Shown: positions 1 through 33,799 of the stretch, piece after piece | Layout: every line of letters begins with the position of its first letter | Numbering within the stretch: position 1 is the stretch's first letter | Assembly: GCA_945883785.1 (NCBI GenBank) | Contig: CAMCYD010000011.1 | Coordinates: 1-33,799 of the forward strand | Direction: 5' to 3' | DNA from: Helicobacter pylori PMSS1 | GTDB taxonomy: Bacteria; Campylobacterota; Campylobacteria; Campylobacterales; Arcobacteraceae | Length of the DNA stretch: 33,799 nucleotides | The notes under the pieces: model-generated | The model's database searches: none | Seen by the model: only the letters and a program-made list of their open reading frames with translations | What the model was told of the DNA's origin: nothing | Made by a program: the position numbers and the translations under genes

Positions 1-37
1 CCCCTAAAATCTATAATTATTTCACTTATTTATATAT

Positions 38-1042
38 TTATTGTACCAAAATAATTGCTACTAATGGCTTAAATAAGGTGTTTGTGGAGGAAAATAGCGG
101 GGAATCTTGAAAAGATTGTTGTGAGTTTATTTCCGACAGGCTCCTAGGAAAACTTTTAAACCTAGTTCCCGTTTTTTGCGATATAAATACAAATCCTTTA
201 CTTTTTACTATCAAACAATTAAGAGCTTCTACAAGTTCATTATCTAAAAGGAAAACTAGGTTTTTTCTGATTTTTGAGTTTTGGTCTGTGATAATATAGA
301 TCTGTTTTTCAAGGTTTATATTTTGCCATTCCAATGATAGAACCTCTCCGCTTCTCCTACCTCTTAGGAGCAAAAGAAACATTGCTCGGTACTGATTATC
401 TGGTATTTCTAAAATAGCCTTATAAAGTGCCTTAGCTTTCTCCTGTTCCATATCAAAATATTTGTTTTTGTCATATTTTGGAAGTTTGAGCTCACCGATA
501 AAATTTTTTGTAATAATATCTTTTTCATGAGCTTCTTTAAAAAAAAGGGGATAACATCGATTTTATTGTGACAATATAAGAGGGTTTGTATTTTCCACCC
601 GTGAGCATTGTATCGATTATAGATTGTACATCATCTCTTACAACTTATTTGAGTTTTTCCTCTTGAGCGAATCTGGGAAATATTTTTTATAAAAGAAATG
701 ATAAATTTCAATTTTATTATCTGTAAGTGTTTTGCCAGATTTTCTTTTTTCTAAATATTCTAAAAAAGATTTATCAAAAGTGGGGTCTTCTTTGATTTTG
801 ATTGATGCCCCACTTTTTAAAGCGTTGATAAGCTCTTGTCGTTTTTCAAATGCAATGGTTGGATTAGTACGGATTGAATCGTTTGAATAGCCTACAACTT
901 GCTCCGTGTCAATCACACCTGCAACTTTTATTCTTGCGATGTATGTTTTTACTTTGGTTTTTTCATCGATTGTATAGGAAATACCAGCGAATTTTGTTTT
1001 AATTAGATTTCTTCCCACACTATGCCCCACTTTTTGCCACAC
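38..1042 (-). pseudogene. Decayed tyrosine recombinase (phage/island integrase)
   Basis: Two open stretches (638-1042 and 38-451) are parts of one integrase read on the minus strand. The first gives an N-terminal arm and the start of the core-binding domain. The stretch between them still encodes integrase-like sequence (a segment reading IKSMLSPFF, then FKEAHEKDIITKNFIGEL) but needs two frame changes, one just after codon KL near 638 and one at a run of eight A (T on the coding strand) near 538-546. The second stretch carries the first catalytic arginine in RGRRSGEVLSLEW. The later HxxR and tyrosine boxes are not recognisable in frame; only a vague KHLI-like echo remains in another frame near position 65. 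The gene starts about 100 bases from the 3' end of a tRNA gene, the usual place for an integrase of a tRNA-targeted element, so the element would extend to the left out of the window. Almost certainly non-functional. Confidence 0.85.
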
Positions 1043-1145
1043 TTTTAAAAAGTATTTGTATGAAAAAAGTATATCAAAAAAAGTAATAGGATAAAGTTTA
1101 AAGATTTTAAGATGGCTTATTTATAGTATTTGTAAGGAGTTTTAA

Positions 1146-1221
1146 TGGTGGTCGCAACAGGACTCGAACCTGTGACCCCTACCTTGTCGAGGTAATGCTC
1201 TACCAACTGAGCTATGTGACC
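1146..1221 (-). tRNA. tRNA-Val (anticodon GAC), with two odd bases
   Basis: A full cloverleaf of 76 bases including encoded CCA can be folded on the minus strand. The D-arm has GCTC/GAGC, the anticodon stem is TTACC/GGTAG, the variable region is five bases, and the T-arm is ACAGG TTCGAGT CCTGT. The anticodon loop reads TCGACAA, giving anticodon GAC for valine. Two departures from a standard tRNA are visible. Position 33, nearly always U, is C here, and the acceptor stem has an A5-C68 mismatch. The decayed integrase lies directly beyond its 3' end, so the gene is the probable attachment site of an integrated element. It may be a functional minor tRNA or a gene degrading after element traffic; a second intact tRNA-Val(GAC) elsewhere would favour the latter. 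Confidence 0.9.
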
Positions 1222-1399
1222 TATTTTACTAATCCGATAGTAAACATGGTTAAGATTATACCAAATAAAATCTTATTATTTATTGAAATTCATTTCGTGC
1301 TTAGGTAAATCCGATGAACCAAATTTTTCTCAATAAAATAGCAGTTTAAAAATACAATTAGCCAATTATTGAATTCAATACCAAATAAAATAAAAAGTA

Positions 1400-1559
1400 G
1401 AGCCACTTGCAAATTCAAAGATTTCGAGTATGAATAGTAGCAATTATTAGCTTTTCACTTTAAAAATCACTATTTACTCCCTGTAAATGGTTATTTTTAA
1501 AGTGAAAAGATGATGATTGAAACTGTTTATAATCATTTGTTTGAATTTGCAAGTGGCTC
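1400..1559. repeat. 160-bp foldback (MITE-like) element, full copy
   Basis: The ends are a perfect 20-bp inverted repeat (GAGCCACTTGCAAATTCAAA at 1400-1419, its complement at 1540-1559). An inner perfect 17-bp pair (1451-1467 with 1493-1509, containing TTTTCACTTTAAAAA) follows, so the whole unit can fold into one long hairpin. It contains no coding frame. The right 65 bases (1495-1559) occur again, base for base, at 15414-15478 beside infC. A non-coding element with long terminal inverted repeats found at more than one locus fits a MITE or a REP-like dispersed palindrome. No direct repeat flanking it is evident. Confidence 0.75.
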
Positions 1560-1573
1560 AGTAGTATTTCAAT

Positions 1574-1796
1574 TCCAGTCACTGCGAGGTATGTGAAAGT
1601 CGTCAAAAAAGTAAACTGCTTTACTTTTTTCTACTCCTTGCAGTCGTAGCCATCATCACTAAAATTAGCCTCAATCAAAGATTGAGTAATTTTAGGATTT
1701 GCAAGAGACTTGGAACCAAAAGCGATGTGCTTTAGCACCGCTGGAGGTAGTCCAAGAAGCCGACTTTATGGTGGCTATCGTGCCTCGCAATGACCA
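1574..1796. repeat. Dispersed inverted-repeat element with internal hairpins
   Basis: The ends resemble each other in inverse orientation: GTCACTGCGAGGTATG near 1579 and CGTGCCTCGCAATGAC near 1779, 13 of 16 bases pairing. Inside are further hairpins: 1605-1615 with 1620-1630 (11 bp), 1659-1676 with 1680-1695 (16 bp with a two-base bulge), and an imperfect one near 1721-1742. The motif GTCATTGCGAGG is, to my knowledge, a common core of intergenic repeats in many bacterial genomes. The right end abuts the truncated transposase, so its arrival or a deletion next to it may have cut the IS. Confidence 0.55.
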
Positions 1797-1819
1797 AATT
1801 TAACATATTACTATCTTTT

Positions 1820-2308
1820 TTAAATGGTATAAAAGTTCTCTTGAGTGTTAATAAGATTAAGAATTTCCACTTGAGTAAGTAATGCATCAAAAGAAAATAT
1901 CTGACCTTTTGCGTAAAATGTTTTATCTTGTAGGATAGTTTTCATAGCTGGTATCTCAGATTTTTTATTCTTATCAAGCATTTGATGACCTACTACAATC
2001 TTTTTATCTTTATCAAGTATATTAAATAGAGCTTTGTGTGATTCTTCAACATATTGACCATTCATGTCACTACCATTAAGCCATTTACCATCAACTGCTA
2101 AATTCTCATAGGTAGAGTAATTTTTAAAAAACTTTCTAAAAATGAACTCTAAAACAATATTGTCAACATTTGCTAAAATCTTATGAAAGGTAGAAAATGA
2201 TGGCACTTTCACATTTCTTTTATCAAATAAATATCCATTAAGAAGCCTATAAAATAGGGACTTAATAGAAATTATATCAACAAATATTTGAGGTAAAATT
2301 ATGATATA
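1820..2308 (-). pseudogene. ISAs1-family transposase fragment
   Basis: Codons read from an in-frame stop near 2309 down to a stop at 1820 give about 160 residues resembling the middle of ISAs1-family (H-repeat) DDE transposases. The recognisable run is VPSFSTFHKIL, then AVDGKWLNGS with the first catalytic aspartate, HKALFNILDK, VVGHQMLDKNKKSEIPAMKTIL and FDALLTQVEILNLI with the second aspartate. The N-terminal DDE_Tnp_1-associated part is short and the C-terminal half with the catalytic glutamate is absent. A GTG at 2212 could start a 130-residue frame, but there is no reason to think it is translated. It sits inside the pair of 17-bp inverted repeats and is dead as a transposase. Confidence 0.85.
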
Positions 2309-2502
2309 TTATTGAAAAAAGAGGTTCAAAATATTATTAAAATAAGTGGAAAGTGATAGAAAATTATGAAACTTACTTTTTGCTTATGGGGTTTTGAAAA
2401 GTTTCATCGGATTTACCTATTTAATTTAGAGTTTGAATTGCTATAGGGATACTCTTAAGGTTGGTTATTATAAAATAAATTATCAAAATTTGGAGAAAAT
2501 AA

Positions 2503-2859
2503 ATGGGATTAGATGTATATAATCAACAAGCGGCAGTAACAGAAGATCCGTATATGCTTATACTTAAGCTATATGAAGGGCTTCTAAAGTATCTATCGTT
2601 CGTTAGAGATGCTATAGAGAATGATAATATAGAAGAGAAATTTAAGTATATAAATAAATCAATAGCGATATTTGATGAGCTTCGGAATATACTAGATTTT
2701 GAGGGTGGAGATGTTGCTTATTACCTTGACGGATTGTATCTTTACCAAATAGAAACGTTGTTTAGTTCTGGTATTAATAATAATGTATCTTCAGTAGAGC
2801 AAGTTACAAAAGTTGTAAAAGGACTTATAGAAGCATGGAAAGAAGAAACAGGTCTTTAG
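2503..2859 (+). CDS. fliS: Flagellar export chaperone FliS
   Basis: The 118-residue product matches FliS in length and pattern: an N-terminal segment with YNQQAAVTEDPYMLILKLYEGLLKYL, the I-N-K-S-I-AIFDELRNILDFEGG helix, and the AYYLDGLYLYQIETLF segment. FliS is a cytoplasmic four-helix chaperone that binds the C-terminus of flagellin and keeps it unpolymerised until export by the flagellar type III apparatus. A strong ribosome site (GGAG, seven bases before ATG) fixes the start. The next gene overlaps its end by 25 bases. In this phylum fliS usually follows fliD; here the upstream DNA is the IS remnant and tRNA, so the operon has probably been split by rearrangement, or fliD lies elsewhere. 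The chaperone role comes from the family. Confidence 0.92.
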   Translation: MGLDVYNQQAAVTEDPYMLILKLYEGLLKYLSFVRDAIENDNIEEKFKYINKSIAIFDELRNILDFEGGDVAYYLDGLYLYQIETLFSSGINNNVSSVEQVTKVVKGLIEAWKEETGL

Positions 2860-3101
2860 AAGCCTTAGATAAGCTCTATTACATAGATTCACTTGATGAG
2901 TACAACAAAGCTTCATCTCTGGAGTTTTGGGCAATACAGTATTTGGATAAAAGCTTTGAAGAAAGTTTTGATTTAGAGTTGCAAGATCTCAAAAAACTTG
3001 CTGAACTTTTCTATAAAAATATTATTTTTTTAAAACAGCATACACAATATATTAAGCAACAACTTGAAAATCACGAAAATATAAAGAAGTTTTTAAGTTA
3101 A
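2835..3101 (+). CDS. Small helical protein downstream of fliS (possible FliT-like chaperone)
   Basis: An 88-residue, highly charged frame with no signal peptide or membrane segment; it looks wholly alpha-helical. It starts at an ATG 25 bases inside the end of fliS in another frame, so it is probably translated by coupling to fliS. Genes immediately after fliS in many bacteria encode small helical chaperones such as FliT, which bind FliD. Position and size suggest an analogous role here, but no conserved FliT motif can be recognised by eye. Ending at 3101, it is followed by the remnant of a repeated gene. Function unproven. Confidence 0.6.
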   Translation: MERRNRSLEALDKLYYIDSLDEYNKASSLEFWAIQYLDKSFEESFDLELQDLKKLAELFYKNIIFLKQHTQYIKQQLENHENIKKFLS

Positions 3102-3127
3102 TAGCCTCTGTCTTTCTCCAATCTAAG

Positions 3128-3189
3128 ATAACTTTTTTGATTTAAAACAAAACTATGATTTCCAAAAAAGTGAACCTATTTATGCTTGA
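3128..3189 (+). pseudogene. 3' remnant of the repeated MQISSIQSN-type gene family
   Basis: These 62 bases differ at only two positions from the last 62 bases of the paralogue at 5588-6094, and encode the same tail (FFDLKQNYDFQKSEPIYA, stop). No upstream part of a paralogue is present; the homology begins abruptly 27 bases after the end of the small gene behind fliS. It shows that at least one more paralogue once stood here and was lost by deletion or recombination between family members. Confidence 0.85.
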
Positions 3190-3209
3190 TAAATTTTATC
3201 AAGCATAAA
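3179..3209. terminator. Convergent hairpin terminator containing the remnant's stop codon
   Basis: TTTATGCTTGATAAA at 3179-3193 is followed after one base by its perfect complement at 3195-3209. The left arm includes the last codons and stop of the remnant. The hairpin sits just beyond the end of the minus-strand gene at 3223, so it can serve as terminator for transcription from both sides. The same arm sequence recurs at 4989-5024. Confidence 0.65.
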
Positions 3210-3222
3210 CTATTTTAATTTT

Positions 3223-3618
3223 CTATTTCACATAAAGCTGGTCTTTGAGAGTAGAATAATCTTTCACATACAAAGTACCACTTTCAAGATTTTTTGTATC
3301 AGTTCCTTCAAACCAATATCGAGTACCAACGAGAATTTTATTGTTCATTTGTACATTTGGTTGTTTACCATAACCAAACATATCAACTTTAACGGTTATT
3401 TTACCGCCACCATGATCATATACAGTTGTATTTTTATTTGAAACATTTTCAAAATCAGTATTCTTTCCATATTTTGTAGATGATATTTCATAAATATCCC
3501 AACAATAAGATTTTGGAGCTGGTCCACTGCCTGGAAATTGTCGTTTGAGTACACACTGTCCCACAGCACTACTTGATAAGATAGCAATACCTACCAAACC
3601 TAATATAAATCTTCGCAT
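3223..3618 (-). CDS. Small exported protein, copy 1
   Basis: A 131-residue protein with a clear N-terminal signal peptide (MRRF, hydrophobic core LGLVGIAILSSS, probable signal peptidase I cleavage near AVG-Q), so it is predicted to be periplasmic or secreted. The mature part begins with a two-cysteine motif, CVLKRQFPGSGPAPKSYCW, that is almost identical in the second copy at 5033-5494. The rest is polar and looks rich in beta strand, with a conserved FGYGKQPNVQMN stretch and an LYVK end. The start is supported by GGAG six bases upstream. It is transcribed away from a + strand paralogue across a shared intergenic region with a run of eight C. I do not recognise the family. The pair of close cysteines probably forms a disulfide. 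Confidence 0.75.
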   Translation of the reverse strand: MRRFILGLVGIAILSSSAVGQCVLKRQFPGSGPAPKSYCWDIYEISSTKYGKNTDFENVSNKNTTVYDHGGGKITVKVDMFGYGKQPNVQMNNKILVGTRYWFEGTDTKNLESGTLYVKDYSTLKDQLYVK

Positions 3619-3656
3619 AAATTTCTCCTTTTTTTATAAAACTAATACAATTTTAG

Positions 3657-3685
3657 CCCCCCCCTAACTTATTTTTTGATAAAAT
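3657..3685. promoter_or_regulatory. Divergent promoter region with C8 tract
   Basis: A run of eight C (3657-3664) lies upstream of an extended -10 box TGATAAAAT (3677-3685) preceded by six T, a form typical of sigma-70 promoters in this phylum. Counting 17 bases up from TAAAAT places the -35 position inside the C run. On the other strand the G run is followed by CTAAAAT, a possible -10 for the exported-protein gene. Changes in tract length could alter expression of either gene. The matching region of the second unit has only seven C. Confidence 0.5.
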
Positions 3686-3712
3686 CAACAAAATTAAACT
3701 TAAGGATAACAA

Positions 3713-4339
3713 ATGCAAATCTCAAGTATTCAATCAAATCCCTATATAACTGCTACAACAAGCTCTACGACCAATAAAAGCGAATCAAACTATAGTAAGC
3801 TATCAATAGACGAAATGCAAAAAATACCTTTTGACGAATTTAAAAATAATCTTGAGGAGATAGAAACTAGATATCAAACTATACAAGAAGAAGAGTGGGC
3901 TAATATGACTGATAAGAAAGTAGATATAATTAGAAGTCTCTCGGTGCTTAATGATAAAATTAATTTAGCAAGCAACTTTGTAACTGACAATAAAACTTTT
4001 AATAAAGCTACTTTTGAAGCAATAAATAATATTCAGCCAGATAAACAATGTTGTTTTTTGGATGAAGTTTTACATAATATGGCTGATTATGCTGGTGGGA
4101 AAAATATCCAAGCGAGTTTTATGGTTGGGGATAATATTCATGTGACAGAAGCTTTAACAAAACAACAAAGAAATAACATCAATTTTGATGATTTTATCTC
4201 TAAAATGTTATCAAATTTTGGAAATGATGTAGCGACATCAGGTGGAAGTGTCAAACAGCAATATCAAGGGATAGTTGATGGCTATAGCTTACTGAAACAA
4301 AACTATGATTTACAGAAAAGCGAGCCTATTTATGCTTGA
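3713..4339 (+). CDS. Repeated-family protein A (unknown function)
   Basis: A 208-residue protein, first of four paralogues. It has a fixed N-terminus (MQISSIQSNPYITA), a variable acidic helical middle, and a long conserved C-terminal half: DYAGGKN, ASFMVGD, LTKQQ, INFDDFISKMLSNFG, SGGSVKQQYQGIVDGYSLLKQNYD and the tail SEPIYA. There is no signal peptide or membrane segment. AAGGAT lies seven bases before the ATG. Gene B follows after 33 bases, presumably in the same transcript. I do not recognise the family. Lack of a Sec signal, the serine/asparagine-rich start and proximity to fliS would fit a substrate of the flagellar export apparatus, but that is only a guess from context. Confidence 0.8.
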   Translation: MQISSIQSNPYITATTSSTTNKSESNYSKLSIDEMQKIPFDEFKNNLEEIETRYQTIQEEEWANMTDKKVDIIRSLSVLNDKINLASNFVTDNKTFNKATFEAINNIQPDKQCCFLDEVLHNMADYAGGKNIQASFMVGDNIHVTEALTKQQRNNINFDDFISKMLSNFGNDVATSGGSVKQQYQGIVDGYSLLKQNYDLQKSEPIYA

Positions 4340-4372
4340 AACAAGTAACACAATTTAATTTAAGGATAACAA

Positions 4373-4999
4373 ATGCAAATCTCAAGTATTCAATCAAATC
4401 CGTATATAACTGCCACATCAAATTCTAATAAAAATAGTACAAGTAATGACAAAATAGTTGATTATAGTAATTTAAAAAACTTAGATGAACTAAAATCATT
4501 ATCTTATAAAGAAGTTAAGTCAAATTATGATGAGATACAAATAAGTGTAGATAAAATGTTGCAGACTTTACAAGAAAAAGAAGGTATGGAAGTAGCATCT
4601 TATGCCATGGATGTACTTAGCATTATTAAATCTCCATTATCAAAAAACGAAAGTGCAAATGAAGCTGTTTTCAATACGGCATCTCAGATGGGTAATAGAA
4701 TAGAAAGAAATGTATTCATGGATGAACTTCATCATAATATTGCTGATTATGCTGGTGGTAAAAAAGTTGAAGCTAGTTTTATGATTGGGGATAATGTCCA
4801 TGTGATTGAACCTTTAACAAAACAACAAATGAACGGTATAAATTTTGATGATTTTTTATCAACAATGTTATCAAACTTTGGAAACGATGTCTCTACATCA
4901 GGTGGAAGTGTCAAGCAACAATATCAAGGGATAGTTGATGGGTATAGTTTACTGAAACAAAACTATGATTTCCAAAAGAGTGAACCTATTTATGCTTGA
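4373..4999 (+). CDS. Repeated-family protein B (unknown function)
   Basis: 208 residues. The first 15 codons and the preceding ribosome site (TTTAAGGATAACAA) are nearly identical in DNA to gene A, the middle (about residues 20-110) is clearly different, and the C-terminal 90 residues are again close to A, ending DFQKSEPIYA. This pattern of fixed ends around a changing core suggests duplication followed by divergence of the core, with ends kept alike by recombination or selection. The stop codon lies in the left arm of a terminator hairpin. Confidence 0.8.
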   Translation: MQISSIQSNPYITATSNSNKNSTSNDKIVDYSNLKNLDELKSLSYKEVKSNYDEIQISVDKMLQTLQEKEGMEVASYAMDVLSIIKSPLSKNESANEAVFNTASQMGNRIERNVFMDELHHNIADYAGGKKVEASFMIGDNVHVIEPLTKQQMNGINFDDFLSTMLSNFGNDVSTSGGSVKQQYQGIVDGYSLLKQNYDFQKSEPIYA

Positions 5000-5024
5000 T
5001 AAAACAAAATTTATCAAGCATAAA
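4989..5024. terminator. Convergent hairpin terminator, second unit
   Basis: TTTATGCTTGATAAA (4989-5003), loop ACAAAA, then its perfect complement (5010-5024): a 15-bp stem. The left arm is the 3' end of gene B including its TGA. It lies between the convergent ends of gene B and exported-protein copy 2, exactly as the hairpin at 3179-3209 does in the first unit. Confidence 0.7.
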
Positions 5025-5032
5025 TACTAAAA

Positions 5033-5494
5033 TTATTTTATATAAAGTCTATCTTTTACGGTAGTATATTCCTTAACTTCTAGCCAACCTTGTGCTGAAG
5101 AAGTATTTTGAGGGACAACAAATGTGTATCTGTACCCAATAATAATTTTATATTGATTTTGTAAAGGTATAGTTGAAACAAGTAATCCGTATCTATAATT
5201 CATCTGAACTTCTGGCTATTTTCCATATCCATAAACATCAACATATGCAAGAAAAACATTTTTATAATTACTAGCATAATACAAATCCGCTTCATGATTT
5301 TTATCTGTAACGGTCTTATTGGTTTGATCTGTTGCTTCATATCCAGCATTATTTGATTTTACTGCTACAACATCCCAACAATATGCTTTCGGAGCTGGTC
5401 CACTTCCTGGAAATTGTCGTTTCGGCACACATTGAGCCACTAAACTACTTGATAAGATACCAACACTTATCAAACCCGATATAAATCTTTGCAT
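5033..5494 (-). pseudogene. Small exported protein, copy 2, interrupted by one amber codon
   Basis: The ATG at 5494 (GGAG six bases upstream) opens a frame with a signal peptide (RFISGLISVGILSSSLVA) and the family motif CVPKRQFPGSGPAPKAYCW. A TAG at 5216-5218 ends it after 92 residues, directly after GYGK. Copy 1 has CAA (Gln) at this exact place. Beyond the TAG the frame stays open and homologous for another 60 codons, with PEVQMN, then IIIGYRYTF, then EVKEYTTVKDRLYIK, and stops at 5033 like copy 1. A full product would be 153 residues. It is either a recently killed copy or a gene expressed by suppression. The absence of other damage favours a recent nonsense mutation. Confidence 0.8.
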
Positions 5495-5531
5495 AATTTC
5501 TCCTTTTTTTATCAAACTAAGATAATTTTAG

Positions 5532-5559
5532 CCCCCCCTAACTTATTTTTTGATAAAAT
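5532..5559. promoter_or_regulatory. Divergent promoter region with C7 tract
   Basis: Duplicate of the region at 3657-3685: seven C (5532-5538), then TAACTTATTTTT and the extended -10 box TGATAAAAT (5551-5559), upstream of gene C and, on the other strand, of exported-protein copy 2. The tract is one C shorter than in the first unit while the bases around it are the same, which fits slipped-strand change of the run. Confidence 0.5.
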
Positions 5560-5587
5560 CAACGAAATTTAGTTTAAGGTTGAAATT

Positions 5588-6094
5588 ATGACTATCTCAA
5601 ATTCGTTTCAAACATATCAGGCAAGCCCTATACAAAATAAACCAGAAACTCCACCAGAAGATATTTCTAAAGTGGAAGGCAATGAACAAAATAGAAAGAA
5701 TTTAATGGAACATTTATCAGATATTTTCCCACCTACAGCAATCAAAGCCATAGAAGAAAGTACAAAAGATATGACATTTATTGATGCTTTAATCTTTACT
5801 GATCAATTATTAATGACCCTTTCTGATTATAGTGCAGGGAAAGCGATAAATTCTCCTTATATGGTTGGAGATGGGTTTGATGGGAAACCAATCCACACCG
5901 ATAAACTTATCACAAAAAATGAAGCAAAGAATATAAATTTCGATGATTTTTTAACAAAAGCTTTAAAATCTTTTGAAGATGGTATGAATAGCTCAAAAGG
6001 TGAAGTGCAAGATAGTTATGTGAGTCTTTACAATAACTTTTTTGATTTAAAACAAAGCTATGATTTACAAAAAAGTGAACCTATTTATGCTTGA
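5588..6094 (+). CDS. Repeated-family protein C, divergent shorter member
   Basis: 168 residues. It has its own N-terminus (MTISNSFQTYQAS) rather than MQISSIQSN, and a proline-rich stretch (KPETPPEDI) near residue 20, but the C-terminal half follows the family: SDYSAGK, SPYMVGD, NINFDDFLTKALKSF and the tail DLQKSEPIYA. Its core (PPTAIKAIEESTKD) is unlike A, B or D. The ribosome site is the weaker AAGGTTGAAATT. It stands first after the divergent promoter, the position gene A has in the first unit. Probably the oldest split in the family; its 3' end is the closest match to the remnant at 3128-3189. Confidence 0.78.
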   Translation: MTISNSFQTYQASPIQNKPETPPEDISKVEGNEQNRKNLMEHLSDIFPPTAIKAIEESTKDMTFIDALIFTDQLLMTLSDYSAGKAINSPYMVGDGFDGKPIHTDKLITKNEAKNINFDDFLTKALKSFEDGMNSSKGEVQDSYVSLYNNFFDLKQSYDLQKSEPIYA

Positions 6095-6127
6095 AACAAT
6101 CAGCACAATTTAATTTAAGGATAACAA

Positions 6128-6757
6128 ATGCAAATCTCAAGTATTCAATCAAATCCGTATATCACAATGAATACATCAAAAGTTTCAAATGCTAATCAGC
6201 CAAAAGAAACTAACTATCAGATGATGAGTCTTGAAGACTTGGAAAAATTATCTTATGATGAATTTAAAAATAATATAAATACGATTCAAAATAGATTTGA
6301 TACTATTTTAAAAGAATCTCCTGATGAATTAAATAGCAACAAAGATTTTCTTGTAAATGTATCTGTAATGGCAGACAGAATAAGTATAGTTAATAAATTT
6401 CCTAATGAAAATATGAGCAAAGCTTTATTTGATACGCTAAACAATACTGAACAATCATCCCAAAAAGTATTTTTTGCTAGTGAAATTCAGCAAAATTTGA
6501 CCGACTATTATTATGGTAAAAATGTACAAGCTAGTTTTATGGTGGGAGAAGGGATTCATTCAACAGAAAGTTTAACAAAACAACAAATGAATAGTATAAA
6601 TTTTGATGATTTTATCTCCAAAATGTTATCAAACTTTGGAAAGGATGTTGCTACATCTGGCGGAAGTGTCAAACAACAGTACCAAGGGATAGTTGATGGC
6701 TATAGCTTACTGAAACAAAACTATGATTTCCAAAAAAGTGAACCTATTTATGCTTGA
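6128..6757 (+). CDS. Repeated-family protein D (unknown function)
   Basis: 209 residues with the MQISSIQSNPYIT start, AAGGAT ribosome site and conserved C-terminal half (VQASFMVGEGIH, LTKQQMN, INFDDFISKMLSNFG, SGGSVKQQYQGIVDGYSLLKQNYD, SEPIYA). The middle, about residues 20-115, resembles A most in its opening (LSYDEFKNN) and then differs. It lies 33 bases after gene C, the same gap as between A and B. Instead of a terminator hairpin, its end overlaps the next frame, a membrane protein gene, so the unit here is joined to different downstream DNA. Confidence 0.8.
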   Translation: MQISSIQSNPYITMNTSKVSNANQPKETNYQMMSLEDLEKLSYDEFKNNINTIQNRFDTILKESPDELNSNKDFLVNVSVMADRISIVNKFPNENMSKALFDTLNNTEQSSQKVFFASEIQQNLTDYYYGKNVQASFMVGEGIHSTESLTKQQMNSINFDDFISKMLSNFGKDVATSGGSVKQQYQGIVDGYSLLKQNYDFQKSEPIYA

Positions 6758-6767
6758 TGGAGATTTT

Positions 6768-7565
6768 TTGAAAGAGAATAGATTATATATTTTCATTATT
6801 GTATGGTGTATAATCGTTTTCTTTCTTGCCATTTTTACTACTAACAACAACGATACAAAAACAACCAAATTAGTTGAGTCAGCAACAGAAAAGATAGAAA
6901 TAAAAGAGTCATTAGAGGTTCAAGATAAAATCTCTTCAAGCCAAATACCACAAGCTAGTTCAATCATAACAAATCAAACAGTTCACAGATACAATACCAA
7001 TATTGAACAACCGCAAAACACTCTCTTTGTAGAAGAAAACTCTCTACAAAAAACCTCCTTGCCACAATACAAGCCTTATTACCAAGAGGAACAACCTCCA
7101 AGAACAAAATCAAATACTGATTTCCAAAAAAATTCAAAACTAAAAATCATAAATGAACCTTCCATAATCTACGATACAATGGATGATAGTGGACGATATA
7201 TTATCAAATTGCACAGTAGCAAAACAGTCGAATCACAAAAAAATATCACTCAATATATTGTTATCTCTGGGGAGATAAAAAATGACACTAAAAGTACATC
7301 TTTTCCTATGTCTTTAAATGAAAATTATCTTCACTTAGCTAATGATTTATTTATAACTATTGAGGATGTAAACAATACAAATAATCCTCTTATCAAATGT
7401 GATGGATACTTTCTCAATGGTTTAACTAAATACTATATCTACAAAGTTAAAATCGACCTCTACAATACAAATGCAAGTTGTTATATCAGTTCAGCAGAAC
7501 CTATATCCTCTTTGCTCAATGATAATAATGAAGATGATGAACCAATTATGATAGAGACAGACTAG
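6768..7565 (+). CDS. Single-pass membrane protein, unknown
   Basis: The frame is open from 6723. Three starts are possible: ATG 6723 and ATG 6750, both inside gene D and poorly served, or TTG 6768 with GGAG five bases upstream, which I prefer (265 residues). The product has a short charged N-terminus, one membrane segment (about residues 7-24, YIFIIVWCIIVFFLAIF), then a long polar linker rich in Q, N and T, and a C-terminal domain of about 130 residues that looks like beta structure (YIVISGEIKND, IKCDGYFLNGLTKYYIYKVKIDLYN) with two cysteines. The topology implies the bulk is periplasmic. The end is very acidic. Its overlap with gene D suggests co-translation with the repeated family. I do not recognise it. 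Confidence 0.65.
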   Translation: MKENRLYIFIIVWCIIVFFLAIFTTNNNDTKTTKLVESATEKIEIKESLEVQDKISSSQIPQASSIITNQTVHRYNTNIEQPQNTLFVEENSLQKTSLPQYKPYYQEEQPPRTKSNTDFQKNSKLKIINEPSIIYDTMDDSGRYIIKLHSSKTVESQKNITQYIVISGEIKNDTKSTSFPMSLNENYLHLANDLFITIEDVNNTNNPLIKCDGYFLNGLTKYYIYKVKIDLYNTNASCYISSAEPISSLLNDNNEDDEPIMIETD

Positions 7566-7604
7566 TCAAAAACTACAATTATTTTATAGTTTTGCTAGTT
7601 TTTT
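7561..7604. terminator. Bidirectional terminator between convergent genes
   Basis: ACTAGTCAAAAACTA (7561-7575) pairs imperfectly with TAGTTTTGCTAGT (7587-7599), followed by a T run. The stem contains the stop codon of the membrane protein gene, and the stop of the minus-strand gene at 7584 lies in the loop. Confidence 0.7.
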
Positions 7605-7886
7605 ATTAAAAAAGAAAGTCCCAAAAGGGATAAGTGAGGAGATAAAACCAATTATTGTAAGTTTTAACCCTTTTTTATACTCCATATGAAAATCATAAAG
7701 CATCACCAAAAACCAGACAAAAAGCCCACCATGAATCATCCCTATAATTTTTGTAGCGATTGGAATATCAAAAAGATATTTCAATGGCATCGCTATAAAA
7801 AGGAGTATCAAAAACGACCATCCCTCTATTTTTCCAACTACTATCAATTTTTCTTTTGTATCACTATCTTCAAACTCACTAAACAT
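7584..7886 (-). CDS. DUF3817 integral membrane protein
   Basis: A 100-residue protein with about three membrane segments. The conserved stretch GKIEGWSFLILLFIAMPLKYLF and the later IHGGLFVWFLVMLY match the DUF3817 family of small membrane proteins of unknown role. The ATG at 7886 shares one base with the TAA of the preceding gene (TAATG), and AGAGGA stands just upstream, so I use this start rather than an in-frame codon further out at 7958. It is translationally coupled to the CopD-like gene. Confidence 0.82.
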   Translation of the reverse strand: MFSEFEDSDTKEKLIVVGKIEGWSFLILLFIAMPLKYLFDIPIATKIIGMIHGGLFVWFLVMLYDFHMEYKKGLKLTIIGFISSLIPFGTFFFNKKLAKL

Positions 7887-8365
7887 TACAATCCTCTCAA
7901 AGTTACACCTAAATACAGTGCGATTAGCCCTAAAGCTATGTTGGTTGGTATCATCCAAAGTGCAAGTGGAGTCAGTGTCTCTTTTGCACTTTTAAAATCA
8001 CCCTCATCAAATAATTTTTGAGCTTTATTTCGCTTCAAATAGATAACAGTAAAAATAACTGCCATCACACTCCAAATAGCCTCTTTGATATGGACTATTG
8101 GATAGAGTGGAGAAACTTTCAGCTCTAGCCCTATGGACATCAAAACAGCAGTTATAAGAAGTATGATGATAGAAGGTATCACCATATTAAAAAATCTTCG
8201 TAAAAGCTCCAAAGTTCGCCCTAGTTTTATCTTTGGTTCTTCAATCTCTTGTATTGAATAGTGGACTGCAAACCGAATAGCAATCATCCCACCAACCCAG
8301 ATGACTGCTGAGATGATATGGAAAAATACTATCAAACTTCCGTAAATTGCAAAAAATTCGCTCAC
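7886..8365 (-). CDS. CopD-like conserved membrane protein
   Basis: 159 residues with four hydrophobic segments. The first has YGSLIVFFHIISAVIWVGGMI, the H-x6-WVGG pattern seen in CopD / DUF2269-like membrane proteins, in which histidines may bind haem or metal; HIKEAIWSVMAV in the third segment supplies another histidine. It lies nine bases after ccsBA and overlaps the DUF3817 gene, so the three form one transcript. That context suggests a link to cytochrome or redox biology, but no substrate can be assigned. Whether it is closer to CopD or to HemJ-type proteins needs a profile search. Confidence 0.7.
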   Translation of the reverse strand: MSEFFAIYGSLIVFFHIISAVIWVGGMIAIRFAVHYSIQEIEEPKIKLGRTLELLRRFFNMVIPSIIILLITAVLMSIGLELKVSPLYPIVHIKEAIWSVMAVIFTVIYLKRNKAQKLFDEGDFKSAKETLTPLALWMIPTNIALGLIALYLGVTLRGL

Positions 8366-8374
8366 TTTCCTCTC

Positions 8375-11101
8375 CTAAAGTTTGATAACAGAAAGGTCTC
8401 TTTTTCTATATGCAACTGCAATAACAACAAATACCATAGCAGTAAGCACATAAACCCAAGTAGGAACAGGTACAGGGTCACCTGTAGCATACGAGTGCAT
8501 TCCACTTAGATAAAAATTCACACCAAAGTAAGTCATCAAAATCGTACTAAATGCTAAAGTTGATGCAACCGCAAATACAAACGGACGATTGAGTTTTGGG
8601 ATAAGTCTAAGATGTAAAACTATCGCATAAACAACAATAGCTACATAAGCCCAAGTCTCTTTTGGGTCCCATCCCCAATATCTTCCCCACGATTCATTTG
8701 CCCAAACTCCACCTAAAAAGTTTCCAACTATTAGTGCCGAAAGCCCTATGATAAGTGCGGCTTCGTTGATAGCTGTGATATGTTTGATTGTTTTATCAAT
8801 ATGTGGTTTTGTTTCACCTCTAAAAATAAACAAAAGAAGTGCCATAAATCCGAGCATTCCGCCAAGTGCTAAAAATCCATATGAACCCGTGATAATCGAT
8901 ACATGGATAGTGAGCCAGTATGATTTTAGAACTGGCACTAGATTTGTAATTTGTGGGTCTATTCCACTTAAATGTGCTGTAAACATAAACACTGCAGTCA
9001 TAATAACAGCAGCACTCAAAGCCAAAAGTGATTTTCTAAAGAAAACGACTCCAGCAAACATAATACTCCATGCTATATAAACAAGCGACTCGTAAGTATT
9101 ACTCCAAGGAGCATGTCCGCTAATATACCATCTAAATCCCATTCCAATAGTTTGTATCAAAAATAATAGTGCCAATACTCCAAATAAAACCATATTCAGT
9201 TTTTTAGAGGATAGATTTTGTTTAAATACAGTCACAAAAGCAATAACAAGCATCAAAACACCTAAACATAAATAAGCCAAAGTAAGTCGTGGGAAAATAT
9301 CAAGTTTATTAAAAAGCAACTCTGCATCAATTTTTGTATCATTTGGATAAATATCTTTTCCGAATTTTTGTTGATATATAGAGATAAGTTTTAAACTTTT
9401 AGAAGCAGCCGTATAATTTCCATCACTTATAGCTGAGATAAAACTGGAAGTGATAAAATAAACAACCTCTTTGTCTTGCCCTTGTAGTGTATTGATTGCC
9501 GTGTTTGGACTTATCCATTGGTTATTTGTATCACCAATTTTCGGATAAACTTTGAACATATCGCTCAAAAATATCATATACATAATGTTTACTCTTTCAT
9601 CAACTCTTACCGCATCTTTTTCAAAAGTTCCCCTTTGATTTGGGTCTATTTTGTTTATCTTTTCTAAAAGTTGTGCTAATTTATATCCATCTTGTGTAAG
9701 AATTTCACTAAAAGCTACATATTTTCTATCCTTTGGCACACCTAAATATTCTCTTAGTTTTGGAGTATCTACTTTAATGATTTTGATATCTTTCCAAATA
9801 TTTGGATTTGATAACATCCCTAAAACAACTTGATTTGGATTCATCCCTAAAAATTCACTTTGTCTTGATAATTTATTTAAAATCTCCCTTGAAAGCGTAT
9901 CCATTGGTTTCATTCTACCCATCTCAGCTTGTACAATAAGATGGGAAAATTTCTCCGCAATCTCTTTACTCTCGTCTTTGTATTTTTCAAGATGTGAAAC
10001 TGTATCGTTAAGATTAATAGGAACTTTCACTTCTGCTTTCACATCAGTCACACCAAAAAGAACCAAAACAGCCATAATAACAGCCGTTTGATTTGCCTTG
10101 CTTATGTATTGTATTAATTTTGTAAATCTTGCATTTTTATCAAAAAAGTTCATCACAAGTCCTATTAAAAGCATTAAATATCCTGCATATGTTGGCCAAT
10201 GCCCAATATCTTTATTTACTGACAAAACCGTTCCTAATTCATCTTGATCGTACGAACTTTGAAAAAATTTAAATCCATCGTAATATAAAATATGATTCAT
10301 ATAAATATGAAAAGGAAACTCTATATTGTTTGTTTTGTCAATCAATATTACTTGACTTGAATAAGAGGATGGAGCCATACTTCCTGGGTATCTTTTGAGT
10401 TCAAAATCATTTAATTTAAGCGAAAACGGGAGTGCTAAAGATTTTGAACCATATTCAAGTGAGATTTTTGTTCCATCTGCAAATAATATATCTTTTACCA
10501 AACCTGTTTTTGTCCCCCTTTGTCCCACAAGTCTAGTTTGTTGTGCTTCACCTTTGTATTTTGCTTCAACCGTTAAGAGTCCCATTTTCCCACCATTTTT
10601 TTGAGAAAGTTCATAATTTACAAAATTTACTTCTAAATCTGTCCCATTTAGTGGTACTTTATAAGAAAAACTATTATTTCCAATTGCTCCAAAATCTTTT
10701 TCAAAATAGGTAGTTTCACTTTTTCCATCTTTATGGGTTGTGATATGGATAAAAGGCTCAAGTGAAATCATTTGATTTGTAGTTTCACCTTCTCTAATGT
10801 TCATAATCCCTTCATACCCATAATATCTTGTAAGTGCTGCCCCAATAAGCATCACAACAAAGGAAGAGTGAAAAATAAATTTTGCTTTACTTTTGAACAT
10901 ATTTATGTTTGCCATAATCCCAATCAGATTAAAAATAGTCAAAGTTAAAACCATCTCATACCAAAAATTATTATACACAAGAATTCTCGAGGTTGAGCTT
11001 CCAAAGTCATTCTCAATAAATGTCGCAACGCCTGCACCAATAGCTAAAATAGACAACAAAGCAATCGTTGTCCAATAGGAAAAAAATAGTTTTTGAAACA
11101 T
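8375..11101 (-). CDS. ccsBA: Fused cytochrome c biogenesis protein CcsBA (ResB-CcsA)
   Basis: A 908-residue polytopic protein joining an N-terminal ResB/CcsB part to a C-terminal CcsA part, the System II cytochrome c synthase that carries haem across the inner membrane and attaches it to CXXCH motifs. The four histidines known to be critical in the family can be placed: H78 (KFIFHSSF) and H830 (IVLHLRL) in membrane segments, and H733 (LTIHVSI) and H869 (GMHSYA) toward the periplasm. The tryptophan-rich WWD motif (WANESWGRYWGWDPKETW) is at about 800-817. The large periplasmic domain between the halves is present. Length matches epsilonproteobacterial fused forms (about 900-950). Two small membrane protein genes follow in the same transcript. 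Confidence 0.95.
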   Translation of the reverse strand: MFQKLFFSYWTTIALLSILAIGAGVATFIENDFGSSTSRILVYNNFWYEMVLTLTIFNLIGIMANINMFKSKAKFIFHSSFVVMLIGAALTRYYGYEGIMNIREGETTNQMISLEPFIHITTHKDGKSETTYFEKDFGAIGNNSFSYKVPLNGTDLEVNFVNYELSQKNGGKMGLLTVEAKYKGEAQQTRLVGQRGTKTGLVKDILFADGTKISLEYGSKSLALPFSLKLNDFELKRYPGSMAPSSYSSQVILIDKTNNIEFPFHIYMNHILYYDGFKFFQSSYDQDELGTVLSVNKDIGHWPTYAGYLMLLIGLVMNFFDKNARFTKLIQYISKANQTAVIMAVLVLFGVTDVKAEVKVPINLNDTVSHLEKYKDESKEIAEKFSHLIVQAEMGRMKPMDTLSREILNKLSRQSEFLGMNPNQVVLGMLSNPNIWKDIKIIKVDTPKLREYLGVPKDRKYVAFSEILTQDGYKLAQLLEKINKIDPNQRGTFEKDAVRVDERVNIMYMIFLSDMFKVYPKIGDTNNQWISPNTAINTLQGQDKEVVYFITSSFISAISDGNYTAASKSLKLISIYQQKFGKDIYPNDTKIDAELLFNKLDIFPRLTLAYLCLGVLMLVIAFVTVFKQNLSSKKLNMVLFGVLALLFLIQTIGMGFRWYISGHAPWSNTYESLVYIAWSIMFAGVVFFRKSLLALSAAVIMTAVFMFTAHLSGIDPQITNLVPVLKSYWLTIHVSIITGSYGFLALGGMLGFMALLLFIFRGETKPHIDKTIKHITAINEAALIIGLSALIVGNFLGGVWANESWGRYWGWDPKETWAYVAIVVYAIVLHLRLIPKLNRPFVFAVASTLAFSTILMTYFGVNFYLSGMHSYATGDPVPVPTWVYVLTAMVFVVIAVAYRKRDLSVIKL

Positions 11102-11232
11102 ATGTAATCGTACCTTCTCTTTTTTTTAAAATAGTTTGGATTATAACAAAATATAGTTTTTGTTTAATTTATCAATACTTTTTTAGTCAAAAAAGGTAAG
11201 TTTGAATTAAATAACATCATATACAAAAGCAT

Positions 11233-11249
11233 TGTATATTTTATATACA
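11233..11249. promoter_or_regulatory. 17-base palindrome upstream of amtB
   Basis: TGTATATTTTATATACA is a perfect inverted repeat (7 bp, 3-base centre) about 87 bases before the amtB start, in the 234-base gap between divergent ccsBA and amtB. Its size and symmetry suit a dimeric regulator binding site. No clear sigma-54 box (GG-N10-GC) is visible in this gap, so control may differ from the NtrC/sigma-54 control of amtB in enterics. Confidence 0.35.
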
Positions 11250-11335
11250 CATAGAGTATTTATTAAATCGCCAGAATCTGTCATACTTTCTCTGATTGAT
11301 TTATTCAATAACGAAACTCAAAAAAAGGAAAAGAG

Positions 11336-12640
11336 ATGAAAACAAAAACTTGGCTTTTAACACTTCTCCCTGCGATGGCATTTGCAGAGGAAGCAGCAAC
11401 AATCAATTCTGGTAACAATGCATGGATGATGATGTCAACGGCATTGGTACTTCTTATGACACCTGCTGGACTAGCATTATTTTATGCTGGGATGACAAGA
11501 AGTAAAAATGTACTTAATACTTATGCAATGGTATTTGGTGCTTTTGTTGTTGCTTTTGTTGCTTGGATTGTCGCTGGATATTCTATGGCATTTGGAAATG
11601 GTGGTAGCTTACAAAGCTTTATTGGTGGATTTGATAATATGTTTTTAAATGGGATCAACTGGTCTGATTTAACTGCTCAATCTTATTCTATGTATGTATT
11701 TATAGTGTTTCAAGGGACATTTGCTGCTATCACTGTTGCAATTGCAAGTGGTTCAGTTATTGAGAGAATGAAGTTCTCAACTTGGTTAATCTTTGTTGCT
11801 CTTTGGACAGTATTTGTATATGCTCCAATTGCACATATGGTTTGGGGTGGAGCTGGAGCATACTTATTTGATGCAGGAGCTTTAGATTTTGCAGGTGGTA
11901 CTGTTGTTCATATGAATGGTGGTTTGGCTGGTTTAGTACTTGCTATCTTAATCGGTAAAAGAAAAGATTTACAAAAAACTGCAATGAAACCTATGAGTAT
12001 TATGTTAACAGCACTTGGTGCAGCATTATTATGGTTTGGTTGGTTTGGATTCAATGGTGGATCAGCATTTGGTGCAACAGAAGTTGCAGGACTTGCATAC
12101 TTAACAACAGCATTAGCTCCAGCAATAGCAGCTATTACTTGGATGGTATTAGAGTATATGGTGTACAAAAAAGTTACTCTACTTGGTGCAGTTTCAGGGG
12201 TTGTAGCAGGACTTGTTGCTATCACACCAGCAGCTGGATTTGTTGATGTAAGTGGTTCATTTATCATAGGAATTGTTGGTTCGATTGTAGGATTCTTTGG
12301 TGTAGTAGTATTAAAGAAAAGATTTGGATACGACGATTCTTTAGATGCATTTGGAATTCACTTCTTAGCAGGACTTTGGGGAGCATTAGCTACAGGATTA
12401 TTAGCTGTGGATGATAAAAATCTTTTATGGGATGGACCACTCAAAGCAACAGGTGATAGAATGGGACAATTTATGGTTCAATTAGAGTCTGTAGTTGTTG
12501 TTGGATTGGTTACTTTAATAGGAACAATCGTTATCTATTACATAGCATCAGCATTAACTGGTGGTGGAAGAGTTGATGAAGAGACAGAATCAATTGGGCT
12601 TGATGAAGCAACACACGGTGAGAAATCACTTAACTTATAA
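11336..12640 (+). CDS. amtB: Ammonium transporter AmtB
   Basis: 434 residues with a cleavable signal peptide (KTKTWLLTLLPAMAFA) and eleven predicted membrane segments. Amt hallmarks are present: NNAWMMMSTALVLLMTPAGLALFYAGM, the FQGTFAAITVAI segment, WMVWGGAGAY-like region, and the twin pore histidines H192 (VVHMNGG) and H342 (GIHFLAG). It conducts ammonia/ammonium across the inner membrane at low external supply. The ribosome site AAAGGAAAAGAG precedes the ATG. glnK follows after 13 bases, the usual amtB-glnK pairing, in which PII plugs the transporter when nitrogen is ample. Confidence 0.97.
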   Translation: MKTKTWLLTLLPAMAFAEEAATINSGNNAWMMMSTALVLLMTPAGLALFYAGMTRSKNVLNTYAMVFGAFVVAFVAWIVAGYSMAFGNGGSLQSFIGGFDNMFLNGINWSDLTAQSYSMYVFIVFQGTFAAITVAIASGSVIERMKFSTWLIFVALWTVFVYAPIAHMVWGGAGAYLFDAGALDFAGGTVVHMNGGLAGLVLAILIGKRKDLQKTAMKPMSIMLTALGAALLWFGWFGFNGGSAFGATEVAGLAYLTTALAPAIAAITWMVLEYMVYKKVTLLGAVSGVVAGLVAITPAAGFVDVSGSFIIGIVGSIVGFFGVVVLKKRFGYDDSLDAFGIHFLAGLWGALATGLLAVDDKNLLWDGPLKATGDRMGQFMVQLESVVVVGLVTLIGTIVIYYIASALTGGGRVDEETESIGLDEATHGEKSLNL

Positions 12641-12650
12641 TAAGGGATAA

Positions 12651-12992
<342 letters not shown>

Positions 12993-13011
12993 TTTTAAAC
13001 TTGCTTTTACT

Positions 13012-13043
13012 AAAAAAGGGTGGTCTCAAAGCCACCTTTTTTT
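13012..13043 (+). terminator. Rho-independent terminator after glnK
   Basis: AAAAAAGGGTGG, an eight-base loop, then CCACCTTTTTTT: a 12-bp stem (one G-T pair) ending in a T run, 20 bases after the glnK stop. Confidence 0.85.
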
Positions 13044-13049
13044 ATTATC

Positions 13050-13102
13050 AGCCGACTAAAGTCAGCTTTACAATTATCTCGTAGAGCTGACTTTAGTCGG
13101 CT
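13050..13102. repeat. Intergenic palindrome, 18-bp arms
   Basis: AGCCGACTAAAGTCAGCT (13050-13067) and its exact complement (13085-13102) are separated by 17 bases. It lies between the glnK terminator and the end of the minus-strand E1-like gene, and may act as terminator for the latter. Each arm is itself partly palindromic (GACTAAAGTC). GCCGACTTTA also occurs at 1759 inside the foldback element, which suggests a dispersed REP-like family. Confidence 0.7.
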
Positions 13103-13121
13103 ACTAGAATGTCTCAATCAT

Positions 13122-13793
13122 TTACTCTTTGGGTAGATTAAATTTTTGAATGGTAAACTCCCCCTCATTATTAAAGAAAACATAATACAAAAAGTCTTTT
13201 TTCACTTCAAATCCAGCTAGATATTTTAAAGCTAGATTTGCTTGAAGTGAGGCTATGTTCATAACTATAGGACAAGCAATACCATTTGGAATTCGCTCTT
13301 TAACCGAAAACACACTTGAAAATGATGCTTTATCAAAAAAACAAACTTGCCCATGAAACTCCTCAACACTTCCATAAATCCAAGGGATATTTTTCTCTTT
13401 CGCAAAACTATCTATCGTAGCTCTTACAGGAAGATTATCTGTCGCATCAAGCATCAAATCAGGAACAATATCAAGTTTTGTAAAATCACCAAAACTCCCA
13501 TCAATTGAGACCACATCAACATAAGGGCAACGAGCAACTATCAGCTCTCCAAGAACTTCACACTTCTTTCTCCCCTCATCACAACTTCTAAAACCAATCT
13601 GACGGTGTATATTGTGCACACCAACCTCATCAAAATCAATCAGTGTAATTTTTCCAATCCCGCTACTTCCAAGTGCGATTGCCAAACTACACCCTAGCCC
13701 TCCACAACCAACTATCACGATATGTTGTTTTTGAAGTGATTGTTGCGTTTCAAACCCCCAAAGTTTTATCTGTCTTGCGAAATACTCTTCCAT
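13122..13793 (-). CDS. ThiF/MoeB/HesA-family E1-like adenylyltransferase
   Basis: 223 residues. It has the nucleotide-binding GCGGLG (29-34), the arginine finger region NIHRQIG (R64), and DATDN (116-120), the core of enzymes that adenylate the C-terminal glycine of a ubiquitin-like sulfur carrier (ThiS, MoaD). The YGSVEEFHGQVCFFD and GIACPIVMNIASLQANLALK segments are also typical. The CxxC zinc pairs of E. coli ThiF and MoeB are not seen, so which sulfur carrier it serves is open. The ATG at 13793 follows the xseB stop by one base; the frame extends further upstream only inside xseB. It is distinct from the second ThiF-family gene at 20696. Confidence 0.85.
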   Translation of the reverse strand: MEEYFARQIKLWGFETQQSLQKQHIVIVGCGGLGCSLAIALGSSGIGKITLIDFDEVGVHNIHRQIGFRSCDEGRKKCEVLGELIVARCPYVDVVSIDGSFGDFTKLDIVPDLMLDATDNLPVRATIDSFAKEKNIPWIYGSVEEFHGQVCFFDKASFSSVFSVKERIPNGIACPIVMNIASLQANLALKYLAGFEVKKDFLYYVFFNNEGEFTIQKFNLPKE

Positions 13794-13794
13794 G

Positions 13795-14025
13795 CTAAAA
13801 CTCTTTATTTGATAACTCTTCAAATTCAAGCTTTGCACTGTCTAGCAATTTTTGAGCCAATTCAATCTCCGCCATCCCTTTTTTGTAAGCCTCAACACTT
13901 TGGCTCAGTGTGATATCTGGCTCAATAAGCTTATCAAGATACTTTTTCGCCTCTTCGATTTTTGTTTCAAAACTTACTGGTTCACTATTGCTATTTTCAT
14001 CTTCTACTGTTTTCTTTTTTGCCAT
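13795..14025 (-). CDS. xseB: Exodeoxyribonuclease VII small subunit
   Basis: 76 residues. After a lysine-rich start it has FETKIEEAKKYLDKLIEPDITLSQSVEAYKKGMAEIELAQKLLDSAKLEFEEL, the full XseB helical hairpin. The small subunit associates with XseA to form exonuclease VII, which degrades single-stranded DNA. xseA is not in the window. It is the first gene of a two-gene transcript with the E1-like gene (one-base gap), and divergent from the diguanylate cyclase. Confidence 0.93.
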   Translation of the reverse strand: MAKKKTVEDENSNSEPVSFETKIEEAKKYLDKLIEPDITLSQSVEAYKKGMAEIELAQKLLDSAKLEFEELSNKEF

Positions 14026-14138
14026 TTTCTTCCCTTTTAAAAATTATTATCATATTTTTCAAAACATATAACTTGTCACTAGCTTATTAAATAAATAAAA
14101 AAATTTAAATATTCCATTTTCTTTTAATTGAAACATTG

Positions 14139-14144
14139 TATAAT
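14139..14144 (+). promoter_or_regulatory. Probable -10 box of the GAF-GGDEF gene
   Basis: TATAAT preceded by ATTG and a T-rich stretch, 31 bases before the ATG at 14176, in the 150-base gap between divergent xseB and the cyclase gene. Confidence 0.5.
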
Positions 14145-14175
14145 AACTTTTATAAGAAGTTAAAGGCAAAGATGT

Positions 14176-15312
14176 ATGTTAAAAGATAGTGATTTAGTAA
14201 AAATAAACGATATGAAACAATTTGAATCAAATGATTTAGAGGTATTACTACATAAAATATTAAATTATCTCAAGCATATTACTTCTTCAGATGCTGGGAC
14301 AATTTATCTAAAAGAAGACGATTATTTAAAATTCTTCATTTTTCAGAATGACTCATTTTCTTATGAAACGATTTATAAACTACAAGAACCACTCAAAAAC
14401 TTAAGATTTAAAATCGAGCCAAATACACACACTATAGCAGTTGAATGTTTTTCATCTAAAAAAATTCTTACAATTGATGATATTTATAAAGATACATGCT
14501 TTGATTTCAAATCATCTAAAGACTTTGATGATACATTTAATTATAAAACAAAATCTATTTTAACCGCACCACTTGTCAATTTTTTTTCTGGAGAAGTTAT
14601 TGGTGTGGTGCAACTTATAAATAAAAAAGATGACAATGTACTCATAGAGTATCTACAAGATGATATAGAGTTTATTTCACTTAGTAGTCATCTTATCGCA
14701 CTAAGTATAATTACTATGCAACAAAGTCTTAAAGAAAGAGATGAAATGAGTGCGAGCATAGAAAATAGAATTATTTCTAGAACAAAAAAACTTGAAGGTA
14801 TCCAAAAAGAACTTTTACTGCAAGTAAATAGCGACTCAATGACTGGACTTTTTAATCGTAGATATTTTAATGAAATTGGCGGTAGTTTACTCGAGATTGC
14901 AAAAAAAACAAAAACTGAAATGACTATTATAATGCTAGATATAGATAATTTTAAAAATATTAATGATACATATGGACATAGCATTGGAGATGAAGTTATT
15001 TATAATATTGCAACTCTTTTGAAAGAATCAACACGAGATAGCGATATTTGTGTACGATTTGGTGGTGAAGAATTTGTAATAGTGTTACCACATACATCGC
15101 TCGCAAATGGTATCAAAATCGCCGAAAAGATGAGATTACATATTGAACAAAATGTCATTTATACAAATACAAATCAAGAAATTCATTACACAGTGAGTGT
15201 CGGCGTATCAAAAGTGGATGAAAATGATACTACTCTAGAAAATGCACTTAAGAAAGCTGATGCTTTGCTTTATAAAGTAAAAAAGTCTGGAAAAAATAGA
15301 GTTAAATCTTAA
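14176..15312 (+). CDS. GAF-GGDEF diguanylate cyclase
   Basis: 378 residues, no membrane segment. Residues about 20-170 form a GAF sensor domain (DAGTIYLKEDD, TAPLVNFFSGEVIGVVQLINK), followed by a coiled-coil linker (SASIENRIISRTKKLEGIQKE) and a GGDEF domain. The catalytic loop GGEEF is at 296-300, the metal-binding DIDNFKNINDTYGH is present, and an inhibitory site RDSD lies five residues before GGEEF. It should make cyclic di-GMP from two GTP in response to a ligand or redox state sensed by GAF, with product feedback through the RxxD site. It stands alone between divergent xseB and the convergent infC. Confidence 0.93.
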   Translation: MLKDSDLVKINDMKQFESNDLEVLLHKILNYLKHITSSDAGTIYLKEDDYLKFFIFQNDSFSYETIYKLQEPLKNLRFKIEPNTHTIAVECFSSKKILTIDDIYKDTCFDFKSSKDFDDTFNYKTKSILTAPLVNFFSGEVIGVVQLINKKDDNVLIEYLQDDIEFISLSSHLIALSIITMQQSLKERDEMSASIENRIISRTKKLEGIQKELLLQVNSDSMTGLFNRRYFNEIGGSLLEIAKKTKTEMTIIMLDIDNFKNINDTYGHSIGDEVIYNIATLLKESTRDSDICVRFGGEEFVIVLPHTSLANGIKIAEKMRLHIEQNVIYTNTNQEIHYTVSVGVSKVDENDTTLENALKKADALLYKVKKSGKNRVKS

Positions 15313-15413
15313 CAGTTTACTTAAAGAAACCAATACATAATTAAAATAATTTTATAGTGACTTATTCCTTCGATTGTATTAAATGCTGATTTCTTAACTC
15401 TTACAATAAAGAG

Positions 15414-15478
15414 TTTTAAAGTGAAAAGATGATGATTGAAACTGTTTATAATCATTTGTTTGAATTTGCAAGTGGCTC
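15414..15478. repeat. Half copy of the foldback element at 1400-1559
   Basis: 65 bases identical to 1495-1559 of the full element, ending in the same GCAAGTGGCTC terminus. The left arm is missing; the sequence before 15414 shows no match. It lies 14 bases beyond the stop of infC and about 100 bases after the diguanylate cyclase, between convergent genes. Confidence 0.85.
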
Positions 15479-15492
15479 TAAAGAAAGAAATA

Positions 15493-16023
15493 TTATTTCT
15501 TTCTTGGAACTACAAGCATATTTACATATCTACCTTCAAGTTTTGGATCCTGATCTTTTATACCAATATCTTCAAGCATAGGCCAAACATTATTTAAAAC
15601 ATCTTCACCAGCTTTTGGATTTGACATCTCTCTACCCTTAAGGAAAACTCTAAATTTAACATGATTTCCCTCTTCGATAAACTCTCTTGCATGTTTAACT
15701 TTGTAACTTACATCATTCGCTGCAATTTTTACCGAAAGTTTTATCTCTTTTGTGACAATGATTTTTTGATTTTTCTTTGCTTCTTTTTTCTTTTTTTCCA
15801 ATTGATATTTGAATTTGCTATAGTTCATAATTTTTACAACTGGAGGATTTGCAGTAGCCGCAATACACACTAAATCCATTCCTTGATCGTCTGCAAGTTT
15901 TAAAGCTTCTCTTGAACTAATTATCCCATAAGATGTTCCATCATCCCCATTACATCTTACTTCTGGAAATCTTATCTCCTCATTCATCAATGTATCGTCA
16001 GTTTTTTTTGTTTTTAAATTCAA
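15493..16023 (-). CDS. infC: Translation initiation factor IF-3
   Basis: 176 residues covering both IF-3 domains: N-terminal [28 protein letters not shown] and [15 protein letters not shown], then a lysine-rich linker, then [42 protein letters not shown] and the [13 protein letters not shown] end. It binds the 30S subunit and proofreads start codons. The start is TTG at 16023, overlapping the thrS stop by two bases, with AGAGG seven bases upstream; an in-frame stop lies just before it. An inner ATG (codon 13) has no ribosome site and would remove part of the N-terminus. A non-AUG start is a known device for IF-3 self-regulation in E. coli (AUU). Confidence 0.95.
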
Positions 16024-17828
16024 ATTTTATCCTCTTGTTTTTTATTTTTTACCATCTCTAAAAAGTCTTTTCTAGACATTTCACTTCGCTCTCTTTTTCT
16101 TCTATCCCTTAGTGCTACCATTTGATTTTCCTGTTCGCTTTCACCCAAAACCAAAATCATAGGAACTCTTCCTTTTTCTGCATTTCTGATTTTTTTGTTT
16201 AAACTATCATTTTTATCAAAAATTTCACTATCGATATCAAATTCTCTTAAATCAGCAGCTATCTCTTTTGCATAAGCTAAATTATTATCACTTATTGGAA
16301 TGATAGCTACTTCCGTTGGTGCTATACTAAAAGGAAATTCTCCAGCACAATGTTCAGTTAAAATCCCTATAAATCTTTCAAAACTTCCCAAAATTGCTCT
16401 ATGGATCATCACTGGTCGCTCTTTTGTATCTTCACTTGTAGTATAGTGAATATCAAATCTTTCAGGTAAATTCATATCGACTTGGATAGTTCCACATTGC
16501 CATTTTCTTCCAATCGCATCAAGGATTTTGATGTCAATCTTCGGACCATAAAATGCTCCACCACCCTCATCAATTCCATAAGCATAGTTATTTTCATCAA
16601 GTGCGTCTTTAATACCTTGAGTAGTAGCTTCCCAAAAGGCATCATCACCGATAGCTTTTTCTGGTCTTGTTGAAACCATCATCTCATATTTAAAATCAAA
16701 AAGATTCATCAAACTTTCAACAAATTCCAAAACTTCCATAATTACAGTTTTTACTTGAGTTGGCATACAAAAAATATGTGCGTCATCTTGAGTAAACTCC
16801 CTGACTCTAAAAAGTCCATGCATGGTTCCACTCATTTCGTGTCTATGAACAACTCCATATTCAAAATATTTTAAAGGTAAATCTTTATATGAAACTAAAT
16901 CATCTTTAAAAATTTGAATATGTCCAACACAGTTCATAGGTTTTATTCCATATTCTTGACCTTCAATTTGAGTAAAATACATATTTTCTTTGTAGTTTGC
17001 ATAGTGTCCCGATTTTACCCAAGCTTCTGCTTTAAGTATCTCAGGACCTCTTACAGGTTGATACCCTCTTTTTCTATGTGCTTTGTAAAGAAGTTGTTCT
17101 AGTTTTCCCCTGAGTCTTGCACCATTTGGAAGCCAAAGTGGAAGTCCAGCACCAACATCATCACTAAATGTAAAAAGCTTTAGTTCAGTTCCTAATTTTC
17201 TATGGTCTCTTTTTTTAGCCTCTTCAATCATGGTTAAGTAGTTTGCTAAGTCCTCTTTTTCAAAAAATGCGATACCATAAATTCTAGTAATCATCTCATT
17301 TTTTTCGTCCCCTCCCAGATATGCGCCAGCAACTCTTAGAAGCTTGAAGTTTCTAATATTTCGTGTATTTTCCAGATGCGGACCACGGCATAAATCCTCA
17401 AAGTCACCTTGTTTATAAACAGTTAAAATATCATCTTTGATATTTTTGAGAACCATTTGTTTTAAAGGGTCGTTTGCAAATTTGAGTGCAAATTCTTCCC
17501 TAGTAATTTCACTTCTCTCAATTGGAAGTTTTTTACCAGCAATATCTTTCATCTTTTTTTCTATGATTTTCAAATCTTCATCAGTTATAGCTTTTGAAAC
17601 TTTAAAATCATAGTAAAAACCTTCATCAACGATGGGTCCAACGAAAAATTGAGCTTCAGGATGGAGTTCTTTTATGGCTTGAGCCATTAAATGAGCAGTT
17701 GAGTGTCGGAGTATTTCCAATGCATCTTTAGTATTTGATGCTACAATTTCTTCCCCTTGAATATTCAAAGCTTTAGCAGTTTGAAGGTCGTAAATATTTT
17801 CGTCCTTCTTAATACCTATACAGTCCAA
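16020..17828 (-). CDS. thrS: Threonyl-tRNA synthetase, TGS-less form
   Basis: 602 residues, a class II synthetase joining threonine to tRNA-Thr. It begins near the editing domain ([25 protein letters not shown] and later RGPHLENT), without the N-terminal TGS domain, as in other Campylobacterota. Class II motifs include [33 protein letters not shown]; the zinc-binding cysteine is C300 (PMNCVGH). The C-terminal anticodon-binding domain follows the [15 protein letters not shown] motif. The start is TTG at 17828 with AAGGAT five bases upstream. infC overlaps its stop, the widespread thrS-infC order. Confidence 0.96.
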
Positions 17829-17898
17829 TAAAATCCTTTTTTATTTTAATTTAGTGCCATTATTCTATCAAATTAATCTTAAGAGCTTCTCTTAAATT

Positions 17899-19284
17899 TT
17901 AATTTTTGCTTAACCATTTTTCAAATATTTCTATTTGTACTCTAGTTTGCTTTGTGCTAGTGCCTCCGTAGCTATTTCTAGCATTCATTGAGTTTCTAAG
18001 ATTAAGACAAACTAATATTTCTTCCTCTATATTTACTAGCTCTTTATTTGATTTTTGTAACTCGTCCAATGTTAACTGACTTACATCTTTTCTTATGCTA
18101 TTTGCATATGCAACAACATCTTTTGTTATGTAGTACGCTGTTCTAAATGGGATATTTTTATTTTTCACCAAATAATCAGCCAAATCAGTAGCACTTAAAT
18201 GACCTATTTGACAAGCTTTTTCCATACTTTCTTTATTTATAATCAAAGTTGACATTACAGCTGTTAAAATATCCAGACTTATTTCCATGGTCTCAACACT
18301 ATCAAAAACACCCTCTTTGTCCTCTTGCGTATCTTTATTGTATGCAAGGGGAAGCCCTTTCATAACAGTTAAAAGACCAATAAGATTTCCATACACTCTT
18401 CCTGTTTTTCCCCTTAAAAGTTCAGGGACATCTGGATTCTTCTTTTGAGGCATTATGGAACTTGTAGTTGCATATTCATCACTCATTTTTACAAAACCAA
18501 ATTCATAACTAGACCATAAGATAAGCTCTTCAGAGATACGGCTAATATGCATCATAGAAGTTGCAATATTAAATAAAATCTCTAAAGCAAAATCCCTATT
18601 ACTACTGCTGTCTAATGCACAATTTGAAGGTGCTGTAAATCCAAGAAGTTCAGCTGTTTTAAATCTATCAATATTGTGTGGAGTTCCTGCAAGGGCAGCA
18701 CTTCCTAAAGGTGAATAGTTATTTCTTTCATAGCTACTTGCAAATCTTTCAAAATCTCTTTTAAACATATTTGCATAAGCCAACATATGAAAACCGAAGT
18801 TTATAGGCTGAGCATGTTGGAGATGTGTCATACCAGGGATGAGAGTTTCACTATGTTTTGAAGCAATATCAACTAAAACTTCAATCAGTTTTTTGAGTTT
18901 CTCTTTGATATCCAAAGTTTTATCTTGCACATACAAAGTAAAATCTGTTGCTACTTGATCATTTCTACTTCGTGCCGTATGGAGTCTTCCTGCAGCCGCT
19001 CCGATTATTTGACTGAGACGATTTTCAATAGCCATATGAATATCTTCATCTTCAATTTTCCAACTAAAAATACCCTTTTCTATCTCCTCTTTTATCTGTA
19101 AAAGTCCATTTTCTATAGCTTCTTGATCATCAATCGTAATAATCCCTTGCAAAACCAACATTTTACTATGAGCAATACTCCCCTTTATATCCTGAGCATA
19201 CAGTTTTTTATCAAACATGAGTGAAGCATTAAATTGATTTAAAATTTCTGCATTTGTATTTTTTAGTATTTGTTTATTCGACAT
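17899..19284 (-). CDS. argH: Argininosuccinate lyase
   Basis: 461 residues, the usual length. It cleaves argininosuccinate to arginine and fumarate, the last step of arginine synthesis. Family signatures are visible: [47 protein letters not shown], and the fumarase/aspartase loop [11 protein letters not shown] with the catalytic serine at about 275-276. The ATG is preceded by TAGGACTT. Seventy bases separate it from thrS downstream, and the following upstream gene is divergent. Confidence 0.96.
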
Positions 19285-19442
19285 AATAAGTCCTAATTTA
19301 TAATTTCTAGTGATTATAACACATTAGAGTTTTAAAATAGTAACAATCTTTTTTTTTATTTTTTATCATTATTTTATAAATTTTGGAGTAGCCCTTAAGT
19401 GATTTTAGTATATTATTAAAACAGTATTTATAGGATTTAACT

Positions 19443-19472
19443 ATGAATCCTTATCTTAAATTTGGAACTTAA
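19443..19472 (+). CDS. Possible 9-codon leader ORF before the HDOD gene
   Basis: ATG with AGGA seven bases upstream encodes MNPYLKFGT and stops two bases before the HDOD start, in a different frame. The GGA codon inside it also acts as the only ribosome site for the HDOD ATG, so translation of the leader could hinder or couple the main gene. Such short frames arise by chance in AT-rich DNA. Confidence 0.3.
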   Translation: MNPYLKFGT

Positions 19473-19474
19473 AA

Positions 19475-20299
19475 ATGATTAACTATATTTCGAAAAAAAT
19501 TGATGCCCTACCTCCTTTACCAAAAACAGTTATGGAGCTTCAAGAATTTAAAAGAAAAGATGTTCAAGAAATATCTGAATTATTAAAGATACTTGAAAAA
19601 GATCCTTTGATTATGGCTACTTTGCTCAAAGTTGCTAATTCAGCTATGTTTGGTTTTAGACATAAAGTTGAAACAACAAAAAAAGCAGTTGAGCTTATTG
19701 GGATAAATTTCACCCTTTCTATTGCGTTTGGAAGTGCCGTAAAAAGTACATTAAACACAACTCTTGATGCATATGGTCTCTCCTCTGACCAATTTTTGGA
19801 TCTTGCAAATATGTCATCAAACATTCTAAATAAATGGGTTGGTGCTTGGGATTATAAACTAAAAGAAGAATTGTTATTGCCTGTTTTTCTTCAAGAAACT
19901 GGACAATTTGTATTGTCTGATTTGGCTAGAGAATACAAAATAACTGGTAGTTTTTATGATGCTATCAAAAAAGATTTCACAAAAATACCAGAAATTGAAA
20001 AACAACTTTTTACCATGACTTCAACTGAAGTCACTGGATCCATCTTTGAGCAATGGAAATTAAAAGATGAACTTATTTCAGTCATTCTAGCCGTAAATGA
20101 CTTAAGTAAATGTGATCCAAAGTTTATAAAACATGCTCAGGTTTTGAGTGTTATTAAAATTCTTTGCAATCCAATAGAACCACTGAGTAGCAAAGCTATT
20201 GATAAAGCCATAGAAATGGCTAAAAACTTTAAACTTGATACAAAAAGTTTAGAAAAAGCTATTGAAATCATGGAAGATAGATTGTTGGATGTCGAATAA
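19475..20299 (+). CDS. HDOD-domain signalling protein
   Basis: 274 residues. The N-terminal 200 match the HDOD domain: LPPLPKTVMELQEF, ISELLKILEKDPLIMATLLKVANSAMFGFRHKVETTKKAVELIG and the later FLQETGQFVLSDL and EVTGSIFEQWKL. HDOD is related to the HD phosphohydrolase fold but lacks its metal-binding HD residues, and no attached output domain is present. Such proteins are usually adaptors in two-component or c-di-GMP signalling. ruvX overlaps its end by 11 bases, so the two are cotranscribed. Confidence 0.9.
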   Translation: MINYISKKIDALPPLPKTVMELQEFKRKDVQEISELLKILEKDPLIMATLLKVANSAMFGFRHKVETTKKAVELIGINFTLSIAFGSAVKSTLNTTLDAYGLSSDQFLDLANMSSNILNKWVGAWDYKLKEELLLPVFLQETGQFVLSDLAREYKITGSFYDAIKKDFTKIPEIEKQLFTMTSTEVTGSIFEQWKLKDELISVILAVNDLSKCDPKFIKHAQVLSVIKILCNPIEPLSSKAIDKAIEMAKNFKLDTKSLEKAIEIMEDRLLDVE

Positions 20300-20699
20300 A
20301 AAGTATGCTTCAATTGATGTTGGATTGAAAAGAATTGGTGTTGCTATTTCTGTAGGACTAGGAATCGTAACACCTCAAAATGCGATTATGAGAAAAAATA
20401 GAAATCAAGCCTCAAAGGATACCGATGCTTTTTTGCAAGAGTGGGAAATTGATATTCTCGTAGTTGGAACTCCAGGTGCGAACATTGATATGCAAAATCG
20501 AATCAAACATTTTACTGCACTTTTAGAATTTAGCAAAGAGATTATTTTTCAAGAGGAAAATATGAGCTCTATTGAAGCAGAAGAGCTTACTAGAGGTCAA
20601 ATAAAACATAAAAGGGACGGGAGAATTGATAGTATCGCTGCTAAAATTATTCTTGAAAGATATTTGCAAACTATCAAACAAGCTCCAAAAACAAATTAG
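20289..20699 (+). CDS. ruvX: RuvX/YqgF-family RNase H-fold protein
   Basis: 136 residues from the ATG at 20289, which overlaps the HDOD stop. The frame is also open upstream, but only inside that gene. The RNase H-like fold is marked by SIDVGLKRIGVAIS with the first acidic residue, the middle EENMSSIEAEE, and RIDSIAAKIILERYL with the last. The family is described as a putative Holliday junction resolvase and has been implicated in pre-16S rRNA 5' end maturation. The closing codons overlap tail to tail with tcdA (shared TTAG). Confidence 0.88.
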   Translation: MSNKKYASIDVGLKRIGVAISVGLGIVTPQNAIMRKNRNQASKDTDAFLQEWEIDILVVGTPGANIDMQNRIKHFTALLEFSKEIIFQEENMSSIEAEELTRGQIKHKRDGRIDSIAAKIILERYLQTIKQAPKTN

Positions 20700-21343
20700 C
20701 TTTTTGTTATCCTGTCGATTGCGACACTGCACATAGTAAGTCCGAAAGCTCCTGTTACTCCTACAAAAGAACCTTTTGAAACAATTTTTGGAACTTCACT
20801 ACTAAATATTACTTTAAAATTTTTATCGAACTTATCTTTCTTAAGCATAGTTCTAATTTTCCTCAAGAATGGATCATTTGTCGTCTTCCAAAGAGAAATA
20901 TACTCAATTTTTGTAGGGTCTATTTTTTTTGCACTCCCACCAGAAGAGATAATGTTTTTATAATACTTTTTAATAAGTTCTACTTTTGGCTTCACATCAT
21001 CAATGGCATCCAAAATCAAATCATACTCACTCAAATCAGTCTTTTCCACCCACTCTATATCAATCTTTTGGTTTATGATTTGTACCCCTCGGTAAAGACT
21101 TTGGAGATGATTTATTTTAGATTGTCCAACTGCATCACTTCCTATTTGTCTATTTTGATTTGTGATGTCAAAGGTGTCAAAATCTACAATAGTGATATCA
21201 GTTATACCACTACGATATAAGCAATCAAGAGCATATCCACCAACACCACCAACACCAAGTATTATAATTTTAGCATTTTGAATTTTAGAAAAATTATCGC
21301 CAAAAAGCATTTGACATCTTTCAAATCTATTTTGTAATTGCAT
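20696..21343 (-). CDS. tcdA: tRNA threonylcarbamoyladenosine dehydratase (TcdA/CsdL)
   Basis: 215 residues of the ThiF superfamily, with GVGGVG (30-35), TNQNRQIGSDAVGQSK and ILDAIDDVKPKVELI. The remainder follows TcdA rather than MoeB: SSGGSAKKIDPTKIEY, then a middle with KTTNDPFLRKIRTMLKK, and a C-terminal GSFVGVTGAFGLTMCSVAID. TcdA uses ATP to convert t6A37 of ANN-decoding tRNAs into the cyclic hydantoin-type form ct6A. It is shorter than the E. coli enzyme because the C-terminal cysteine-rich part is reduced. Confidence 0.88.
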   Translation of the reverse strand: MQLQNRFERCQMLFGDNFSKIQNAKIIILGVGGVGGYALDCLYRSGITDITIVDFDTFDITNQNRQIGSDAVGQSKINHLQSLYRGVQIINQKIDIEWVEKTDLSEYDLILDAIDDVKPKVELIKKYYKNIISSGGSAKKIDPTKIEYISLWKTTNDPFLRKIRTMLKKDKFDKNFKVIFSSEVPKIVSKGSFVGVTGAFGLTMCSVAIDRITKS

Positions 21344-21437
21344 TTTTATCTTCTTTACTTTCTTGAATTATTTTTTTATGAAACGGGGGACACTTAAAAA
21401 TATTGGACTAAAATAATACCAAATCAAACAATAAGCC

Positions 21438-21475
21438 ATTAAGTGTCTCCAACTAATTAGCTGGAGACACTTAAT
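21438..21475. repeat. Hairpin between tcdA and the acyltransferase gene
   Basis: ATTAAGTGTCTCCA (21438-21451) and its exact complement (21462-21475), loop of ten bases. A related GGGGGACACTTAA stands at 21383-21395. The hairpin is flanked by the direct motifs ATACCAAATCAAA (21416) and ATCCCAAATAAAAT (21484). It may terminate the acyltransferase transcript, but it lacks a T run on that strand, and looks more like part of a dispersed repeat. Confidence 0.6.
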
Positions 21476-21518
21476 AGTATTCTATCCCAAATAAAATAAT
21501 TAAATGAGGTAGAAGTGC

Positions 21519-23225
21519 TTACTTTATATATCTTTCTTTTTTACTTTCTTTTATTTTTGCAATTTCAACTACAATAAATCCATCTACACAATCTTTAAAA
21601 TCAGGGTCAATATTGAATCCATAAAATTTCACTCCACCCTCTTCACAAAGTTCACTATATTGTTTATAAAGAGTTGGAACACTTAAATCTATATTTTTGA
21701 GCTTATCTTTTAAAATCTTAAAATCTTTTTCATATTCTTTGAATGAAAAGTTATTTTCCAAAGCAATATCTTTTGTTTCATATTCAAATGGATTTCTTGC
21801 TTCTACTAGCTTGTTTGTCCCCTTAAAATAATTACTATAAAAATCAATCATAAGCTCTTTTGCATATTGAGGAAAACTGCCACTAAGGCTCACTGGTCCA
21901 TACATATATTTTATTTGTGGATTTTTTTTAAGATAAGCACCTATCCCATACCAAAGATAATCTAAGGCTCTTGTCCCCCAATATTTTGGTTGGATAAAAC
22001 TTCTTCCAAGCTCTATCGAATTTTCCATAAATGGTAAAAAATCTTTTTGAAATTTAAAAAGTGTATTTGCATAAAATCCACCAAATTCATATTCCTCATA
22101 AATATCCTCTGCAATCCCTATTCTATAAGCTCCTACAATTTCAAGTTCCTCTTCATCCCAAAGAACGATATGTTTATAGTATTTATCATATTTATCTGTA
22201 TCTCTTTTTTTATTGACACCCTCTTGAACTTTTCGAAAACTAATCTCCCTGAGCCTTCCTATCTCTTCTAATACAACACTATCAGCTATACAAGTATAGA
22301 GATAAATCTTTTTCCCATCATTTGTAGAGCCTAAAAGTTCACTATTTTTAAGCTCCTTTTTGATACTTTTTCTATCTTCCCCATGAGCTATCCCACTTGA
22401 AATTTTGAAAAATTGGTTTTTATTTTTTTTCAAACCATAAAGATGTTTCTTGTACATTTTTGGTAAAGCATCGAGCGAAACATGAGGTGGTAGAATATTT
22501 TCATACTCTATCAATCCACCAATTTTAAGGTTTACAATCTTGTTTTGCTGTTTAAACATCTCATCGGAAAGTAAAATTGTTGAAAATGTTTTATTTAAAA
22601 GTGATACAGTATAAAATGTTTTTGAGTTTTTCCCATCCACTAAAATAGGCAAAATTGGGCTTTTTGTTTTTTTGGCAAATTTCAAAAATCCTCTCTCCCA
22701 TTTTCCATCTTTTACCCCTGTTGGTGTGATTCTACTCACTTCACCAGCTGGAAAGATAATAACCGCTTCCTCTTTTTCCAAAGCCTTATAAATTTTTTGT
22801 ATATTTTCTTTGCTTTGTTTTGATTTAAAATTATCTATTTTAATAAGAAGTGAATCGATATTTTCAATCCCTCCTAAAAAATCGTTGGCAACTATTTTGA
22901 CATCTTTTCGCACCCTACTTACAAGTTTGAGTAAACAAAGAGCATCTAGTGCTCCAAGAGGATGATTTGCTATGATAACAACTCTTCCAGATGATGGGAT
23001 ATTTTCAATTTCGTTGCTTTGAAAACTAAAATCAACCCCAAAATAATCTAAAGTTGCATCTACAAATTCAAATCCATAAAGCTCTTTATTTTCTTTTAAA
23101 AAGGTATTGATTTTATCTTCGTGGATAAGTTTTTTTGCTATCTGAAAAATAGACTTCTTGAAAATAGGCAATTTTGTATCAATTTTTGGAAACTTTTTTT
23201 GAATCTCTTTTTTTACATCTATCAT
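21519..23225 (-). CDS. Two-domain acyltransferase, OlsF-like (PlsC + GNAT)
   Basis: 568 residues from the ATG at 23225 (GGAG six bases upstream). The N-terminal half is a PlsC-type O-acyltransferase with the HX4D motif NHPLGALD (H88, D94) and FPAGEVSR (158-165). The C-terminal half resembles OlsB-like N-acyltransferases of the GNAT fold: EIGRLREISFRKVQEG, DTDKYDKYYKHIVLWD, IVGAYRIG, and ELGRSFIQPKYWGTRALDYLWYGIGAYL. This domain order is that of OlsF, which makes ornithine or similar aminolipids by adding both acyl chains. The substrate amino acid cannot be read from sequence. It stands alone on its strand, followed by hairpin-rich DNA. Confidence 0.82.
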   Translation of the reverse strand: MIDVKKEIQKKFPKIDTKLPIFKKSIFQIAKKLIHEDKINTFLKENKELYGFEFVDATLDYFGVDFSFQSNEIENIPSSGRVVIIANHPLGALDALCLLKLVSRVRKDVKIVANDFLGGIENIDSLLIKIDNFKSKQSKENIQKIYKALEKEEAVIIFPAGEVSRITPTGVKDGKWERGFLKFAKKTKSPILPILVDGKNSKTFYTVSLLNKTFSTILLSDEMFKQQNKIVNLKIGGLIEYENILPPHVSLDALPKMYKKHLYGLKKNKNQFFKISSGIAHGEDRKSIKKELKNSELLGSTNDGKKIYLYTCIADSVVLEEIGRLREISFRKVQEGVNKKRDTDKYDKYYKHIVLWDEEELEIVGAYRIGIAEDIYEEYEFGGFYANTLFKFQKDFLPFMENSIELGRSFIQPKYWGTRALDYLWYGIGAYLKKNPQIKYMYGPVSLSGSFPQYAKELMIDFYSNYFKGTNKLVEARNPFEYETKDIALENNFSFKEYEKDFKILKDKLKNIDLSVPTLYKQYSELCEEGGVKFYGFNIDPDFKDCVDGFIVVEIAKIKESKKERYIK

Positions 23226-23367
23226 AACATACTCCACTTTTTTTAAAAGTGTAGTATTGTCGTATTACAAAACAATTACTATTTTTTGTTTTCCTTTTCA
23301 TTTGAGATTGGACGGAAGCCTATAAGGTTTTGATTTGTCCTTTTTGTGTCGTTGAGAATATTGCTCA

Positions 23368-24570
23368 TCACAAAAACATCCCAATCGGAATAGCCACCAA
23401 ATCATCACTAAACTGGGTCACCATCTCCCCATTATAAAAAACCACACCAAGAGTTTTTTTGTCATATCTTGTTTGCAAATCTATGATATGTTTGAAATCC
23501 TCTTTAGTGACACTACTACTTTGTTTCACCTCGATAGCTAGGAGTTGATTCTCTATCTCTATTATGAAATCTATCTCTTTTTTATCATTGGTTCTGTAGT
23601 GAAACATTTGTGAGGATGCTTGCAAATAAGAGAGATGTTTTTGAAGTTCACAAAATACAAAAGTTTCAAAAACTTGTCCACTGTATGGTGAGCTTAAAAG
23701 TTGCTCTTTTGAGTTGATACGAAGCAAACTACAAAGCACACCAGTATCATTAAAAAACACTTTTGGAGATTTGACAAACTGTTTGCCTATATTTACAAAG
23801 TATGGTTTTAAAAGTGTAGCTTGATAGATACGGCTTATGATTGAGAGATAGTTTTCTGTTGTGATATCTTTTATCCCTATATCGTTGCTTAGACTTGATT
23901 TATTGAGGATTGTGCCACTTCTTGAAGCTAGAATATTTACAAATTTAATAAAACTATCAATATCCCTAATATCAGCCAAATCCCTCGCATCCCTTTCGAT
24001 ATAAGTTGCTATGTAGGATTTAAACCATAGCTCTTTTGAAAGCCCCTTAAGTTCTAAAATTTCAGGATACCCACCATCTAAGATATGCTGATACACCTCA
24101 TCAGTGTAATCTTTTTTTGGAAGTTTAAAATCACGACTAAGTAGCTTTTCTATGATATTTTCATCACTCTTATCGTTTTTCTCTTTTGAGCTTAGTGGAT
24201 GAAGTCGCAATTCACAAAGCCTTCCTGCAAGGGTATCTTTACTCTCTTTATGGTCTAGCACATTACTACTTCCTGTCAGTAAAAAATCCCCATTTACTCT
24301 ATTTGAGTCGATATGCATCTTGATATATTCCAAGAGTGTTGGAACTTTTTGAATCTCATCAAGGCAAATAGGAAGTTCAAGATTTTTCAAAAAACCTTTT
24401 GGATTCTCTTTGGCATAAAGGCGAAGTTCCCCATCATCAAAAGTAAGGTAGTTTTTAAACTTTTCAAGTGCAAGTGTCGATTTTCCAACTTGTCTAGCAC
24501 CATTTAAAAGCACTACAGGGAAAGTATCAAGGGCGATTTTGAGTATTGATTCTAAGGTTCTTTTTTTCAT
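23368..24570 (-). CDS. AAA ATPase with DUF4143 domain
   Basis: 400 residues. The N-terminal part is an AAA_14 ATPase: Walker A GARQVGKS (24-31), Walker B PICLDEIQ (about 68-75), sensor FLLTGSSN. The C-terminal DUF4143 domain ends in a nuclease-like core, KEIDFIIEIENQLLAIEVKQS, with the D and ExK residues of PD-(D/E)XK folds. Families of this kind are abundant and scattered in bacteria and archaea, often as mobile or accessory genes; their role is unknown. AAAGAG stands before the ATG. It is separated from polA upstream by 114 bases, with no partner gene beside it. Confidence 0.85.
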   Translation of the reverse strand: MKKRTLESILKIALDTFPVVLLNGARQVGKSTLALEKFKNYLTFDDGELRLYAKENPKGFLKNLELPICLDEIQKVPTLLEYIKMHIDSNRVNGDFLLTGSSNVLDHKESKDTLAGRLCELRLHPLSSKEKNDKSDENIIEKLLSRDFKLPKKDYTDEVYQHILDGGYPEILELKGLSKELWFKSYIATYIERDARDLADIRDIDSFIKFVNILASRSGTILNKSSLSNDIGIKDITTENYLSIISRIYQATLLKPYFVNIGKQFVKSPKVFFNDTGVLCSLLRINSKEQLLSSPYSGQVFETFVFCELQKHLSYLQASSQMFHYRTNDKKEIDFIIEIENQLLAIEVKQSSSVTKEDFKHIIDLQTRYDKKTLGVVFYNGEMVTQFSDDLVAIPIGMFL

Positions 24571-24684
24571 CTTATCTCTTTAGTATTAAAATATTTACCA
24601 TTATACTATATAATTTTATAATTTTTAGATTTTTCGCCAGAAATTAAAACAATCATTTTCTAAATTTGAGTAGTTGTTATCTCA

Positions 24685-27393
24685 CTACTTCAAATCACCC
24701 CAAGTATCGCCAATATTGACACTTACTTTAAGTGGAACACCGAGTTTATAAATATCTTCCATAATCATTTTGATATCTTTTGTTATCTCATAAACATACT
24801 CATCTTCTATCTCAAAAATAAGTTCATCGTGGATTTGTAAAAGCATCTTCATATGGGGATTATTTTTGTATTTTTGAAAGATTTTTACCATCGAAAGTTT
24901 GATTAAATCAGCTGCACTTCCTTGAAACACAGCATTCACTGCTTCTCTTAAATATGCAGCTTTGAGCATTGGTGTAGCATTTTTAAAGTCAAATTTTCTT
25001 TTTCGACCTATTAAAGTTGTGATATATCCTTTTTCCATCGCTTCATCTTCTATGCTTGTTAAAAACTTTTTGATATCGGTAAAACTTTCAAAATATTTAT
25101 CGATATAAGTTTTTGCTTCTTTTGCACTAATCCCCAAAGTATCGCCAAGTTTTTTTGCACCCATCCCATATAAAAGTCCAAAGTTAATCGATTTCGCAAT
25201 ATTTCTTTTTTGTTCGGCTTCTGCTTCACCAAAAATATGTAAAGCAGTTCGCAAGTGAATATCAGCACCATCAAAAAAAGCTTCACAAAGTGCCTTATCT
25301 TTACTAAAATGGGCAAGTAATCTAAGCTCAATTTGAGAGTAATCGACACTGACAAGTTTATGCCCAACCTCAGCTATAAAAGCATTTCGTATCTCTCTTC
25401 CAGCAACGCTCCTTACAGGGATATTTTGAAGATTTGGATTTTTACTACTGAGTCTTCCTGTTGCGGTTCCTGTTTGTAAAAATGAGGTATGGATTCGATT
25501 ATCTTCTTTACTAGCTCCTAGCTCTAAAAGTGGCTCAATATAAGTGCTTTGCAGTTTAAATGCTTCTCGATAATCAAGCAACTTAGATACCACAATATGA
25601 GCATCTTTTAGACCTTCTAAAACTTGCTCATTTGTACTAAATCCTGTTTGAGTTTTTTTGGCAGTTGGAAGATTAAGATGTGTAAAGAGAACTTCTCCTA
25701 ACTGTTTTGGAGAGTTGATATTAAATGTCATTCCACTTTGTTCATATATCTCATTGGTAAGTTTGTCAAGATAGATTTTATTAACTTTTTTTAAATCTTC
25801 AAGTTTTGCAATATCTATTTTTATCCCATTTTCTTGCATATAGCTCAACACTTTTATAAATGGAAATTCTAAATCTTGTGATATTTTGATAAGTTCAGGT
25901 TCACTTTGAAAAAGTTTATTAAACTTTTGAAATAATATAAAACAGATATAAGCATCTTCAGCAGCATATTTACAAGCAACATCTAGCTCCACATTTGAAA
26001 AGTCTTCCCCTTTTTTTACTACATCTTTAAAAGCTATCATCTCATGGGAAAAATGTTTGAGTGCTAATTTATCAAGTCCAACTGGTTTATCACTTTCAAC
26101 CAACCACGACATTATCATCGTATCGGCAAATAGTTCAAGTTCGATATTAAAATTTTGTTTGATTATCTCATAGTCGTATTTAAAATTATGCACCACAAGT
26201 TTATGATGACTTAATATCTCGATAGCTTTTTTTGCGGCATCTTTGCTCACTTGCTCCCCAACACCCAAATAAAAATGTCCAATCGGCACATAATAGGAGT
26301 GTTTTTCATCATAGCAAAACGAAAATCCAACTATCTTTTCACTCAAACTATCAAGTCCAGTTGTTTCGGTATCAAAAGCTACGATAGTTTCTTTTGGAAT
26401 ATTATTAACTATATCCATAAGAATTTTTCCATCGGTTACAAGCTCATATTTGATATTTTTATCAACTTTTAAAATCACCTCTTCTTTTTCAACATAATCT
26501 TTAGGGATAATAGTTTTATAACTTGTCCCCTCTTTTTGCACCTTAGCGATGATATTGTGCATATCGTACCCTCGCAAAATATCAGCCACTTTTAAAATAG
26601 GATTTTCTAAAGGCAAAGTCATATCCTCTAAAAGACAAGAAAACTCCTCAAAGGTGATACATTCAGGGTGTAAAGTCACCAGTTGTTTACTGATAAATGC
26701 CATCTCTTTATTTTCTAAAAGCAACGATTTCCATCTTGGTTTTTCCACTTTATCTATGTTTTCATAGAGATTTTCAATCGTTCCAAATTCGCTTATCAAA
26801 CTCATTGCTGTTTTTGCACCAACCCCTTTTACCCCTGGGACATTATCAGCACTATCACCCAAAAGCGATTGGTAGTCCACAAACTCTGAAGCATGGACAC
26901 CATATTTTGTAAAACACTCATTATCAGTGACTTTTTTTCTATTGATTGGGTCAAACATAAAAGTGGTTTCATCGATAAGTTGATACAAATCTTTATCGTG
27001 ACTTACGATTTGTACTTTAATATTATTCTTTTTCGCATCGAGGCAAAGTGAAGCGATGATATCATCAGCCTCATATCCCACTTTTGAAGCGACTATAAAC
27101 CCCATCTTCTCTATCAAATCTATCACAACAGGGAGTTGTTTTCTTAAATCTTCAGGAGCTTCAGGACGATGAGCTTTGTACTCATTGTAAATCTCTTTTC
27201 TAAAACTATCCCCTTTGCTATCAAGGGCAAAAATAAGATAATCAGTCTGAAAATCTTTCCCAATACTCGCGATAAAATTCATAAATCCAGTAATCATCCC
27301 AGTAGGAAATCCACTTTTTGATTTGAGTGGTGGCAATGCAAAATAACTTCTAAATAAAAATCCAAAAGTGTCAATAATAGTAAGTGTTTTCAA
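24685..27393 (-). CDS. polA: DNA polymerase I
   Basis: 902 residues with all three domains. The 5'-3' nuclease spans about 1-270 (LTIIDTFGFLFRSYFALPPL, YEADDIIASL, LGDSADNVPGVKGVGAKTA). The 3'-5' proofreading domain keeps its catalytic DTETTGLD, HNFKYDYE and YAAEDAYICF motifs. The polymerase shows motif A (SVDYSQIELRLLAH), motif B (KRNIAKSINFGLLYGMG) and motif C (IHDELIFE). It fills gaps and removes RNA primers. AAAGGAACAG precedes the ATG. Eighteen bases upstream ends a kinase fragment. Confidence 0.97.
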   Translation of the reverse strand: MKTLTIIDTFGFLFRSYFALPPLKSKSGFPTGMITGFMNFIASIGKDFQTDYLIFALDSKGDSFRKEIYNEYKAHRPEAPEDLRKQLPVVIDLIEKMGFIVASKVGYEADDIIASLCLDAKKNNIKVQIVSHDKDLYQLIDETTFMFDPINRKKVTDNECFTKYGVHASEFVDYQSLLGDSADNVPGVKGVGAKTAMSLISEFGTIENLYENIDKVEKPRWKSLLLENKEMAFISKQLVTLHPECITFEEFSCLLEDMTLPLENPILKVADILRGYDMHNIIAKVQKEGTSYKTIIPKDYVEKEEVILKVDKNIKYELVTDGKILMDIVNNIPKETIVAFDTETTGLDSLSEKIVGFSFCYDEKHSYYVPIGHFYLGVGEQVSKDAAKKAIEILSHHKLVVHNFKYDYEIIKQNFNIELELFADTMIMSWLVESDKPVGLDKLALKHFSHEMIAFKDVVKKGEDFSNVELDVACKYAAEDAYICFILFQKFNKLFQSEPELIKISQDLEFPFIKVLSYMQENGIKIDIAKLEDLKKVNKIYLDKLTNEIYEQSGMTFNINSPKQLGEVLFTHLNLPTAKKTQTGFSTNEQVLEGLKDAHIVVSKLLDYREAFKLQSTYIEPLLELGASKEDNRIHTSFLQTGTATGRLSSKNPNLQNIPVRSVAGREIRNAFIAEVGHKLVSVDYSQIELRLLAHFSKDKALCEAFFDGADIHLRTALHIFGEAEAEQKRNIAKSINFGLLYGMGAKKLGDTLGISAKEAKTYIDKYFESFTDIKKFLTSIEDEAMEKGYITTLIGRKRKFDFKNATPMLKAAYLREAVNAVFQGSAADLIKLSMVKIFQKYKNNPHMKMLLQIHDELIFEIEDEYVYEITKDIKMIMEDIYKLGVPLKVSVNIGDTWGDLK

Positions 27394-27411
27394 TCTGTTC
27401 CTTTATGTAAT

Positions 27412-27594
27412 TTAATCTTTTATATCTTTTTTCATCGGCAAGGAGATAGTAAATAAAGCCCCTTTTTCTTCTTTACCCTCTATCAAATATGTTGCATTTG
27501 CAACTTCTATTTTCCCACCCATCCCATGCACTACAAGATTGTATGTCATATGAAGTCCAAGCCCTGTCTCTTGAGATTTGTGTTTCGTTGTCAA
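27412..27594 (-). pseudogene. C-terminal stub of a lost histidine kinase
   Basis: About 60 residues correspond to the last part of a HATPase domain: TTKHKSQETGLGLHMTYNLVVHGMGGKIEV (F and G2 boxes) and the closing ALFTISLPM. The N-terminus and the rest of the kinase are absent, and the only start is a TTG without a ribosome site. Homology breaks off at 27595, directly against the motif ATACCAAATTAA at 27598. It is a deletion remnant, and differs enough from the intact kinase at 27707 not to be a recent copy of it. Confidence 0.8.
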
Positions 27595-27611
27595 ATAATA
27601 CCAAATTAACT

Positions 27612-27652
27612 AATAAATACATACTAAAATAGAATTTTGATATGTATTTATT
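27612..27652. repeat. Palindrome between kinase stub and kinase gene
   Basis: AATAAATACATA (27612-27623) and its exact complement (27641-27652) with a 17-base loop, about 55 bases before the kinase start. Flanked by the direct motifs ATACCAAATTAA (27598) and ATACCAATTAAAAT (27678). It could be an operator, or part of a repeat. Confidence 0.5.
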
Positions 27653-27706
27653 TTTTAAGCTTGTTATGTTAGAATTAATACCAATTAAAATTTGAAAAGG
27701 GTTGAA

Positions 27707-29164
27707 GTGCCAAACAAGACAGATAGTATTGATGCTATAAAAAATCAAAATAATATTTTAAAAGAGATGATTAATGGCTCTTGGAATGGCATTGGGATTA
27801 TAGATTTAGACTCAAATTTCAAATATATCAATAAAGCATTTTCTCCATTTTTTGGCTACACAGAAGTGGAATTGCTTTCTATGAAGCTTTTGGAGTTGGT
27901 TCTTCCAAAATCAAAAGATTCATTTATAGAACTTTTAAAAGAAAATCAGCAAAATGAATACAAAAATCATCTTACTATTGGATGCCTTCGAAAAGACAAT
28001 AGAATAGTCTATATTGACATATATATCAAGTTAATGTTAAACAAAAAAATGTTCGTTATTAATGCAAGTGACATTACTTTAGAGGTAACAGAAAAAAAAC
28101 TAATCAATCAATTCATCATCCAATTTCATATAGATAAAAATGGGAATATTACAAAAGCAAGTGATGCTTTTTGCAAACTTTCAGGATATGCTTACGAAAA
28201 ACTTATTTACTCATCATACGCAAAAATAATTAGTAACCAAACGCCAAAAGAGACTATTGTTGAGTTTGTTGAAACTATTAAAAATGGAAAAAGTTGGATT
28301 GGAAACATCGTTCTTAATAAAGCGGATGGGACAAATTTTTTTGTTTATATTGCTTGTAAGCCTGTAAAAAATAAATATGGTGATGTTGTTGGTCATGATG
28401 CTGTTATGATGGATACGACAAGTGAAATAATACTTCAAAAAAATAAAAATGTTTTGCAAGAAAAACTTATGGATGAAGAAGAAAAACTTGCTATTATGAC
28501 AGAAACTATGAGAACGGTAGCTCATGAATGGAGACAACCACTTAATATCATCTCACTTGAAGCTCAAGGATTGGCATTTGAACTTGATTTTAGTGATACA
28601 TTTGATAAAAATTACATCAAAGAAAGACTAGAAAGTATATCAGCAAGTACAGAAAAATTATCAAATATCATCAATAATTTTCAGTCAGTAACTGAACTAA
28701 GAGGAACCAAGAAGCAACGACATATTAAAGATATATTTCTTGATGCCATTCAACTTGCTGACCTTTATGAGAAAGAATGTTTAAAAGAACAGCATGAAGA
28801 GACAAAAACATTTAGAACCTATCCAAAAGAATTAGCATCTGCACTTTCTAGTATCTTGATAAATGCGAAAGAACAAATTGAAAGAAAATCAGATGGTATT
28901 ATCAAAATAAAAACCTACCAAGTCAATAATAAAATAATTTGTGAAATTTCAAATAATGGTGGACAAATTCCAGCTGATATAATAGATAAGATTTTTACCC
29001 CTTATTTTAGTACAAAAGATGAGAGAAATGGTGTTGGTTTAAGTCTTTATACTTGTAAAATTATCATAGAACTTCATCTCAAAGGAAAAATAGAAGTTGA
29101 AAATTTTGATGATGATTGGGTTAAATTTAAAGTATCACTACCAATAGGAGCGTTAGAAGAATGA
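27707..29164 (+). CDS. PAS-PAS sensor histidine kinase (cytoplasmic)
   Basis: 485 residues from GTG 27707, which has AAAAGGG five bases upstream; a TTG at 27692 in the same frame lies within that ribosome site. Two PAS domains come first (FKYINKAFSPFFGYTEVELL, then NITKASDAFCKLSGYAYEKL with a following PAC-like GHDAVMMDTTSEI). A coiled coil leads to the H box AHEWRQPLNIISLEAQ, phospho-acceptor about H273. The ATPase ends with NNGGQIPADIIDKIFTPYFSTK and GVGLSLYTCK. No membrane segment is seen, so it senses a cytoplasmic signal. kdsB overlaps its stop (ATGA), and a receiver-GGDEF gene follows, a likely partner. Confidence 0.92.
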   Translation: MPNKTDSIDAIKNQNNILKEMINGSWNGIGIIDLDSNFKYINKAFSPFFGYTEVELLSMKLLELVLPKSKDSFIELLKENQQNEYKNHLTIGCLRKDNRIVYIDIYIKLMLNKKMFVINASDITLEVTEKKLINQFIIQFHIDKNGNITKASDAFCKLSGYAYEKLIYSSYAKIISNQTPKETIVEFVETIKNGKSWIGNIVLNKADGTNFFVYIACKPVKNKYGDVVGHDAVMMDTTSEIILQKNKNVLQEKLMDEEEKLAIMTETMRTVAHEWRQPLNIISLEAQGLAFELDFSDTFDKNYIKERLESISASTEKLSNIINNFQSVTELRGTKKQRHIKDIFLDAIQLADLYEKECLKEQHEETKTFRTYPKELASALSSILINAKEQIERKSDGIIKIKTYQVNNKIICEISNNGGQIPADIIDKIFTPYFSTKDERNGVGLSLYTCKIIIELHLKGKIEVENFDDDWVKFKVSLPIGALEE

Positions 29165-29883
29165 TAATAATACCTGCAAGACTAAAAAGCAGTCGTTTTG
29201 AAAATAAAATATTGGCCGATATATTAGGACTTCCTATGGTTATACGAACAGCAAAAAGGGTAGAAGCATTGGATGATGTGGTAATAGCTACCGATTCACA
29301 AGAAGTTATAGAGTTAGCAAAAAAATACAATATTAAAGCCGTTATGACAAGTGAATCGCATCAAAGTGGAACAGATAGAATCAATGAAGCTTCAAATATT
29401 TTAGGGCTAAAAGATGATGAGATTATCATCAATGTACAAGCTGATGAACCGTTTATTGAACCAGAAGTTGTAAAAGCTGTGATTGATAGCGTAAAAAGTT
29501 CACAAGAAGAGTTCACAATGGTAAGTCTTTATAAAGATATCAATAGTGAATTGGCGGATGATTCAAATCATGTAAAAGTAGTGGTTGACAATAATGGCGA
29601 TGCTATTTATTTTTCAAGAAGTAAAATTCCATACAATAGAGACCATTACACAAGTGTATCTTATTTTGGACATCTTGGAATTTATGGCTTTACAAAAAAA
29701 AGTCTCAATCAATTTTGTCTTTTTGAAACTTCGAGTTTAGAAAATATTGAAAAATTGGAACAATTAAGAGCTATTTCTTGCGGTAAAAAGATTGCTATGG
29801 TTAAAGTATCTTCAAAAAGTTTTGGAATTGATACAAAAGAGGATTTAAAAAATGCTCTTTTGATATTTGGTAGAGAGGAGTAA
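29161..29883 (+). CDS. kdsB: 3-deoxy-manno-octulosonate cytidylyltransferase
   Basis: 240 residues. It activates Kdo as CMP-Kdo for lipopolysaccharide inner core synthesis. Signatures: IIIPARLKSSRFENKILADILG at the CTP-binding N-terminus, VVIATDSQEV, TSESHQSGTDRINEA and INVQADEPFIEPEVV, YFSRSKIPYNRD, and LGIYGFTKKSLNQF. The ATG overlaps the kinase stop by four bases. Only four bases separate it from the receiver-GGDEF gene, so a core envelope gene sits between two signalling genes in one transcript. Confidence 0.95.
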   Translation: MIIIPARLKSSRFENKILADILGLPMVIRTAKRVEALDDVVIATDSQEVIELAKKYNIKAVMTSESHQSGTDRINEASNILGLKDDEIIINVQADEPFIEPEVVKAVIDSVKSSQEEFTMVSLYKDINSELADDSNHVKVVVDNNGDAIYFSRSKIPYNRDHYTSVSYFGHLGIYGFTKKSLNQFCLFETSSLENIEKLEQLRAISCGKKIAMVKVSSKSFGIDTKEDLKNALLIFGREE

Positions 29884-29887
29884 GTAA

Positions 29888-31213
29888 ATGACACAAGAGG
29901 AGATAGCCCTTTTAAAAAGTATCAAGGTCCTTTATGTTGAAGATGAACTTGATATTCAAAAAATTACTTCAGATGTATTACGAAGTGTTTGTAAAGAGGT
30001 AGTATGTGCAGAAAATGGTCTTGAAGCACTTGAATTATTTGATTCAGTCGGAGATTTTGATATTATCGTAACAGATATAAATATGCCAAAAATGGATGGT
30101 ATTAGTCTTATTAAGAAAATAAGAGAAAAAGACCATTCTTTTCCAATTACTATCACAACAGCATATACTGAAGTACATTTTCTTCAACAATCTATTGACT
30201 TAGGTGTGAATGGTTATACTTTAAAACCGATAGATTTAAAAAAACTGATGAAAACTATAGTGAAAGCGGCGGAAAGTAGAATTTTACGAAAAAGTCTAGA
30301 ACAATTAAATAGTGAACTTTTACACAAAGTAAAAGAACAAACATTTGAACTTAATTCTATTTTGGATTCTCAAGATAGCCTTATCGCGGTCTCAGATGGA
30401 AATGGCATTCATACTATAAATAAAAGATTTTTAGACTTTTTAGGATTTTCTTCTTTGGGGGAATTAAAAAGTAAGATTGGTTCTGTTTGCACTATTTTTA
30501 TAAAGGAAGATGGGTATTATTACAGTGATAATTTAGAGGATATGTGTTGTTTATCAGGTATAGATTCATCTAGTAATACTGATGTTTTTGTTAAAATGAA
30601 AAATTTTAAAGGAATAATTTCAATTTTCAAGCTCAATATTAGTATTTATGAATACAATGGAAAACATTTTATCTTATCTTTAAATGATATTACTGCTTTA
30701 AAATCACAATCTGATCTCCTTCAATATCAAGCAAATCACGATTCTTTAACTGGAATTTATAATAGACAATATTTCAATGATTTTTTAAGAAAAGAGATAA
30801 ATCGTGCGACAAGATATAACCACCCATTTTCAATAGCTATGTTTGATATTGATTATTTTAAAAATATTAATGATAGTTATGGTCATGATATTGGCGATGA
30901 AGTGTTAAAAAATCTTTCAAATTTAGTCAAAAAATATCTACGAGATACAGATATATTAGCAAGATGGGGAGGAGAGGAATTTATGATAGTTTTAGCTGAA
31001 ACCCCTATCAATGAAGGATTTGCAAAAATTGAGCAATTAAGAGAACTTATCAACAACACTTCCCTCGTACCTACCCTCAAAGACAATGTAACTGTAAGCT
31101 TTGGAATTACAGAATTTAAAGAGGAAGATACAAAAAGTGAATTGCTAAAAAGGGTTGATATCGCTTTATATCAAGCGAAAAATAGTGGTAGAAATAAAGT
31201 AGTACAAATCTAA
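29888..31213 (+). CDS. Response regulator: receiver-PAS-GGDEF diguanylate cyclase
   Basis: 441 residues. The receiver domain (about 10-125) has the acidic pair in VLYVEDELD, phospho-acceptor D63 (VTDINMPKMDG), and the conserved Thr and Lys (ITTAY, TLKPIDL). A PAS-like region follows (about 150-270, LIAVSDGNGIHTINKRFLDFLGF), then a GGDEF domain with GGEEF at 361-365, DIDYFKNINDSYGHDIGDEV and an RDTD inhibitory site. Phosphorylation, probably by the kinase at 27707, should tune cyclic di-GMP output. Ribosome site GAGGAG. Confidence 0.93.
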   Translation: MTQEEIALLKSIKVLYVEDELDIQKITSDVLRSVCKEVVCAENGLEALELFDSVGDFDIIVTDINMPKMDGISLIKKIREKDHSFPITITTAYTEVHFLQQSIDLGVNGYTLKPIDLKKLMKTIVKAAESRILRKSLEQLNSELLHKVKEQTFELNSILDSQDSLIAVSDGNGIHTINKRFLDFLGFSSLGELKSKIGSVCTIFIKEDGYYYSDNLEDMCCLSGIDSSSNTDVFVKMKNFKGIISIFKLNISIYEYNGKHFILSLNDITALKSQSDLLQYQANHDSLTGIYNRQYFNDFLRKEINRATRYNHPFSIAMFDIDYFKNINDSYGHDIGDEVLKNLSNLVKKYLRDTDILARWGGEEFMIVLAETPINEGFAKIEQLRELINNTSLVPTLKDNVTVSFGITEFKEEDTKSELLKRVDIALYQAKNSGRNKVVQI

Positions 31214-31214
31214 T

Positions 31215-31748
31215 TTATCGATTCAATGATAGATTATGGTTCGCCCCTTTTATAAAGTAAACATCTCCAAATTGTCTAAAAAAAGCAAGTGCCGCTTGTG
31301 AGTTTATGATTGTATCATCCTCTCCAAGATAGGTTTCAATTATGATATTTTTAGCTTTTAGCCTCTCCATTTTCTCTTCATCCCATTCATAATAAAGCAA
31401 CTCTTGTAACTCTCCAAAAGTTCCCATTTGAAAATATTTACCTTTATCAACTTCATCAAACCCGCAGTTTTTTAAAAAATCGTCACAATATGTTTCACTC
31501 TTTTTTTTAAAAAACATCAACTGCAACCGTTTAAATTTTTCATCTTTATCATTAAAATATGCAGGGGAGAAAAGCTGGATTTTATCTATTCTTTTTTTGA
31601 AAGGTTCACGCTCATATGTGCCATTTAAAATATTTTCGATTAACTTGATACATCCATAACTAAAAGCAGATACCGTTACCTCATTTTTGATACGATACTC
31701 ATCAAAAATTTCACTTTCGTTTGTTAAAGAAAAACCACTAAAAAACAA
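31215..31748 (-). CDS. bioV: Pimeloyl-ACP methyl ester esterase BioV
   Basis: 177 residues. It resembles the Helicobacter/Campylobacter BioV esterase, which frees pimeloyl-ACP from its methyl ester for biotin synthesis: the FFSGFSL start, nucleophile elbow AFSYGC with S30, KRIDKIQLFSPAYF and FKRLQLMFFKK, then acid GEDD (144-145) and H171 in KGANHNL. The elbow lacks the usual first glycine (A-F-S-Y-G). The start is TTG at 31748, overlapping the end of the FtsH-like gene by 11 bases, with AAAGGA eight bases upstream; an in-frame stop just before it excludes an earlier start. No other bio gene is in the window. Confidence 0.85.
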   Translation of the reverse strand: MFFSGFSLTNESEIFDEYRIKNEVTVSAFSYGCIKLIENILNGTYEREPFKKRIDKIQLFSPAYFNDKDEKFKRLQLMFFKKKSETYCDDFLKNCGFDEVDKGKYFQMGTFGELQELLYYEWDEEKMERLKAKNIIIETYLGEDDTIINSQAALAFFRQFGDVYFIKGANHNLSLNR

Positions 31749-33195
31749 TCACTTCATCCTTTATCATCATAGCTTTTAGTCTTGCTATCTCTTCGTGATT
31801 TGAAGAGAGAAGAACTCTTAGTTCCGTTTTCACCTCTTGGAGTATCTCTTCACTCTCTTTTCCCATTCCAAATTTTTCCACCATATCGTTTGCTATCTCT
31901 TTTGCTTTTGCTAACTCATTTGGAAAAACCGCATAAGGTTCATTTTTAGCTATCTCCACCCCAATACTTCCAGCTAGATACCCTTTTATTTTATTTTTTA
32001 AATCAGTTTTACTAGGATATTCACACGATTCATCACTTATCCCATCATCAAAAAGGGAAACTTTTTTTTGTATCACGAAAGCTTTGCTCGCTTGGTATGT
32101 TGCTAAAATATCTTTTTGAGTTTCACACAAAATATTGAGTTGTTTTTTCCCAAACTGCACTTTTTGTTTTGCGATACTGATATCCTCTTCAAGTAAGGAG
32201 ATATCCCCTCGTTTTATCATATTTAAAAGAGCTTCATTGACAAGTGTTGCCAAAGCTGCACTATTAAAGCCACTTGTTTCACTCGCTAATTTTTCAATAT
32301 CAAAAACAATATTTTTATTTTTCGTATAGAGTTTAAGTATTTTTACCCTATCTGCTAGTGATGGCAATGATAAAAATACCCTTCTATCAAATCGTCCAGC
32401 TCGTAAAAGTGCCTCATCAAGCACCTCAATTTTATTGGTAGCAGCGATAACAATAACCCCATTTTGCCCATCAAATCCATCCATTTGAGTCAGAAGTTCA
32501 TTTAAAGTTGCTTCCCTCTCATCGTTATTTCCACCACTTCTACTTTTTCCAACAGCATCAATCTCATCTATAAAAATAATAGCTGGTGCCATAGATTTTG
32601 CTTTTGAAAAAAGCTCTTTTACCCTAACAGCTCCCATCCCTACATAAATATGGACAAAACTCGCCCCACTTTGGTAAAAAAACGGCACATCCGCTTCCCC
32701 AGCAACCGCTCGTGCAATAAGTGTTTTTCCAACCCCTGGAGGTCCTACAAGCAAAACACCTTTTGGGAGAGTGACCCCAAATGAAGTATATTTTTTTGGA
32801 TTATTTAAAAAATCAACAATCTCCTCAAGTTCTTCTTTAATCGACTCAATCCCTGCAATATCACTAAATTTTATATTTGAAACTATTGGCTCAATATGTG
32901 AACTTTGAACAGTTTGAGACACAGACTCTTTTTGTGGCTCATTCTTAGCAATTTCAAGTTCAGCTTGAAATTTATTAGCTGGAATCATCGCCCTGACTTT
33001 CTCTTTGTATTTATTCAAATAAAAAGCCAAAACCATTAAAAGTAATAAAAAAACTATCCCTATAAAATAGCTCCCATTTTGCATAACATTGTCACTTTTG
33101 ATGCTGGTATAGATAAAAAGACCGATAAGTACCGAAGCACTTAACATCATAAATTTAAGATTTTTATCGTTATTATTGTCTAATTTTTGAAACAT
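31738..33195 (-). CDS. FtsH-like AAA ATPase lacking the protease motif
   Basis: 485 residues. Two membrane segments (about 17-31 and 43-60) flank a very short periplasmic loop, then an FtsH-type AAA domain: Walker A GPPGVGKT (151-158), pore loop FVHIYVGMGA, Walker B IIFIDEID (207-213), and the second region of homology ending RAGRFDRRV. Where FtsH has the zinc protease motif HEAGH, this protein reads YQASK (367-371), and the usual acidic ligand in SNDL is replaced by glutamate in PNELAKAKEIANDMVEKFGMG, so the M41 domain is a remnant. It should unfold or remodel proteins without cutting them. Epsilonproteobacteria carry such a paralogue beside true FtsH. AAAGGGACATA precedes the ATG; bioV overlaps its end. 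Confidence 0.9.
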   Translation of the reverse strand: MFQKLDNNNDKNLKFMMLSASVLIGLFIYTSIKSDNVMQNGSYFIGIVFLLLLMVLAFYLNKYKEKVRAMIPANKFQAELEIAKNEPQKESVSQTVQSSHIEPIVSNIKFSDIAGIESIKEELEEIVDFLNNPKKYTSFGVTLPKGVLLVGPPGVGKTLIARAVAGEADVPFFYQSGASFVHIYVGMGAVRVKELFSKAKSMAPAIIFIDEIDAVGKSRSGGNNDEREATLNELLTQMDGFDGQNGVIVIAATNKIEVLDEALLRAGRFDRRVFLSLPSLADRVKILKLYTKNKNIVFDIEKLASETSGFNSAALATLVNEALLNMIKRGDISLLEEDISIAKQKVQFGKKQLNILCETQKDILATYQASKAFVIQKKVSLFDDGISDESCEYPSKTDLKNKIKGYLAGSIGVEIAKNEPYAVFPNELAKAKEIANDMVEKFGMGKESEEILQEVKTELRVLLSSNHEEIARLKAMMIKDEVIVF

Positions 33196-33281
33196 TATGT
33201 CCCTTTTTGATATTTTTAAGAAAAAACATTTTAGCCAAAATTTTTATATTTCGTGGTTAATCAGAGCAGTGATATTTTATC

Positions 33282-33340
33282 ATTTCAGCCTCCCAAAAAT
33301 ATCCAAAGTTCACATCTAAAACTTTGAAGACTGCTGAAAT
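33282..33340. other. Nested inverted repeats in the 240-base gap before the edge genes
   Basis: ATTTCAGC (33282-33289) pairs with GCTGAAAT (33333-33340), and inside them CAAAGTT (33304-33310) pairs with AACTTTG (33320-33326). The gap 33196-33435 otherwise shows nothing recognisable. Could be a terminator or leader hairpin for the downstream + strand genes; no T run follows. Confidence 0.35.
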
Positions 33341-33435
33341 TGTAGATTCGTTCATCTAATATTATTCGCTGTAGTTTTTTACTCCAAAGATAATATTTTC
33401 ATCAAATCATCTCCAAAACTAGGCAAAAAGAGCTA

Positions 33436-33696
33436 GTGAGGGCTATGAATAAGCAAGATAGACTGGAACATCATATTGATGAGCCTAACAGGACGGTAGC
33501 TTTGAGCGGTAAAGATGTGATAATATACGATGGAAATAAGGTATTGACTGTGATAACACTTGATACGATAAAAAAAGCTAAGGCTTACTTTTTGAAAACA
33601 ACAAAGGAAAATTTATGGAAAAGCGAAAATTACAAATACTCATTGACAGAGAGATTTCAATCTTTTGTGAGGGGTGGAAAGATGACTGTGTCTTAA
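33436..33696 (+). CDS. Small hypothetical protein at window edge
   Basis: 86 residues from GTG 33436, or 83 from ATG 33445, which has GAGG only three bases upstream; neither start is strongly supported. The product is charged and soluble: HHIDEPNRTVALSGKDVIIYDGNKVLTVITLDTIKKAKAYF looks like a compact beta-alpha domain. The last 27 codons overlap another frame with a better ribosome site (33615), so the true end or the reading of this frame there is doubtful. Not recognised. Confidence 0.5.
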   Translation: MRAMNKQDRLEHHIDEPNRTVALSGKDVIIYDGNKVLTVITLDTIKKAKAYFLKTTKENLWKSENYKYSLTERFQSFVRGGKMTVS

Positions 33697-33799
33697 TCGA
33701 TGATAAGAGTGATACGGTTGATAGATTTGCTAGAATTCACATCAAAGATGGGAAGATTGTCCATCTTTGGGACTGGCAAACTTATCATTTTGGAGATGC
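33615..33799 (+). CDS. Partial hypothetical gene running off the window
   Basis: An ATG with a good ribosome site (AAAGGA, six bases upstream) opens a frame that stays open for 61 codons to the window end. The visible part reads MEKRKLQILIDREISIF, then VLIDDKSDTVDRFARIHIKDGKIVHLWDW, a soluble beta-rich N-terminus. It overlaps the preceding frame by 82 bases in a different phase. Not recognised. Confidence 0.5.
   Translation, partial: MEKRKLQILIDREISIFCEGWKDDCVLIDDKSDTVDRFARIHIKDGKIVHLWDWQTYHFGD

Follow-up and report, generated by a model that had tools for sequence, protein, structure and literature searches.

An MITE of the insertion sequence (IS) ISMac2 (IS1182 family) from Methanosarcina acetivorans is listed in Table 4 of PMC3852290 as 160 bp long and present in 14 copies, with IR 26 and DR 4. 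In its treatment of MITEs, the same source describes them as often resembling their partner at the ends only. IS1272/TnSha1, another IS1182-family element, inserts into hairpins without duplicating the target, as characterized in PMC4923244. Palindromic families can reach large numbers, and the copy numbers given for them in PMC10969869 include more than 120 for Correia and 30 to 711 for ERIC. Here we describe a 160-bp hairpin from an Arcobacteraceae genome, located near the start of a 33,799-nucleotide stretch of DNA (the window). With high confidence, we read the hairpin as a MITE whose ends are those of an IS1182/IS5-like IS and whose transposase would have been supplied in trans.

Structure and genomic spread of the element

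The window copy interrupts another repeat and is flanked by a short target duplication. Its features are the following:

1400-1559, no strand assigned: full 160-bp MITE, a near-perfect palindrome without an open reading frame (ORF) of 80 aa or more across it
1400-1419, plus strand: left terminal inverted repeat, GAGCCACTTGCAAATTCAAA, from the 20-mer match
1540-1559, minus strand: right terminal inverted repeat, the same 20 bases as the left repeat
1396-1399, no strand: target duplication AGTA, left copy, from flank comparison and empty sites with a single AGTA
1560-1563, no strand: target duplication AGTA, right copy, from flank comparison and empty sites
1377-1399, no strand: left piece of the host repeat (family B) in which the MITE is inserted, from uninterrupted copies in L103, L010, L021 and L039
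1564-1833, no strand: right piece of the host repeat (family B), from the uninterrupted copies and family B matches in the same genome

The 20-mer GAGCCACTTGCAAATTCAAA is found in the window at 1400 (+), 1540 (-) and 15459 (-), where 0.02 occurrences are expected. The region 1395-1564 folds as a single hairpin, both as RNA (-84.4 kcal/mol, z -14.9, with 0 of 200 shuffled sequences as good) and as DNA (z -12.8), in agreement with the preliminary description of the full copy as nearly one hairpin. The element is thus short, bounded by terminal inverted repeats and devoid of a transposase gene, as MITEs are. An Rfam search returned no family across it. Two promoter-like sites were predicted in 1100-1900, fewer than in shuffled sequence and none within 1400-1559, and the three terminator-like sites of this interval were confined to the host repeat, outside the MITE itself. 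Neither type of site was found in 15250-15560. A promoter or terminator role of the MITE was rejected because the predicted sites are absent from the element. Family B, the repeat that hosts the MITE (1377-1399 and 1564-1833), is a second dispersed repeat with the core GTCACTGCGAGG...CCTCGCAATGAC and similar outer ends. Its pieces have 65 matches in the genome, and it looks like another foldback element.

The host genome (G000; 2.65 Mb in 193 contigs, 97% complete) carries the 15-bp MITE end exactly 107 + 113 times and, with up to one mismatch, 137 + 143 = 280 times; the reversed control pattern had no occurrences. At two ends per element, these numbers correspond to roughly 140 MITE copies and, by arithmetic, to about 0.8% of the genome. 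Our sample covers part of the genome, namely the surroundings of the best BLAST places and of most ends listed for contigs as far as C54. It comprises 44 full MITE copies plus 61 partial matches, and contig ends of the draft truncate many of the latter. This explains the frequent breaks of the draft: many contigs stop inside MITE copies. The contigs of two other Campylobacterales drafts also stop in repeats bearing the MITE end, with 20 of 20 bases in G395 (L250-L257) and with one mismatch in G143 (L258-L259). These end-bearing repeats are probably IS copies.

A DNA search of 104 genomes of the family, scoring 8 candidates per genome, found the MITE interior in the host genome only. The 20-mer end (up to one mismatch) is present in 30 of 398 genomes of the order, with 133 + 134 occurrences in the host genome and 19 + 9 in the next highest. 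Hence, the host is an outlier in the order for this sequence. No copies were detected on plasmids by blastn, the 20-mer end had no occurrences in viral contigs, and the full-MITE pattern had none in the named genomes, a collection that possibly lacks the host genome.

The full copies fall into two subfamilies, one younger (25 copies) and one older (19 copies). At the paired stem positions of both, 87 of 95 substitutions break the pair (39 + 48) and 8 keep it. The rarity of compensatory change speaks against a hairpin maintained by selection; the palindrome is the residue of two inverted ends. A structural-RNA reading was rejected for the same paucity of compensatory change and the lack of an Rfam match. 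In the copies at L024 and L021 (position 791), changes occur in clusters and create or maintain complementarity between the arms, reminiscent of the template-switch correction of a quasi-palindrome. Other repeats were nested in MITE copies. A third repeat, TAGCTATCACAAAGCAAACT...GATGACAATA, sits in the copies of L070, L098 and L110 at three positions, at points containing TA. A fourth inverted-repeat element, with GCCTCCAACTAATTA ends, lies within the copy of L069 (approximately 348-501), where the outer TAGA duplication is intact.

Insertion sites and the partial copy at 15.4 kb

Among the 42 full copies with both flanks (of 44 sampled), 26 have an exact 4-bp duplication, versus 1.9 expected when left flanks are cross-matched with the right flanks of other copies. 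Sixteen have no exact 4-bp duplication, and none has five matching flank bases. The duplication is present in 20 of the 27 copies at least 95% identical to the window copy, compared with 6 of the 15 below 95%. The duplicated bases are AT-rich and mixed, with no fixed motif. Of the 20 insertion sites with 450 bp of flank on either side, 4 are located in ORFs of 100 codons or longer; for random window points, the share is 85%. Some IS1182 members are reported to prefer palindromic targets, a preference not seen at the MITE sites: dyad symmetry averaged 5.64 of 16 matches, versus 5.73 after shuffling (25 sites). A palindromic target preference as in IS1272 was therefore rejected.

Empty sites are also preserved in the genome. 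The family B repeat that hosts the window MITE runs unbroken through the insertion point in four other loci. The junction sequence of L010, L021 and L039 is AAAAAGTAGTATTTC, which contains a single AGTA, whereas that of L103 (AAAAAGCAGTATTTC) has a one-base difference. L021 also carries a second MITE, for which L010 provides an unbroken counterpart of the site (132 of 135 bases, 98%). The element therefore combines many dispersed copies with a fixed-length target duplication and with empty sites. Genomes of the same genus matched little of the region around 1000-1395 beyond a tRNA gene.

The partial copy at 15.4 kb has these features:

15414-15478, plus strand: 'half copy', MITE positions 96-160, from sequence comparison
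15411-15413, plus strand: GAG, possible remnant of MITE positions 1-3, from the junction bases
15407-15410, no strand: possible target duplication TAAA, left copy, from the flank letters
15479-15482, no strand: possible target duplication TAAA, right copy, from the flank letters

Fourteen bases separate the end of the half copy from infC (15493-16023 on the minus strand, with IF3 domains); the copy faces a GGDEF gene ending at 15312. The preliminary description had noted its identity to 1495-1559 and attributed it to recent movement or gene conversion. Indeed, 1495-1559 and 15414-15478 agree exactly over 65 bases, after which the next base differs (T versus G), and composition predicts about 2e-27 such pairs in the window. 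This identity would favor the derivation of the 15.4-kb copy from the 1.4-kb copy by local duplication or gene conversion. However, the same 65 bases occur exactly in at least 12 other places of the genome (40 of 322 candidates scored), the flanks of the two copies are unrelated, and the candidate TAAA duplication is unlike AGTA. We consider such a local origin extremely unlikely: gene conversion between the two loci is not needed, and the half copy has no special tie to the copy at 1400.

The description of the half copy as retaining one complete end only holds for positions 96-160, but GAG from the other end and a TAAA duplication may have been retained as well. TAAAGAG lies directly before the copy and TAAA directly after it; from base composition, a junction with TAAA and the first 3-20 bases of the element would arise by chance with a probability of about 1.2e-4. 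TAAAGAGTT at this site is also part of AACTCTT...AAGAGTT, a short inverted repeat of possibly native origin rather than a MITE remnant. Most likely, the half copy inserted separately, duplicated TAAA, retained GAG and lost positions 4-95 in place, although the local inverted repeat leaves doubt. An internal deletion of this kind fits it better than a mobile half. Derivatives that are shortened but keep both ends and 4-base duplications were read by eye in L040, L072 and L086 (TTTA) and in L081 (GGTA, with only 10 bases of the left end), and they show that internal deletion is common in the family. Against a separate insertion with a TAAA duplication, another half copy (L075) starts within about two bases of the same MITE position, without a clear duplication. 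An exact empty site on the infC side was not readable in the same-genus genomes because their DNA is too diverged.

A probable partner insertion sequence in related genomes

The ends of the MITE are shared with an autonomous element found in relatives. In one of them (G028, same family), a putative partner IS of approximately 1,493 bp ends in GAGCCACTTGCAAAT, and the genome has 18 matches to its transposase. The transposase (P0001, 389 aa) has DDE_Tnp_1 and DUF772 domains and was matched in 9 of 104 family genomes and at 37 loci of the named genomes, nearly all in Campylobacterota. Its best NCBIfam model is IS1182 (E 9.2e-18), followed by IS5 models. The score of 64.4 bits is below the curated cut-off of 270, so we term the partner IS1182/IS5-like rather than assign it to IS1182.

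The IS generates duplications of the same length as the MITE: 4 bp are duplicated in 23 of the 36 rows for which both flanks are available (L121 and L205 represent a single element). In L123, L213, L260, L262, L264, L265 and L268, the IS 3' end beside the transposase gene is identical to the MITE 20-mer, whereas the 5' ends readable there share no more than 16 bases with it. At both ends, other IS copies, including those of G028, have at least one mismatch to the 20-mer. The resemblance is limited to the ends (about 20 bp), and the interiors are unrelated. Both MITE ends are closer to the 3' end of the IS (the C-terminal side of the transposase) than to the 5' end, which suggests the inverted joining of two 3' ends.

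The partner was not detected in the host genome. A tblastn search with its transposase returned no matches there, and the same search matched other genomes. PF01609 was represented in the host by a single remnant, below cut-off. This DDE_Tnp_1 transposase remnant, which has stops, lies on the host contig C131 (L117) and directly adjoins a MITE copy.

These results support the MITE-like foldback proposed in the preliminary description. Its suggested search for more copies across the genome yielded the 280 ends, the transposase with matching terminal repeats was located in relatives, and the empty sites appeared as uninterrupted family B copies elsewhere in the same genome. It had named, as evidence against the proposal, the lack of further copies together with the same two copies at the same sites in distant relatives. 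What we found instead were many copies and, at the infC side, the one of the two sites that allowed a comparison, no MITE in any of 7 same-genus genomes.

Proposed mobilization of the MITE and comparison with known families

We propose that the 20-bp ends serve as the binding and cleavage site of the DDE transposase of an IS1182/IS5-like IS of about 1.5 kb. Acting in trans, the transposase would have inserted the MITE into staggered 4-bp targets, AT-rich and mostly intergenic, leaving the 4-bp duplications. The palindrome probably arose when two IS 3' ends were joined in inverted orientation. In this reading, amplification to the present copy number proceeded in at least two waves, represented by the younger and older subfamilies, after which the transposase gene would have been lost, unless it lies outside the present assembly.

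The high copy number, the strong hairpin and the mostly intergenic sites would also suit a structural repeat under selection, REP/BIME-like or an RNA hairpin element, with no transposon involved. The 4-bp duplications already refute this as the whole story, and the empty sites, the ends common to an IS, the predominance of pair-breaking substitutions and the absence of an Rfam family leave it a very slim chance. The duplications also speak against REP/REPIN sequences mobilized by a RAYT, a Y1 tyrosine transposase. That no cognate transposase was found in the host genome is consistent with mobilization by an unrelated IS family whose transposase accepts these ends. Yet the 20/20 end identity and the equal duplication length shared with IS1182-like elements make such a helper highly unlikely. 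We regard as quite unlikely an orphan bloom of some 140 copies that outlived its helper and was driven by a non-cognate transposase or kept as intergenic punctuation at gene ends.

Mobilization in trans by the IS1182/IS5-like partner is thus our preferred reading. The analysis documents a large MITE family in the Arcobacteraceae and characterizes its ends, duplication length, subfamilies and empty sites, along with a likely autonomous partner. The host genome is well suited to study how a bacterial MITE multiplies far beyond the numbers in relatives when its helper is no longer detectable. We found nothing on this family in the literature listings searched on MITEs or IS1182 in Arcobacter, Epsilonproteobacteria and related genera.

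The Correia element has a TA target duplication, which distinguishes it from the present MITE, with its mixed, AT-rich duplications of 4 bp. Correia, ERIC and Chunjie elements probably differ from it in sequence and partner. As portrayed in PMC10969869, all three resemble it in being short, palindromic, mostly intergenic and capable of exceeding 100 copies, and Chunjie MITEs also include many truncated copies. Measured against the Correia and ERIC counts given there, about 140 copies is high but not unheard of. The IS1182-family ISs annotated on plasmids of Acinetobacter, Comamonas and Aeromonas (e.g., ISUnCu17-like) are relatives of the partner, whose transposase is 30-34% identical to theirs. 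Unlike IS1272/TnSha1, as characterized in PMC4923244, the MITE inserts at sites without dyad preference and with a 4-bp duplication. The ISMac2 MITE, as listed in PMC3852290, shares with it the length of 160 bp, DR 4, an IS1182-family or IS1182-like partner and a resemblance at the ends only. However, that MITE has 14 copies in an archaeon and a partner named in that organism, whereas the present one has roughly 140 in a bacterium with no partner detected in the genome. The MITE described here is ordinary in kind, but it is a new and large family in its host.
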